This document shows positions 1 through 57,439 of a stretch of 57,439 nucleotides of DNA, piece after piece. The number at the start of each line of letters is the position of its first letter. The first letter of the stretch is position 1. The stretch lies in assembly GCA_024239075.1 (NCBI GenBank), contig JANBVI010000010.1, forward strand, positions 1 through 57,439, in the 5' to 3' direction. Under the pieces are notes generated by a model, which saw only the letters and a list, made by a program, of their open reading frames with translations, searched no databases and was not told where the DNA came from. Position numbers and translations under genes: made by a program. Source of the stretch: Fischerella sp. CENA71. GTDB lineage: Bacteria > Cyanobacteriota > Cyanobacteriia > Cyanobacteriales > Nostocaceae.

Positions 1-2
1 TT

Positions 3-113
3 AAATATCAATGGATTGAGCTCGATGCTTATTCTAGCTGGCAAACGTTTGTTGAATCTCTGGAAAAAATACTCAGAGAATTTGGACAAAACTATGTAAT
101 TAATTTTGAGTAA
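3..113 (+). CDS. 3' end of a truncated unknown gene (window edge)
   Basis: The frame starting at base 3 is open from the window edge to a TAA at 111-113. It encodes the last 36 residues of a protein ending in LREFGQNYVINFE. The composition (Trp, Tyr, alternating charged and hydrophobic residues) looks coding. The start lies outside the window. I do not recognise the family, so no function is given. Confidence 0.5.
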   Translation, partial: KYQWIELDAYSSWQTFVESLEKILREFGQNYVINFE

Positions 114-471
114 CTACTTAACTAATTTTTGGAGAGTCGTAAGAGTGAATTCCGAACTAGACAAAAATTTGATACAGAATTCCCTACCGGGAGAAAAACC
201 AGTATCTACAAAAGCGCTGGTACTCATAAATCCTTATTTAGTAAAGTTGTGGTGGGTTATTTGAAAAGATGTTAAAAAAAGAGCATATCAGAATAGTGCC
301 AATACTGAATATTCACTACGCGAATTCCTAAAGCAGGTAATACCATTTCACTTTAATTCAGCCTACAGATGCAGATAGTAAGAGCGTACGGTTGTGCGCC
401 CTTACGAAAATTTCATGCGTAATGGAGTTTTCGAGAATTGGTCTAGAATGCTTGCCCCACAAGAAAAACAA
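114..471. other. intergenic region with a weak 39-aa ORF and a dispersed repeat
   Basis: A GTG-started ORF at 145-264 (39 aa, hydrophobic end KLWWVI) has a GGAG about ten bases upstream. It has no recognisable family and may be a decayed gene start. At about 335-356 lies TAATACCATTTCACTTTAAT, nearly identical to a stretch at 57,292-57,311, so it is probably a dispersed repeat. The rest shows nothing I can name. The alaS stop follows on the minus strand. Confidence 0.3.
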
Positions 472-3117
472 TTAACCCAACCCTGCAATTAACTCAGCTT
501 TCGCCTTCTCCAACGCCTCTGGTAACTTACTCGCATCGCGTCCCCCAGCTTGGGCTAAATTTGGTCTTCCACCGCCGCCACCGCCACAAATTTTAGCGAT
601 CGCACCGATAAATTTACCAGCTTGCAGTCCCTTCTTATTGACTTCTGGCGAAAAAGCAGCAACTAAGCTGACTTTTCCAGCTTCGGGAACAGAACCCAGC
701 ACCACCGCTGCACCTGCACCAAGTTTTTGCTGTAAGCGTTCCGCCGCAGTTTTCAAAGACTCTGCATCAACGTCTTCCAACTGGGCAACAAGAATTTTAT
801 AATCGCCTACAGTTTCCACTGTTTGCAGAAGTTGATCAGATTTAGCGATCGCTAACTGTGATTTGAGGTTTTCTAATTCCTTTTGGCTGGTTCTCAGTTC
901 ATTTTGCAGAATAGTGATTCTGTCTGGTAACTCTTCTGGCTTAACTTTGAATCTGTCGCTTAAATCTTTGACTACTGTATCGCGGACATGCAAGTAATCT
1001 AGAATTGCTGGGCCAGATACAGCTTCAATCCGCCTGACTCCAGAAGCAACCCCAGCTTCCGAAATGATTTTAAACACACCAATTTCAGCAGTATTACTGA
1101 CATGAGTTCCGCCACATAATTCCATTGACACGCCAGGAAAATCAATGACGCGCACTTCATCGCCATATTTTTCGCCAAACATGGCGATCGCACCTTTGGC
1201 TTTGGCTTCGGCGATGGGTAAAATTGCGACTTTTGCTGAATGCGCCTCTGCAATCCAAGTATTTACCTGTTCTTCAACTTGTTGGATTTCTTCAGCAGTC
1301 AAAGCACGAGGACAATTAAAGTCAAAGCGCAATCTGTCGAAGTCCACCAAAGAACCTGCTTGCGAGATTGTATCATCGACGATTTTCTTTAATGCCGCTT
1401 GCAATAGGTGAGTGGCAGTGTGGTTAGCTTGGGCGCGACGCCGACAAGCGCGATCAATTTGGGCGGAAACAGTATCGCCGAATCTCAGCGTACCCCGTTC
1501 GATGTGTCCGAAGTGGACATAAAAATCCGATTCTTTCTTGACATCATTAATAGTAACAACGACACCCTCACCACTCAGATAACCTTTATCGCCAATTTGT
1601 CCCCCCGACTCTGCATAAAATGGCGTTTTGTCGAGAACAATTTGTACATCTGTTCCTGCTTCCGCTTCTTCTTCAGCAATACCGTTTACAAGTATCGCTT
1701 CCACTTTTGCAGTTGTTGTTGGTTCTGTGTAACCCAAAAATTCCGTAGCATGAATGTGTTCTGCTAGCTTGTCGAGAGAACCTTGCACAGTTAAATCGAT
1801 AGTTTCGTGGGCTTCTCTGGCGCGTTGTCTCTGCTTTTCCATTTCCACATCAAAGCCAGCAACATCAACTGTGAGGTTGTTTTCCTCAGCAATTTCTTGA
1901 GTTAGTTCTAAGGGAAAACCGTAAGTATCAAACAGGGTAAAAGCATCTTCACCGCTAATTTGGGTTTGACCTTGTTGCTTCACCTTAGCAATAATTTCCT
2001 CAAGTAGCTTTTCGCCTCTTTCCAAAGTTTGCAGGAAGCGAGATTCTTCTCGTTGCAATTCTGCTTTAATATTATTTTCCCGTTGGCGGAGATTGGGATA
2101 AGCATCTTCGGCCAGAGAAATTGCAACTTCCGCAACTTGGGTAGTAAATTCCCCTTGAATACCAATTAAACGCCCATGACGCACCACCCGCCGAATTAAC
2201 CGCCGCAATACATAACCACGTCCGACGTTGGAAGCACGAATTTCATCAGCGATCATATGCACAACAGCACGAACGTGATCGCCAATGACTTTCAAAGAGA
2301 CTTTGGTTTTTTCGTTGCTTGCGGTGTAGTCGATACCAGCGATTTCTGCGGCTTTTTTAATAATCGGGAAAATTAAATCGGTTTCGTAGTTGTTGGGAAC
2401 GCTTTGGAGAATTTGCGCCATTCTCTCCAAACCCATGCCGGTATCGATATTCTTGTTAGCAAGCGGTGTTAAATTACCTTCTGCATCCCGGTTATATTCC
2501 ATGAAAACGAGGTTGTAAAACTCGATAAACCGGGTGTCATCTTCTAAATCGATATTGTCGTCGCCCTGTTCTGGGTGAAAATCATAGTATATCTCTGAAC
2601 AGGGGCCACAAGGCCCAGTCGGGCCAGATGCCCAAAAATTATCATCTGCACCCATGCGCTTGATGCGCTTTTCTGAGACACCAATTTTGTCCCGCCAAAT
2701 TGCGTAAGCTTCGTCATCTTCTTCGTAGACGCTGACAACCAGGCGTTCTGGGGGTAATTTAAAGACAGTTGTCGAAATTTCCCAACCCCAAGCGATCGCT
2801 TGTTCTTTGAAATAGTCACCAAAGCTGAAGTTACCCAGCATTTCAAAGAATGTTTGGTGGCGTTTGGTACGGCCGACGTTTTCGATATCGTTGGTGCGGA
2901 TGCATTTTTGGGAAGTCGTCGCCCGTTTGAATTCGGGGGTGCGCTGTCCCAAAAATATCGGTTTAAATGGTAGCATCCCCGCGATCGTCAGCAGTACTGT
3001 CGGATCTTCTGGAACAAGGGAAGCACTTGGGAGTATGTGGTGTCCCCGTTGGGAATAGAAGTCAAGGAATAAGGTACGTATTTCGTTACCGCCGAGGTAC
3101 TGGGGATGAAAAGACAT
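472..3117 (-). CDS. alaS: alanyl-tRNA synthetase
   Basis: Cytoplasmic class II synthetase that charges tRNA-Ala with alanine and edits mischarged Ser or Gly. At 881 aa it has the full bacterial length. The N-terminal catalytic core begins with the family pattern [10 protein letters not shown] and SLVP, followed by the tRNA-recognition helices. The editing domain carries HTATH near residue 565 and CGGTH near residue 665, which together form the zinc/editing site. The C-Ala domain ends with a coiled coil and the glycine run [10 protein letters not shown]. The ATG at 3117 gives the expected N terminus ([14 protein letters not shown]). It stands alone on the minus strand, and nothing looks broken or horizontally acquired. 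Confidence 0.98.
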
Positions 3118-3333
3118 GGGTTTTTACACGAAGACTAGGGAGTTGGGGGACTGTTAGTTGTTGGTTGAACTACTGTACGGGCGCAAAGCGCGTCTACGCC
3201 CCTACTAACCACTAACTAGTCTCTCTTACACAAAAAGTATGCCGCAGAATAGGGCTGCTGTACCACAAATTACGTAATACTTCTCAAGGGGGATTACTAG
3301 TTCAGTGTAATTCCATAACCAACTTTTGACAAA

Positions 3334-3378
3334 GCCGCTATTTGATGTGCAGCTTGATGTGCAGCTTTATATAGCGGC
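3334..3378. promoter_or_regulatory. hairpin enclosing a 12-bp tandem duplication, upstream of a metallochaperone
   Basis: GCCGCTAT (3334-3341) and ATAGCGGC (3371-3378) are perfect inverted repeats. The loop holds two exact adjacent copies of TGATGTGCAGCT (3343-3354 and 3355-3366). The structure ends about 95 bp before the metallochaperone start at 3474 and lies in the gap behind alaS. It could be an operator pair or an RNA structure in the leader. The role is inferred from position only. Confidence 0.35.
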
Positions 3379-3473
3379 ACAATTTCCAGACTTTAGTAGG
3401 ATGATGAGATTAAATTAGGTTGAATAAAATTAAAGTCTCGAAATCGTACTATTTTCATGTATAGAGGTCATTT

Positions 3474-3677
3474 ATGGCACTGAAATTAACAGTCCCAAAT
3501 ATAGCGTGTGAAGGTTGTGCTGAGACAATTCAAGAATCTATTCACACGATAGAAGCTGATGCAAAAGTCGCAGTTGATGTCAAAGCTAAAACTGTAACCG
3601 TAGAATCCGCAGCATCGGAAGAGTCCATTAAGCAAGCAATTGTTGCTGCTGGATATACTATTGAAGGCTATCAATAA
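3474..3677 (+). CDS. heavy-metal-associated (HMA) domain protein, CopZ/Atx1-like
   Basis: A 67-residue single-domain protein of the ferredoxin-like HMA fold. These bind Cu(I) or a similar soft metal through two cysteines and deliver it to P-type ATPases or other targets in the cytoplasm. The metal motif is NIACEGC with Cys12 and Cys15. It differs from the usual MxCxxC because Ile replaces the Met. The rest follows the family: a beta strand at each end, an alternating Val/Thr strand and a final AAGYTIEGYQ. It stands alone between alaS and a diguanylate cyclase. A second paralogue lies at 45,816 inside the copper island, with the standard MACSAC. No CopR-type repeat is seen upstream of this copy, so its regulation probably differs. 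Confidence 0.88.
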   Translation: MALKLTVPNIACEGCAETIQESIHTIEADAKVAVDVKAKTVTVESAASEESIKQAIVAAGYTIEGYQ

Positions 3678-4651
3678 TTATTCTTTCAACACTAAAATTT
3701 ACGATTCGGATCTGTCATTGATTATTGATCATTGGTAAGGGTTTCAATGATATTTACGTTTCGTCACTCTTGTTGTGTTTATTTTCGCAGACTTATACCA
3801 ATTCTTCGTGAAGCTGCATAGAATTTTATCCCTCCCCAACCCCCTTAGAAAGGCGGGTGGGGTCTTTGTATGCGTCTTCATATTAAATTGGTATTACTTA
3901 ATTTGCAAAAGAAATTTTGCACCATTACAGGAAAGGAAAGTTTGAAATATCAAAAGGGAAAGGGAAAAATTACCCTTGTAAACCTCTTCCTTGACCTGAT
4001 CATTAATTTGTGTAATTAATTCATTCATAACTCAAATAATTCTGCATAGCTTTTGCTGAATTATTTGATTTTTTACTTTGATTAATAGTTGTGGGTGAGA
4101 TTTTCAAGAGGATCTATTGCAAGAGTGCCTATTGCATTTTAATGCTTATATTTTAACTTTAACACCGAGATGATATTTATACAGTTTTGCCAGGTATTTC
4201 AGTACGTAACGGTAATCACGGATAATTAAATCAATATATTTATAAAACTGATGTCAGTACATAAATCCCTGAATGTTATACAGAAAAGGAAATTTAGTTT
4301 TTGCAGAAAATAATTAAGGCAATACTTTTATCTTCTTAAAATCTTAAAGGATTGAATCCTGGAAATTACAGTAATAGTTTTATACATAAAAAGATTATTC
4401 AGTATTTTTACTGTTTTAAATTCAGGTGATCTCGACAGAAATTAGGTATCAGCAATAGTAACTGTAGATACTGTAATAATGATTAGTATTTTTAAGGAGA
4501 TAAAGTTGTTTGTAGTTCGTACAGATAAACAATAAAATGTCATATTTATAGCTAAACATCTAAGTACGTTTGAGTAAAAACACTAAACCTGAATAGGTTT
4601 GACTAGAGTTATTCATTCCCTCAAAGTTTAAATGAGGCAAAAAGCAGAACA
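3678..4651. other. 974-bp AT-rich intergenic region
   Basis: No convincing gene in any frame. It contains the MITE-like element at 3794-3896 and otherwise AT-rich, low-complexity sequence. A GTA-N8-TAC match at 4458-4471 fits the NtcA consensus but is expected by chance in a window this size. It probably includes the promoter of the diguanylate cyclase that starts at 4652. Confidence 0.5.
3794..3896. repeat. MITE-like element with imperfect terminal inverted repeats
   Basis: The left end TATACCAATT-CTTCGTGAAG-CTGCATA and the reverse complement of the right end (TAATACCAATTTAATATGAAG, then ACGCATA) share ATACCAATT, TGAAG and GCATA in the same order. Between them is a G/C-rich hairpin (CCCTCCCCAACCCCC paired with GGCGGGTGGGG). 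It is about 103 bp long and has no ORF. Elements with these ends are common between genes in filamentous cyanobacteria. Confidence 0.55.
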
Positions 4652-5680
4652 ATGAAGATTTCTATTCTGATCTTTGGAAGTGATAAATTTATCGCCAGAC
4701 TTTCAGATCAGATATGTGATGCAAATTCTTTTAACTTAGAAGTTATCACCAATCTTAATCAGGCGATATCTTGCATTCAAAGCACACCACCCGATATATT
4801 AATTCTCCAAGCGAGTTGTGATGGCTCTCTAGAACTCTGTTGTTGGTTAAAACAACAGACCAAATTATCTTGGATCTACTGTATTCTTTTGGAGGATCGC
4901 TCTCAATTACTTCTTGATAGAAGTAAGTATGGTAGAGAGTGGGAATTAGAAATGACTTCGATCGCACTTCAAGAAGGAGCTGATGCGTATATATGGCAGT
5001 CTCCAGAGGAAATAAATTCTAACTCAACAGAATTATGTAGTAGTCAAAACCTGTTGTTAGCACAATTAACTGTTGGTTTGCGAAAAGCACAAAAATATCG
5101 TGATTTAATCCGCACAAATGATTTATTGTCAGCGATCGCCTTAGCTGATTCACTCACAGAATTGAGTAATCGTCGGGCCTTAGAGTGGGATTTACCCAGA
5201 CAAATCCAAAAAGCCCGTACTAATGGTACTCCTCTGAGTTTGATTATTTTAGATGTTGATTATTTTAAAAGAGTTAACGATACTTACGGACATTTGGTTG
5301 GCGATCGCTTATTGCAGTTATTGTCTAACCGAGTGCGACAAAATCTTAGGTATCAGGATACTCCTTTTCGTTATGGTGGAGAGGAATTTGTGATCATTCT
5401 CAGCCACACGAGTTGTGACGAAGCAGTTGTGGTGGCGCGCCGTCTTAACCGCATTGTCGGCGAACAGCCATTCGCAATCAACAATCAACTTTCAATCAAC
5501 GTCACTATTAGTTTAGGAGCGGCTTGTCTACGAACGGAAGATGATGTTAATGGGATGAGTCTGTTGAACCGTGCTGATCAATGTCTATTGCAAGCAAAAG
5601 CGGCTGGACGTAATTGTGTGATTAGCTGTGAGAATTACTTGTCTGGCCATACCTCTCATCTGCGAGTAGTTTCTTCTTAA
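4652..5680 (+). CDS. diguanylate cyclase with degenerate receiver domain
   Basis: Makes the second messenger cyclic di-GMP from two GTP. Residues 1-120 resemble a CheY receiver fold. The position expected for the phosphorylated Asp is in PDILILQAS, with Gln where Asp is usual, so phosphorelay control is doubtful. The GGDEF domain (about 160-335) carries the signature RYGGEEF (Gly242-Phe246), DVDYFKRVND and the allosteric inhibitory site RYQD (233-236) five residues before the signature. Product feedback inhibition is therefore likely. The protein is 342 aa and monocistronic, with a long upstream region. It probably acts in the cytoplasm, since no membrane segment is seen. Confidence 0.93.
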   Translation: MKISILIFGSDKFIARLSDQICDANSFNLEVITNLNQAISCIQSTPPDILILQASCDGSLELCCWLKQQTKLSWIYCILLEDRSQLLLDRSKYGREWELEMTSIALQEGADAYIWQSPEEINSNSTELCSSQNLLLAQLTVGLRKAQKYRDLIRTNDLLSAIALADSLTELSNRRALEWDLPRQIQKARTNGTPLSLIILDVDYFKRVNDTYGHLVGDRLLQLLSNRVRQNLRYQDTPFRYGGEEFVIILSHTSCDEAVVVARRLNRIVGEQPFAINNQLSINVTISLGAACLRTEDDVNGMSLLNRADQCLLQAKAAGRNCVISCENYLSGHTSHLRVVSS

Positions 5681-5692
5681 AAATTTCATAAT

Positions 5693-6370
5693 TTATAATT
5701 TCTCGTCAATTATTTTTACACATTCTGAAACTGTTGCCTTCTGTCGCATCGCATCTACCAAAGCTTGATACGCTGTCCAATTTTCTTGTAAAAGGGTTTT
5801 GGCTTGCAACGCACAAAACCGCTGTTTTTGTTCGCAAGCAGACGCAGAAAAACCCAAACTTTTCAAAACTCCTGCTAGTTTGCTCTTATCATCAGTCCCA
5901 CCTTCAGCATTTTCATACACTAAAGTTTCAGCAGTAATACCCGCCATCCATACGGTACAGTAGCGATCTACCATTTGGGCGCTCAGGCTACCCCGTTCTA
6001 ATTGAGATGCTAACTCAGCATCATCAAAACTCACACCACCCTGTCCTGGTTGTTTTTGCTTCCAGGCTTCCCAAGCACTGAGGGTATAACCAATAACCGG
6101 AATACCTAAAAGATACGCAACCAAAAAGTGTCCAGCTTCATGATGAATGATGCGTTCTCTGTGTTCGGGAGAAAACGCCGCTACCCAATCTAAAAATATA
6201 GTTCCTCCCTTACCTTGCAAGCTGAAAGAATCGAAAGTGGCTATCCCCAAAATCGTGAAGGTAGCAAGTGCTGGTATAGTAGGCGATAAATTAAACATTG
6301 ACCCCAGCAAAGTAGAGAGGGTCATAAGAAAGATAAAAATTGCGACTAAATTTAGGGCTGTTTTACTCAT
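5693..6370 (-). CDS. membrane-bound M41-like zinc metalloprotease without AAA domain
   Basis: A 225-aa protein with two hydrophobic segments (about residues 5-25 and 28-45), then HHEAGHFLVAYLLGIP, which contains the HExxH zinc/catalytic motif at about residue 77. The later helices resemble the protease half of FtsH (peptidase M41), but there is no AAA+ ATPase module. Similar stand-alone proteins occur in cyanobacteria and plastids, often annotated as ATP-dependent Zn protease. Activity without the unfoldase is unproven. It is convergent with the diguanylate cyclase, leaving a 12-bp gap between the stops. The ATG at 6370 gives a natural signal-anchor N terminus. Confidence 0.72.
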   Translation of the reverse strand: MSKTALNLVAIFIFLMTLSTLLGSMFNLSPTIPALATFTILGIATFDSFSLQGKGGTIFLDWVAAFSPEHRERIIHHEAGHFLVAYLLGIPVIGYTLSAWEAWKQKQPGQGGVSFDDAELASQLERGSLSAQMVDRYCTVWMAGITAETLVYENAEGGTDDKSKLAGVLKSLGFSASACEQKQRFCALQAKTLLQENWTAYQALVDAMRQKATVSECVKIIDEKL

Positions 6371-6520
6371 GCTTGATTAGTATCTAGCTGCTTTATATTT
6401 CTTAATTTAATTATGAAGCGATCGCAGCAAGTATGAGTGAAAATTACCGAAGTACCCCCAGGGGTAATGTCAAACTCTACAAATAATTTTAGAATGCAAT
6501 GAGTTTGTAGTTGGCGTTTT

Positions 6521-6901
6521 ATGCTATTTCAATGTACTGACGCACTTGTAACTTTGGCATCTTTTGAATTTGAAAGATTAGTTAATTTTTATACTAAATT
6601 TTTTAATCAAAAACCAGAAGCGATCATTTCTAATGTATATGCTGAGTTCCAACTACCTAGTTTAAAATTAGGAATATTTAAACCAAAACAAACTCATTAT
6701 TTAGAATTTGAGCATTCTACTAAAAGCAAAATTAGTTTGTGTTTAGAGGTAACTAACTTAGAAGATGCGATCGCTCACTTGAGTGTTTTAGGCTATCCCC
6801 CATCAGGAGAAATCATCACCGCATCTCATGGCAGAGAAATTTACGCCTATGATCCTGATGGCAATCGCTTGATTTTACATCAATCCAGCATCAACAGTTA
6901 G
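6521..6901 (+). CDS. VOC (glyoxalase/bleomycin-resistance fold) protein
   Basis: A small 126-residue protein of the vicinal-oxygen-chelate superfamily. It has one beta-alpha-beta-beta-beta unit, then a second half ending in EIYAYDPDGNRLILHQ, which is the typical last strand (DPDGNxLxL). The substrate cannot be inferred. The usual metal ligands are only partly recognisable: an early Glu/His is unclear and the C-terminal Glu is absent or shifted. It lies alone between the metalloprotease (divergent) and ylqF. Confidence 0.7.
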   Translation: MLFQCTDALVTLASFEFERLVNFYTKFFNQKPEAIISNVYAEFQLPSLKLGIFKPKQTHYLEFEHSTKSKISLCLEVTNLEDAIAHLSVLGYPPSGEIITASHGREIYAYDPDGNRLILHQSSINS

Positions 6902-6909
6902 TTAATTTC

Positions 6910-6943
6910 TAGTCATTATTGACTTACCATGGACAAATGACTA
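6910..6943. repeat. inverted repeat TAGTCATT...AATGACTA
   Basis: TAGTCATT (6910-6917) pairs with AATGACTA (6936-6943). It resembles the longer TTAGTCATTTGTCATT inverted repeats found on either side of the 2-oxoglutarate decarboxylase gene, so it is a diverged member of the same dispersed family. It sits directly behind the VOC gene and may act as a weak terminator. Confidence 0.4.
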
Positions 6944-7024
6944 TTGTACAGACGCGTAGACGCTCGTAAAAGTGGCTTCTCGTAAAAGTATAATCGCGTA
7001 TCTACTAATTACTAATTCTCAAAA

Positions 7025-7906
7025 ATGGGTATAACGCAAAACTATAAATTAAATTTAATCCAGTGGTATCCCGGTCATATTGCCAAAGCTGAAAAGAACC
7101 TGAAAGAACAACTCAAGCTTGTAGATGTGGTACTAGAAGTACGGGATGCACGCATTCCTTTAGCAACCTTCCATCCCCAGATACCACAATGGGTGGGAAG
7201 TAAAAAACGGCTGTTGGTGTTGAATCGCTTAGATATGATTTCTGACCAAGTACGCCAGTTGTGGATGGATTGGTTTAAAGCTCAAGGTGAGCAAGTTTTT
7301 TTCACCAACGCCCAACAAGGTCAAGGAGTCACGGCGGTATCAAAAGCAGCACAAGCAGCTGGTGTGGAACTCAATCAAAGAAGACGCGATCGCGGTATGT
7401 TACCCCGTCCAGTCCGAGCTGTGGTGATTGGTTTCCCAAATGTTGGTAAATCAGCTTTAATTAACCGCTTGGTAGGACGACGAGTAGTCGAAAGTGCAGC
7501 CCGTCCTGGTGTCACTCGCCAATTGCGTTGGGTGCGAATCTCTCAAGACTTGGAATTACTTGATGCTCCTGGTGTAATTCCTGCTAAGTTAGAAGACCAA
7601 GAAGCGGGATTAAAATTAGCTGTTTGTGATGATATTGGCGAAGCAGCCTACGATAATCAATTAATCGCAGCAGCATTCATAGATTTAGTAAATGAACTTT
7701 ATGAAATAGCAGCAGAGTTGTTACCAGATCACCCATTACTTTCGCGTTACCAACTCGATCCCACAATATATACAGGTGAGTCATACTTGCATGAATTAGC
7801 AGAAGTTCGTAATAAAGGTGATGTTGAACGAACAGCACGCCAAATTTTAACCGATTTTCGTAAGGGTTTGTTGGGTACGCTTCCCTTGGAAATTCCGCCA
7901 AATTAA
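7025..7906 (+). CDS. ylqF: ribosome biogenesis GTPase YlqF/RbgA
   Basis: A circularly permuted GTPase that promotes late assembly of the 50S ribosomal subunit. The motif order is permuted as expected: G4 (LVLNRLDMI) near residue 62 comes before G1 (GFPNVGKSALIN) near 140 and G3 (DAPG) near 182. The N-terminal IQWYPGHIAKAEKNL is the family signature. A C-terminal helical RNA-binding domain follows. At 293 aa the length is normal. It is convergent with the Ser/Thr kinase gene, 29 bp between stops. Confidence 0.95.
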   Translation: MGITQNYKLNLIQWYPGHIAKAEKNLKEQLKLVDVVLEVRDARIPLATFHPQIPQWVGSKKRLLVLNRLDMISDQVRQLWMDWFKAQGEQVFFTNAQQGQGVTAVSKAAQAAGVELNQRRRDRGMLPRPVRAVVIGFPNVGKSALINRLVGRRVVESAARPGVTRQLRWVRISQDLELLDAPGVIPAKLEDQEAGLKLAVCDDIGEAAYDNQLIAAAFIDLVNELYEIAAELLPDHPLLSRYQLDPTIYTGESYLHELAEVRNKGDVERTARQILTDFRKGLLGTLPLEIPPN

Positions 7907-7935
7907 TGGGAAATTTGCTTAGATTTTTGTAAATT

Positions 7936-9396
7936 TTATTTCCCACCACAAATATTTCTCGTTCGACTCTTCCAAATCCAGCCAGATTCAGGAGAGCTAA
8001 TCTCTATCCATCCACCTTGTTCTCTACCCGTAACTGTCAATTTAGTTCCGGCTTTAACGACTTTTCCTGTTCTCCTACGTCCAGATGATGAACGTAAATT
8101 AGATGAGCTAATAACAACAATACAACTATCTTTTTCTTTGACTTTGGCTTGATTTTGATTGATAGTTTCTTGTGTTTCTGGGACTTGATTTTTTAAAGTT
8201 ACAGATGAAGGCTGTGGTGGGCGACTTGTGGTAATCACACCATAAGTAAGTATGATGCCAGCAGCAGTACCAAAAATCAACAATGGTAACTGGCGACGTT
8301 TGATCTGGAATTTACCCTGTGATTGAAATAGATGAAAACGGGGAGATTTCACCAAATTCTGTCCCTGTGGTCCCTGTAGTAAAGTTGGTGGAATTGTGGG
8401 TGTTGATTCGGGTGGGGATAGAGGTACTGTGGTATTTTCTGGTGGAACATAGCAAGGTTTTGCTAATTCTTGGAGCGATCGCATCACTTTGGTAGCAGAC
8501 AAATAGCCTTGTTGCCAATACTCTTTTAACATCTGATTAACAACACCTGCTACAACAATTGGTGTGTTGGGATTAATAATGCTATCTACTGCTTGTCGCA
8601 CATCGGTTGCTGAGTGATAGCGGTATTTGTAATATTGACGCACCATTTTAGTTAAAATCGCTGCCAAGCCATCACTAACTTGAGCATGATGCTGCCATAT
8701 TATTTCCCCACTTACAGGTTCTTCACCTAAATTTTTGGGATGCAAGCCTGTCAAAGCTTGAATTGCAATCATACCCAAAGCGTAAATATCACTGTTAGGA
8801 TACGGTCTACCTAGTGCTTGCTCACTTGGCATATAGCCAGGTGTGCCAATCGGAATTGTCTCATTTTTCAGTTGATCTGGTGTCATCTGCGAATACATCT
8901 TCACTTGCTTGACAGCACCAAAGTCAACTAAAACCATTTTATTGTCAGAACTGCGGCGAATTAAATTGTGAGGTTTGATATCTTGATGAATTACCTCATG
9001 ACTGTGGACAAATTCGAGTATGGGTAAAACTTCTTGTAGTAGATGAATGACTTGGTTTTCACTCCACTGTACACCTGGTTGCAATTCCATCGATAGGGGA
9101 TTACCAGGAACAAATTCTTGCACCAGATAAAATTCTTCGTCTTCCTCAAAGTAAGCAAGTAGTCGAGGAATTTGGTCATGATTACCTAGTTTTTCCAGGG
9201 TTTCAGCTTCTCTTTTAAACAAGCGTCTAGCTGTTTCCAATAAATCTGGATCACTAGTAACTGGTTGGAGGTGCTTGACTACACAGGAGGGATTTCCAGG
9301 ACGGCGGGTATCTTCGGCTATATATGTATGACCAAATCCACCTTGACCTAGTAGCTGAACCACCTGATAGCGCCGATCTAGCAATTTGCCAATCAT
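7936..9396 (-). CDS. Ser/Thr protein kinase with transmembrane segment and C-terminal SH3-like domain
   Basis: Hanks-type kinase, 486 aa. The Gly-rich loop GQGGFGHTY (17-25), Lys41, the catalytic loop HQDIKPHNL with Asp139, and VDFGAVK with Asp158 are all present, as is GTPGYMPSEQ, so it should be active. A hydrophobic stretch near residue 375 (LPLLIFGTAAGIILTYG) is a membrane span. It is followed by a linker and a bacterial SH3-like domain (NLRSSSGRRRTGKVVKAGTKL, GWIEI, GWIWKS) that would lie outside the membrane and could sense cell-wall material. The domain order is kinase (in), TM, SH3b (out). The substrate is unknown. Confidence 0.93.
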   Translation of the reverse strand: MIGKLLDRRYQVVQLLGQGGFGHTYIAEDTRRPGNPSCVVKHLQPVTSDPDLLETARRLFKREAETLEKLGNHDQIPRLLAYFEEDEEFYLVQEFVPGNPLSMELQPGVQWSENQVIHLLQEVLPILEFVHSHEVIHQDIKPHNLIRRSSDNKMVLVDFGAVKQVKMYSQMTPDQLKNETIPIGTPGYMPSEQALGRPYPNSDIYALGMIAIQALTGLHPKNLGEEPVSGEIIWQHHAQVSDGLAAILTKMVRQYYKYRYHSATDVRQAVDSIINPNTPIVVAGVVNQMLKEYWQQGYLSATKVMRSLQELAKPCYVPPENTTVPLSPPESTPTIPPTLLQGPQGQNLVKSPRFHLFQSQGKFQIKRRQLPLLIFGTAAGIILTYGVITTSRPPQPSSVTLKNQVPETQETINQNQAKVKEKDSCIVVISSSNLRSSSGRRRTGKVVKAGTKLTVTGREQGGWIEISSPESGWIWKSRTRNICGGK

Positions 9397-9529
9397 GCTA
9401 CGGCTAAACTCATATGCAAAATTAACAACAATAGACTTTTCTAATCATAAGTAGTTTCTTCAGGATTAATCAGAAAATTTGTGTATATAGATTAAATTAT
9501 CTGATTTTTGCGGGAATGCGATCGCTTGA

Positions 9530-11041
9530 TCAAGGTACTTTTTTTACTAATATCGCAGCCCTGATTCTAAGTATTGAAGCTGTTATTGCTGTAAAAAATA
9601 TACTAAGTAATATATTTCTCCAACTAATTTCTTTTCCGTTAGCACTCACCAAAAACGCTTCCAGCATCAAAGAAGGTAAAAGTATACCCATAATCAGTAA
9701 TAATCTATGAATTATTTGCTGACGTTTAGCCAAAATAGAAAGCAGTGCCAAATAAATTCCTAAAGGTATAAAATTCAAGGCATAGTAAAATATTTTATTT
9801 TCTATGGGAACTAAATCTAGCAAATTTAATGAATAAGAGTTTTGTAAGTTATCTACGTATACTTGAATAGTTGAACGAAAATAACTAATGATAATATGAT
9901 GCGATTGTTTGTCTGTAAAAACATTTGGAACATTCAACTGTATATCGCTAGCATTTTCTCCAGTAATTGGTGTTCTTAACCGCAAGTTTAAATCTGTTCC
10001 CTGCTGTCCTAAAGTAAAATTCCGACGCAAGTGATCAATAGAAATTGACACAATTCGAGCAGGCCCGATTTGATTTGTGTCACTAGTAGATACAACTGTG
10101 CTGATTGTAAATTCAGAGGTATGAGATATTCTTTTATTCAATTTTTTCACAGACCCGGCTGTTTCTAGCCAATTACTAGAACTCAACAAAGCGCCTTGAT
10201 TTTCCTGAACCTCTGAAGGCTGAATACGCCAGAATAATTTGGGTAAATTGCCACTTTTATCCAGATAGTAAGACTTGCCATTTGGATCTAACTTATAAGC
10301 AGCTAACAGAGAATCTCCAAGTTTATCAAAGTAATTTTCATCTGCAAATATTTGTGCAACTTCAATGGCTGACATTGCTCTATCAGTCATCTTTACCTCA
10401 GAAACGTATCCTTGCCAAGGTCTATCTCCTGTGGCTTCATTCCCAATTGTTAGCGGATAATTTAAATTCCAATTACTTAAATTGGTTGTACTTTGCCAAA
10501 AGACTAAATTCAGAGATGATAATAATATATATCCCAAGCAAAATACAGCGATTCTTTTATTAATCTGCCTACTTGTGTTGTTTTCTATGCTTGCTAAGGT
10601 GTAGGCAAAGTTCTCAGAAGAAAACCAATTAAAGCAAAGCCAACCGACAAAACCACCGATACTATTATTAATAATATCGATGAAAGTAGGTGTTCTACCA
10701 GGCAAAAAAACTTGCAAGACTTCAACTATCGTTGATAAACCCGTACTGATTAATATAATTATTAAAATTTCCAGTGCTAATTTTACTCTTTTTCGTTGTA
10801 AAACACTGCTAGCGAAGAATCCTAAAGGTATAAACAATAAAATATTGTTGACTCGGTCTTGGAAAGAGGTCTCGTTACTAAAACTTGCAATCAGTTCTTG
10901 CCAAGAAAAATCATTCGGGAAGAAAAAAGTAAAGGGATAAAGTGTCGCTATCAGTATTACTAATATACTCATTGCGACAAGTGCGTAATTTTTTGTGAAT
11001 TCGACAAAATGAGCGTTACGAATTATCTGACGTTTCTTCAT
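9530..11041 (-). CDS. VanZ-like membrane protein with embedded LamG domain
   Basis: A 503-aa protein. The N-terminal part (about 15-155) has four to five hydrophobic helices and the VanZ pattern EVLQVFLPGRTPTFIDIINNSIGG. A soluble block (about 190-400) resembles a LamG/concanavalin-type lectin domain, with GYVSEVKMTDRAMSAIEVAQIF and FTISTVVSTS plus a long beta-rich stretch. The C terminus (about 420-500) again has membrane helices. A VanZ-type membrane protein with an extracytoplasmic glycan-binding module suggests a cell-surface role, but VanZ proteins have no settled biochemical function. It stands alone, with AT-rich DNA upstream. Confidence 0.72.
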   Translation of the reverse strand: MKKRQIIRNAHFVEFTKNYALVAMSILVILIATLYPFTFFFPNDFSWQELIASFSNETSFQDRVNNILLFIPLGFFASSVLQRKRVKLALEILIIILISTGLSTIVEVLQVFLPGRTPTFIDIINNSIGGFVGWLCFNWFSSENFAYTLASIENNTSRQINKRIAVFCLGYILLSSLNLVFWQSTTNLSNWNLNYPLTIGNEATGDRPWQGYVSEVKMTDRAMSAIEVAQIFADENYFDKLGDSLLAAYKLDPNGKSYYLDKSGNLPKLFWRIQPSEVQENQGALLSSSNWLETAGSVKKLNKRISHTSEFTISTVVSTSDTNQIGPARIVSISIDHLRRNFTLGQQGTDLNLRLRTPITGENASDIQLNVPNVFTDKQSHHIIISYFRSTIQVYVDNLQNSYSLNLLDLVPIENKIFYYALNFIPLGIYLALLSILAKRQQIIHRLLLIMGILLPSLMLEAFLVSANGKEISWRNILLSIFFTAITASILRIRAAILVKKVP

Positions 11042-11650
11042 AGCCGCTGATTGTACTTATACAATTTACTAATTTTATCTATCTAAATATGTATTCCCTT
11101 TAATTTCATTGAATTACGTAATAGCTAGGTAAAACTCTTATTAAAATTCTAGTGATTTACCAATCTTAATATAAGTATTGTTGATTGTTTGTGGTAGCAC
11201 AATCAAAGTTTAAATAATTAAAATATTTTGTAAAAAATTTGTAAAAAATTTGTAAAAAAATAGTAAATTAAATTTTTTACGTTGATAAAATCACCGCAGT
11301 ATTTACTAAAAAAATATGTTTTTCTGTATAAATATTTACTAATTTTGCAAAAATTAAAATAAATAGACTAAAGATATAAAATATACAAGTAAGTAGTAAA
11401 TTGTGTAGGAGTTGTGAAAATTGAAAGGTCAGAACCCCGATTTATTTAAAAAGTTAGGGATTTTTATAGCTTTGCATAAATCAGATAATCTAAAGTTAAA
11501 AATAATACCTTAATTAAGATAAAGTATTAAATAAGTGAATCAGAATCGACAGTAGTGTTGACAACGTAGAAGTTGTCGGAATGTTTGAGAGAGTGCCATA
11601 AAGAATAAAGGTTTAAACCTGGCGTATCCCCCCATAGATTAATCACAACC
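11042..11650. other. 609-bp AT-rich intergenic region with small tandem repeat
   Basis: It separates the divergent VanZ-LamG gene and the adenylate cyclase. At about 11,229-11,262 an 11-bp unit, TTTGTAAAAAA, is repeated about three times. At 11,558-11,575 GACAAC and GTTGTC form a 6-bp inverted repeat around GTAGAA, beginning inside a TTGACA hexamer, so it could be a promoter/operator for the cyclase about 75 bp downstream. No gene is seen. Confidence 0.35.
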
Positions 11651-13261
11651 ATGATTGAACTCAAACTGCGTTTGCAAGAGGGAAACACAGAAAGAACAGT
11701 AACAGTCAATCAAGATGTTTTCACCATCGGGCGATTACCAGAGTGTGATTTGTACTTGCCCTTTGGGGGGGTTTCCCGTTGTCATGCTCGTTTGTTGAAA
11801 ACAGCTGCCGATATGTGGAGTATTGAGGACATGGGCAGCAAAAACGGGACACAGTTGAACGATCGCCTTGTCACTTCTCCCCAACAGGTGCGTCACGGCG
11901 ATATTATTTGGCTCGGAGATGTGAGTGTAGTCGTCCTGTTGGGGGAACCTGTGGAAACAGTCGTACCAAAACAGGTGGATACAACCGAACAAAAAACTAT
12001 TTTTCACAATGTAAAACAGCTGCAAGAACAATGGATACAAGCTGATAGCCACAATGGCGATATCAGCAACAAAGATAAAAGTATTGCTCGCCTCAAAGAC
12101 TTAGTAGACATCGCCAAAAATCTCTCAGCTGCGGCTTCTATAGAAGAAATTTTTTCTCAAGTGCAAGAAGTTGTTTTCCGTTACTTAAGTAGTATTGATC
12201 GTTTGGCATTACTAATTGATGTGAGTGGTGGTGGTAAATTAGAAATCCTCAATTCTGCGACTAGAAGCAGCTGTCAACATGAATATCTACCTAATGATGG
12301 CAGTTGGATTAGTCGCAGTATCTGTCAAAAGGTTTTTGCCGAAAAAATTGCGATTCAAACTGCTGACGCCCAGCATGATGAGCGTTTTGCAGGAGAACAC
12401 AGTATTCTGGTCAAAGGCATTCGTAGCGCTATGGCTGTACCTTTGTGGGATGAAAACAAAGTAGTTGGTGTGCTGTATGCCGATGCTCATCTTTCTTCTT
12501 ACCATTGGGCAAAAGAAGGTGAAGAAGAACTCAGCTTTTTTTCAGCTTTGGCAAATATTGTCGCTTCCAGTGTGCAACGTTGGTTATTAGCAGAAAAACT
12601 CAAAACTGAAGAAATCATCCGTCAAAGACTAGAACGTTATCATTCCCCAGCAGTTGTACAGCAGTTGATCGCAGTAGGAGCATTACCAGATGGACGCTTG
12701 GCTCCAAAAGAAAGTGAAATTAGCATTTTATTTGCAGATATCGTAGGTTTTACTGCGATGTCCGAACGATTCACTGCAAGAGAAATTGCAGAATTACTCA
12801 ATAAATTATTCGAGGAAATGTTGAAAGAAGTGTTTGCCTACGGCGGCACTTTAGATAAATATATTGGTGACTGCATCATGGCATTTTTTGGCGCTCCCGA
12901 ACCACAACCAGATCACGCTGATCGCGCCGTTTCCGCAGCAATGAAAATGCTCACACGCCTAGAACATCTTAATACTAATAATTTTTGGCAGGAACCACTG
13001 GAATTAAGAATTGCGATTAATAGCGGTAAAGCTGTTGTTGGGGATGTTGGTAGTTCCCAACGGGTAGACTACACTGCTCTTGGTGCAACTATAAATTTAG
13101 CTGCACGTATGGAAGCAGTTTGTCCCCCCAGTGAATGCATCGTCAGCGAAGTCACTTACACGATGCTTTCCCAACCTTCATACTTCCATGAAATGGGAGA
13201 TTACCGCTTTAAAGGTATCAATCGCCTAGTAAAGGTGTATCAGACGAAATTACATAAGTAG
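11651..13261 (+). CDS. class III adenylate cyclase with FHA and GAF domains
   Basis: Predicted to make cAMP from ATP. The domain order over 536 aa is FHA (about 1-100; TIGRLPECDL, VSRCHARL, GSKNGTQLN), GAF (about 155-310) and a cyclase homology domain (about 350-530). The catalytic domain has both metal Asp residues (FADIVGFT and YIGDCIMAFFG), the adenine-specifying Lys in TLDKYIGD with the Asp of VDYTALG, and the transition-state Asn/Arg in TINLAARME. It therefore looks like a true, ATP-specific enzyme. The FHA domain suggests binding to phosphothreonine partners and the GAF a small-molecule or redox input. A Ser/Thr kinase lies 2.3 kb away, but a link is speculative. Confidence 0.93.
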   Translation: MIELKLRLQEGNTERTVTVNQDVFTIGRLPECDLYLPFGGVSRCHARLLKTAADMWSIEDMGSKNGTQLNDRLVTSPQQVRHGDIIWLGDVSVVVLLGEPVETVVPKQVDTTEQKTIFHNVKQLQEQWIQADSHNGDISNKDKSIARLKDLVDIAKNLSAAASIEEIFSQVQEVVFRYLSSIDRLALLIDVSGGGKLEILNSATRSSCQHEYLPNDGSWISRSICQKVFAEKIAIQTADAQHDERFAGEHSILVKGIRSAMAVPLWDENKVVGVLYADAHLSSYHWAKEGEEELSFFSALANIVASSVQRWLLAEKLKTEEIIRQRLERYHSPAVVQQLIAVGALPDGRLAPKESEISILFADIVGFTAMSERFTAREIAELLNKLFEEMLKEVFAYGGTLDKYIGDCIMAFFGAPEPQPDHADRAVSAAMKMLTRLEHLNTNNFWQEPLELRIAINSGKAVVGDVGSSQRVDYTALGATINLAARMEAVCPPSECIVSEVTYTMLSQPSYFHEMGDYRFKGINRLVKVYQTKLHK

Positions 13262-13269
13262 ATCGGGGA

Positions 13270-13300
13270 TCAGGGAATGGGGAACGGGGAACAGGGAACT
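13270..13300. repeat. heptanucleotide short tandem repeat (STRR-like)
   Basis: Four consecutive seven-base units of the type (C/T)(A/G)GGGAA lie just behind the cyclase stop. Heptameter short tandemly repeated repetitive (STRR) sequences of this kind are characteristic of heterocystous cyanobacteria. Confidence 0.6.
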
Positions 13301-13310
13301 CGTAAGATTT

Positions 13311-13500
13311 TTTGATTTGTAAATCAAGTTTCTGAGTTGTAAATCAAGTTTCTGAGTTGTAAATCAAGTTTCTGAGTTGTAAATCAAGTTTCTGAGTTGT
13401 AAATCAAGTTTCTGAGTCGTAAATCAAGTTTCTGAGTTGTAAATCAGTTTTTTGGTTCATAAATCAGGTTTATGACTTTTAAATCAGGCTTTTGCTTCGT
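13311..13500. repeat. 20-bp tandem repeat array (9 units)
   Basis: The unit AAATCAAGTTTCTGAGTTGT occurs six times in a row from 13,321 to 13,440, with one T/C change in the fifth copy. Three diverged copies (13,441-13,500) follow that keep AAATCA at 20-bp spacing. A half unit (13,311-13,320) precedes. Copies are sharp on the left and decay on the right. Twenty bases is not a multiple of three and no ORF runs through the array, so it is non-coding. Confidence 0.9.
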
Positions 13501-13534
13501 GAACTTGTTGATATCAAAAAATTTGTTGGGTAAT

Positions 13535-13563
13535 ATCCCCGACTTCTTTAAGAAGTCGGGGAT
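13535..13563. repeat. perfect 29-bp palindrome (dispersed repeat, terminator-like)
   Basis: ATCCCCGACTTCTT, one T, then AAGAAGTCGGGGAT: 14-bp arms with a single central base. A related, less perfect copy with the same ATCCCCGACTT and CGGGGAT ends occurs at 41,232-41,261. This is a known type of dispersed palindrome in Nostoc-like genomes. It could end the cyclase transcript or read-through from either side. Confidence 0.7.
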
Positions 13564-13962
13564 CTTGTAGTTCACGAATAAAATTGGATTACTATATTAC
13601 CCAATAGATATAATCACTTACGTAATAGTATATTTTATTGCGCTTAGATTGCGAAAGATTAACATTTACCAACTAAGTCTTGCTGAAAAGTCTAAAATTT
13701 TTATGGTAGCTAAGAGTATGGACACGGGTAAGCATTTAAAATAGACGACTTGTAAAAATGACTTTTGCATTTTGATATGGGCAAAGGGTAAAGAAGAAAG
13801 GCTTTACCAACCAACGAACACGCGGTTTTGCGTTTACGGTTGGGAGAGATCAAAGTTCTAAGGTGGGAAAACGTTTGTTTTTATGCTTTTACGTTTCCCC
13901 CTTACCCTGCTTCTGCAAGAAGTCAAATGCTTAGTGAAATTATTTTCTACGGGAGGTTGGCT
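13564..13962. other. leader/promoter region of the TCA-bypass genes
   Basis: About 400 bp without a gene. An in-frame upstream extension of the dehydrogenase to 13,828 exists but is unlikely to be translated, because the Shine-Dalgarno sequence GGGAGG at 13,951-13,956 is placed correctly for the ATG at 13,963. No specific operator was recognised. Confidence 0.5.
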
Positions 13963-15330
13963 ATGCCTATCGCCACAGTTAATCCTGCAACAGAGGAATT
14001 GCTCAAAAACTTTGAACCGCATAGTGATGCGGAAATCGCTGCCAAATTAGATTTAGCGCAACGAGCTTTTGAGCATTACCGTCAGACGAGTTTCTCTGAG
14101 CGATCGCGTTGGCTGGAAAAAGCTGCTGAGATTCTTGAACAAGAAAAAGCAGACTTTGCGAAGGTGATGACGCTGGAAATGGGCAAAACTTACAAAAGTG
14201 CGATCGCTGAAGTCGAAAAATGTGCTTTGGTCTGTCGTTACTACGCTGAAAACGCCGCCCAGTTTCTGGCTGAAACCTACGTGGAAACCGACGCTAGCAA
14301 AAGTTTTGTCAAATACCAACCATTAGGTATAGTTCTCGCAGTCATGCCGTGGAATTTCCCCTTCTGGCAAGTATTTCGTTTTGCAGCCCCCGCACTGATG
14401 GCGGGTAATGTTGGTTTACTCAAACATGCTTCCAATGTGCCACAATGTGCTTTGGCAATTGAGGAAATTATCAACAAAGCTGGTTTTCCCGAAGGTGTAT
14501 TTCAAAATTTGTTTATACCTGGTGCTAAAATCGGCGACTTGATGAGTGATGACCGCATAAAAGCTGCTACTTTAACAGGTAGCGAACCAGCAGGCATGTC
14601 ACTTGCTGTTGCATCTGGTAAACAAATTAAAAAAACCGTTCTAGAATTGGGTGGCAGTGATCCATTTATTGTGTTAGAAAGTGCTGACTTGGAAGCAGCA
14701 GTTGCAGTTGCGACTACAGCAAGAATGCTCAATAACGGGCAATCTTGTATTGCTGCGAAACGCTTTATTATTCAAGAAGCGATCGCAGATCAATTTGAAA
14801 AGCTACTGCTAGAAAAATTCCAAGCGCTGAAAGTAGGCGATCCTATGCAATCAGATACTGATGTCGGCCCATTAGCCACTCCTGATATTCTCAAAGAATT
14901 AGATCAACAAGTGAAAACTTGTGTCGAAGCAGGAGCAAAAGTTCTGATTGGCGGACAGTCTTTGGCTGATCGTCCTGGTAACTTCTTTCCACCAACAATA
15001 ATCACAGAACTGTCTCCAGATACTGCGATCGCCAAGGAAGAATTTTTTGGCCCAGTAGCTTTAGTATTCCGCGTACCCAATATTGACGAAGCCATTAAAT
15101 TAGCAAATGCTACACCCTTCGGTTTGGGTGCAAGTGCTTGGACAACAAACTCCCAAGAACAACACCATTTAATCAATGAAATCGAAGCAGGTGCAGTATT
15201 TATTAATGGTATGGTTAAGTCCGATCCTCGCTTACCTTTTGGTGGAATTAAACGATCTGGTTATGGCAGAGAATTGGGTATCCAAGGTATACATGAATTC
15301 GTCAACATTAAAACAGTGTGGGTTAAATGA
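13963..15330 (+). CDS. succinate-semialdehyde dehydrogenase
   Basis: Oxidises succinic semialdehyde to succinate, the second step of the cyanobacterial bypass around the missing 2-oxoglutarate dehydrogenase. 455 aa, aldehyde dehydrogenase superfamily. It shows MPWNFPFWQVFRFAAPALMAGN, TGSEPAG (nucleotide fold), catalytic Glu in LELGGSDPF and catalytic Cys in NNGQSCIAAKRF. I chose the ATG at 13,963 (MPIATVNPATEE) over the longer frame from 13,828. GGGAGG lies six bases upstream, and the extra 45 residues look non-coding. The next gene, 99 bp downstream on the same strand, is the matching decarboxylase, as in Synechococcus PCC 7002 (A2771 beside A2770). Confidence 0.93.
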   Translation: MPIATVNPATEELLKNFEPHSDAEIAAKLDLAQRAFEHYRQTSFSERSRWLEKAAEILEQEKADFAKVMTLEMGKTYKSAIAEVEKCALVCRYYAENAAQFLAETYVETDASKSFVKYQPLGIVLAVMPWNFPFWQVFRFAAPALMAGNVGLLKHASNVPQCALAIEEIINKAGFPEGVFQNLFIPGAKIGDLMSDDRIKAATLTGSEPAGMSLAVASGKQIKKTVLELGGSDPFIVLESADLEAAVAVATTARMLNNGQSCIAAKRFIIQEAIADQFEKLLLEKFQALKVGDPMQSDTDVGPLATPDILKELDQQVKTCVEAGAKVLIGGQSLADRPGNFFPPTIITELSPDTAIAKEEFFGPVALVFRVPNIDEAIKLANATPFGLGASAWTTNSQEQHHLINEIEAGAVFINGMVKSDPRLPFGGIKRSGYGRELGIQGIHEFVNIKTVWVK

Positions 15331-15345
15331 TTTAGTCATTTATCC

Positions 15346-15395
15346 TTAGTCATTTGTCATTTGTACAAATCTAATGGCCAATGACAAATGACTAA
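15346..15395. repeat. 16-bp perfect inverted repeat between the bypass genes
   Basis: TTAGTCATTTGTCATT (15,346-15,361) and its exact complement (15,380-15,395) flank an 18-bp loop. A near-identical repeat follows the decarboxylase at 17,079-17,131. It could attenuate transcription between the two genes or stabilise either message. Confidence 0.65.
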
Positions 15396-15429
15396 TGACA
15401 GAAATATTTTTCGCTAGTGAGGAAGTTCA

Positions 15430-17073
15430 ATGAATACGGCAGAGTTATTAGTAAGGTGCTTAGAAAATGAAGGGGTGCAATATGTTTTTGGACTCCCTGG
15501 CGAAGAAAATCTGCACGTTTTGGAAGCAATAAAACACTCCTCGATTCAATTTATTACTACTCGTCATGAACAAGGTGCAGCATTCATGGCAGATGTTTAC
15601 GGACGTCTGACAGGAAAAGCAGGAGTGTGTCTTTCAACTTTAGGACCAGGGGCAACAAATTTAATGACAGGGGTTGCTGATGCTAACCTCGATGGTGCGC
15701 CACTAGTGGCAATTACCGGGCAAGTCGGAACAGATAGAATGCACATCGAATCTCATCAATATTTAGATTTGGTGGCAATGTTTGCTCCGGTAACAAAATG
15801 GAATAAACAGATTGTCCGACCTAGTATTACACCAGAATTAGTACGCAAAGCATTTAAACTGGCGCAGAGTGAAAAACCAGGGGCAGTTCATATTGATTTA
15901 CCAGAAAATATTGCTGCCATGCCAGTAGAAGGCAAACCATTATATAAGCAAAATGTTGACAGAACTTTTGCTTCTTTTGCGAGCATTCGGTCAGCCTCAG
16001 CCTTAATTTCTCAGGCAAATAACCCAATAATTTTAGTTGGTAACGGTGCAATTCGCGCTCAGGCCAGCGACGCTGTCACACAATTTGCGACTCAATTAAA
16101 TATCCCTGTTGCTAACACATTCATGGGTAAAGGAGTGATTCCCTATACTCATCCTTTAGCATTATGGTCAGTGGGATTACAACAGCGAGATTTTATTAAC
16201 TGTGGCTTTGATAATACAGATTTGGTGATTGCAGTTGGCTATGATCTAATTGAATTTTCACCAAAAAAATGGAATCCTGATAGCAAAATTCCTATTGTTC
16301 ATATTGCTGCTACTCCAGCAGAAATAGATAGTAGTTACATTCCAAATGTGGAAGTTGTAGGTGATATTTCTGATTCTCTTGATGAGATTTTAAAAGTAGC
16401 AGATCGCCAGACTAAACCCAATCCTTACGCTATTAGTTTAAGATCAAATATTCGTTCTGATTACGAACAATATGCCAATGATGATGGGTTTCCAATTAAA
16501 CCTCAAAAAATCATTTATGACTTGCGTCAGGTAATGGGACCAGAAGATATTGTAATTTCTGATGTCGGCGCACATAAAATGTGGATTGCCCGCCATTATC
16601 ATTGTCATAGTCCGAATACTTGCTTGATTTCCAACGGTTTTGCAGCCATGGGAATTGCCATTCCTGGTGCAGTTGCAGCTAAACTAGTTTATCCCAATCG
16701 TAAAGTTGTAGCTGCAACAGGCGATGGCGGCTTTATGATGAATTGTCAAGAATTAGAAACTGCTTTGCGGGTTGGTACAGCATTTGTGACTTTGATTTTT
16801 AATGATGGTGGTTATGGCTTAATTGAGTGGAAACAAGAAAATCACTTTGGTAAAGGTAGATCATCTTTTGTGCATTTTGGCAATCCTGATTTTGTCAAAT
16901 TAGCAGAAAGTATGGGATTAAAAGGTTATCGAGTAGAAGATGCTACGGATTTAGTTCCCGTTTTAAAAGAAGCTCTAGCTCAAGATGTACCAGCAGTGAT
17001 CGATTGTCCTGTAGACTATCGAGAAAATATTCGCTTTACTCAAAAAGCCGGCGAATTGAATTGTGTGGTTTAA
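15430..17073 (+). CDS. 2-oxoglutarate decarboxylase (acetolactate-synthase-like ThDP enzyme)
   Basis: Thiamine-diphosphate enzyme of the IlvB/acetolactate synthase superfamily, 547 aa. The N-terminal domain has GLPGEENLHVLEAI and the catalytic Glu in RHEQGAAFMADVYGR. The C-terminal domain has the ThDP/Mg motif GDGGFMMN followed by FNDGGYGLIEWK. Automatic annotation usually says acetolactate synthase, but position decides. It directly follows succinate-semialdehyde dehydrogenase, the arrangement shown in Synechococcus PCC 7002, where the pair converts 2-oxoglutarate to succinate. No small regulatory subunit (IlvN) is adjacent. GAGGAAG at 15,419-15,425 is a good ribosome site for the ATG. Confidence 0.86.
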   Translation: MNTAELLVRCLENEGVQYVFGLPGEENLHVLEAIKHSSIQFITTRHEQGAAFMADVYGRLTGKAGVCLSTLGPGATNLMTGVADANLDGAPLVAITGQVGTDRMHIESHQYLDLVAMFAPVTKWNKQIVRPSITPELVRKAFKLAQSEKPGAVHIDLPENIAAMPVEGKPLYKQNVDRTFASFASIRSASALISQANNPIILVGNGAIRAQASDAVTQFATQLNIPVANTFMGKGVIPYTHPLALWSVGLQQRDFINCGFDNTDLVIAVGYDLIEFSPKKWNPDSKIPIVHIAATPAEIDSSYIPNVEVVGDISDSLDEILKVADRQTKPNPYAISLRSNIRSDYEQYANDDGFPIKPQKIIYDLRQVMGPEDIVISDVGAHKMWIARHYHCHSPNTCLISNGFAAMGIAIPGAVAAKLVYPNRKVVAATGDGGFMMNCQELETALRVGTAFVTLIFNDGGYGLIEWKQENHFGKGRSSFVHFGNPDFVKLAESMGLKGYRVEDATDLVPVLKEALAQDVPAVIDCPVDYRENIRFTQKAGELNCVV

Positions 17074-17078
17074 TTAAT

Positions 17079-17131
17079 AGTCATTTGTCATTTGTTTTTT
17101 TTCATTTGTGAAGAACGAATGACAAATGACT
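17079..17131. terminator. 14-bp inverted repeat behind the decarboxylase gene
   Basis: AGTCATTTGTCATT (17,079-17,092) pairs perfectly with AATGACAAATGACT (17,118-17,131), followed by TTTTT. It starts five bases after the stop codon, so it probably forms the transcript end. It is the second copy of the repeat found between the two bypass genes. Confidence 0.55.
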
Positions 17132-17165
17132 TTTTAAAACCTGTTAAATAATGAATTATGAAGCG

Positions 17166-17384
17166 TTATTCTTGTAGTTGTCTGTCTATATCTTCAGCAG
17201 TCCGAAAAGGGTGTCTGCTGCGACTTTATTCTATAATTTTGATCGCTGAACGCTTTTTGGTTTCTACTTTTTCTGGCAAAACCACAAAGACATCTACACT
17301 ATCGCCAATTTGAGCTTCTGGTATTTCAATTTCTATTTTGTTTCCTGGTAAAACTTTGGTTGTGATATGTAACGCTGAGTGCAT
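17166..17384 (-). pseudogene. antitoxin-like small gene interrupted by an in-frame stop
   Basis: From the ATG at 17,384 the frame encodes 52 residues (MHSALHITTKVLPGNK..., then EIEIPEAQIGDSVDVFVVLP) and meets TAA at 17,226-17,228. The same frame continues for 19 more codons (SRSRHPFRTAEDIDRQLQE) to a second TAA at 17,166-17,168. The tail has the usual end of the small cyanobacterial antitoxin-like proteins found beside Uma2 or VapC genes (an FxTAEEID-type motif). The first stop is therefore probably a nonsense mutation in a protein of about 72 aa. The gene starts 11 bp after the Uma2 stop. The 52-aa part may still be made. Confidence 0.55.
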
Positions 17385-17395
17385 AAGTTTCCATC

Positions 17396-17965
17396 CTAAA
17401 TGCTTAAAACATCTTCGTAAATATCTGCCATTGTCAAGCTTAAACCAACCGAATCTAAACTTAATTCATTATCTTTACCTAAAATTTCTAGTAACCAATT
17501 TCCTTGAGCATTTTTACGATAAACTTCTACTTTCATGTCATCTTGGGAAACTAGTACATATTCCCGTAAACTTTCTAATCCTTGGTAATTAACAAGTTTT
17601 TCTCTTCTGTCTGTGGCTTCTGTACTTGGTGATAACACTTCTATAATTAAGCAAGGATAATTTAAAAAATAGCGGTCTTGGTCTTGGGGATTACAGGTGA
17701 CAACAACATCAGGATAATAAAAGATATTGTTATTTTGATTCGCTAATTCTATCTTGACTTTCATATCAGCCATAAACACGCTACAGAAACCACCCCGCAA
17801 ATGCGATCGTAGGCGTGAGTAAATATTTCCAGCTATGAGATTATGTTCTTTGCTACCGCCAGACATAGCAAATATTTGACCACCAAGATACTCATGGCGA
17901 ATTTCGCTAGATTTTTCTAGTTGGAAGTATTCTTCAATGCTGAGATAAGTTAATGGTAAAGACAT
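17396..17965 (-). CDS. Uma2 family putative restriction endonuclease (DUF820)
   Basis: A 189-aa PD-(D/E)XK-fold protein of the Uma2 family, hugely expanded in filamentous cyanobacteria. The predicted catalytic set is visible: YYPDVVV (Asp), LIIEVLSPST (Glu, with EVLSPST as the family signature) and TDRREKLVNY (Lys). Biological roles of the family are largely unknown. The N terminus MSLPLTYLSIEEYFQLE is typical, so the ATG at 17,965 is right. The interrupted antitoxin-like frame follows 11 bp downstream, suggesting a two-gene unit. Confidence 0.88.
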   Translation of the reverse strand: MSLPLTYLSIEEYFQLEKSSEIRHEYLGGQIFAMSGGSKEHNLIAGNIYSRLRSHLRGGFCSVFMADMKVKIELANQNNNIFYYPDVVVTCNPQDQDRYFLNYPCLIIEVLSPSTEATDRREKLVNYQGLESLREYVLVSQDDMKVEVYRKNAQGNWLLEILGKDNELSLDSVGLSLTMADIYEDVLSI

Positions 17966-18040
17966 ATTCTTAGTAAATTTTAAGTAGTAAATTTTTAGTG
18001 GGGTATGTTACATTACGGCTTTAACCTAACGCACAATTGT

Positions 18041-19009
18041 TTATACAGTATCCAAAGCAAGTGCTACTGCACCCCATAACGGTGCATCATCACCTAATTC
18101 TGCTGGAACAACTTCAAAATTAATCTCTGGTAAAGCCGTTTCTCGCGCTACCTGACGAATCACTCGCCAAAAATCTTCCCCCGCTTTCGTCACACTCCCA
18201 CCCAAAACAAACCGTTGCGGATTCATCAAATTTGCCACATTACCAATACCCACACCCAACGCCCAAGCCGAACGATGTAAAATATCCTGTGCTAACTCAT
18301 CACCTTGCACCGCCGCTTCACTCACAACCTTCCCAGTAATTAACTCTAAATTTCCCTTTACCAAACCCCTCAATATCTCCCCTCTTTGCGTCCTTTGCGT
18401 TCTTTGTGGTTCATTTTTTAATAAAACCTCCCTCACATCCAACGCCATATATGGCCCCGACGCCAACCTTTCCACACATCCCCGCTTTCCACACAAACAA
18501 ATTGGCCCTGCTGGGTCTACTACCATATGTCCAATTTCTCCAGCCATACCATTTGCACCCCGCCAAGGTTTACCATTGAGTATCCAACCACCCCCTACAC
18601 CAGTGCTAACAGTAATGTAAAACAAACTATCGTACCCAACACCTGCACCATATCTGTATTCACCCAACGCCGCTACATTAGCATCATTGTCAACACCAAC
18701 ACTCACACCATATTCATCTGCTAACAACTCTTGCAAAGGTATATTTTCCCAACCAGGGACATGATGTGATAGTCTGACTGTACCTGTATTTGCATCCACA
18801 GGTCCACCAAAGCTGACACCAATAGCCGTTGGTTTGACTTCTTGCAACAGAGAATGAATGAGCGATCGCATGATATCCAAATCAGTGCTAGCATTAGCAT
18901 TTGCTGGTGATAAACAGCGTTCGTAACCCAACCACTCTTGAGAATTAGCATCTGCGATCGCTGCTGCTAGCTTAGTACCACCAAAATCAAGCGCTAAAAT
19001 TAAACTCAC
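18041..19009 (-). CDS. ROK family sugar kinase (glucokinase-like) carrying a repeat-derived insertion
   Basis: 322 aa. It phosphorylates glucose or a related sugar with ATP in the cytoplasm; the exact sugar cannot be read from the sequence. N-terminal phosphate loop ALDFGGTKLAAAI, catalytic GVDNDANVAALGEYRYGAG, and the ROK zinc motif GHMVVDPAGPICLCGKRGCVER (Cys-x-Cys-x4-Cys) are all present. Between the zinc motif and the last helical part lies NEPQRTQRTQRGEI. It is encoded by the dispersed DNA repeat of the type AACGCAAAGGACGCAAAGAGG. This adds a few residues in frame and looks like a repeat insertion in a surface loop, probably tolerated. Confidence 0.9.
   Translation of the reverse strand: MSLILALDFGGTKLAAAIADANSQEWLGYERCLSPANANASTDLDIMRSLIHSLLQEVKPTAIGVSFGGPVDANTGTVRLSHHVPGWENIPLQELLADEYGVSVGVDNDANVAALGEYRYGAGVGYDSLFYITVSTGVGGGWILNGKPWRGANGMAGEIGHMVVDPAGPICLCGKRGCVERLASGPYMALDVREVLLKNEPQRTQRTQRGEILRGLVKGNLELITGKVVSEAAVQGDELAQDILHRSAWALGVGIGNVANLMNPQRFVLGGSVTKAGEDFWRVIRQVARETALPEINFEVVPAELGDDAPLWGAVALALDTV
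18367..18412. repeat. dispersed CTTTGCGTCCTTTGCG-type repeat inside the ROK gene
   Basis: CTCTTTGCGTCCTTTGCG, then TTCTTTGTGGTTC, is a short tandem of CTTTGCG-like heptamers. A related sequence (CCCTCTCTGCGTCCTCTGCG) lies between genes near 24,030. On the minus strand it is translated as the QRTQRTQRG stretch in the ROK protein. Confidence 0.65.
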
Positions 19010-19062
19010 AGTTTTGTTGGTTGTTGTTAATAAAAGTCATTTTAACCGCCAACCATCAACTA

Positions 19063-19809
19063 CTAACCATTCAAATCAAGCACACCATCAATAAATCTTT
19101 GTAATCGCTCATAATGTGAACCTTTCCAATATATTTGAGCGCAGTTTTGGCAACGATGAAATTCATCAGTGTATAACACTACAGTGTCAGGTAACTGATC
19201 AATCACAACTTGCTTATCTACAGGTTGTAAAATCCCATTGCAACGCAGACATCGTTGAAAAGGTGATACTAAATCAAATAAATCAAAACGTCGTAATACT
19301 TCAACAATTTGTTGCTGTGGGTCAGTATTCCTTACATAGTAACCATAAGTAACTACACTCCGCATCAAAAGACCTTTGTCGCGTGTTAACAGAATTCGGT
19401 TTTGGGTGCTGGAGATTTCTGCTAATTCAGGATCATGATAATTATTTTGGTACAACGTATCAAATCCTAATAGTCGCAAAGAAGATGCTAATTTGCCGAG
19501 ATGAATATCCAACACAAAGCAAATGGTATTTAGTGGTTTCGGTCTTACTAAACTTAAACAATCTGTTTGTGCTACTGTGGAAATTGGATACACATTAATC
19601 GTGTCTCCATCTTGAACAATGTAAGCAAAATCAACTGATTCTCCGTTAACTTCAATACAATCAACTTCAGGATGGGGAACACCCAATGCTTCGATCATGT
19701 CTTTTATCGAAGCTCTTTCTCCATAAAAATGCTCAATTCTCACCTGCCGTTTGTTGGGTGGCAAGAAATCGTTCAATTCTGCATGAAACTGGAAAGTTGC
19801 CCTAGCCAT
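19063..19809 (-). CDS. Mut7-C RNase-domain protein with ubiquitin-like N terminus
   Basis: 248 aa. Residues 1-85 form a ubiquitin/ThiS-like beta-grasp domain (Mut7-C ubiquitin). Residues 95-240 form the Mut7-C domain, a PIN-like nuclease fold, with acidic residues in FVLDIHLGKLASSLRLLGFD and ILLTRDKGLLMR. A zinc ribbon follows: CLRCNG, then CQNCAQIYWKGSHYERL. RNA cleavage is inferred from the family and has little experimental support in bacteria. It lies 53 bp upstream of the ROK gene on the same strand, so the two may be co-transcribed. Confidence 0.88.
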   Translation of the reverse strand: MARATFQFHAELNDFLPPNKRQVRIEHFYGERASIKDMIEALGVPHPEVDCIEVNGESVDFAYIVQDGDTINVYPISTVAQTDCLSLVRPKPLNTICFVLDIHLGKLASSLRLLGFDTLYQNNYHDPELAEISSTQNRILLTRDKGLLMRSVVTYGYYVRNTDPQQQIVEVLRRFDLFDLVSPFQRCLRCNGILQPVDKQVVIDQLPDTVVLYTDEFHRCQNCAQIYWKGSHYERLQRFIDGVLDLNG

Positions 19810-21009
19810 ACCAACAAATCATTGATCTTTCCTATGTAGATCATACTAACTTCTATGGATAAAAACAGACTATGACCATGAGAAGCAACAGATAAGAATC
19901 ATCTTATTGCCAGAATACCGTCGTTTTCATAGCAATTTACATAAATTATCTGAAATCTACTCATCATAGTGCCAGGACGCTAATTAAAACCTGTTCACAT
20001 TTATTTATTCCCACTTGGTTGCTTATGTATTGATAATATTTATCTTTTGGTCTAGGATATGCAAGCATAAATAATCTCAGCTTTTTCTAGTCTTTAACCC
20101 ATGTTAATCTTAATTTAAGGGTGTTCTAGCACAATCCAAAATATAAATAAAGTCAGGTGTATTAATAAATACTTGCAACTAAGATTAACCTAAGTTAAAT
20201 TCGAGATAGATGCTTGTTTGCAAAAGTGAATCTAGTTTTTAGTAGGAGGTGGAAAAGCTTCACTGGTTAATTAATATCAAGCTAAAGACTTAAGTGAAAA
20301 TACTTCTTGCGACTGTGTTTCGGTCAACAAGTAATTGTTAATATATTTATTAACCTTAAAGCATACTATTTGAGGTTAAAGATATTGTGCTTTGCTTAAT
20401 TTCCTAGTGCATTTTATTTTTTTAAAAATAGTTGAGAATAATTTGCAACATGTATAAAAATAGAAAATACATTGAGATTAGATATTGGGAAAATTTCTTA
20501 ACCAATTACTTTACAGAGAACTCAGTAATTGTATTTACCGAGTAAGTGAATCAATTGAATGTTAAACATTTATGAAAAGAAAGTAGAGGTGTAGATTAAT
20601 CAAAGCAAATTAATAAATAAGCTAATTTCAGCATTCATGACATACAGCCAATCAATATAAATTTGGCTACTTTTATTTCAAAAATAAGTTAATAAAACCT
20701 GCTTGACAACACTAACAAAATTGACATTTTTTGTTTGCAATAAAGGAGTGATTTCTGAAAAAAATGTTGATGCTATTTATGAAAAAAATATTTACAGCAC
20801 AAAACTTAACGATAAATAATGTTATAAATTGGCTACCAGGATTAGGAAATAATTTAGCCATAATTCCTGTTTTCTCTTGTTTGCTAAATCGGACATGATT
20901 TTTGAGTTACTCACATTAGCAAGCAGTTGATTGAAAGAAAATGTAGCTATAAATACATCTCTTTTGATCAGATTATTTGTTCCTTAAGTACATTCATTAT
21001 TACCCTTCA
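19810..21009. other. 1.2-kb AT-rich intergenic region
   Basis: No recognisable gene. One small ORF at 20,764-20,898 (44 aa, with LAIIPVFSCLL) has AAGGAG at 20,743-20,748, but the spacing of 15 bases is too long, so it is doubtful. A GTA-N8-TAC match (NtcA consensus) at 20,943-20,956 lies 54 bp before the Suc_Fer ATG, a plausible but statistically weak site. The length of this gap may hide an unrecognised non-coding RNA. Confidence 0.4.
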
Positions 21010-21990
21010 ATGAACACTTTCTTTTGTTCCGATAATTCCCGCATAGCAGGAGAAGATATTATTGGTAGTGTTGCCAATTACCAAACTTATGTATTAATTG
21101 AATGTCCGACTCCTTGGGCATCAGAAGCCTTTTACTCTCGATGGGTTCCAGAAAATTTACGGAATTTGGTAGAGGAAGTAAAACGTGCTAAATTACCAGT
21201 AAAGTTTCTCTTAATTGCTAATAATTTATCCCATAAATCAGACACCACAACCCTTTTGATTTATCAACAAAAAGAGGGTCTAATGAATGGTCTATCTAAA
21301 CGGGAGTACAAATTAGAAAATATCCAGCAAGCTGCAACAGTCATCAAGAAATATTTCTCGGGTAAAAATTCAGGAAGTTACGAATTAAATACAAATTCAA
21401 CACGTGACATTCTGATTTGTACCCACGGTAGTCATGATAAATGCTGCTCTAGATACGGCAATCCTTTTCACTTTCATGCTACAAGTGCTGTTACTGATTT
21501 GAATTTGGATAATGTGCGGATTTGGAAATCTAGTCATTTTGGTGGACATCGGTTTGCACCAACTTGTATAGACTTGCCAGAAGCTAGATATTATGGGAAT
21601 CTCAACCAAGATTTATTTAAATCAATATTGACTCGTACTGGCGATCTTAAATCTTTGCAAAAAGTCTATCGTGGCTGGGGAATCTTGCCAAGTTCCATTC
21701 AAGTTGTGGAAAGAGAACTGATGTTTCGTTATGGATGGGATTGGTTTAACTATAAAGTAGCAGGTAGAATAATTGACCAAAGTGCAGACAAAAATACAAT
21801 TCGTGCAGAGCTAATGTTTGAAAAACCTGATGGTTCGCAATATAATTATCAGGCGAGATTAGTAAAAGACGAAACAAAGACTGTGGAATTGAAAAGTTCC
21901 TGCAATGCCAATCAAGAGTCATTATTTGTTAAGTATGCTGTAGCTAGTCTCTGGCTGACTTCCACGCAATTTGTCACTATTACGGCGTAA
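21010..21990 (+). CDS. sucrase/ferredoxin-like (Suc_Fer) family protein
   Basis: 326 aa. It shows the family signature of a thioredoxin-like [2Fe-2S] ferredoxin domain: LICTHGSHDKCCSRYGNPF with clustered Cys, then SHFGGHRFAPTCIDLPEARYYG. The family name is historical; the activity is not well established. A probable role is redox or electron transfer in the cytoplasm. I chose the ATG at 21,010 (MNTFFCSDNSRIAGEDIIGS). The longer frame begins with TTG at 20,977 and adds 11 residues. It stands alone after a very long upstream gap. Confidence 0.88.
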   Translation: MNTFFCSDNSRIAGEDIIGSVANYQTYVLIECPTPWASEAFYSRWVPENLRNLVEEVKRAKLPVKFLLIANNLSHKSDTTTLLIYQQKEGLMNGLSKREYKLENIQQAATVIKKYFSGKNSGSYELNTNSTRDILICTHGSHDKCCSRYGNPFHFHATSAVTDLNLDNVRIWKSSHFGGHRFAPTCIDLPEARYYGNLNQDLFKSILTRTGDLKSLQKVYRGWGILPSSIQVVERELMFRYGWDWFNYKVAGRIIDQSADKNTIRAELMFEKPDGSQYNYQARLVKDETKTVELKSSCNANQESLFVKYAVASLWLTSTQFVTITA

Positions 21991-22333
21991 GCGATCGCAC
22001 ACTTGTATCATTTCCCCTTGAGCGCTTATACTATCCGCTGAGGTCGGTAATGGGTAGTTGGTAATTTAGTAATTGGGTAATTACCTAATACTTGGGATCG
22101 CCCTGGGAATATCAAATAATTGGCTGGACTTGATATTTTAGATGAGGTTTAGCACGAAAGTGCAATTACGAAATACAACGCTACAGTTGTGCGACTTTAT
22201 CTAAAAGTTAGGGTAAAACATTTGTAATGCGGCTACTGTTCGCTTCTGTTAAGTTTGTCGCGCAAGCGTTTTACCCTGAGCAAAATCGTAGTTATTTGAC
22301 CGATAGTTATCTAACCAATAAATGGTCAAATAA

Positions 22334-22453
22334 CTATTTTTCAGCAATAATCACATTTGTATCTTCATTGGTTGAAGACTGGTTTTCTGTGAGTTGCTTC
22401 TTCACAGTCACCAAATAAACAGCTAACAAAATGGTAAATAAAATCCCTTCCAT
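22334..22453 (-). CDS. 39-aa single-span membrane protein, unknown
   Basis: Too short for usual ORF cut-offs but well supported. ATG at 22,451-22,453 is preceded on the minus strand by GGAGG five bases upstream. The product starts MEGILFTILLAVYLVTVKK: a single hydrophobic helix with a positive end, followed by a polar tail ending VIIAEK. Small one-helix proteins in cyanobacteria are often subunits of photosynthetic or NDH-1 complexes, but I cannot match this one to PetN, PetG, PsaM or other known small subunits. It lies downstream of hisD on the same strand, 118 bp after the hisD stop. Confidence 0.5.
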   Translation of the reverse strand: MEGILFTILLAVYLVTVKKQLTENQSSTNEDTNVIIAEK

Positions 22454-22571
22454 AGCCACCTCCAAAGGGTGATGCACTGTACTTACTGATCAAGCGATCG
22501 CTTGATTCCATACTTAATACATCACCACGTTTGCCAGAAATTCCGAAGTGTAGTACAAATAACTTAACTTT

Positions 22572-23852
22572 TCAAGAAAATCTTACCGCCACACTACCTG
22601 CATGAGCAGGTAAACCTTCGGCTTCCGCAAGACTAATTGCTGCTTTCCCGATGGTTTGTAATGCTTGTTCATCGCACTGCAAAGAAGTAATCCGCTTCAT
22701 AAAATCGTATACACTCAAGCCAGAAGCAAAACGAGCTGAACGTGCTGTTGGTAACACGTGATTTGGCCCACCAACATAATCACCAATTGCTTCTGGGGTG
22801 TGGCGTCCTAGAAACATGCTACCAGCACAGCGAATTTGCTTGGCAAGCTCTTGTGGTTCATCTACGCATAATTCCACATGCTCTGGTGCTAATTGATTCA
22901 AAAGAGAAATACTTTCTGCTAAATCACTGACAATTATCACCGCGCCATGATTTTCCCAACTTTTAGCAGCTACTGCTTGAGTAGCTAATGTTTTGAGAAT
23001 TTGTTCAACTGCTGTTGTCACAGCTTGAGCAAAACTTTCGGAGTCGGTAATCAAAATCGATTGGGCGCTAGGATCATGTTCTGCTTGTGACAGCAAATCC
23101 CAAGCAATCCATTCTGGATGATTCTTACCATCAGCGACTACCAAAATTTCTGATGGGCCAGCGATGCTATCAATGCCTACTCTACCAAATACCTGACGCT
23201 TTGCTTCTGCAACATAGGCATTACCAGGCCCGACAATTTTATCAACAGGGGCAAGGCTTTCTGTACCATAAGCTAAAGCTGCTACCGCTTGCGCTCCACC
23301 AATACTATAGATTTCCGTCACACCTGCTACTTGAGCGGCTGCCAATACTGCGGGATTAATTTCACCACCAGGCATCGGCACTGTCATTACAATCCGCTCT
23401 ACTCCAGCTATTTTAGCAGGTAGGGCATTCATCAGTAGGGAACTTGGATAGCTTGCCCGTCCACCGGGTACGTAAATTCCCACCGTTGTTAACGCTACCC
23501 AATTTAAACCTAGCTTCACGCCGACTTCATCAGTATAGGCAATATTTTGTGGCAGCTGTTTTTGATGAAAAGCAGTGATTCTTTGAGCAGCAACTTCCAA
23601 AGCACCTCTAACTTCCTGGGGACATTTTGCTGCTTGTTCAGCAATAAAAGTATCACTCAGACGAAAATATTCAGGGCTGTAGCGATCAAAACGGGTAGTA
23701 TATTCTTTGACTGCGGTATCACCACGCGCCTTAACATCAGCAATAATCTCTCTGACTGTACCACTGACATCGACCGTTGCTTCCCTGCGTTCGTTGACAA
23801 ATGCTTGAAATTGAGTAGAAAAATCTTTGTCGGTGGTTTTCAGTAGCTGCAT
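22572..23852 (-). CDS. hisD: histidinol dehydrogenase
   Basis: Catalyses the last two steps of histidine synthesis, oxidising L-histidinol to histidine with two NAD+. 426 aa, normal length. The family motifs are in order: VPGGRASYPSSLLMNALPAK, GPGNAYVAEAKRQVFG, DSIAGPSEILVVAD, the zinc/catalytic His and Glu in SQAEHDPSAQ and LAPEHVELC, and GPNHVLPT. The start MQLLKTTDKDF is natural. As in most cyanobacteria, it is not in a his operon. Confidence 0.97.
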   Translation of the reverse strand: MQLLKTTDKDFSTQFQAFVNERREATVDVSGTVREIIADVKARGDTAVKEYTTRFDRYSPEYFRLSDTFIAEQAAKCPQEVRGALEVAAQRITAFHQKQLPQNIAYTDEVGVKLGLNWVALTTVGIYVPGGRASYPSSLLMNALPAKIAGVERIVMTVPMPGGEINPAVLAAAQVAGVTEIYSIGGAQAVAALAYGTESLAPVDKIVGPGNAYVAEAKRQVFGRVGIDSIAGPSEILVVADGKNHPEWIAWDLLSQAEHDPSAQSILITDSESFAQAVTTAVEQILKTLATQAVAAKSWENHGAVIIVSDLAESISLLNQLAPEHVELCVDEPQELAKQIRCAGSMFLGRHTPEAIGDYVGGPNHVLPTARSARFASGLSVYDFMKRITSLQCDEQALQTIGKAAISLAEAEGLPAHAGSVAVRFS

Positions 23853-24098
23853 GGTAAGTCTCTCGGCAGTAGTGCGTGATTTTGGGGGATGATAATTTTA
23901 GTTTAAAGCGCGAGTTAAGTATTTTAACAAAGTTTCAACCCTGCGATCGCATGAGGTATGGGACGATTAGTAACTCAGGTAGTTAACTAAATATAGCAAT
24001 CCTCAATGAGTCGCGAGAATCTCTTATTTCCCTCTCTGCGTCCTCTGCGATTAATTCATTCTTAATAGACAATTAACTATACATTACCCAAAATTTTT

Positions 24099-24127
24099 GT
24101 AGAGACGTTGCATTGCAACGTCTCTAC
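24099..24127. repeat. perfect 29-bp palindrome GTAGAGACGTTGCA
   Basis: 14-bp arms GTAGAGACGTTGCA / TGCAACGTCTCTAC around one T. This is a very common dispersed palindrome in Nostocales. It lies 50-80 bp behind the minus-strand gene ending at 24,180, so it may act as that gene's terminator. Related fragments (GAGACGCGATTCATC, GAGACGCAATTCATC) lie in front of the VOC gene at about 25,440-25,495. Confidence 0.75.
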
Positions 24128-24179
24128 ATTATTTTCACAGAGGTCTATTGAAAAAATTGGGATGCTCCCATTGTGTTTC

Positions 24180-24572
24180 TCATAAACTATTGCGTCTCCA
24201 CCGTTTAATCTCAGCTAATTGATGAGAAGCGGTGTCTCGATCTATTTCTCCATTTGCAAACTTTGCTTTCACGCGATCGCTAAAATATTCTGCTTTACTA
24301 TTTACATCAAGAGAATTGAACTTGTTTTGCTCCTGTACACGTTTTTTGACGTACGCATTCCAGTTAGCTTGACTGCGCTCAATCTCACTAAAGTCATTTG
24401 GGTTTTCATTCCAGTAAGGATTCATCCATATTTTTTGAATATTTTCTTGCGCCTGCTTACTAGATATCTTTCCTTCTTTATAAGCTTTTATTTGGCGCTT
24501 ATGCCGCGCTTCTGGAGACGCTTGATTAATCACAACAAGAGCAGCGCCTGCTAAGAGTGCAAATTCAATCAT
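24180..24572 (-). CDS. hypothetical protein, second gene of a small overlapping pair
   Basis: 130 aa, family not recognised. A short hydrophobic start (MIEFALLAGAALVVINQASP) may be an N-terminal anchor. The remainder is highly charged and helical (RHKRQIKAYKEGKISSKQAQENIQ) and ends KRWRRNSL. The ATG at 24,572 has GAGG six bases upstream; a GTG one codon earlier is less likely. The start overlaps the stop of the 45-aa upstream ORF by 8 bp, so translation is probably coupled. Confidence 0.65.
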   Translation of the reverse strand: MIEFALLAGAALVVINQASPEARHKRQIKAYKEGKISSKQAQENIQKIWMNPYWNENPNDFSEIERSQANWNAYVKKRVQEQNKFNSLDVNSKAEYFSDRVKAKFANGEIDRDTASHQLAEIKRWRRNSL

Positions 24573-24702
24573 CACTCACCTCGAAAAGACTCAAGGTTGG
24601 ACAAATGTATTCCATCTCAGCTGCGCTATGTGCAATATCAAATCGAACTTTTTGCTCAAACAAGTATTTTTGTAAAGCTTCACACTGTTCTTGATTCCGC
24701 AT
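24565..24702 (-). CDS. 45-aa hypothetical protein overlapping the next gene
   Basis: ATG at 24,700-24,702 with AAGG seven bases upstream on the minus strand. It encodes MRNQEQCEALQKYLFEQKV and continues to SLFEVSDD. It has two Cys and no obvious domain. Its TGA lies within the start region of the 130-aa gene, which argues that both are real and co-translated. Upstream on the minus strand is TTGACA (24,745-24,750) with TACATT 19 bases further, a weak promoter candidate. Confidence 0.5.
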   Translation of the reverse strand: MRNQEQCEALQKYLFEQKVRFDIAHSAAEMEYICPTLSLFEVSDD

Positions 24703-24998
24703 AGAATTACCTTAAGTTGAATGTAGTAGGGCGTGCATGTTTAGTGTCAACGCCCTTTTATTTATCACTGCTTACCTGGCAAATTTTGCGGTGTTGTAAA
24801 TATTCAGTGTCTAGTTGATGCGATCGCGTAGCGTGCCGGATGGCATATCGCACTTTCTCGCCATGTTATATTACTTGCACACTTGTGCGATCGCTGTTGT
24901 GGTTAGGGGAGACCCTCAGATGGCGATGCAATGACAAAACCATCAGATGTTTTATTGTGGCGATGACCGTGTCAACTTCTTCTTTCTTTAAACTCACT

Positions 24999-25430
24999 TC
25001 AGTGAGGTTCGCCAATTTGTTGATACTCCGCATTCCCAAAAATCGCTTCATAATCACGATAATACTTAAACTCCATCAAGTTATAAAACGGGTCTTCTAA
25101 AAAGAAAGTGCAATGTTCCAGGGGAGTACCAACAAAACGATGCTTGGGTTCTTCTCTAAACAGTAGGTGATGCTGTTGCGCTCTCAACAGTAAAGATTTC
25201 CAGTCGTCTTCTGAGGTAAAAACTAATCCAAAATGTCTAGGATAAATACCGCGTTGTGGTGTCAACGGTTCTTTAGTGACATGAGCCACCAATTGATGAC
25301 CGTAAAGATTGAGAACGAGAGCATGGCGATTTTCCCGACCAGGAATACAGCCTAAACCATCAACATAGTATGCTTTTGCTTGGGCTATGTCGGTGACGGG
25401 AAAAGCAAGATGAAATATAGTTTGATTCAT
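24999..25430 (-). CDS. VOC family protein (glyoxalase fold)
   Basis: 143 aa from the ATG at 25,430. The opening FHLAFPVTDIAQAKAYYVDGLGC is the standard first half-module and includes a metal-ligand His. The second half has GIYPRHFGLVF and TPLEHCTFFLEDPFYNLMEFKYY, with a His and the terminal Glu of a two-module enzyme. Many cyanobacterial homologues are annotated as VOC or glyoxalase-like, with no substrate known. A longer reading frame (to 25,499) adds 23 residues but runs through repeat DNA of the GAGACGC-ATTCATC family, so I rejected that start. Confidence 0.85.
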   Translation of the reverse strand: MNQTIFHLAFPVTDIAQAKAYYVDGLGCIPGRENRHALVLNLYGHQLVAHVTKEPLTPQRGIYPRHFGLVFTSEDDWKSLLLRAQQHHLLFREEPKHRFVGTPLEHCTFFLEDPFYNLMEFKYYRDYEAIFGNAEYQQIGEPH

Positions 25431-25583
25431 ATTAAGTAGCTCGCTACAAAAGAGACGCGATTCATCCAGGTAGAGACGCAATTCATCACGTCTGTTCATC
25501 TTTATTCATTTTGACGTAATTGGCTCAAAGCTTAAACTCATTAAAATGAGTTAAAACTTTAGCCAGTCGCTTAAAAATCGACT

Positions 25584-27764
25584 TTAGCTTTCAGCTGGAA
25601 TTCCAGTAAACACTTCTGCTTTTTCTTCTGATTCTTTCGCAGATGAAAAGACTGATTCTCTAGGTTGAGGCTGAGGGACGAAGATATCAGCGCCGTTGAT
25701 TACCGCTCCCACTAATCCTAATTCTGATTCCACCAATTCATCTACAGTTTCACCGAGCATGTTTTCTTGTGTATAGTGTGGTCGGGTGACTAGGATGATA
25801 CCATCGCTGTAAGGTTGAATTAATAAGGCATCGTTGGATAAACTGATGGGGTTAGTGTCTATAATTACTAAATCAAAGCGTTCACGGGCATCTTCGATTA
25901 AGCGCCGGAATTCGCTAGATTCTAGGATAGAAGCAGGCTGATGTACAGCCCCGGCACTAGGAACAACGTATAAATTTTCAACATCAGGAACTAAGCGGAT
26001 ACACTCGCTCAAGCTGCCGTAATAGCGTAGGGGTTCAATATTCGCATTGGGGTCAATACTCACTTTCAGCGATGGACTACGAGAAGGCGATCGCAAATCT
26101 GTTTCAATAATTAAGGTACGCTTGCCAGCACGCGCGGAAGCTATACCCAAGTTGTAAGCACTTGTGGTTTTCCCTTCACTACTGCTCACACTAGTAATTA
26201 ATATTACTTTTAGTTTGTTGCTGCCGAAGCGACGTAAATTGCTACGCAACTTCTCATAGTATTCTAAATAGGGAGAATAAACAGAAAGTAGGGTTGGCAC
26301 TTCGTCTGGTGACAAGTCATCTACTGGCATTAAAGGTAACTCTCCCAGTAAAGGAACTTCTCTCTGTTTAAGATGATTGCGGATATCCTCTTTGGTTTTG
26401 AAAGTACCTTCGAGTGAGCCTAATAAAAATATCACCCCACCACCAACGATTAATCCTAAAACACCACCAATCGCCAGGGTAGCTGGTACACTCTTCGGAG
26501 GTTTAACATCAGCAGTCACTAAAGGAACTCTAGCTACACTCAGACTACTCACGGTTTCTGCTTCTGCTGCTTGAGCATCAATCAGCTTGGCTTGCATTTT
26601 GTCGAAGATGGCTTTTTTGAGTCCTACTTCTTGTTCTAAACGCGATCGCTCTAGTTGCTTATTAGGTATCAAAGCATATGTTTGTCGCAATCGTTTTTCG
26701 TCTTGTGACAAAGAAACTAGCTGCTGTCGTAATGTTTCGTACTGTGTTTGTAAAGCTACTAGCTGATTGGCAAGTTGCTGACGAGCGGGGTCTAAGTTAC
26801 TTTGGGAACGAACATCTGTAACTGAAGCAGCAAGAGGAGCCGTCGCACCTTCACCACCTACGACTTCAATGGCTCGTTGTTGTATCAATTGTTCATAAGC
26901 ATCTTTTTGACGCTGCAATTGTACCATCTGCGGTAGTTCGGGACGCGCCCCTTGTTTGGTAAGAACTCCCATTTGGCTTTCGACTTGATAGATTTGCGAT
27001 CGCAAGCTGGCAATAATTGGATCAGCACTCAAAGCTGATGAAACATAAGCTTGATTAACATTTAACCCCAACTTTTTCTGTAAACTGCGAACTTGAGCAT
27101 CTATTCCAGTTAGCGTCAATTGAATTTGTCGTTGCTGACTTTGACTGGTGGTAATTGCACTTAGCAAACTACCATTTTCCGCAGCTAGCAATGCTGGGCC
27201 TTCAATGCGATCATATTGTTCTAGTCTTTTCTCCGCTAATTGCAAATCTTGTTTAATCTGTGGAGAACGTTCGTTGATTTTCTTGATAATTGCGTTTAAT
27301 CGCCTGGTATTGATCTCACCACTCAACTTAATCATGGCTTCCATCAATAGCTGTACTGTTTCTTTAGCACGCTTTTCGTTAGAGTCTTTATATTTAATTT
27401 CAATGAGTGTGGATGCTGGTGCTTCTCCTGGCTTACTTTTTTCTGGTACAGTCAAAGCAATATTTTGACCAATTTGTTTTGGTTTGACATTGACTTTCGT
27501 TGCCACAGCCTCAATGATTTGGTCTGAGAGCAAAATTTCTTGAGTTAATTCTTGACCTTGCTGCTGAATTTCACCACCAGTCACAGAAAATAAAACAGGA
27601 GGACTAGAGTAAGTCAGTGCAGCATCTGTAATATAACTAGCTGGTGGTTCTGGTTGTATAGCCACCACCGTTGAACCAACTACAACTAGAGTGAAACTGG
27701 CTAAACCAATCCACTTATACTTCTCAAAAGCTATCAAGTAGCGCTTAACAATCGGTGGGGTCAT
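25584..27764 (-). CDS. exopolysaccharide chain-length regulator / BY-kinase-like ATPase (Wzc/GumC family)
   Basis: 726 aa, inner-membrane co-polymerase of the Wzx/Wzy-type exopolysaccharide route. A membrane span near residue 15-35, a periplasmic Wzz domain and long coiled coils (about 150-400), a second span near 430 (IGGVLGLIVGGGVIFLLG), then a cytoplasmic P-loop domain with Walker A SSSEGKTT, Walker A' TLIIETDLRSPS and Walker B DLVIIDTNPI. The C terminus (PRESVFSSAKESEEKAEVF) lacks the Tyr cluster that is autophosphorylated in true Wzc kinases, so kinase control may be absent or different. It is the downstream gene of a two-gene unit with the Wza-like exporter. Confidence 0.92.
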   Translation of the reverse strand: MTPPIVKRYLIAFEKYKWIGLASFTLVVVGSTVVAIQPEPPASYITDAALTYSSPPVLFSVTGGEIQQQGQELTQEILLSDQIIEAVATKVNVKPKQIGQNIALTVPEKSKPGEAPASTLIEIKYKDSNEKRAKETVQLLMEAMIKLSGEINTRRLNAIIKKINERSPQIKQDLQLAEKRLEQYDRIEGPALLAAENGSLLSAITTSQSQQRQIQLTLTGIDAQVRSLQKKLGLNVNQAYVSSALSADPIIASLRSQIYQVESQMGVLTKQGARPELPQMVQLQRQKDAYEQLIQQRAIEVVGGEGATAPLAASVTDVRSQSNLDPARQQLANQLVALQTQYETLRQQLVSLSQDEKRLRQTYALIPNKQLERSRLEQEVGLKKAIFDKMQAKLIDAQAAEAETVSSLSVARVPLVTADVKPPKSVPATLAIGGVLGLIVGGGVIFLLGSLEGTFKTKEDIRNHLKQREVPLLGELPLMPVDDLSPDEVPTLLSVYSPYLEYYEKLRSNLRRFGSNKLKVILITSVSSSEGKTTSAYNLGIASARAGKRTLIIETDLRSPSRSPSLKVSIDPNANIEPLRYYGSLSECIRLVPDVENLYVVPSAGAVHQPASILESSEFRRLIEDARERFDLVIIDTNPISLSNDALLIQPYSDGIILVTRPHYTQENMLGETVDELVESELGLVGAVINGADIFVPQPQPRESVFSSAKESEEKAEVFTGIPAES

Positions 27765-27766
27765 TC

Positions 27767-27800
27767 GATTTTGGATTTTGGATTTTGGATTTTGGATTGA
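27767..27800. repeat. TTTTGGATT tandem repeat
   Basis: GATTTTGGATTTTGGATTTT and further copies form a run of 9-bp-like units between the two export genes. The same repeat occurs at 54,537-54,570 and, inverted, at 54,629-54,660. It is a common dispersed repeat of filamentous cyanobacteria. Confidence 0.7.
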
Positions 27801-27893
27801 CTCTGATTTAAAAAAGGGTGTAGGGTATCATCAAAGAACTATCGGTCAAAAATCAAAAGATTCTTAATTTTGACTTTTGACTTTTGACTTGTT

Positions 27894-29207
27894 TTACTTT
27901 CCCCCTCCACCAACGAAATTATCGAAGAAGTTGAGGAAATTCTGAAAACTGAAAAAGGGTTGGGTAATAGTAGATATTAAGTTCGTAATTTTACCGATGA
28001 GGTTTCGACCAATCACGATAACATCATTATCTTGAAGTGGCACGTTTTGAGTTGCATCTCCAGTTAAGGCCTTTTTACCGTTTAATCTTTGAGTGATGGC
28101 TTTACCTCGTTCTGGGTCGAAGCGAACTAGGGCAATGTCCCGGATGTTAGTAAAATTAGGGTTGACTCCTGACAAAACATCTACAAAATTACTACCATTC
28201 GGCAATGTTTGCGTTACGATTCCGCCAGTGGCGTAGTTTAATACTCTGACTCGAATTTGGGGTTGAGCTAAAGAGGAACGAGCAACAAGATTGCGATCAT
28301 AATTATCATCATTAGCTAGGTCGCGACGCACAACAACGATCGCATCTCCATCTTGCAAACGGAAGTTAGGTGCGGCGTCGCCATTGAGTACAGGACTATA
28401 TAAGTCAATATTTTGGGTAATAATTGAACCATCTATTAACTTACGCCGTAGTTGCACTTGTCGCAGGTCTGCCATCATCGTAGAACCGCCTGCTAGTTGC
28501 AAAGCATCAGCGATCCGAGGAGTTGCTGAACCTATGGGATAAATTCCGGGTCTTAGTACTTCACCACTAATAGTGATTTGTACTGTTCGAGGTGATGCTA
28601 ATGATACAGCAACAACTTGATCTGGTGTAATGCGATCGCGTAGTAAGCGAATTTTTTCTTGAGCTTCTTCCAAACTCAAGCCTTTCAAAGATACTGTTCC
28701 CACTTCAGGCAAAACAACATTACCTTCAGGGTTGATTGTGGCTGAAAAATTTAACTCCGGGCGCTGCGACACCAGAGATAAAGTCACGCTTGGATCAATA
28801 ACATAGGTATTGAATAAAGAGCGAATCTTATTTTGTGCCTCTGCTAAAGTCAAATTTTGTAGTGATACAGTTCCCAACAGAGGAACAATGATCTTTCCTT
28901 CAGGATTGACAGCAGCTTGAAAACCTAAATCTGGAAAACGCTCAATCACAACGCCAATCACATCTCCTGGCCCTAAACGATAAGGGCCAAAAGGACGTTG
29001 AATTTGGATACTAATTGTATCTCCCGGTCCCAAAATATAACGGTCAATTTGAGACGGTATTTCATTATTATTAACACCCAACTGAGTAAATTCACTGTTT
29101 GTCACAGAAGCAGGAAATGGCACTTGAGCAACAACAGGAATTGAAGTTGTTGCGAATAAAATACTGACTGGAACACTAAAACAGTACAGGGTGCTGAATG
29201 CACGCAT
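27894..29207 (-). CDS. polysaccharide export outer-membrane protein (Wza-like, SLBB)
   Basis: 437 aa. A hydrophobic start (LYCFSVPVSILFATTSIPVVAQ) serves as signal peptide. It is followed by tandem polysaccharide-export (Poly_export) modules (YILGPGDTISIQIQ and YRLGPGDVIGVVIE; INPEGNVVLPEVGTV) and an SLBB domain (ISGEVLRPGIYPIGSATPRIADALQLAGG). It should form the periplasm/outer-membrane channel for the chain handled by the Wzc-like protein 130 bp downstream. A duplicated GPGD plus NPEG pattern shows two export modules in series, more than in E. coli Wza. No lipobox Cys is clear. Confidence 0.92.
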   Translation of the reverse strand: MRAFSTLYCFSVPVSILFATTSIPVVAQVPFPASVTNSEFTQLGVNNNEIPSQIDRYILGPGDTISIQIQRPFGPYRLGPGDVIGVVIERFPDLGFQAAVNPEGKIIVPLLGTVSLQNLTLAEAQNKIRSLFNTYVIDPSVTLSLVSQRPELNFSATINPEGNVVLPEVGTVSLKGLSLEEAQEKIRLLRDRITPDQVVAVSLASPRTVQITISGEVLRPGIYPIGSATPRIADALQLAGGSTMMADLRQVQLRRKLIDGSIITQNIDLYSPVLNGDAAPNFRLQDGDAIVVVRRDLANDDNYDRNLVARSSLAQPQIRVRVLNYATGGIVTQTLPNGSNFVDVLSGVNPNFTNIRDIALVRFDPERGKAITQRLNGKKALTGDATQNVPLQDNDVIVIGRNLIGKITNLISTITQPFFSFQNFLNFFDNFVGGGGK

Positions 29208-29449
29208 ATCAACAAAGAGAAGTTATAAACAATTTAATTTAAGCTAGGAAGCCGTTTTCAGATTGCAAAGCTGTAAGCTGCTATTCTAACTTAAGATACA
29301 CGTAATATTAAGTGTAATAATTTTTCTTGAAAATTCAAAGAGCAAACTTAGGATATGAATATAAGTAGTTGGGTTCAAGCTGCTTTAAACTTTTTCTATA
29401 GGTGCTCAGAGAGTAACAACACTTCAAATGGCAACACAAAAGGAGCAAG

Positions 29450-30034
29450 ATGAATACTTTGACTCTAAAAATTATTTTCACGATTGGTGTTGTACTGAGT
29501 GTTATCATTCGGATTCCCTATCAACGTGAAACCCGAAAGAACATCATTATTGATGATCGCAAAACACCTGAAGAGAAAATTACACTCTTGTTGATTTTTG
29601 TTGGGATGCTGCTTCTACCCTTTAGTTATGTTCTGTCGCCTTGGCTAAATTTTGCAAACTACCATCTGCCCATCTGGACAAATATATTAGGAATGCTTAC
29701 ATTTGCGATCGCACTGTGGCTATTTTGGCGTACTCATGATGACTTGGGCAAAAATTGGTCGCCGACGCTGCAAATTCGAGAAGGACACACACTAGTAAAG
29801 TATGGCGTGTACCGAGTCATTCGTCACCCGATGTATACCTCTGTTTTGTTATGGTGCATAGCGCAAGCTTTATTACTTCCCAATTGGATTGCAGGATTGT
29901 CTGGACTAGTGAGTTTCACCATTGCATATGCAACACGAATCGACAAAGAAGAACAAATGTTGCTCGAACAGTTTGGAGATGAATACGAAACTTACAAGCA
30001 ACAGACAACGCGATTAGTACCTTATTTGTTCTAA
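29450..30034 (+). CDS. isoprenylcysteine carboxyl methyltransferase (ICMT)-like membrane protein
   Basis: 194 aa with about five membrane helices. The C-terminal signature YRVIRHPMYTSVLL, with the downstream Glu/Tyr pattern EEQMLLEQFGDEYETYKQQT, is that of the ICMT/PEMT family, which uses S-adenosylmethionine at the membrane. Bacterial members rarely have known substrates, since prenylated Cys proteins are absent. AAGGAG at 29,441-29,446 supports the ATG. It is divergent from the export genes. Confidence 0.82.
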   Translation: MNTLTLKIIFTIGVVLSVIIRIPYQRETRKNIIIDDRKTPEEKITLLLIFVGMLLLPFSYVLSPWLNFANYHLPIWTNILGMLTFAIALWLFWRTHDDLGKNWSPTLQIREGHTLVKYGVYRVIRHPMYTSVLLWCIAQALLLPNWIAGLSGLVSFTIAYATRIDKEEQMLLEQFGDEYETYKQQTTRLVPYLF

Positions 30035-30099
30035 ACTGCACCATCTAGAGATTTCGCTGACAAAGTTTTATTGAAATAATCTGCGATCCTTTCACCTAT

Positions 30100-30804
30100 T
30101 CATAATTTATTTGTCATTAAAGTGTCTTGTACTGTTTCACCAAGAGATTTAACCTCAGACCACACTGTATCAATCTTTCCTAAAGGCTCCATTGGTACAA
30201 GGATACTGACAGCAACCCAAGCAGCACGTTGCTTTTGTAATTGAGCTATCTGATCTGCCAATAACCACTGCAAAGTCGATGGATCGCCACCATTGCGCCA
30301 AGCGTACCATTGCATAACCGCAAAAGTTTGCTCTTTTGTCGCAGCACGAAAGAACCTAGCTTTGACTTTTACTTTTGCTTGCGGTTGCTTGACAGTAAAT
30401 TGAACTAAGCGACTTTGAGCAATATCCCACTGTCCCCAACGTGAACGACCCCAACCATTAATCTCCGTCCATTCTACTTGCGGCTGCTTTCTTGGACCAT
30501 TCTGCGGTAATAACAATAACACAGCCTTAGTTTTGGTGTCTTGTTTTTTAATTAACTGCAAAGACCACTTTTGTTCGCCAATAGGTTGTTCTGCTTGTTC
30601 AATCGTTTGCCAACCAGGAAGAACCAAGCCTGTTTGGCGTATCTGTTTTAACTTTTTGAGATTGGTGACGGGTGGTGGTTCCTCCCATTGCCAGTTGCCT
30701 TTGAGATATCCAGGAACCGCTCCTATTACCAGTATAAGTAATAATAGCAACAGCGTAACAACCTGAGCAAAGTAATGCTCTTTGAAGAATTTGGAAGAAA
30801 GCAT
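30100..30804 (-). CDS. probable cyanoexosortase-system-associated protein
   Basis: 234 aa from the ATG at 30,804 (MLSSKFFKEHYFAQVV). One N-terminal membrane span (VVTLLLLLLILVIGAVPGYL) is followed by NWQWEEPPPV and a periplasmic domain with GWQTIEQ and WSLQLI. By memory of the family this matches the cyanoexosortase B system-associated proteins (EpsI-related), which support PEP-CTERM protein sorting linked to exopolysaccharide. A longer frame runs to a TTG at 30,942, adding 46 residues without a ribosome site. No exosortase gene lies in the window. The nearby Wzc/Wza-like genes fit an EPS context. Confidence 0.55.
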   Translation of the reverse strand: MLSSKFFKEHYFAQVVTLLLLLLILVIGAVPGYLKGNWQWEEPPPVTNLKKLKQIRQTGLVLPGWQTIEQAEQPIGEQKWSLQLIKKQDTKTKAVLLLLPQNGPRKQPQVEWTEINGWGRSRWGQWDIAQSRLVQFTVKQPQAKVKVKARFFRAATKEQTFAVMQWYAWRNGGDPSTLQWLLADQIAQLQKQRAAWVAVSILVPMEPLGKIDTVWSEVKSLGETVQDTLMTNKL

Positions 30805-30969
30805 CAGTAAAATACGTAGAGCATGAAAAAATTTTAGACTCAGGTTAGCTGTAATGAGTTCAGTTATATTACTGAGTGTTTTCCAAGATTTTGGAGCGAT
30901 CGCTCTACTAAACCTTGAAATCAAATAATCAAGGATGGACAATTACAGAGTGATTAGATCAATGACTAG

Positions 30970-31206
30970 ATGAAACCAACTGCCGAACAAGCAATTGAAT
31001 TATTCAAGGTGTGTCAGGATTGAACTCAGATGTACCTGCCGATTTACTTGGTGAGATTAGATGAACGGACAACACGTATTTACATTCTGGCAGGACAAGA
31101 AACTGAAATAGAGATATTTCAAAAGAGCGATGCTCAAGGCTTGGAGCCGAATTGCCACGGTGTAATGGCCAAAGAACAAGTCAATCCAAAATCTAAAATC
31201 AAGTAA
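30970..31206 (+). pseudogene. DUF6888-like small gene with in-frame stop
   Basis: From the ATG at 30,970 the frame reads MKPTAEQAIELFKVCQD, then TGA at 31,021-31,023. Two codons later, in the same frame, it continues from an ATG at 31,030: MYLPIYLVRLDERTTRIYIL, AGQETEIEIF and on to TAA at 31,206. Intact members of this cyanobacterial family, as I recall them, read CQ-xxxx-(M/Y)YLPIYLVRLD without a break and at the same spacing. A single nonsense codon thus splits the gene. The second part (58 aa) could still be translated. Its end runs into TTTTGGATT-type repeat sequence. Confidence 0.6.
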
Positions 31207-31233
31207 AATCTAGTGACGAACAAAATATCTAAG

Positions 31234-31956
31234 ATGGGGTCTGAGATTAATCATTTGTGGCTAACCGCACCGACAAATTTAACCTTGTTACCTGATGATG
31301 TGCATGTTTGGCGAATCTCGCTAGACCGACCAGAATCGGAACTGCAAGCTTTACAAACAACCCTCTCTAGTGACGAAATTGCTCGCGCTCAAAGGTTTTA
31401 CTTTGAACAGCATCGACAGCGTTTTATTGCAGGTCGGGGTATCCTCCGTAAAATCTTGGGTCGCTACTTAGGTGTGGAACCGCAAGCGGTGGAATTTACC
31501 TATGAACTTCGTGGAAAGCCATTATTAGCTGATAGCTTTGCTGATAGTGGACTGTCATTTAACTTGTCTCACTCACAAGATTTGGCTCTATGTGGTGTCA
31601 GTCGGAACCGCAAAATTGGTATAGATGTAGAATATATGCGGTCAGTCAGTGATGTGGAAGCTCTTGCGGAAAGGTTCTTTGCACCTAGAGAATATGAACT
31701 AGTGCGATCACTCCCCCAAAACCAACAACAACAAGTGTTTTTTCGCTACTGGACTTGCAAAGAAGCTTATTTAAAAGCAATAGGAGTAGGAATAGTTCAA
31801 TTAGAAAAAGTAGAGATTTCTCTGACTCTAGAACAACCAGCAAAACTTATCACTGATGAAGAATGGAATTTGATTGAACTTGTACCTGGTGATCATTATC
31901 TTGGTGCAGTTGCTATAGCAGGTCAAAGTTTAGATTTAAAGTACTGGCAATATTAA
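31234..31956 (+). CDS. hetI: 4'-phosphopantetheinyl transferase, HetI-type
   Basis: Sfp-type transferase that activates acyl and peptidyl carrier proteins with the 4'-phosphopantetheine arm of CoA. In Anabaena HetI serves heterocyst glycolipid synthases and other polyketide/peptide enzymes. The 240-aa sequence matches my memory of HetI almost throughout: LWLTAPTNLTLLPDDVHVWR, GRGILRKILGRYLGVEP, FNLSHSQDLAL, and the Mg/CoA motifs GIDVEYMR and FFRYWTCKEAYLKAIG. I chose the ATG at 31,234 (MGSEINHLWL) over the GTG at 31,213. No hgl genes are adjacent, unlike in Anabaena. Its last 4 bp overlap the convergent cupin gene. Confidence 0.9.
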   Translation: MGSEINHLWLTAPTNLTLLPDDVHVWRISLDRPESELQALQTTLSSDEIARAQRFYFEQHRQRFIAGRGILRKILGRYLGVEPQAVEFTYELRGKPLLADSFADSGLSFNLSHSQDLALCGVSRNRKIGIDVEYMRSVSDVEALAERFFAPREYELVRSLPQNQQQQVFFRYWTCKEAYLKAIGVGIVQLEKVEISLTLEQPAKLITDEEWNLIELVPGDHYLGAVAIAGQSLDLKYWQY

Positions 31957-32282
31957 AAAATTCCCATTGCTCCAAGGCGAATGGTAATGATTTCTACGTC
32001 TGTAATTGCTTTGTGGGGACCATTTTTAGTATTGGCTGGTGTAAACCAAAATGTTCCCGATGTGCATTCTCGTCCACCAGTTTCGATTATTCCTTTGAGA
32101 ACATAGACGTATTCATCACAAGGATGGTAATGAATGGGAATTACTGTGTTAGCAGTCATCCTTAATTTATGAATTGAGCCTTGCGCTACTGGTTCAGCTA
32201 ATGGCAGTATTTGTGTTCCCGGAAATTGCTCAACTTCTAGCCACTGTTTATTGTTTGTAGTAATAAAAGTTTGTTCAACCAT
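31953..32282 (-). CDS. cupin-domain protein
   Basis: 109 aa, a single cupin beta-barrel. The metal-binding motif IPIHYHPCDEYVYVLKG has His-x-His and a Glu as in motif 1. Motif 2 is SGTFWFTPANTKNGPHKA with the second His. It resembles the ChrR-like anti-sigma cupins and small sensory or isomerase cupins; the function is unknown. It is convergent with hetI, with stops overlapping by 4 bp. Confidence 0.82.
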   Translation of the reverse strand: MVEQTFITTNNKQWLEVEQFPGTQILPLAEPVAQGSIHKLRMTANTVIPIHYHPCDEYVYVLKGIIETGGRECTSGTFWFTPANTKNGPHKAITDVEIITIRLGAMGIF

Positions 32283-32339
32283 ATTTGATTGCCTAAGTAT
32301 GAAATTAACTGAGGTTCTTCACAAAATAATATAAATCTG

Positions 32340-32900
32340 CTATTTATTGTTACTGGCAAAACTAACTAAGACCTCTGGCATTGTTTCATTTAGCCTATAG
32401 TCCCAGCCACCATTGAGAAAGGAAATGAGAATTACACTATCTAACGCTTCATACTTGCCAACAGGTATTGGCGATAACACAGTACTGTGAGCAGTTAGTG
32501 CTGTAGACTCATGCATAAATCGACCTTGCCACGGTTGGGAAAGGCGCATTGGTTCATGTAGTCGAGTTGCTTGTTGACTCAATCGTTTATGCTCAAGTTG
32601 TAGTTGAGTACCTCCATCCACAGGTTTTAACGTCCAAGTCACAATTGAAGGCCGATGCATCATACTATCCTGCCAAGTGAAGGAAAGACGCTTTGGCTCA
32701 TCGAGTTCAATCACCTCACAATCAATGCTTTCACTTAGTCCTGGTATTGATGAGTACAGAAATCGGAATTTGTGTCCCACACGTGGCTCAAAGTCGTTTT
32801 CCATCAGCCATGCAGCAAGAGTGTGGCGGTTGGTGAGTACCTGCCAAATTCGTTGGGGGGGATAAGGATAGAAAACTTCCTTCTTCAAGTTTCGGAGCAT
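32340..32900 (-). CDS. SRPBCC/AHSA1-like protein (ArsR partner)
   Basis: 186 aa. START-like fold beginning KEVFYPYPPQRIWQVLTNRHTLAAWLMENDFEP, with FTWQDS and WTLKPVDGGTQLQLEH, the usual AHSA1 (activator of Hsp90 ATPase 1-like) core. The second half (about 120-186) is atypical. The start overlaps the ArsR-type gene by 16 bp, a common two-gene arrangement in which the regulator and the SRPBCC protein probably respond to a small hydrophobic ligand. No metal role is implied by this pairing. Confidence 0.85.
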   Translation of the reverse strand: MLRNLKKEVFYPYPPQRIWQVLTNRHTLAAWLMENDFEPRVGHKFRFLYSSIPGLSESIDCEVIELDEPKRLSFTWQDSMMHRPSIVTWTLKPVDGGTQLQLEHKRLSQQATRLHEPMRLSQPWQGRFMHESTALTAHSTVLSPIPVGKYEALDSVILISFLNGGWDYRLNETMPEVLVSFASNNK

Positions 32901-33220
32901 TGATTTTCCTCCAAATAGTTGCCAAGGGCATCTAGTTTTTCTTGCCAGAACTGCTCGTAATCAGCGATCCATTCAGATATCTGCTTCAGTGGCTCCGGGT
33001 TTAGCCGATACAGGCGCTGTCGCCCTGCTTTCCGCATTTGTACTAAGCCTGCTTCGCAAAGAACTTGTAAGTGCTGAGAAATAGCTGGCAAGCTCATCGC
33101 AAATGGTTCAGCCAGTTGCTTTACTGGTTGCTCGCCAGTACGTAACAGATCCAATAGCGCCCTGCGTGTAGGATCTGCGATCGCTACAAACACATCGGCA
33201 CTAGCAGCAGGTCTACTCAT
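32885..33220 (-). CDS. ArsR family winged-helix repressor
   Basis: 111 aa. The helix-turn-helix PFAMSLPAISQHLQVLCEAGLV and the wing QMRKAGRQRLYRLNPEPLKQ are clear. The N-terminal region reads FVAIADPTRRALLDLLRTGEQPVKQLAEPF. There is no ELCVCDL-like metal site, so it belongs to the non-metal group that pairs with SRPBCC proteins. The promoter region at 33,221-33,300 contains AAGCAATTGCTTAA and similar palindromic elements (TTAAGCAAACGCTTAA), plausible autoregulatory operators. Confidence 0.93.
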   Translation of the reverse strand: MSRPAASADVFVAIADPTRRALLDLLRTGEQPVKQLAEPFAMSLPAISQHLQVLCEAGLVQMRKAGRQRLYRLNPEPLKQISEWIADYEQFWQEKLDALGNYLEENQCSET

Positions 33221-33237
33221 TACAGATTAACCATATA

Positions 33238-33284
33238 TTTAAGCAAACGCTTAACTATTACTAGATTGTATAAGCAATTGCTTA
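33238..33284. promoter_or_regulatory. candidate ArsR operator palindromes
   Basis: TTAAGCAAACGCTTAA (33,239-33,254; only the two central bases do not pair) and TAAGCAATTGCTTAA (about 33,270-33,284) lie 20-65 bp upstream of the ArsR-type start. Two similar AAGCAA/TTGCTT dyads in a repressor promoter fit autoregulation. This is inference from position and symmetry. Confidence 0.5.
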
Positions 33285-33334
33285 AATGTCAACTACCCCA
33301 GTACATGCTTAGGAAGTGAGTGATGTATACACCG

Positions 33335-33386
33335 GAAGTAGTGCGATCGCTTCCCCCAAACCAACAACAACAAATGTTTTTTCGCT
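33335..33386 (+). pseudogene. 52-bp duplicated fragment of hetI
   Basis: This stretch matches hetI bases 31,696-31,747 with about five mismatches and no gaps. It translates as EVVRSLPPNQQQQMFFRF against ELVRSLPQNQQQQVFFRY in hetI. A short ORF (ATG at 33,323, 26 aa) runs through it. No other part of a second transferase is recognisable around it, so it is an isolated scrap left by duplication and decay, or by recombination. Confidence 0.65.
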
Positions 33387-33495
33387 TTACAATATTTGTA
33401 TAATTGATATTAATTATCATTTAAATAAAATTAGTAGAGCTACCGAGAAATGTTGAACGGTAGCCCACTTTGAGATACAATCCTAATTTTTTCGG

Positions 33496-33945
33496 TTATG
33501 CCTGAGTGTATTTATCGATTACCTTAGCTAAATCTGGTACTGCATCTTCTACGTGTTGCTTGGCTGAACCCCGAAGCTTTTCATAAGTCCCTCGCACGAT
33601 GGGGCGGTTGACGTTCTTGGCCTTTTCATCAGTGACGCTCAATAGTGCGTCTGCTGTGCGATCGCGGCTTGCAATCAAATATCCGACTGGATCGCCTTTG
33701 TCTACGCCTTCGCTCCAAATGGGATCAAGTGCTTCAAAGCATTGTGGCAAAATCATTTCAACAACATAAGGAACATATCCTGGTTTGACTCCCTTAAGGG
33801 CGGCGAAAGCTGTTTTCAAAGCCATACCACTTATACCTGACTTAGAAGCAAGTTGTGCTTCTATCACGTTGCAGCAATCTTCTACAACCATAGCTTTTTT
33901 GCTTGAGTCCAACAGTCCGTCGCTAAGTTTCATTTTACTCTTCAT
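33496..33945 (-). CDS. DUF6918-like conserved hypothetical protein
   Basis: 149 aa, helical and soluble. It resembles the family with the pattern LLDSSKKAMVVEDCCNVIEAQ, KTAFAALKGVKPGYVPYVVEMILPQCFEALDPIW, LIASRDRTADALLSVTDEKA and YEKLRGSAKQHVEDAVPDLAKVIDKY. As I recall this corresponds to DUF6918, found in actinobacteria and cyanobacteria. No activity is known. The start may be the first ATG (33,945) or the fourth codon after it (MKLSDGLL); GAAGAG before the second favours it slightly. It stands alone. Confidence 0.65.
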   Translation of the reverse strand: MKSKMKLSDGLLDSSKKAMVVEDCCNVIEAQLASKSGISGMALKTAFAALKGVKPGYVPYVVEMILPQCFEALDPIWSEGVDKGDPVGYLIASRDRTADALLSVTDEKAKNVNRPIVRGTYEKLRGSAKQHVEDAVPDLAKVIDKYTQA

Positions 33946-34270
33946 TTAGTGTCAAACTACTTAATTTCCATTCCATTCATTTCCCTAACTACCAGGAAAT
34001 TATAAAAAATGATATGTAAAATGGAGGATTTCCATAGATTTTAGTTATATCCTGGCAGATAGAGAGAGCAAACGCTTTCAATAGAAGAATTTTGCAATGA
34101 GTTTCAAGACAAGGAGAGCGCAAAGAAATTGCTTACTTGTTCTCCTTGTCTTTGCACTATCAATCTCATTTGTTGAGTGCATCTCAAAAATATCTCATAT
34201 AGAGATACCTGCTAGCCTAGCCCAAGCGATCGCACACCATGAATACCCAGACTTGTAGCAATTCTATTCA
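33946..34270. other. intergenic region with a 12-bp perfect hairpin
   Basis: AAGACAAGGAGA (34,106-34,117) and TCTCCTTGTCTT (34,141-34,152) form a 12-bp perfect stem around a 23-base loop. No T-run follows on either strand, so it is not a standard terminator. The remainder is AT-rich and shows no gene. Confidence 0.5.
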
Positions 34271-34516
34271 TTAACAGAAATTATCTATTCTAAGATCGCG
34301 CCAAATCTCAGAAACTTGCCATCCTGAATTGCCAACCGATTGAACTGCTGGGTAATTACGCACCGAAATATAATTATGTTCTTGATAACTAATATCAAAA
34401 TTTTCTTCTTGAAAATCAACAGAAACGTTGGCAAAGTTTTGCTGTTCTGGTTCCTCAGTTTTCTCTACTTCTTTGAGAATAGGCTTTTCAATGACTTTTA
34501 TTAGTTGTGTATCCAT
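34271..34516 (-). CDS. 81-aa hypothetical protein
   Basis: From the ATG at 34,516: MDTQLIKVIEKPILKEVEK, an acidic middle (EEPEQQNF), then VSVDFQEENFDISYQEHNYISVRNYPAVQSVGNSGWQVSEIWRDL. No domain recognised. An acidic leader followed by an aromatic, Ser/Asn-rich tail with one terminal Cys is unusual. A further 12 residues are possible upstream (to 34,552). Divergent from the small gene at 34,740. Confidence 0.4.
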   Translation of the reverse strand: MDTQLIKVIEKPILKEVEKTEEPEQQNFANVSVDFQEENFDISYQEHNYISVRNYPAVQSVGNSGWQVSEIWRDLRIDNFC

Positions 34517-34739
34517 TTGATTTTTGAGGTTTGAAGATTGATAAAAGAACAAAAGACTATTAATTCATAACCAGACTCGTGTAAACTTTTTGTGAATTCT
34601 TATAAGAAATTACAAAAAGTTTTTATAAAGTTTGGTATGAAAAATTGGAACAGCCAAACTAGGATACAATAAATTCCCTAATAATACGAGTATTTATTGA
34701 AAAGTTTATGAGTTTAATAATTACAAAGGATTTTGACTG

Positions 34740-34970
34740 ATGTTTGACTCAATCAACTGGAAACATAAGTTTAGTAAGGAGTATTCGCAATCCTCACCAC
34801 GTCAAACCATCTGTATTGACTGTGCTTATCATATCAAGGTAGAAGGAATAATAGAGTGCATTCACCCAGAAGAATTAGAAATTAATTGTTCTGCGGTCAT
34901 GTTCTGCAATTCATTCCAAAGCACACAGGAAATTGAAAGTCCTTGTGTGTCTTTCGACGATGAAAAATAG
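34740..34970 (+). CDS. 76-aa Cys-rich hypothetical protein
   Basis: ATG at 34,740 with AAAGGA upstream at 34,725-34,730. The product contains TICIDCAYHIK, IIECIHPEE and INCSAVMFCNSF. This gives Cys-x2-Cys and further spaced Cys that could form a small zinc or iron-sulphur site. No family recognised. The codon use resembles the neighbours, and the gene lies 190 bp from the divergent 81-aa ORF. Confidence 0.5.
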   Translation: MFDSINWKHKFSKEYSQSSPRQTICIDCAYHIKVEGIIECIHPEELEINCSAVMFCNSFQSTQEIESPCVSFDDEK

Positions 34971-35503
34971 CAGCTATGGTTGCATTCCGAAGAGGTAAAC
35001 TACTGGACTATCGCATTCATCATGATGGGTAAATGCGTTTGTAGTAAGGACTTTAGTCCTAGATTCAACAAAGAATACAAGTATATCCTACCTGCGAATT
35101 AGCTGCTACCGCCTCTACACTACAAACCTATCGAAACTTTTGCCATCTACCACTACTACTTCGTCTAATGGAAAACGAATAGACATCTCCAGAAATGAGG
35201 TATCGACTCTGACTACACAAGGCTTTTATATTTTTTTTCACCAGATGTTTAAATGGGATAGATAAGATTTAATCTCAAATTCGCATGATCGCTGATTAAT
35301 TCTTATTTAACCAAATTTAACATGACGCAGGTTTCTGCCAAATGACCATATGTTATCTAAAATACAGTACATATACGGTTATTACGATCAGAAATTATTG
35401 AATAAGATAAGCAATTATTCAAAAATTAAATATCTTTGTTCATGATATTGAGTGATTCAGCAAAATTTAGTTGCCAGCTATTTTAAATAATCATATTTAT
35501 CTA
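34971..35503. other. intergenic region, 533 bp, with a dispersed palindrome
   Basis: AGGACTTTAGTCCT (35,047-35,060) is a short palindrome of a kind repeated in these genomes. No convincing gene. The right part is AT-rich and probably holds the promoter of the PATAN gene. Confidence 0.45.
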
Positions 35504-36070
35504 ATGGATAAAACAATGATGAGTTTTGCAGAAACAAGTAGTTTTTTCCAAATAATCCAGGAATTCAATAATTGTATACAACTACAATATAACGGTGAAT
35601 TAAAAATAAACAATGTTAATGGGAAAGTATATACTTTCTACTATCGTTTAGGTAGGATTGTGTGGGCAACCGGTGGAGAGCATCCTTTTCGGCGTTGGCG
35701 TCGGCAAATGGAACAATATTGTCCACAAATTGATATTGCACAAGTGCGATCGCAATTCATGGATTTGTCAATAGATTATTGGGATTATCATATCTTAGAA
35801 ACTTTGTATTCCCAACAAAAAATCAACCGCGAAACAGTCAACTCTATTACCGAAAATACCATTAATGAATTGCTGTTTGATCTCATACAAGAAGCAAAAC
35901 ACGGTGAAATTCATTATGAACGCCAACAGCAAATAATTTTAGATTCACCAATGAGTTTCACAAATGTGCAGATGGCTTTGCAAGAAATGCAACAATTATG
36001 GCAAGCTTGGTCAGCAGCAGGTTTAGCAAAATTTTCTCCTAATTTAGCGCCCAGGGCTATTTCATTCTAA
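35504..36070 (+). pseudogene. PATAN-domain response regulator, 3' part lost at an IS junction
   Basis: 188 codons from the ATG at 35,504. The N terminus carries the PATAN fold seen in PatA-type regulators: MMSFAETSSFFQIIQEFNN, LQYNGELKINNVNGKVYTFYYRLGRIVWATGGEHPFRRWRRQ and YWDYHILETLY. Full PatA-type proteins go on to a CheY-like receiver domain of about 120 residues. Here the frame ends RAISF* inside the left inverted repeat of an ISAs1-family element at 36,052. No receiver-coding remnant is found on the far side, so the insertion was accompanied by loss of the rest. The remaining PATAN part may or may not function. Confidence 0.8.
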
Positions 36071-36730
36071 AAAGTTGCTTGAGTGTGTCTAGACCAAATG
36101 AGCATAATCGCTGGGCTTGAGCCATATTTTCAAACATCTGGTCACGATACAAATTGAGGGTAAAAGTTTAATTAATTCCGGTAATGCTCTGATTTCGTTG
36201 CTTTTTGAATCGACCTCTACTGGTTCCAAAATCAACCCCCGCTCTACAATGTATGCGCTGACCAACATAATTGATGGATGAGGAGTACTTAATCGGTTAT
36301 CTTCCTCAATTTGATCAGAACCACGCAGTACTTTGCCATCCGTAGCAATGGTTTCTCCTGGTAATGGCTCAATCCCAAAAAATCTGGCAAGGCAAGCGGA
36401 GTATTGTTGGTAATCCAAGTGTAATAGCAGACGACGTATTGTACTGTAGGATGGCAACCTATTTTTTGGAGGCTGAAACAATGCGATTAATTCATCTTTA
36501 TAGGCTTTTAACCAATCGCCGATAGCTAGAAATCCCTTGTTGCCTGCGGTGATCGCCAAGGTAAATAGGGACAGACAGAGCGCTTGTGTATGACGTTGAC
36601 CACTACTGCGTCGAGGGTCGGGTAACTCCGCAAAAGCTTCAAGGATAGCAACTTCACGCATCACAAGAGTCCATCTCAATAATCCCAAACTATATCATCA
36701 ATCGCTACCTCTGAGAATGAAATAGCCCTG
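36052..36730. mobile_element. internally deleted ISAs1-family insertion sequence
   Basis: Perfect 17-bp terminal inverted repeats CAGGGCTATTTCATTCT (36,052-36,068) and its complement (36,714-36,730) enclose 679 bp. The transposase inside is shortened. The flanks show no target-site duplication (left AATTTAGCGC, right TGCATCTGG), which implies a deletion next to the element after insertion. It cuts the PATAN gene. Confidence 0.9.
36089..36661 (-). pseudogene. ISAs1-family transposase, internally deleted
   Basis: From the ATG at 36,661: MREVAILEAFAELPDPRRSS, LSLFTLAITAGNKGFLAIGDWL, FGIEPLPGETIATDGKVLRG (first catalytic Asp) and SNEIRALPELIKLL. It then jumps to an out-of-frame tail. In another frame the true C terminus is present (RDQMFENMAQAQRL, then FGLDTLKQLFRMK), ending at a stop inside the left inverted repeat (36,057-36,059). 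Intact ISAs1 transposases are about 370 aa, so roughly half, with the second Asp and the Glu, has been deleted with a frameshift. Not active by itself, but mobilisable in trans. Confidence 0.85.
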
Positions 36731-36947
36731 TGCATCTGGTCTTCTTAAGATATTGAGAACTACAAAGTAAAATGACTCTATTCCAGATTTATGCTACCTT
36801 TGGCAGTGCGAGGTCTATTTGTTATATTTCTTTCCTAAGACAGATGTAATGAAAGATAATATTTTTCCAATTTTAGGGTTGCAATCTGTAACAACAATCT
36901 GAGAAAATGAGAAGAATATGAAAAACAATTAGATCAAAATACTGCCT

Positions 36948-37349
36948 GTGAAACTTGATTCCGCACCTGTAAGTGCTGCTAGCACATCTCTATATTCCAA
37001 AAGCCACTACGAAACAGTAGAAAACGTGACTTCACCGTCACCTGCTGTTGCTGATTCTGCTCAAAAGCAACCACCTATAGCTATTTTCGCCACTACTTTC
37101 TTAACTATTTTTCTAGCGGAAATCGGTGATAAGACACAGTTATCCACTTTACTGATGAGTGCTGAATCACATTCACCATGGATAGTTTTTGTCGGTTCCG
37201 CAGCAGCACTGATTACTACTAGCTTGTTAGGTGTACTTTTAGGTAGTTGGATTGCTAGTCGCCTTTCTACAAAAACTGTAGAAAAAGCAGCCGGAGTCAT
37301 GCTGCTTTTGATTTCCGTAATGCTGTTTTGGGATGTAATTCACTATTGA
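36948..37349 (+). CDS. half-size GDT1/TMEM165 cation transporter, subunit 1
   Basis: 133 aa with three predicted membrane helices and the UPF0016 signature FLAEIGDKTQLSTLLMSAE at about residue 60. Full GDT1 proteins (Mn2+ or Ca2+/H+ exchangers; Mnx in Synechocystis) have two such halves. Here each half is a separate gene, as in Anabaena, so a heterodimer is expected. The GTG at 36,948 is the start, since the upstream ATG frame stops at once. A soluble N-terminal extension of about 45 residues precedes the first span. The partner follows after 80 bp. Confidence 0.9.
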   Translation: MKLDSAPVSAASTSLYSKSHYETVENVTSPSPAVADSAQKQPPIAIFATTFLTIFLAEIGDKTQLSTLLMSAESHSPWIVFVGSAAALITTSLLGVLLGSWIASRLSTKTVEKAAGVMLLLISVMLFWDVIHY

Positions 37350-37429
37350 TTTGTCATTGGTGAGATTACTTGAAAACAGATTGAATTGCTCACCAATTAA
37401 AAACTAACAACTAATAATCAAAAAAATTT

Positions 37430-37717
37430 ATGAATTGGCACCTTTTAGGATTAAGCTTTATGACTGTTTTTCTCTCTGAGTTAGGGGATAAAAGTCAGCT
37501 AGCTGCGATCGCTCTTTCTGGGCGTAGTCAATCTCGTCGTGCTGTTTTCTTGGGAACTGCTGGTGCTTTACTTTTGACTAGTTTGTTAGGAGCATTAGCA
37601 GGTGGAGCTGTGGCAGAATTTTTACCTACGAGATTGTTAAAAGCGATCGCTGCTGTGGGATTTGCTGTACTTGCTGTACGCTTGCTGTGGTTTAACAATG
37701 AAGCTTCTCAAGATTAG
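37430..37717 (+). CDS. half-size GDT1/TMEM165 cation transporter, subunit 2
   Basis: 95 aa, three membrane helices, with FLSELGDKSQLAAIALSGRS as the second-half signature (Glu-x-Gly-Asp-Lys). Together with the gene 80 bp upstream it supplies both acidic motifs of a complete transporter, probably for manganese export from the cytoplasm to the periplasm or thylakoid lumen. The second gene lacks the N-terminal extension. Family assignment is certain; the ion is inferred from Synechocystis Mnx. Confidence 0.92.
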   Translation: MNWHLLGLSFMTVFLSELGDKSQLAAIALSGRSQSRRAVFLGTAGALLLTSLLGALAGGAVAEFLPTRLLKAIAAVGFAVLAVRLLWFNNEASQD

Positions 37718-37773
37718 TTGTATAAACGCACTATGACATGTCATATGGTGCATGTAGTGCGTTTCTACAAATG

Positions 37774-38259
37774 TTACTGCCGCCAGCACCAACTTAAAAG
37801 CGTACCACCAGCTACTAATTTGATCACTTCCAACAGCCAATAACTACCATGCAATAAATTCATGTTGGCTGGTACTTCTGCTGTTGTCTGAAACAGGTTT
37901 AGTTGCATTCCGATAGCAGACATTTCTGGTGTTAAGAAATATGTAGTAGTGAATGATATTGCTAACAACAATACCGATAAAATCAGGCTACCAGAAAGCC
38001 ACTTAGACTGAGTTTGATTGAGAGCTAAAACACCAGTTAATACTAAGCCCGCAGCCAATAATTCGATTCGATTGAAATTCCAGAAAATAACGTAGCCTGC
38101 TGTAGCAAAACTCGCTTGTGTGATCATGCCAGATACGTAAAGACTAGGCATAATCACCCAGTCTAAAAGCAAACTAGCACTAAGCCAGAAGCCTAAAGTT
38201 AGCATCACAATAGATTGCCAAATCGGACGTTTAAACCCGAAGCTAGAAACGGTATTCAT
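37774..38259 (-). CDS. four-helix membrane protein, conserved hypothetical
   Basis: 161 aa with four predicted spans (about residues 15-35, 50-70, 75-110 and 135-155). Conserved-looking polar points are LLLDWVIMPSLY, FWNFNRIELLAAG and LHGSYWLLEVIKLVAG; these His/Glu/Lys residues recall the DUF4149/TMEM205-like group, though I am unsure. No substrate is known. It is convergent with the second GDT1 gene, 56 bp between stops. Confidence 0.6.
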   Translation of the reverse strand: MNTVSSFGFKRPIWQSIVMLTLGFWLSASLLLDWVIMPSLYVSGMITQASFATAGYVIFWNFNRIELLAAGLVLTGVLALNQTQSKWLSGSLILSVLLLAISFTTTYFLTPEMSAIGMQLNLFQTTAEVPANMNLLHGSYWLLEVIKLVAGGTLLSWCWRQ

Positions 38260-38691
38260 AGTGAATGAATGATTGCTTGTATTTATAGTTCTAGTTTCTA
38301 ACTTAACAAGCTAATTTGACAACTAATTTCAATTATCTTTTACATTTATTTTTGAAAAAGTATATATACTTACGTATTCAGTCTGAATAAGATGTTTGAA
38401 AAGTCTTAATTTCTTACTTAAATGGGTGGCTATAAATCGCTGTTAACCAGGTAAAAGCTACCTCAGCAGGTTGAAAATTTTTGATTTTCCGTTAGCCTGT
38501 ACAGGCAAACAACCAATAACCACTTTAGGGATAAACAGATGTTTGTCTCTACTAAATTAAGATTGTTTGCAAAGATATTAAGTCATAAAAATATAAATTA
38601 ATTTTGCGTGATAAAATTGAAGAAATAAATAATAAAAATCAAACTTTAACGTAGTTTTATAACCTGAGTTAAATCACAGTCATATCAAGCA
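38260..38691. other. intergenic region between divergent genes
   Basis: 432 bp, no gene. GCCTGTACAGGC (38,495-38,506) is a 12-bp palindrome. GGTGGCT and AGCTACC (about 38,425-38,461) can pair around a 25-30-base loop. Both lie in the leader of the DUF2808 gene and may be regulatory. Confidence 0.4.
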
Positions 38692-39246
38692 ATGCGCTTT
38701 CCATTTTTATTAGGTACAGCACTAACTTTGGTTATAGCGATCGCACCAGATGCTGTCCTCAAAACTCAAGCAGTGCAGCTAAGAGACGGTACAGTATATT
38801 TTGTGCAACCTCCTTCACTCGAAGGAGCAATTACTACTTACAAAACAACATATGCTTGGGGTGCAACCTATTATTTCACAATTCATTTGCCCCAAAATGC
38901 TGGAGAACCACTACAAAAAATTACAGTTAACCAGCATGAAGGAGTAGATCGGGTACGTTTTGACCTAGAAGATACTGTCGTTTTTGTGGGTACACCTGAC
39001 AATAAAGGGGAAAAATTACAAATCAAAGATGCGACAAGCGATCGCAAAACGAGAACAATCTCACTGACATTTGATCCACCAATATCACCAGGTAAAACTA
39101 TTACTATCGCTCTTAAACCCGTGCAGAATCCTGGAGTTAGCGGGGTTTATCTGTTTGGTGTCAAAGCTTTTCCTGCGGGAGAGAAAAGTTACGGACAATT
39201 TCTTGGTTACGGACGCTTGCAATTTTATAGCCCGAATTTCTTTTAA
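38692..39246 (+). CDS. DUF2808 exported protein
   Basis: 184 aa with a signal peptide (FPFLLGTALTLVIAIAPDAVLKTQA). The mature part begins VQLRDGTVYFVQPPSLEGAITTYKTTYAWGATYYFTIHLP and continues with beta-rich sequence (KITVNQHEGVDRVRFDL, VFLFG-type strands, FLGYGRLQFYS). This is the DUF2808 family, widespread in cyanobacteria, periplasmic and of unknown role. The full family length is present. Confidence 0.88.
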   Translation: MRFPFLLGTALTLVIAIAPDAVLKTQAVQLRDGTVYFVQPPSLEGAITTYKTTYAWGATYYFTIHLPQNAGEPLQKITVNQHEGVDRVRFDLEDTVVFVGTPDNKGEKLQIKDATSDRKTRTISLTFDPPISPGKTITIALKPVQNPGVSGVYLFGVKAFPAGEKSYGQFLGYGRLQFYSPNFF

Positions 39247-39335
39247 TTGGTAAGCTAAAACACATCTAACTTGAGTATTTTCAATTTTTCGCAAGGTGGG
39301 TTTCCAAGCAACCGCCAACAACCACCAACCAACCC

Positions 39336-40826
39336 TCATACACAAATAATGCGATCGCGCCCCTGTTTTTTGGCTTGGTATAATGCTCTATCTGCGGCTG
39401 CAATCAGGGTTTCCCGCTGAAGATTCTGAGTAGGAATCAGACTTGACACACCAAAACTTACTGTTATGAAGTCGCTGATCTGAGATTGAATATGTGGTAA
39501 TCGTAATAAATTGATCTCTTTTTGAATTGCTTGGGCTATGGCGAAAGCACCTTGAATCGCTGTGTGGGGTAAGATCACTGCAAATTCTTCACCACCGTAG
39601 CGAGCGACTAAATCTGCTGGACGCTTGAGGGTGTTACGCATGGCTGCGGCGATGTTTTTTAAACAAGTATCGCCTGCTTGATGTCCGTAATGGTCATTAT
39701 AGCTTTTAAAGTAATCTACATCACATAATATTAAACCTAGATACTGTTGCTCTCGTGCCATCCGTCGCCATTCTTGGGATAGGTATTCATCAAAGCGACG
39801 ACGGTTTGCAACTTGGGTTAAAGCATCCAACGTGACTAGGCGTTCTAATTCTAAGTTTGCTTTACGCAGAGCAATTTCAGCAGCTTTAGCTGCATCTTCG
39901 GCTCGTTTGCGTTCCCAAATTTCTTGTTCTAGGGCGATGGTTCTTTCACGCACTTGTTGTTCGAGAGTGCGGTTGTAGTCGGCTAAAAGTTGTTCTGTGT
40001 ATTTGCGTTCAGTGATGTCAATGATGACTCCATCCCAAATACTATCTCCGTTTGGTTGCAGTTCAGTTTGAGCAATGACTTGAACCCATTTCACGCATCC
40101 AGAAGGAGTCACAATTCGGTGTTCAAGATTAATTGATTGTGGCTTGTGCACAGATTCTGCAACTAAGGCTTGGATGGTTAATATGTCATCTGGATGTATG
40201 AAAGACCATATTTTTTGGGAATCCTGCATCACTACTTCTGGTTCTATTTCGTAAATTTCCTGACATCTGGGACTTAAATAAGTACATTCTTCACTACCAT
40301 CATGGTGTAATATATACCGGAAGATCATCCCCGGTACGTTTTCTTCTAACTTACGAAATTGAGCTTCCCTCTTCTTGAGAGCATCTTCTGCATCTTTGGG
40401 AGTATTAATATCTTGTTCTGTTTGTTTACGTTTTGTGATATCTTGCAATATTGCGATCGCATAAGCTGCTTCACCCCTATCATCAAATACAGGAATGACC
40501 TTCATCTGTAGTGCGATCGCTTTTCCTTGACGATAAATCTCCAAATCATCAGCATCCGCAGTTTTTCCTGCTAATGCTTGTACTGATGGGAGTTGTTCAC
40601 TTGGATATAATTGTTTTGTCCCTGCCCGATAAATTTGATACGCACTAGCTATGTCTTCCCTTGGCAAATTTATAATCTGATCTGCACCCAGTAATTTTTG
40701 CCATGTTTGATTGATATAAGAGTAATTGCCATCTTTTTCGATCACAGCTACTCCTAAAGGTAAAACTTCTAGTAGCTGATACAATCGACTTTCAGCAACG
40801 AGCAATATAGTACTCAAAGCTTCCAT
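39336..40826 (-). CDS. PAS-PAS diguanylate cyclase
   Basis: 496 aa. PAS 1 (about 10-130; LEVLPLGVAVIEKDGNYSYINQ, with a PAC end IAILQDITKRK), PAS 2 (about 150-275; FRYILHHDGSEECTYLSPRCQEIYEIEP, with VIIDITERKYTEQ), a coiled coil (about 280-330), then GGDEF with DALTQVANRRRFDEYL, CDVDYFKSYND and ARYGGEEFAVILP. An RPAD inhibitory site lies five residues before GGEEF, so feedback control is likely. Signals are probably small molecules or redox sensed by the PAS domains. Stand-alone, cytoplasmic; no membrane span. Confidence 0.95.
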   Translation of the reverse strand: MEALSTILLVAESRLYQLLEVLPLGVAVIEKDGNYSYINQTWQKLLGADQIINLPREDIASAYQIYRAGTKQLYPSEQLPSVQALAGKTADADDLEIYRQGKAIALQMKVIPVFDDRGEAAYAIAILQDITKRKQTEQDINTPKDAEDALKKREAQFRKLEENVPGMIFRYILHHDGSEECTYLSPRCQEIYEIEPEVVMQDSQKIWSFIHPDDILTIQALVAESVHKPQSINLEHRIVTPSGCVKWVQVIAQTELQPNGDSIWDGVIIDITERKYTEQLLADYNRTLEQQVRERTIALEQEIWERKRAEDAAKAAEIALRKANLELERLVTLDALTQVANRRRFDEYLSQEWRRMAREQQYLGLILCDVDYFKSYNDHYGHQAGDTCLKNIAAAMRNTLKRPADLVARYGGEEFAVILPHTAIQGAFAIAQAIQKEINLLRLPHIQSQISDFITVSFGVSSLIPTQNLQRETLIAAADRALYQAKKQGRDRIICV

Positions 40827-40969
40827 TGTATTAAAGATTTATTATTATCATTTGCTTGCCATCGAATTTATATCTTTGACAAGTTACCGTACTTGAATAA
40901 GAGTTTGTATTTTATTAATTACCGCCTATATTATTGGTTTCAGGATAGTTTTTTATTTATTGCTAAGAG

Positions 40970-41150
40970 GATTCATGTTGTAGGCATAAGCCTTCGGTGT
41001 AGGGTACGCAGTGTTAGACGCACTACCCTAACGGCTTCCCGTACTCCTTCGGAGAACCCGCAGGGTAGGGTAGCAGAGTGAAACATCTCAGTATTTGCTC
41101 AAAACCCTAGATTCTAGTCTGCGAGAAGACGCTACGCGTCTACGCTCCAT
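40970..41150. repeat. cluster of dispersed palindromic repeats
   Basis: The stretch contains GTAGGGTACGCAGTG facing CGCACTACCC, then CTCCTTCGGAG with CCCGCAGGGTAGGGTAG, then AGACGCTACGCGTCT. These are common intergenic elements in filamentous cyanobacteria and account for a spurious 62-aa frame on the plus strand. Confidence 0.6.
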
Positions 41151-41160
41151 GTTATCTGAC

Positions 41161-41217
41161 GACCTGCATTGTTAACGCATCGGCTTGCATTGTTAATCTA
41201 TCGATCTGCATTAACAG
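41161..41217. repeat. degenerate 20-21-bp tandem repeat
   Basis: Three units share CTGCATTGTTAA or a close form: GACCTGCATTGTTAACGCAT (41,161-41,180), CGGCTTGCATTGTTAATCTA (from 41,181) and CGATCTGCATTAACAG (from 41,202). The period is like that of the array at 13,321 but the sequence is unrelated. Confidence 0.55.
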
Positions 41218-41231
41218 GACTTATCAAGAAT

Positions 41232-41261
41232 ATCCCCGACTTCTCAAAAAAAGCCGGGGAT
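41232..41261. repeat. second copy of the ATCCCCGACTT palindrome, terminator-like
   Basis: ATCCCCGACTTCTC, a run of seven A, and GCCGGGGAT form a stem with about 9-11 pairs. It is related to the perfect palindrome at 13,535-13,563. It lies downstream of the MerR-type gene (minus strand, stop 41,403) and may end its transcript. Confidence 0.5.
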
Positions 41262-41402
41262 TTGGATCTCTCTATTTTTACAAATGATTTCGGATTGCCT
41301 TAGCACAAGTCGTCTAAAAATCAAACAGTCTGCTTAATCAGACTTTAGTTATGAGGCTGCACTCTGAATTACAGGTGTTTCTGAACTTCTGCAAAAAGTC
41401 TC

Positions 41403-41798
41403 TCAGTCTTGCTGAATAATCGGACAAATTCTATCTTCCGGCTTCATTGACACACTATGCCACTCTGAAACTAATTCTTGGAGTTCGCCTCGTAAAGTCA
41501 ACAATTGCTCAATTTGATAGTCAATATCGGAGATTTTATCTTGTAATTTGTGTTGAATTTCATCACAGGCGGGTTTACCACGATCATAAACTTCGAGGAT
41601 TTCGCTAATTTCTTGTAAACTCAAACCAAGACTTTGAGCGCGTTTAATAAACGACAAACGTTTGAGGACATCAAAGGAAAACTGTCGGAAACCTCCCTCT
41701 GTGCGTCCTGATGATTGGATAAGACCAAAGCTTTCGTAATAGCGAATGGTTCTAATTGGAACTCCGCTTAAAGCTGTTACCTGACCAATTAACAGCAT
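41403..41798 (-). CDS. MerR family transcriptional regulator, probable metal sensor
   Basis: 131 aa. The winged HTH starts LLIGQVTALSGVPIRTIRYYESFGLI with the wing QSSGRTEGGFRQFSFDVLKRL, followed by a long dimerisation coiled coil (LQDKISDIDYQIEQLLTLRGELQEL). Cys in GKPACDEI near residue 75 and Cys in RICPIIQ near the C terminus fit the metal-binding Cys of ZntR/CadR/PbrR-type sensors. It lies next to the copper island but has no adjacent transporter of its own. The target promoter is not identifiable. Confidence 0.87.
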   Translation of the reverse strand: MLLIGQVTALSGVPIRTIRYYESFGLIQSSGRTEGGFRQFSFDVLKRLSFIKRAQSLGLSLQEISEILEVYDRGKPACDEIQHKLQDKISDIDYQIEQLLTLRGELQELVSEWHSVSMKPEDRICPIIQQD

Positions 41799-42579
41799 AT
41801 TTTTTCTAATTTTTATACAGCTTTATTACTAATTTACATAATTTATGTATCTATCGACAATCATGTTTACATTTATTGTGGTTATTTATATCGGTGGCTC
41901 GAACTAGATTAATGATGCAAGTGTTGGATTATTGAGAAACATATTGACAAAATAAGTTACAGAAAAAGAAGTGGCAGAGCCACTTCTAAGTAATTCCCAG
42001 GTAGAACCTGAAAACAGTATAACGGTCATAAGAAATATAAATAGTATAAAGTAACACTTATTAACTTATATGTTAGTTTTTGTTAATTTCGCAAGTACAA
42101 AAAATAATATATAAGACATATATGACAGGTTTTTTTTTGATAGGGTTGTTTTTATCTATGCTAAAAATTAGACACTGACAACGAGGAGCTATAGCAATCT
42201 ATGTAGGAGTTGTGAAATAGAAACTTCTCAAGTAGGGGAGCAAATAAAAATTGTAAATAAAAAGCAGAGATTACCCTCGTCAAGAGCTAGCTTGACACAC
42301 CTGAAATTCGACATTAGTGCATGACTAAATTCTAGTCCGGTTAGAGATTTTCTAAACATCAAAAAGTGATTAAAAAAAGCTTATAAATCGGCTGTATTGA
42401 TACTAAAATGGGCTTTTATGTAAAGTTTAATTGTTTATTTTTAGAAATAATTAACTTTATTTGAGAAAGCTAATAATTATTAACCGATAATTCCGAGCAG
42501 GGTACAAAAAATGGATTGATCTGTGGAATCGCTCCAAAATCCAAAAGGGTATTAAGGAGTGCGATCGCGTTGTGCAACC
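41799..42579. other. 781-bp gap; possible minus-strand non-coding transcript
   Basis: AT-rich and without a convincing ORF. It separates the MerR gene from the histidine kinase stop (both minus strand). A strong intrinsic terminator for the minus strand lies at 41,967-41,987, about 590 nt beyond the kinase stop. Either the copS transcript has a long 3' tail or a separate RNA is made here. Confidence 0.4.
41967..41987 (-). terminator. intrinsic terminator (minus strand)
   Basis: AGAAGTGGC and GCCACTTCT pair perfectly around a 3-base loop. On the minus strand the stem is followed by TTTTTC, the classical Rho-independent form. No minus-strand gene stop lies close by; the nearest is copS at 42,580. 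Confidence 0.6.
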
Positions 42580-43995
42580 TTATCTTGATTCATCAAATTT
42601 GCTATCAGGGGGAAATTTTTTAAATAGATAAATAGAGCGAACGCTATCCAGTGGGCGGATATTGAAAGGTAGCTTAATCGTAAAAGTACTACCTTTACCT
42701 AATTCACTTTGCACATTTAAGGTGCCGTGGTATGCTTGGACAATTGCTTGCGAGATTGCTAATCCCAATCCAGAACCGCCAGTAGTGCGAGAGCGATCGC
42801 TATTCACGCGATAAAAGCGATCAAAAATTCGTGACAATTCTTGTTGAAGTATACCAATTCCTGTATCTTCAATCTGAATTACAGCATAATGGTCACTGCG
42901 GTCTAGGTAAACAGTTACTTTTCCTCCTGATGGTGTGTATTGAATGGCATTAATAATTAAATTAGAAAACAGCCGATAAAGCTGATCTCCATCACCGATA
43001 ATATTCACAGGGTCTGACACTCGTACTGTTGATTTGAGTTTTATCCCTGCTGCGATCGCCAATGCGGCAAATTCTTCTATTAAGTCGTCAATAATATCAT
43101 TTAAACAGCAAATATCACGTCGCATTGGCACTGTTTGACGATCTAATCTGGTTAGCAGTAATAAATCTGTCACCAGAGTAGTCAGTCGTTGATTCTGACG
43201 TTGTATGCTTTGCAGAATTTCCCGTACTTCTGTTTGATCTAATTGTGGTATAAAAAGTGCTGATTCCACTGTTGCTTGGGTTGCGGCTAAAGGTGTTCGC
43301 AACTCGTGTGCAGCATCTGCTGTAAATTGCTGAATTTGTCTGTAAGATTTATAAATTGGTTGCATTGCTAATCCTGCTAGCCACCAACTAGCAAGACCAA
43401 CTAGACCGATAACAATTGGTGAACCTAATGCTAAGGTGAGTTTCACTGCATCTAAATAACTATTGAAATCTTCCAGACTTCGCCCTACTTGGATATACCC
43501 CCAATCATTATTGTTTTGAGTATGCAGTGTCAAAGAAATTTGGTGGTAAAGCTTACCCTTCCTATCTTTTAAGGTTTGCCATAATTCTTTGTTAAACTCA
43601 GATGACAATCCCTCTGGATAAGAGCCTGCTATAGCAAACAAACGTCCAGAATTGTTAAAAAAACGTACATAGTAGTGACCTTGATTAATCGCGCTCAGAG
43701 TATGACGTCGTAAATTTGATAGTTCTGGAGTACACCTATTTCCTACTACACAGATATTTGGTAGAAGCTCTTGTATGACTGGTTCTAATCGACCAGGTTG
43801 CTGTAGTTTTAGTTCAATACTATCGTGTAATGTTCCCGCAACTGATTCTATTTCTCGATCTAATGTTACCCAATGAGCATGAGCGATCGCTCTGTAAATA
43901 CCAAAGCCGCATACACTTAAAATCAACGCCATAACAAGGGCGTACCACAGAGCTAAATACAGGCGTGTTAATTGAAACAGTTTATTCTGATTCAT
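42580..43995 (-). CDS. copS: sensor histidine kinase, CopS-like
   Basis: 471 aa. Two membrane spans (about residues 10-34 and 185-210) bracket a periplasmic sensor domain of about 150 residues. A short linker leads to the HisKA box FTADAAHELRTPLAAT (His230) and an HATPase domain with NLIINAIQYTPSGG, IEDTGIGI, FDRFYR and GGSGLGLAI. It should phosphorylate the response regulator encoded directly upstream (14-bp overlap). The setting with a DUF305 protein, HME-RND efflux genes and TTTCAT repeats points to copper sensing, like Synechocystis CopS. No cluster of Met/His is obvious in the sensor domain, so the metal is inferred from context. Confidence 0.85.
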   Translation of the reverse strand: MNQNKLFQLTRLYLALWYALVMALILSVCGFGIYRAIAHAHWVTLDREIESVAGTLHDSIELKLQQPGRLEPVIQELLPNICVVGNRCTPELSNLRRHTLSAINQGHYYVRFFNNSGRLFAIAGSYPEGLSSEFNKELWQTLKDRKGKLYHQISLTLHTQNNNDWGYIQVGRSLEDFNSYLDAVKLTLALGSPIVIGLVGLASWWLAGLAMQPIYKSYRQIQQFTADAAHELRTPLAATQATVESALFIPQLDQTEVREILQSIQRQNQRLTTLVTDLLLLTRLDRQTVPMRRDICCLNDIIDDLIEEFAALAIAAGIKLKSTVRVSDPVNIIGDGDQLYRLFSNLIINAIQYTPSGGKVTVYLDRSDHYAVIQIEDTGIGILQQELSRIFDRFYRVNSDRSRTTGGSGLGLAISQAIVQAYHGTLNVQSELGKGSTFTIKLPFNIRPLDSVRSIYLFKKFPPDSKFDESR

Positions 43996-44686
43996 CCGTC
44001 AGATTGAGACGATATCCCATACCATGCAAAGTTTCAATCATGTTTCCGCAGCCACTGTTAACTAGTTTACGACGCAACAAACGTATTTGAGCCGCTACTA
44101 CATTACTAATCGGTTCTGCATTCACTTCCCAAAGCTGATTGCGAAGTTGTTCAGTAGTAATAATTTGGTTGGGATGTTTCATAAAATATTCTAGTAGCTG
44201 GAATTCTTTATTAGTCAGGGAAATTTCCTGTTTATTTCCTCCAGAATTTTGATTGACAACTATATTATTGCCGTAATCCAAAGTCAGATTACCCACCGTT
44301 AATTCCTGTGGTTGAAATTGAGGCGATCGCCTTTGCAAAGCACGCAATCGCGCTAATAATTCTGCCATTCCAAATGGCTTCACCAAATAATCATCTGCAC
44401 CTGCATCTAAGCCAGCAACTTTATCTTCCATGCTGTCTTTTGCTGTGAGCATCAACACAGGTAGAGGGTTTTTGTGGTAACGTAATCGCTTACACAATTC
44501 TAATCCTGATATTCCTGGTAGCATCCAATCAAAAATAGCTATTGTATATTGTGTCCAGCTATTTTCTAAATATGCCCATGCATCGTTACCATCAACTACC
44601 CAATCAATCAAATACTTCTGTTGGGTAAGAGTTCGCTTAATTGCAGTACCTAAATCGGGTTCATCTTCAACTAGTAAGACTCTCAT
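43982..44686 (-). CDS. copR: OmpR-type response regulator, CopR-like
   Basis: 234 aa. The receiver domain has acidic residues at LVEDEPD, the phosphoacceptor Asp53 (IFDWMLPGISG), LTAKDS and VKPFG. A winged-helix DNA-binding domain ends TLHGMGYRLNLTDES. Its start ATG overlaps the stop of the lipoprotein gene (ATGA), and its end overlaps copS by 14 bp, so lipoprotein, regulator and kinase form one tightly coupled operon. It belongs to the RppA/CopR subgroup. Three copies of ATGAAAT-N4-ATGAAAT in the island are the predicted targets, one in its own operon's promoter. Confidence 0.88.
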   Translation of the reverse strand: MRVLLVEDEPDLGTAIKRTLTQQKYLIDWVVDGNDAWAYLENSWTQYTIAIFDWMLPGISGLELCKRLRYHKNPLPVLMLTAKDSMEDKVAGLDAGADDYLVKPFGMAELLARLRALQRRSPQFQPQELTVGNLTLDYGNNIVVNQNSGGNKQEISLTNKEFQLLEYFMKHPNQIITTEQLRNQLWEVNAEPISNVVAAQIRLLRRKLVNSGCGNMIETLHGMGYRLNLTDESE

Positions 44687-45576
44687 TGCACATCTACCCA
44701 GAAATCAGCAGTAATTATTTTGTTGTTTCGATTAAACTGTCCCCACATTTTATATTTTCCTGGTTTCGGAAAACTGGTCATAAAATGAATTTCACCAGGT
44801 GGGGTATTTTTCATTGCATGAGCATGGATATAATCTGCTTGTGTTAATGGCGATGAGTTTTTGAGGATGACTAAATGTCCTCTTTCTCCTAAATAAGGTT
44901 TTAAATCTGCTGGTGGTTGATTACTTACCGTATCTTGTAAATTGAAAATTACATGAACTTCTTGCCCTGCTTTGATTGTGGGTTGAGACAATTTCAAGTT
45001 AACTTTAGTGTTGCCAAATGTTTTATTCGTAGCTAAATTAATTTTTGGCGTAGTTGATGATTGTCCTGAAACTTGTGTTTTTAACACTGAAACTTGTTCT
45101 GCTTTTCCTGCTACTTTGTAGTCACTGAAAAGAGTGTAACCGCTAGGATAGGGAAAATCAGTTTTAACTTCAAAACGTCCATTGCCTTTATATGTAGGAT
45201 GAACGTGCTGAAAAGATTGCAGGTCATCACTAACAACTATTAAATGCATTAATTGTTCCTGGAATTTGTCAAAATTAGCAATTGGTTTACCTGCTTTATC
45301 TTTGATATCAATTGCTAAAGATACAGGAGATTTAGGAATAATTTTGCTAGGTGTTTTAAGCTCTGCGATCGCGTCTGCAAGTTCTAAGTTAGAATGACCA
45401 GAATGCTCATTGTGGTCATTTCCCATATTGTGACCTGTGTGGTGATTCGCATCTGCAATAGCATTTGTATTAGAAGTTGATATTTCGCTTGTTTGGGATG
45501 ATTTTACTTGTGAGGCGCAAGCTTGAATGAAAACAAGACTTGAAGTGATAGCTAGTGCAGTAAAAATTCGCTTCAT
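44683..45576 (-). CDS. His-rich exported lipoprotein of the metal-sensing operon
   Basis: 297 aa from the ATG at 45,576 (MKRIFTALAITSSLVFIQAC): a signal peptide with a lipobox-like end (FIQAC). The mature N terminus is rich in His (NHHTGHNMGNDHNEHSGH), a probable copper-binding segment. Two Ig-like beta domains follow (VSLAIDIKDKAGKPIANF, MHLIVVSDDLQSFQHVHP; then VNLKLSQPTIKAGQEVHVIF and GHLVILKNSSPLTQADYIHAHA), with His-x-His pairs. The longer frame to 45,666 crosses the CopR repeat and was rejected. As first gene of the lipoprotein-copR-copS operon it may bind periplasmic copper and feed the sensor. Confidence 0.82.
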   Translation of the reverse strand: MKRIFTALAITSSLVFIQACASQVKSSQTSEISTSNTNAIADANHHTGHNMGNDHNEHSGHSNLELADAIAELKTPSKIIPKSPVSLAIDIKDKAGKPIANFDKFQEQLMHLIVVSDDLQSFQHVHPTYKGNGRFEVKTDFPYPSGYTLFSDYKVAGKAEQVSVLKTQVSGQSSTTPKINLATNKTFGNTKVNLKLSQPTIKAGQEVHVIFNLQDTVSNQPPADLKPYLGERGHLVILKNSSPLTQADYIHAHAMKNTPPGEIHFMTSFPKPGKYKMWGQFNRNNKIITADFWVDVQ

Positions 45577-45653
45577 TTGTTTACAGTTTTGATTGTAAAA
45601 AATAATATTTTGTTGATGAACTTGGTGATTTACTATTAGTCTGCCATTCGATG

Positions 45654-45671
45654 ATGAAATTTGCATGAAAT
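45654..45671. promoter_or_regulatory. predicted CopR box 1: ATGAAAT-N4-ATGAAAT
   Basis: ATGAAAT at 45,654-45,660 and 45,665-45,671, four bases apart (11-bp phase, as expected for OmpR-type regulators). It lies 78 bp upstream of the lipoprotein-copR-copS operon (minus) and 145 bp upstream of the metallochaperone gene (plus), so it could control both divergent units. The reverse strand contains TTTCAT-N5-TTTCAT, which I recall as the Synechocystis CopR site. Confidence 0.65.
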
Positions 45672-45815
45672 TCTAAAATATCAGCACATTGCTTTTAATG
45701 AGTAATGAGAACAGATGAAGGCTTCCCATCAAAAAATTTTTCTTACCCCTCTTGACTCTCCAGTCAGCTAGAGAATCCACAATGTAATCAGTTAAGCAAA
45801 TCAAGGATTAAAACT

Positions 45816-46010
45816 ATGACTCTTCAACTCACAGTTCCGAATATGGCTTGTTCTGCTTGCGGCGAGACTATCACAAAAGCCATTCAAGCTGTTGATTCTG
45901 CGGCTGTGGTTCAGACTGATCCAAAAACGAAGTTAGTCACCATCGAAACTCAAGCATCTGAAACCGAAATTAAGGAAGCAGTCACAGCAGCAGGCTATTC
46001 AGTTGCGTGA
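45816..46010 (+). CDS. CopZ-like copper metallochaperone
   Basis: 64 aa, one HMA domain. The motif NMACSAC (Cys12, Cys15) is the standard MxCxxC Cu(I) site. The tail ETEIKEAVTAAGYSVA is typical. Binds cytoplasmic Cu(I) and passes it on or buffers it. It is transcribed away from the lipoprotein-copR-copS operon and shares its promoter region with CopR box 1. It is about half identical to the paralogue at 3,474. No copper P-type ATPase is in the window. Confidence 0.9.
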   Translation: MTLQLTVPNMACSACGETITKAIQAVDSAAVVQTDPKTKLVTIETQASETEIKEAVTAAGYSVA

Positions 46011-46122
46011 AGTATCTACACTGATGCTTCGCGTCACACTCCATTTATCTTGTAAGGTGCGTTAGACTCAATAATTTGGTGATAAGCAAAAGATTTTTGA
46101 CATCTGACGCACCCTAATAAAT

Positions 46123-46836
46123 TTACTGTTGACTTTGTCTAGGAGCAGGCTTATACCAAGCCTGATACCATTGCTGCATCTGTCCGATTTCAGACGTCTG
46201 AGTCTGAATGATGGATTGAGCTAAGTTGCGAAGTTCGGGATGTGTACCACTGTTAACAACCATATATGACATCATTACCGCCATTTGATGATGCGGAATC
46301 ATCTCACGAATAAATTCTCGATCAAAGTCAGAGGTATTCTTGAGAATATCCAAATGCATCTGCATATCTGGATGCATTGACATTCTCATCATTCCTCGGT
46401 TCATACCCTCACCCCTACCTTGGTGCATTCTCATCATCCCCATACCAGCCATTGGAGTAGCAGGTACTTCTGTGCCATACCACTTTTTGTACCAAGAACG
46501 CATCTGTTCAATTTCGCGGTTTTGGTCTTTGATAATAGCTTGAGCTAGTTTTTTAATTTCGGGACGTTTAGCCCGGTTTAAAGCCAACTTAGCCATTTCT
46601 ATCGCATTTTCATGGTGAGGAATCATCATTTCGATGAAATGTTGATCCACTTGAGTCATCATTTGTCGTTGTAAAGGCTGGGAAGGTTGGGAAGGAGTAA
46701 CTTGAGCAAATGGGTGATGAATATTATGTTGTGGATTTGGGGATTGAGCTTGCGTGTTATTGATTATAAATAGTCCTCCCAAAGCACTACTGCTCAATAA
46801 CCCTATAAGACCATAAATCAAATTTTTGTTCTTCAT
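46123..46836 (-). CDS. copM: DUF305 copper-binding protein, CopM-like
   Basis: 237 aa with an N-terminal signal (LIYGLIGLLSSSALGGLFI) for export. Two DUF305 modules each carry a Met/His copper site: QHFIEMMIPHHENAIEMAKLAL and REFIREMIPHHQMAVMMSYMVV. A linker extremely rich in Met (MAGMGMMRMHQGRG, MNRGMMRMSMHPDMQMHL) lies between them. Synechocystis CopM is a DUF305 periplasmic protein that binds copper and is induced by CopRS. Here a CopR box lies 258 bp upstream (47,094-47,111). It probably sequesters copper outside the cytoplasm. Confidence 0.88.
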   Translation of the reverse strand: MKNKNLIYGLIGLLSSSALGGLFIINNTQAQSPNPQHNIHHPFAQVTPSQPSQPLQRQMMTQVDQHFIEMMIPHHENAIEMAKLALNRAKRPEIKKLAQAIIKDQNREIEQMRSWYKKWYGTEVPATPMAGMGMMRMHQGRGEGMNRGMMRMSMHPDMQMHLDILKNTSDFDREFIREMIPHHQMAVMMSYMVVNSGTHPELRNLAQSIIQTQTSEIGQMQQWYQAWYKPAPRQSQQ

Positions 46837-47250
46837 AACTTCACCTCTATGAGAGAATGAAGACTAAATACTTGGTTTCTGTAATTAAATTTAGCGGGAA
46901 TTTATGAGGAAGTTTTGAGTATATAACAGTTTTATTTGTCTTTTCTCGTGATTATTTCTTCCTTAACTTCAATTGTCAAATCTCTACTCAACTGGAGAGT
47001 CAAGTGACAGCAATAAAACGTTACTTATCAGATTTGACCAATTTGAGCTATTAGTTTGACAAAAGCCCACATTTCTATCTTTTCATTTCAGAATGAAATC
47101 AAGATGAAATGTTGTTTTATATCAAAATTTATTTACAATGCGATCGCCATCAGGCGGGTGCTTTTTTTGCACCATCGCCTAGCCTCTTCGTAGGCGTATC
47201 TTTCTCCAAAAGCTATGGGAATTGCCTAAGCTAATAACTTGATAAGAAAT
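46837..47250. other. intergenic region upstream of copM with CopR box
   Basis: 414 bp without a gene. It contains CopR box 2 (47,094-47,111). Near 47,154-47,171 GGTGC and GCACC pair around a run of seven T, a hairpin that may end the transcript of the lipoprotein gene above it. Confidence 0.5.
47094..47111. promoter_or_regulatory. predicted CopR box 2: ATGAAAT-N4-ATGAAAT
   Basis: ATGAAAT at 47,094-47,100 and 47,105-47,111, preceded by the inverted half TTTCATT (47,082-47,088). It is the same arrangement as in front of the efflux operon. Upstream of copM on the minus strand. Confidence 0.65.
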
Positions 47251-47730
47251 CTATTGATTAAAAGTAAATCTACCGTTTACTTTTTCGCCTTTAATATCCG
47301 CAATAACTTTTATTTGATATTGACCAGTTGCTTTTTCAGTTAACTGTGCTGTGTAATGTTTTCCATTAGCATCATAATTCATAGGAATTGATTTTTGTTT
47401 TCCATCAGGAAGCTGAACTTGAGCCGTTACTTTTGCATCAGGTACTGTTTCGTGGTTGTTACCTTTTAGCAAGTATAAATCCATATGAGTTGCACTTGCT
47501 TCTTTCTCAGGAACAAATTCTAAATGATAAGTTCCTGTCTCTACAACTTGACCGTCTTTAGATGCACCATGTTCGTTATTTGTTTTCGCAGCAGGTGATA
47601 TAGAAGTGGGATTAGAGGTTACTGAACTATTATGATCTGTGCTAGTGGTTTGACTACTGTTATTACAAGCGCTTAACAAAAAGAGTCCTAAACTTGCTAA
47701 AAATACAAAACTAAGTTTGAGATATTGCAT
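47251..47730 (-). CDS. FixH/YtkA-like lipoprotein of the efflux cluster
   Basis: 159 aa. Signal peptide with a clear lipobox, LGLFLLSACNNSS, so it is probably anchored on the periplasmic side. A low-complexity Ser/Thr/Asn linker follows. The Ig-like domain has TGTYHLEFVPEKEASATHMDLYLLKG and DAKVTAQVQLPDGKQKSIPM, then GKHYTAQL, GQYQIKV, as in YtkA/FixH proteins near copper systems. It lies 134 bp after the RND stop and is probably the last gene of that operon. In Synechocystis the third gene of copBAC has a comparable position; I do not claim orthology. Confidence 0.75.
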   Translation of the reverse strand: MQYLKLSFVFLASLGLFLLSACNNSSQTTSTDHNSSVTSNPTSISPAAKTNNEHGASKDGQVVETGTYHLEFVPEKEASATHMDLYLLKGNNHETVPDAKVTAQVQLPDGKQKSIPMNYDANGKHYTAQLTEKATGQYQIKVIADIKGEKVNGRFTFNQ

Positions 47731-47864
47731 TGAAAGATTCCTTATTTTAAAAACGTAATCTGAATAGATTAAACTGGATCTATGTTGAAAATTTTGTTAC
47801 AAAATAGATGAGGTGTAAATACAATTTTTAGAGTATATTTATAAATACTCTTTATTTAGACAAT

Positions 47865-50800
47865 TCAATTATTTAAAATAACTCCAACTGTTTTTCTATT
47901 TTCTCGCAACACTGGACTTTGCTTAGGCAGTAAAATTTTACCGAACTTAGCATATAAAGCAGGTAAAACCACTAACGTTAATGCTGTAGAAGTAAATAAC
48001 CCACCTAATACTACTATCGAAAGTGGTTGAAGAATTTCTTTTCCTGACCCGCTTTCAATTACTAAAGGTGCTAATCCTAAAGCTGATGTAAAAGCTGTCA
48101 TTAAAATGGCGTTTAATCGTTCCATTGAACCTTTGATTAATAGTTCCTTAAGTGGCATTCCTTCTGCAAATTTGGTGTTGTAATTATCTACTAGTAGTAA
48201 CCCATTACGAGTAGCAACTCCAAATAAAGTGACAAAGCCAACTAAAGAGGCAATAGAAATAATACCGCCACTCAAAGCCACTGAAAATACTCCCCCCACC
48301 AATGCCAAAGGTAAATTAATCATAATCATGGCGGTAGACGGAATAGATTTAACTGAAAGGTACATGATAACTGCGATCGCAACAAAGGCTATGGCACTGA
48401 AAATTAAGATATTTTGAGTGGCTCTTTCTTCTGCCTCAAATTGCCCTGCATACTGAATGTAGTAACCCGGAGGAATCTGTACTTGTTGCTTTACTTTATC
48501 TCGAATTTCATTCACAATAGAGCGCAAATCTCTACCGTTGGCATTAGCAGAAACAACTATTAAACGAGAGACATTTTCTCTGTTGATAGTGTTGGGACCA
48601 GTGCCATTTTCAATTGTGGCAACTTGTGCTAAGGGAATGTTTTGACCGTCAGGAGTATCAACTAACAAATTGCGAATGGTATCCAAGTTTTGACGTGCAT
48701 CTGGTTTTAACCAGACAAGTAAATCGAAAGTTTGTTGTTTCTCCAAAACTTGAGATACGACTCTACCATTAAGGGCTGTTTCGATAATTTCAGAAAGTTT
48801 TCCTACCGTCAATCCGTATCTTGAAGCAGCCGGACGGTTAAACTTAATTTGTATTTGTTCGATTGGTATTTGCGGTTCTAGTTGTAAATCGACAATCCCA
48901 TTGACGCTTTTCATGACATCATCAACTTGCTGACCAATAGTGCGGAGTTGTTCTAAATCGGAACCGAAAATTTTGATTGCGATCGCACTTCTCACTCCAG
49001 ACAATACCTCATCCATGCGGTGAGAGATGAAACCACCAATATTTGGCGCTACCCCCGGTAATTTCGCAAATTCTTCCCGCAACTTCTCAATCGTCCCCTC
49101 CCTGTCTTTTATGGCTTCACGGCTCAATTCAACATCCAAATGTGCCAAATTCACCCCAGCTGCATCCCCATCACCAGGCGCACGTCCAGAACGCAATTGC
49201 ACGTAGGGAAATCTAGAATCTCCCTTCAGAGCTTGTTGAAGTGCTTCACCAGCTGCATTAGTAGCTTCCAGAGAAACCCCCGGATAAAGAGTTAAAGTAT
49301 TCACCAAAGTTTGTTCTTGAAACTCTGGTAGAAACACTCTTCCAAATGAGGGAACAATCACAGTTGCTGCGACTAAACTCGCAATAGCGAGAGCTAAGAT
49401 AATTCCAGAACGTCGGATAGAAAAATTTATTAAAGGATAATAAAGTCGCTTAAAAAATCTTGCTACCCAAGGTTCAGTTTCTGGCAAGTGACCGTAAGGT
49501 AATAATATTGCACATAAAGCCGGAGTTACCGTTAATGCTGTGATACTAGAAGCAATCACAGCTGCCATATAACCCAATCCCATTGGAATAAAAATACTAC
49601 CTTCTACGCCAGTCAAAGCAAAAACTGGTGAGAAGACAACTATAGTAATAATAGTGGCTCCAAATACCGAATCACGTACTTCTTGACAACCATCAAATAC
49701 CACATCTAAAACAGGACGTGGGTTGGGAGAATATTTATTTTCTCTGAGGTTACGGTAGACATTCTCAGCATCAACGATCGCATCATCAACTGCTGAACCA
49801 ATTGCTACTGCTAACCCTCCCAAAGTCATGGTATTTAAACCTTGTCCTACCCAGTTTAATAATAGTACTCCCACCAACAAAGACAAAGGCAAAGCTGTTA
49901 AACAAATCGCTAAATTGCGCCAATTCATTAAAAATGGAATTAAGATAATGGCAACAATAATACTGCCTTCAATTAACGCTTCTCTAACATTTTCAATCGA
50001 AGAATCTATATAATTTTCCTGGCGAAAGGTAGGAGTAACTTTGATATCTTTGGGTAAGCCTGCTTTAATCTCTAACATCGCTGCTTCAATCGCACGGGTG
50101 ACAGTGGGAGTATCAGCTTGTGGTTGTTTATTGATCATGACAATCACTGCTTTTTGACCGTTAAAACTACCATCACCTCGTTTGATAGCTGCGCCGATTT
50201 GCACATCGGCAATATCCGATATTTTTACAGGTGTACCATTGCGAGCAGTAATTACAGATTGCTGTAGTTCTTCTGTTGATTCAATTCGCCCGATACCCCG
50301 AATTAATTTTTCCCGGTCGGGAGTAATTAAATAACCACCTGGAGCATTAACATTAGCAGCAGAGGCGGCTTGCTCTACGTCTTCTAAAGTAACATTAAAA
50401 GCTCTAAGTTTTGTTGGATCAATTAATACTTGATATTGGCGACTATCACCCCCATATGCTACTACCTGAGAAACACCACCGACAGCCAAAAGGCGGTTTG
50501 TTACTTGCCAATCAACAATACGCCGCACTTCCATTAAAGAAGTGTTTTCTGATGTAAAGGCGTATTGCAGTACAGTACCAATGGGGGAACTAGTAGGAGA
50601 AATTTGGGGTGTTTCTACTCCTGACGGAAGTTTACTTTGTGCTTGTTGTAATCGCTCTGTTACCAATTGGCGAGCTTGGTAAATATCACTTCCCCAATTA
50701 AAAATAACTTTAACAACAGAGATTCCCGACGCACTAGAAGAACGGACTGCTGTAACTCCCGGAGTACCGTTAATTGCACTTTCTATTGGTAAAGTAACTA

Positions 50801-50996
50801 GAGATTCTACTTCCTCTGGTGCTAGTCCTGGTGCTTCCGTTTGAATTTCCACTTGGGGTGGGGCGAAACTGGGGAAGACATCCAATGGCATTTGGATAAT
50901 TGTCCGAAATATCCAAACTGTGATGATAATTGTACCTAAAATGACTAACCAACGGCGAGCGATCGCCCATTTGATAATAGCACTCAGCATTAACAA
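47865..50996 (-). CDS. copA: HME-RND heavy-metal efflux pump (CusA/CzcA/CopA family)
   Basis: 1043 aa, full length, about 12 membrane helices and two large periplasmic loops. Proton-driven pump of the tripartite type that expels metal ions through an outer-membrane channel with the adaptor encoded upstream. Typical motifs: FPSFAPPQVEIQTEAPGLAPEEVE, RQLVTERLQQ, and a charged TM4 in GLAVAIGSAVDDAIVDAENV. At the positions of the CusA Met triad (Met573/623/672, aligned by eye) I read Thr, Leu and Glu, so the metal site differs from CusA. The metal is inferred from the operon to be copper. It ends a three-gene unit with the methyltransferase, 6 bp apart. Confidence 0.92.
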   Translation of the reverse strand: MLMLSAIIKWAIARRWLVILGTIIITVWIFRTIIQMPLDVFPSFAPPQVEIQTEAPGLAPEEVESLVTLPIESAINGTPGVTAVRSSSASGISVVKVIFNWGSDIYQARQLVTERLQQAQSKLPSGVETPQISPTSSPIGTVLQYAFTSENTSLMEVRRIVDWQVTNRLLAVGGVSQVVAYGGDSRQYQVLIDPTKLRAFNVTLEDVEQAASAANVNAPGGYLITPDREKLIRGIGRIESTEELQQSVITARNGTPVKISDIADVQIGAAIKRGDGSFNGQKAVIVMINKQPQADTPTVTRAIEAAMLEIKAGLPKDIKVTPTFRQENYIDSSIENVREALIEGSIIVAIILIPFLMNWRNLAICLTALPLSLLVGVLLLNWVGQGLNTMTLGGLAVAIGSAVDDAIVDAENVYRNLRENKYSPNPRPVLDVVFDGCQEVRDSVFGATIITIVVFSPVFALTGVEGSIFIPMGLGYMAAVIASSITALTVTPALCAILLPYGHLPETEPWVARFFKRLYYPLINFSIRRSGIILALAIASLVAATVIVPSFGRVFLPEFQEQTLVNTLTLYPGVSLEATNAAGEALQQALKGDSRFPYVQLRSGRAPGDGDAAGVNLAHLDVELSREAIKDREGTIEKLREEFAKLPGVAPNIGGFISHRMDEVLSGVRSAIAIKIFGSDLEQLRTIGQQVDDVMKSVNGIVDLQLEPQIPIEQIQIKFNRPAASRYGLTVGKLSEIIETALNGRVVSQVLEKQQTFDLLVWLKPDARQNLDTIRNLLVDTPDGQNIPLAQVATIENGTGPNTINRENVSRLIVVSANANGRDLRSIVNEIRDKVKQQVQIPPGYYIQYAGQFEAEERATQNILIFSAIAFVAIAVIMYLSVKSIPSTAMIMINLPLALVGGVFSVALSGGIISIASLVGFVTLFGVATRNGLLLVDNYNTKFAEGMPLKELLIKGSMERLNAILMTAFTSALGLAPLVIESGSGKEILQPLSIVVLGGLFTSTALTLVVLPALYAKFGKILLPKQSPVLRENRKTVGVILNN

Positions 50997-51002
50997 ACCT
51001 AT

Positions 51003-51629
51003 TTAAATTTCAGGTGTGACTGTCGCTACCATTAATTCCCAGACTAAACCGAAGCGAATTTTTGTAGCGCGACAAATATTAAAGCCTGCACAAGTAAGCA
51101 TTTGATGAAATTCAGCTTGAGAGTAACACTGCTTGTGTGCTGGGTCAAAAACTTTCAAAAATAAATCACATAATTTACAGAAAAAATAGTCTCTGCACCA
51201 ATCCAAAATCACTAATTGACCATTGGGCTTGAGAAGACGTTTCATTTCTGCTAATGCAAAATTGGGGTTTTCAAAATAATGAAATGAATTTGCAGAAACG
51301 ATGATATCGAAACTATTACTAGCAAAAGGTAACGCCGATGCAGAAGCAACAAAAAACGAGACATTGGGGGAATCAGAACATTTTGCTTGCGCTATTTGTA
51401 ACATGTTTTCAGAAATATCAACCCCTATGATTTGTTGTGTTGGATTTTCACAAATTAGCAAGCGCTCAAACTCTCCCGTTCCACAAGCAACATCAAGTAC
51501 TGTTGCTTCTGGTGGAATATCTGCCCAAGTTTTGAGAAAAGAAAGTGTTTTGTGAATATAACTTTTCCATCGTCGGTCATAGAAATTTGCTATTTGGTCG
51601 TATTGTTGACGAACTACTGTTTCACTCAT
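51003..51629 (-). CDS. class I SAM-dependent methyltransferase in the efflux operon
   Basis: 208 aa. Rossmann-like fold with motif I VLDVACGTGEFERLL, GVDISENMLQIAQAK and SFHYFENPNFALAEMKRLLKPNG, as in the UbiE/Methyltransf_11 group. It is inserted between adaptor and pump genes: its start overlaps the adaptor stop by 8 bp, and its stop lies 6 bp before the pump start. Efflux operons rarely carry such a gene here. A substrate such as a metalloid or small thiol is possible but unsupported; Cys residues are present (CDLFLKVF, CYSQAEF, CAGFNICRA) but not in the arsenite methyltransferase pattern I know. Confidence 0.85.
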   Translation of the reverse strand: MSETVVRQQYDQIANFYDRRWKSYIHKTLSFLKTWADIPPEATVLDVACGTGEFERLLICENPTQQIIGVDISENMLQIAQAKCSDSPNVSFFVASASALPFASNSFDIIVSANSFHYFENPNFALAEMKRLLKPNGQLVILDWCRDYFFCKLCDLFLKVFDPAHKQCYSQAEFHQMLTCAGFNICRATKIRFGLVWELMVATVTPEI

Positions 51630-53199
51630 CAGAATTACCTGCTGTTACTAATCGAGAACGAGTCCGGCGATTTGACCAAAAAGCACCAGCGATAAAAGAA
51701 GTCGCTAACGCAGCTCCTCCACCTGCTCCTAGCAACCACAGTGGTGCTGGTAAGCTAGATGTTTTAACTTCAGTTGTCTGTGAAGGAGCTTGTGTATGTT
51801 CGTCTAGTTTTGTCTTAGTATCACCCCGCAATGATTGAGCATAAAGCTGAGGTGCGCGCTGAGTAACTACTAAGTCTCCCTCGAATAAACCACTTTTGAC
51901 CTCAACCATATCACCGGATGTTTGACTCAAGGTAACTTCCACAGGTTGGTAAGCATTACCATTCTGCACGTAAACCTGTTTTTTACCATTCACATCAACT
52001 ACAGCTGAAATAGGAATAGCCAAACTAGGTGTTGAGGTTTGGTCTGTTAGAACTTCTAGTTCTGCAAACATCCCTGGTTTGAGGACTCCACCTGGATTAT
52101 TTATTTGGGCTTTTACAGGTACTATCCGCGTTTCACCTTCTACCACTGATCCAATTACGGCAATTTTTCCTGTAAAAGTACGGTCAGCCAAAGAAGCAAC
52201 TTTGACACTTACCCGTTGACCTATTCTTACTTTACCTAAATCTTTTTCATAAATATTAGCTGTAGCAAAAACTTGACTATCATTTACAATCGTCATTAAC
52301 TTGCCACCAGCATCCTCAAATGTTTGACCAATTGTCACTTCCCTATCTGCAACTTTACCAGCAATCGGAGCAGTCACCGTCACCAGTCCCTTAGCATTGG
52401 CACTGTTTCCTAGTTGTTGAAGTCGAGTTTGGTAAATATTATTACTAAGTTGAATATTTCTTTTTGCAACACTAACTGCGGCCTGAGCGCGTTTGAGTTG
52501 ATTTTCTGCCTCAATCACGTCTCGACGACTATTGGCTTTGGTGAGTTCGGCTTTAGCTTCTGCTAATTGAGTTTGCGATTCTAAAGCATTGCGTCGGGGT
52601 AAAGCACCAGTAGCAGCTAACTGTTGGTCTTTGTCGTATTTTTCTTGAGCAAAGTCAACTTGGCTTTGGGCTTGAGCGATTTCAGAATCAGCTATTTGTT
52701 GGTAGCGATCGTAATTTTGTTGAGCTAATTTTAAATCAGCTTGGGCTTGCTGTAAATCAGCTTGAGCTTGAGCAAGTTTTTCTTGTGATTCAACACGCAA
52801 TGTCACTAAATCAGGACTGGTAACAACAGCAACAGGTTGACCTTTTGTTACACTTGCACCTGGTTCTACCAGCAATTCAACTACTTTCGCCCCAGCAATT
52901 GGGGTAGTCACTTCTACTTTTTGACTCGGTAGAGTTTCAATTTGTCCAGTGGTTTTTATCCCTAAAATTATCTGTTGACGTTGGACTGGTTCAACTTTAA
53001 TATCTAGCCGTTTGGCTGTGTCAGGATCAACTTGAATCGAATTAGTAGTCTGAGTAGTTTCACTTTGTTGATGAAATTCGTTTCCATGTCCGCTATGAGC
53101 CAGAACAACTGCGGGATTTGCTAATAACAGCAGGCTTACAAGTGTACCATAAACACAAGGAATTGCCGTAGGTGTTTGGGAAGGCACAGGGTAAGACAT
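51622..53199 (-). CDS. copB: RND periplasmic adaptor (membrane fusion protein), CopB/CusB-like
   Basis: 525 aa. Signal peptide (GTLVSLLLLANPAVVLAHSG), then a His-containing HSGHGNEFHQQ start, a lipoyl/hairpin region with long coiled coil (about 135-260; repeated QAQADLQQAQADLKLAQQN), and beta-barrel domains with VTVTAPIAGKVADREVTIGQ and FAELEVLTDQTSTPSLAIPISAVVDVNGKKQVYVQNG. The C terminus has a hydrophobic segment (LWLLGAGGGAALATSFIAGAF) and a basic tail, unusual for adaptors, which normally lack a second membrane span. It is the first gene of the operon and has CopR box 3 upstream. Confidence 0.92.
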   Translation of the reverse strand: MSYPVPSQTPTAIPCVYGTLVSLLLLANPAVVLAHSGHGNEFHQQSETTQTTNSIQVDPDTAKRLDIKVEPVQRQQIILGIKTTGQIETLPSQKVEVTTPIAGAKVVELLVEPGASVTKGQPVAVVTSPDLVTLRVESQEKLAQAQADLQQAQADLKLAQQNYDRYQQIADSEIAQAQSQVDFAQEKYDKDQQLAATGALPRRNALESQTQLAEAKAELTKANSRRDVIEAENQLKRAQAAVSVAKRNIQLSNNIYQTRLQQLGNSANAKGLVTVTAPIAGKVADREVTIGQTFEDAGGKLMTIVNDSQVFATANIYEKDLGKVRIGQRVSVKVASLADRTFTGKIAVIGSVVEGETRIVPVKAQINNPGGVLKPGMFAELEVLTDQTSTPSLAIPISAVVDVNGKKQVYVQNGNAYQPVEVTLSQTSGDMVEVKSGLFEGDLVVTQRAPQLYAQSLRGDTKTKLDEHTQAPSQTTEVKTSSLPAPLWLLGAGGGAALATSFIAGAFWSNRRTRSRLVTAGNSDE

Positions 53200-53299
53200 C
53201 GCTATAAAATCCTTGAGTATGGAGCATCAGGAATTGCGAGTGGTCAAAAGTTCTTTTGGGTTTGAGAAATGCACTCTTACACTAGTGTTTCATTTAGAA

Positions 53300-53317
53300 A
53301 TGAAATTAGGATGAAAT
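53300..53317. promoter_or_regulatory. predicted CopR box 3: ATGAAAT-N4-ATGAAAT
   Basis: ATGAAAT at 53,300-53,306 and 53,311-53,317, with an 8-bp perfect inverted repeat TTTCATTT-AG-AAATGAAA spanning 53,288-53,305. It lies about 100 bp upstream of the adaptor-methyltransferase-pump operon (minus strand). Three half-sites in this order match box 2. Confidence 0.65.
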
Positions 53318-53663
53318 CCAATACTACTCGGTTAAGAAAATCGACGAACGAAGCAGAGGCTAGATTGGCCTTGATAAGAGATTTACACTCTCATTATTGA
53401 TATCAAATTCCAAAAACTATTCCCATCAGTAGATGAATTGAAATCTTTACTAAATAAAGTATTGAATCAGGGCGAGCTAGTCATTAAGTGGCATCGTCAG
53501 ATAAAAATAAAGCAAATAGTGACTACGTTGCAATTTAAATGCCAATTAGCTTATTTTGCAGTTCTTAATGAGAATAATCATCAGATAAGGGGGTTGGCTT
53601 AGGAAGCGATCGCTCATCCACCAACTGCTTTCGACCAGACCCAATATCAACCATTTGAAAACC
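53318..53663. other. intergenic region with an open but startless frame
   Basis: In the plus frame ending at 53,601 (TAG) about 70 codons stay open (around LFPSVDELKSLLNKVLNQGE and VIKWHRQIK) without a suitable start. It may be a gene remnant or chance. No family recognised. Confidence 0.3.
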
Positions 53664-54518
53664 ATGCACCATCCTCTACTACTGATTCTCGTTAAAGTCA
53701 CTATTTTTTCTCTGATGTTAGCCATAGGGAGCAATCTCTCTTTTGAAAAGATGCTCTCCTTCTGGCGAAAACCTGCCTTAGTATTCCGTGCGTTTATAGC
53801 CGTGTCGCTGCTTGTTCCTCTAGTAGTTATTCTTCTGCTGAAACTGTTTAACTTACCGCCAGAAGTGATGATGGGATTAGCTTTATTGGCAGCTTCTCCA
53901 GGTGCGCCTCTAAGCACAAGGCGAGCGCAAAGGGCTGGAGGCAGCTTAGGCTATGCAGCGAGTCTTCAGCTTACCCTAGCAATACTTGCGGTTTTTGTTA
54001 CTCCCCTCACCTTGGCCATTTTCGCCACCTTATTTGAGAATATTTCACAAAAAGTCGCAATTTTAGAAGTTGCCCGACAAGTCATTATGGTGCAGATATT
54101 GCCTGTCAGTCTCGGTCTTTTAATGCAAAAGTTCGCTCCTACATTTGCTCATAATATCGCCCAACCCTTAACTTTTATTGCTAATGGTCTGTTTTTGGGG
54201 CTGGTTATTTTAGCGTGCATCTTAGGGCTACCACTGTTTTTCAAGGTTTGGGGATTACCAATGGTAGCGATCGCAATTATGGTGATTGCCTCTTTAGGAA
54301 TTGGACACGTTTTAGGCAGACTTGATGATGATACCCGATCTATCTTGGCGATTTTCTGTATTGCTCGCAATTTTGGTTTAGCTTTGTTTATCGCTATTTT
54401 GAATCATGTACAGCAGCAGGTGATTCCGACGCTGGTAGCTTACTTAATTTTGGGAGCCTTTGTAGGTTTTCCCTACTCAATTTGGAATAAGCGCAGATTA
54501 GCCAAAAACCCGTTATGA
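53664..54518 (+). CDS. bile acid:sodium symporter (BASS) family transporter
   Basis: 284 aa, about nine to ten membrane helices. The N-terminal half has FSLMLAIGSNLSFEKMLSFWRKP, and the core motif LLAASPGAPLSTRRAQRAGGSLGYAASLQL recalls the conserved crossover region of BASS/ACR3-like carriers. A second conserved segment, IFCIARNFGLALFIAI, follows. The substrate cannot be given; family members carry bile acids, pyruvate, bicarbonate or arsenite-like ions. I chose the ATG at 53,664, as TTG at 53,655 adds only three codons. It lies downstream of the copper island but on the other strand, with no CopR box close to its start. Confidence 0.78.
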   Translation: MHHPLLLILVKVTIFSLMLAIGSNLSFEKMLSFWRKPALVFRAFIAVSLLVPLVVILLLKLFNLPPEVMMGLALLAASPGAPLSTRRAQRAGGSLGYAASLQLTLAILAVFVTPLTLAIFATLFENISQKVAILEVARQVIMVQILPVSLGLLMQKFAPTFAHNIAQPLTFIANGLFLGLVILACILGLPLFFKVWGLPMVAIAIMVIASLGIGHVLGRLDDDTRSILAIFCIARNFGLALFIAILNHVQQQVIPTLVAYLILGAFVGFPYSIWNKRRLAKNPL

Positions 54519-54536
54519 GTCAGCCATCCGTCACTC

Positions 54537-54660
54537 GATTTTGGATTTTGGATTTTGGATTTTAGATTAATCTCTTCTTTAAAGGAGAGGCTTGAAACCA
54601 TTTATTTTAGATTTCAGATTTTCATTTTAATCCAAAATCTAAAATCTAAAATCTAAAATT
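54537..54660. repeat. inverted pair of TTTTGGATT repeats behind the BASS gene
   Basis: GATTTTGGATTTTGGATTTT (from 54,537) faces AATCCAAAATCTAAAATCTA (from 54,629). The two arms can pair over about 25 bases and would form a stem behind the transporter gene. Each arm belongs to the same dispersed family as 27,767-27,800. Confidence 0.6.
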
Positions 54661-54812
54661 GTTCGGTCAACCCACAAACGCCTAAGCAGTCCTCTACTAA
54701 TGATTTAGCAGCAGATCGTACTGATCACAGTGCGGAAATTGTTGGGGTGGCTTTGCTAGTGATTGGCTTAGTTAGTTTTGTTGGTGTGGTAATTAAATCC
54801 TTGAATTTTTAG
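54657..54812 (+). pseudogene. C-terminal remnant of a single-span membrane protein
   Basis: An open frame without start codon ends with TAG at 54,810-54,812: STNDLAADRTDHSAEIVGVA, then LLVIGLVSFVGVVIKSLNF. The composition (one hydrophobic helix with a polar lead) looks like the end of a small membrane protein whose start was lost to the adjacent repeat. It lies just upstream of the sulfatase. It may be nothing more than a chance frame. Confidence 0.35.
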
Positions 54813-54841
54813 GCGTTGCATATTCTCAGGAGTTTAGCTCT

Positions 54842-57196
54842 ATGTCTCTGCGTGAATATAAACCCGGAAACACTTTCCCTGGTGTGATAGGACGAACAGT
54901 TGATCGCTCTAGTCCGGCTTGGCCAGAACCTTTGCGCAGCCCAGAAGGCACACCAAACGTGCTATTTATCGTCTTCGATGATACGGGTTTTGGACAATTT
55001 GGCAGCTATGGAAGTCCCATCAAAACACCCAACCTAGACGCATTAGCTGCCAATGGCCTGCGCTACAACAATCTACACACAACGGCGTTGTGTTCACCCA
55101 CCCGCTCTTGCCTTCTAACTGGGCGCAATCACCATTCCAACGCCATGTCCTGCATTACAGAAGGGTCTACTGGTTATCCAGGTAGTAATGGGAATATTCC
55201 TTTTGAGAATGGTTTTCTCTCGGAGATATTACTACAGAAGGGTTATAACACCTATGCGATCGGGAAATGGCATTTAACCCCCTCAGACCAGCTTTCTGCT
55301 GCTGGCCCCTATGATCGCTGGCCTCTCGGTCGCGGTTTTGAACGTTTTTATGGCTTTCTAGGAGGAGAAACCCACCAGTATTATCCAGATTTGGTTTATG
55401 ATAACCACACCGTTAAGCCAGAAAAGACCCCCGCAGAAGGCTACCATTTGACCGAAGACTTGGTAGACAAAGCAATTAGCTTCATCGCTGATGCCAAGCA
55501 GGTTGCCCCAAATAAACCCTTTTTCATGTATTTCTGTCCTGGGGCAATGCACGCCCCTCATCATGTTCCGACAGAATGGGCTGATGCCTACGCTGGACAG
55601 TTTGATGATGGTTGGGAAGTATACAGGGAAAAGGTTTTTGCCCGTCAGCAGGAAATGGGGATCGTCCCCGCCGATGCCGAACTCTCCCGCCATGATCCCG
55701 ACGTTCCCCACTGGCATACTCTCTCAGCCCCAGAAAAACGGCTTTATGCCCGGATGATGGAAGTTTTTGCCGGCTTTTTAACCCATACTGACTACCACAT
55801 CGGTCGCTTACTCGACTTCCTTAAAATGATCGGCGAGTTCGACAATACTGTAATTATGGTCATCTCGGATAATGGGGCAAGTTCTGAAGGTGGGCCCACT
55901 GGTTCGGTTAATGAGAATTTGTTTTTTAACAATGTGCCAGAATCCCTAGAGGAAAATCTCAAGGCACTGGATAAGCTAGGCAGTGCAGAGACCTTCAACC
56001 ATTATGCTTGGGGCTGGACTTGGGCAGGTAATACGCCTTTCCGTCGCTGGAAACGGGAAACCTATCGAGGTGGAATCAGCGACCCCTTAATAGTCCATTG
56101 GACTCAAGGTATTGAGGCAAAAGGCGAAATCCGTACTCAGTATGCCCATGCCATTGATCTAGTGCCAACAGTACTTGACCTACTAGAAATTGAACCACCA
56201 ACAACCATCAGGGGTGTCACCCAATCCCCCATTGAAGGTGTCAGCTTTGCCCATACTTTTAATCATCAAAACGCACCCACTAAGCACCTTACCCAGTATT
56301 TTGAAATGATGGGACATCGCTCTCTTTATCAGGATGGCTGGCGGGCGGTTTGTCCTTGGCCTGGCCCCTCATTTACAGAAGCAGATCAGTTTTTTGGTGC
56401 GCCCATCTCGGCCCCAACTCTGACAGACCTGGACACCTATCATTGGGAACTGTATCACGTTGCTAAGGATTTTGCCGAAAATCACAACATTGCTACAGAC
56501 AACCGCCCCAAGTTGATTGAGATGATTGCCACTTGGTATGTAGAGGCGGGTAAATACAATGTGTTACCTGTGGATGGAAGGGGTGTACAACGATTTGCCG
56601 AAGAACGTCCTCAGATTACTGTCAATCGTAGCCGCTATACTTACTATCCTGATACTCAGCCAATCCCAGCCAATTGTGCTGTCAAGTTGCTCAATCGTTC
56701 CCACAGTATTACAGCAGATGTAGAAATTCCTAGAGGTGGCGCACAAGGAGTATTACTTGCTCACGGGGGTAATGATAGTGGCTACTCCTTCTATGTTAAA
56801 GATGCTAAACTGCACTGGGTTCATAACTATGTAGCGCGATCGCTCTATCATGTCGAGTCTGAGTCGTTAGTCTCGGAGGGTCGGCACCAGTTGCGCTTTG
56901 AGTTTGAAGTGACGGGTCAGCCAGATTTAGCGAAGGGGAAAGGATCGTCAGGTCACGCCCAACTTTATATCGATGGGAAATTGGTTGGGCAAGCTGATGT
57001 CCCTGTAACTACTCCCTTGGCACTAGGTCTGACGAGTGGTGTGACCTGTGGGATAGCCCCTGGTGCGCCTGTAACACCCGATTATGAACCGCCCTTCAAG
57101 TTTACGGGCAAGATTCATAGCGTGATAGTGGATGTTAGTGGAGATTTGATTCAAGACCGTGAAGCCGAAATGCGTGCCATAATGGCACGACAGTAG
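54842..57196 (+). CDS. Cys-type arylsulfatase
   Basis: 784 aa. Hydrolyses sulfate esters; the active-site Cys must be converted to formylglycine. The sulfatase signature ALCSPTRSCLLTGRNHH places the modified residue at Cys84 (CSPTR). Metal Asp pair in VFDDTGFG (46-47) and further ligands in IGKWHL and MVISDNGAS are present. The catalytic part runs to about 560. The last 190 residues form a separate beta-rich, LamG/concanavalin-like domain (GVLLAHGGNDSGYSFYVK, HVESESLVSEGRHQLRFEFE, LYIDGKLVG). This matches the large AtsA-type enzymes of Pseudomonas and Nostoc. No maturation enzyme is in the window. No signal peptide is seen. Confidence 0.95.
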   Translation: MSLREYKPGNTFPGVIGRTVDRSSPAWPEPLRSPEGTPNVLFIVFDDTGFGQFGSYGSPIKTPNLDALAANGLRYNNLHTTALCSPTRSCLLTGRNHHSNAMSCITEGSTGYPGSNGNIPFENGFLSEILLQKGYNTYAIGKWHLTPSDQLSAAGPYDRWPLGRGFERFYGFLGGETHQYYPDLVYDNHTVKPEKTPAEGYHLTEDLVDKAISFIADAKQVAPNKPFFMYFCPGAMHAPHHVPTEWADAYAGQFDDGWEVYREKVFARQQEMGIVPADAELSRHDPDVPHWHTLSAPEKRLYARMMEVFAGFLTHTDYHIGRLLDFLKMIGEFDNTVIMVISDNGASSEGGPTGSVNENLFFNNVPESLEENLKALDKLGSAETFNHYAWGWTWAGNTPFRRWKRETYRGGISDPLIVHWTQGIEAKGEIRTQYAHAIDLVPTVLDLLEIEPPTTIRGVTQSPIEGVSFAHTFNHQNAPTKHLTQYFEMMGHRSLYQDGWRAVCPWPGPSFTEADQFFGAPISAPTLTDLDTYHWELYHVAKDFAENHNIATDNRPKLIEMIATWYVEAGKYNVLPVDGRGVQRFAEERPQITVNRSRYTYYPDTQPIPANCAVKLLNRSHSITADVEIPRGGAQGVLLAHGGNDSGYSFYVKDAKLHWVHNYVARSLYHVESESLVSEGRHQLRFEFEVTGQPDLAKGKGSSGHAQLYIDGKLVGQADVPVTTPLALGLTSGVTCGIAPGAPVTPDYEPPFKFTGKIHSVIVDVSGDLIQDREAEMRAIMARQ

Positions 57197-57439
57197 CAAC
57201 AAGCAGTTCATGTTAGGGCTTAGGCTTATCTGACTTTTCCCGTTAGTCTTGAAAGGCTTACTGGTACAGTAATTGCAATTGGGTATGTTCTAATACCATT
57301 TCACGTTAATCACGATACACATAAGTAACTAAGCAGAATTAATTACACAAACAACTGATAGAATATAATCAAAGTTAAATTTGCATAAAAATTAAGGTTT
57401 TAGATGTTCTTCATCAGAGAAATAAACCCTCTTTCTTTG
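57197..57439. other. right-hand intergenic region
   Basis: No gene. TAATACCATTTCACGTTAAT (57,292-57,311) is the second copy of the dispersed repeat at about 335-356. The last bases are AT-rich and cut by the window end. Confidence 0.4.

Follow-up and report, generated by a model that had tools for sequence, protein, structure and literature searches.

Gene organization of the locus

The window, a 57,439-bp stretch of Fischerella sp. CENA71 DNA, carries a copper-type regulatory operon, a copM gene and an efflux operon side by side. The operon is headed by a lipoprotein gene (44683..45576, reverse strand) whose product has no Pfam or NCBIfam match, followed by genes for a CopR-type response regulator (43982..44686, reverse; Pfam Response_reg and Trans_reg_C; 416 bits against NCBIfam RppA, cut-off 250) and a CopS-type histidine kinase (42580..43995, reverse; NCBIfam RppB). 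A MerR-family regulator is encoded at 41403..41798 (reverse). On the other side of the operon lie a CopZ-type chaperone gene with an HMA domain (45816..46010, forward) and the DUF305 gene copM (46123..46836, reverse), whose product exceeds the NCBIfam CopM cut-off and has CopM (5fej) as a PDB relative. The efflux operon encodes a CusB-type adaptor (51622..53199, reverse), a methyltransferase (51003..51629, reverse) and a CusA/CzcA-type RND pump (47865..50996, reverse). Downstream of the pump, a small lipoprotein-like gene (47251..47730, reverse) has no Pfam match and no NCBIfam match above cut-off; we presume it to be FixH-like.

A rare direct repeat precedes three gene groups

A pattern scan of the window returned three exact matches to ATGAAAT-N4-ATGAAAT, all on the forward strand, at 45654-45671 (box 1), 47093-47110 (box 2) and 53300-53317 (box 3). 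The first-pass annotation had reported copies at 45,654, 47,094 and 53,300; these are real and exact, although the middle copy starts one base earlier than it gave. The gene groups that it had placed behind them are as described, namely lipoprotein-copR-copS, the DUF305/CopM gene, and the CusB-type adaptor, methyltransferase and CusA-type pump. With a position weight matrix built from exact boxes, including boxes of loci that the matrix itself scored, boxes 1, 2 and 3 score 34.9, 40.4 and 42.1, and the best other place in the window reaches -0.4.

The 18-bp pattern was also scanned across the whole genome (7.47 Mb), which holds five exact copies against none for the reversed pattern; random scatter was not found, as three of the five fall within 7.7 kb. 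When up to three mismatches were allowed in the window, 22 matches were obtained against 20.6 expected, which is the level of chance, and the signal is therefore confined to exact copies. With up to two mismatches the genome scan was also near its control level (26 versus 19), so that no weaker sites are claimed. Among family genomes the repeat is matched in 126 of 146; the matches total 887 sites, and the reversed control gives 40. The 11-bp phase had been said to fit an OmpR-type dimer, and a phase of OmpR/PhoB type is supported. In the 80 copR-homolog loci the half-sites are spaced by 4 bp in 210 cases and by all other spacings from 0 to 15 combined in 2. That the three window copies arose by chance or by recent duplication would be compatible with the AT-rich pattern, but the empty reversed scan, the excess in the family, the fixed spacing and the flanks of the three copies, which are unlike one another outside the box and the -10 element, make this explanation exceedingly improbable.

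The remaining two exact copies in the genome, C21:10448 and C44:38882, were rejected as CopR promoters: they share one 104-bp stretch (75% identical) and neither has the fixed -10 element. A hand-made pattern for this 104-bp element gave no match and was probably mis-specified. C21:19981 and C19:16479 were set aside likewise; a 123-bp element is common to both, and each adjoins one of a set of paralogous dehydrogenase-like genes. C21:19981 fits a TTTCAT box plus -10 and has no nameable copper genes among its neighbours.

Box and extended -10 form a composite promoter

The CopR box is one half of a composite promoter, the partner being an extended -10 element (TGnnAnnnT). Of 321 box sites, 221 have this element at the same fixed distance, and no other tested offset exceeds 6; the full element is absent from the other 100. 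It is present at all three window copies and at 141 of the 197 sites in loci fetched by copR alone. In the window the composite promoters span 45638..45671 (reverse; TG at 45646-45645, hexamer at 45643-45638, predicted start ~45631), 47077..47110 (reverse; hexamer at 47082-47077, start ~47070) and 53284..53317 (reverse; hexamer at 53289-53284, start ~53277). These serve lipoprotein-copR-copS, copM (as the distal promoter) and the adaptor-methyltransferase-RND operon, respectively. The box is also directional, the downstream gene being codirectional with the ATTTCAT strand at 297 of 320 distinct sites and not at 23.

The 321 sites remained after deduplication of 350, and 320 of the distinct sites have a downstream gene. 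They comprise 197 from copR loci, 83 from cluster regions, 36 from pattern loci, 3 from the window and 2 from elsewhere in its genome. The box pattern served to retrieve loci L006-L035, loci L036-L055 were chosen as rich in boxes, and the best 80 of 136 copR relatives make up L056-L135. Gene calls are simple open reading frame picks, and the rows are related sequences whose counts are not independent.

An inverted half-site, TTTCATT, had been described upstream of two copies. It does adjoin copies 2 and 3, and not copy 1, but it coincides with the TG of the extended -10. ATGAAA occurs at that TG position in 24 of 37 CusB-adaptor promoters, 4 of 31 copM promoters and none of the 52 regulator or 64 DUF2808 promoters, and the inverted half-site is therefore not a general part of the operator. 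The box shares with the Pho box of PhoB-type promoters its 7-bp direct repeats, 4-bp spacer and 10-bp distance to the -10 hexamer, while differing in the half-site itself and in the conserved TG of the extended -10.

Relation to the Synechocystis CopRS system

Like the first-pass annotation, we took the repeat to be the CopR site of Synechocystis, which on the opposite strand reads TTTCAT-N5-TTTCAT. This identification is borne out by pSYSX of Synechocystis sp. PCC 6803, where both promoters of the CopRS regulon, those of copM and copB, carry the same box with all four key -10 bases at the same distance. The window regulator is 64.5% identical to the pSYSX regulator and has its recognition-helix stretch, and CopM and an HME-RND pump are targets common to both systems. 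The window differs in that copM lies outside the copRS operon and has a second, MerR-type promoter, a lipoprotein heads the copRS operon, a methyltransferase is part of the RND operon, and many more genes are box-driven in its relatives. In Synechocystis, the promoters of both copMRS and copBAC are reported to be bound by CopR (PMC4284471), CopRS was reported to control only these two operons, plasmid genes not being excluded (PMC4182526), and three copM homologs of Anabaena are copper-induced (PMC4335983).

Box 1 precedes the regulator's own operon, and this arrangement recurs. An exact box is found in 72 of 80 copR loci (the best 80 of 136 copR relatives), with a near-match in three of the other eight and none in five; the box is also found at all five copR orthologs from five genomes of one Synechocystis-type genus. 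Less favorable is that, of 102 regulators sharing 60% identity or more with the window CopR, 65 have a box-like site upstream of the walked operon and 37 do not; within 600 bp only 46 of 106 have one.

A second RppA-type regulator, encoded on contig C44 and 66% identical to the first, has the same recognition-helix stretch and could read the box. It is possible, if rather doubtful, that RppA-family regulators in general, including this paralog and nickel-type relatives, read the box and that the regulon answers several metals. The single name RppA covers both regulators. In the Synechocystis-type genus, two relatives of 61% identity carry the variant TTTCAC-N5-TTTCAT (score -6.7), whose -10 is displaced outward by one base. 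However, the exact box is missing from the promoters of these relatives' own genes, the pSYSX boxes sit at copper operons, and the targets are of copper type (CopM and CusBA and, at a number of sites in relatives, genes of multicopper-oxidase or DUF411 type). We favor the local CopR-type regulator as the reader.

MerR-type promoters at copZ and copM

The first-pass annotation had also assigned the divergent copZ to box 1. This is not supported: copZ lies on the opposite side of a directional box, and a codirectional box occurs within 600 bp of none of 15 copZ genes. Twelve of the 15 instead have a MerR-type operator. In the window, copZ has such an operator/promoter at 45752..45783 (forward, predicted start ~45790), and another, with a 20-bp spacer, forms the proximal copM promoter (46972..47003, reverse, start ~46965). 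The exact operator occurs twice in the genome, both times in the window, and the composite MerR promoter three times only, at copZ, at copM and at a copper P-type ATPase elsewhere. It is found in 96 of 146 family genomes, with a control of 0 in each row. The hexamer given by the 20-bp spacer fits 60 of 60 sequences with no base fixed by the search pattern; a hexamer starting 7 bp earlier fits 56 of 60, but its A is fixed by that pattern, and it was rejected.

Promoters of CueR and other MerR-family regulators have a dyad between the -35 and -10 elements and a spacer of 19-20 bp, and those in the window likewise have a dyad, with a spacer of 20 bp. Copper ATPase and chaperone targets are a further likeness to CueR. 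The window system differs in its own dyad (TCTCCAG-N4-CTAGAGA at copZ), in sharing copM with CopR and in its regulator, which is under the CueR cut-off (87.6 vs 147.4). The MerR-family protein at 41403..41798, the candidate reader of these operators, in fact falls below every cut-off, the best being mercury MerR (93.3 vs 150.85), and can be filed only as a CueR-like MerR. The gene that encodes it is not preceded by an operator, whereas 14 of the 18 MerR-type genes listed are.

Among 36 copM genes in relatives, 17 have both operators, 11 the CopR box only, 5 the MerR operator only and 3 neither, and in all 17 dual cases the CopR box is distal, 62-188 bp away. MCO-type genes have neither operator (0 of 8). 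These counts allowed at most one mismatch for CopR boxes and at most four for MerR operators, with a reversed control of 0 except one box at PALP. Duplicates were removed, as were genes with less than 300 bp of upstream sequence (3 copM, 8 DUF2808, 7 RND and 1 each of merR, lipoprotein, CusB, copR, CaATP and MCO). Box 2 and the copM start are 257 bp apart, and this distance, together with the copM genes that have a MerR operator only, might suggest that the MerR-type promoter is the only effective one at copM and that the distal box serves a remote start or is a relic. We consider this unlikely, as box 2 retains its -10, both operators are kept in nearly half of the copM genes and the CopR box stands by itself in others. 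Dual control of copM is preferred. With MerR-type promoters ahead of copZ, copM and the copper ATPase, the CopR and CueR-like MerR circuits would meet at copM, apparently a target common to two kinds of sensor.

Proposed mechanism

Two ATTTCAT half-sites 11 bp apart would hold a head-to-tail CopR dimer at about -40 to -23, and its position beside an extended -10 at fixed distance suggests an activator-dependent promoter with no separate -35. By analogy with Synechocystis, CopS would sense copper outside the cytoplasm, and phosphorylated CopR would activate its own operon, lipoprotein-copRS, by autoregulation, along with copM and the genes of the adaptor-methyltransferase-RND pump. The second, MerR-type promoter would drive copZ and the copper P-type ATPase and would act on copM as well; its probable reader is the MerR-family protein, which would sense cytosolic copper. 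The shared output of both copper circuits would be copM. We regard this explanation with considerable confidence. The sequences, positions, geometry and conservation are observed directly, and from them we infer the protein that binds each operator, the metal, and the induction. The earlier prediction of one autoregulated copper regulon stands as to the shared CopR-type box, its place before the copRS operon and the copper-type targets, but two overlapping circuits are indicated, with copZ outside that of CopR.

A wider reading, which we judge about evenly balanced between right and wrong, is that filamentous cyanobacteria have a copper sensor in each of two compartments and that the two circuits intersect at copM through a distal CopR promoter and a proximal promoter of a cytosolic CueR-like MerR. 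CopR would also command a large, often plasmid-borne promoter set (up to 36 exact boxes per genome), the type of extended -10 would set the copper threshold of each promoter, and the commonest class, DUF2808, would be a new copper-induced exported family. Searches of titles and abstract openings gave no recognised account of the box with this -10, of a dual copM promoter or of copper-linked DUF2808, and a 2025 review states that the components of CopRS have to be verified by experiment in strains beyond Synechocystis (PMC12292863). Of 388 genomes of the order, 222 have the box plus -10 (control matches in two rows, G559 and G651), which makes the regulon listable in many cyanobacteria. Dual control of copM is a further prediction, for which Anabaena sp. 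PCC 7120 is one suitable test strain.

The composite promoter also ties the little-studied DUF2808 family to copper. DUF2808 genes form the largest class behind the box, at 64 of 321 sites. For DUF2808, as for the window lipoprotein, the structure model has a copper-protein fold as best match, with a tie in the case of DUF2808. The likeness to CrdA of H. pylori and YcnI is only suggestive, because identities are 9-12% and, for DUF2808, TTHA1873 ties at 12.0 and other Ig-like folds come next at 10-11; a YcnI-like copper fold for DUF2808 is suggestive in the same sense. Partial matches of the lipoprotein to ubiquitin chains in a profile search of PDB sequences were taken as spurious. Its C-terminal domain model matches CrdA, and it has histidines that are invariant across 14 homologs.

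The repeat and its promoter

The 18-bp repeat ATGAAAT-N4-ATGAAAT, the predicted CopR-type operator, is real, and the core reading of the first-pass annotation is right: exact matches lie at 45654, 47093 (one base off the position originally given) and 53300, in front of lipoprotein-copR-copS (box 1), copM (box 2), and the adaptor-methyltransferase-RND operon (box 3). A whole-genome scan of GCA_024239075.1 returned five exact copies and none of the reversed control; the remaining two sit in one paralogous 104-bp stretch, without the -10 element described below. Among 146 family genomes, 126 carry the repeat. Their sites number 887 (reversed control, 40), with at least 10 repeats in 27 genomes and a maximum of 36. 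A phylum-level scan found matches in 99 of 386 genomes. Judged by sequence and conservation, on which every regulatory claim here is based, this would be a CopRS regulon of the known kind with new anatomy.

In the best 80 of 136 copR-homolog loci, the repeat occurs 210 times across 72 loci, and other spacings from 0 to 15 total two. The preferred spacer is CYTR, and the downstream gene is codirectional with the ATTTCAT-N4-ATTTCAT strand at 297 of 320 distinct sites (23 are not). Of 321 sites, 221 have TGnnAnnnT starting 7 bp past the box (other tested offsets, at most 6), and 282 have A-n3-T alone there (next offset, 69); this fixed-distance element reads as a putative extended -10. Sites were selected without use of the -10, which is also present at 141/197 sites from loci fetched by copR alone and at all three window copies. 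At the level of the order, 222 of the 388 genomes combine box and -10, with control matches in two rows.

The inverted half-site reported beside two copies takes on a different meaning: the box-adjoining ATGAAA overlaps the TG of the -10 and marks a single type of promoter, being present at 24/37 adaptor, 4/31 copM, 0/52 regulator, and 0/64 DUF2808 promoters (adaptor versus regulator, Fisher p ~1e-12, uncorrected for kinship). Since copBAC needs more copper than copMRS in Synechocystis, according to PMC12292863, one may speculate that ATGAAA perhaps sets a threshold.

Link to CopR

In 14.7 kb of the Synechocystis plasmid pSYSX, the box with its -10 precedes copM and the adaptor gene copB, whose promoters are bound by CopR according to PMC4284471. 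Across five genomes of one Synechocystis-type genus, the box stands at 5/5 copR orthologs; two 61%-identical relatives have just a weaker form, whose -10 is shifted one base further away, and one of these two also has a full box ~1.4 kb downstream. The loci of 15 more distant regulators contain no site. In a wider set of 102 close regulators, the operon as walked is preceded by a box-like site in 65 cases, and some of the 37 without one belong to longer operons. NCBIfam assigns the window regulator to RppA and the kinase to RppB. A second RppA relative on another contig (C44; 66% identity) has the recognition-helix stretch in common with the window regulator and could compete for the box.

A proposed MerR-type circuit

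The chaperone gene copZ, previously placed behind box 1 as well, is oriented away from it and has its own MerR-type operator upstream. Exact 22-bp operators lie in the MerR-type promoters of copZ (45752-45783, plus strand) and copM (46972-47003, minus strand), and TTGACTCTCCAGT-N4-TAGAG has exactly these two copies in the genome. The composite form (operator plus -10) has three, the third ~80 nt upstream of a copper P-type ATPase gene (L208 2-1444, minus strand; contig C21 near 41311). A 20-bp spacer with a -10 is a hallmark of MerR-family promoters, and the -10 hexamer fits with this spacer in 60/60 operators from the window and relatives. In relatives, the operator lies upstream of copZ (12/15), merR itself (14/16), and copM (22/36), with reversed controls of 0 for all three; the composite form occurs in 96/146 family genomes (control 0 in every row). 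Of the 22 copM genes with the MerR-type operator, 17 also carry a CopR box, which in every case is the distal one of the two, at a distance of 62-188 bp. At copM, this second circuit would cross the CopRS regulon.

At E 1e-8 or better, the sole relative in the genome is the MerR gene at 41403-41798, the candidate regulator of this circuit; an upstream operator of its own was looked for and is absent. Its protein falls under every NCBIfam cut-off, with mercury MerR scoring highest. From the genes behind the MerR-type operators, we infer that copper is its probable metal.

Neighboring and box-driven genes

A distant DUF2808-like protein is encoded at 38692-39246, without a CopR box. In a relative genome, one 252-kb contig (G112:C2; loci L036-L039) holds 20 exact boxes inside ~80 kb, many upstream of tandem DUF2808 genes, and similar clusters occur in other genomes. 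At L072 6651-7754 and L093 4735-6063 lie a PALP (cysteine-synthase-like) gene, which has a box in 25/29 cases, and an ANKH-like transporter, which occurs in box-driven operons. Two paralogous box-like elements (L139 and L140, both 1501-1533) lie beside dehydrogenase-like paralogs, from which their box strand points away. The methyltransferase gene (51003-51629) sits between the CusB-type adaptor and the pump; genes closely related to it occur at a small number of other loci.
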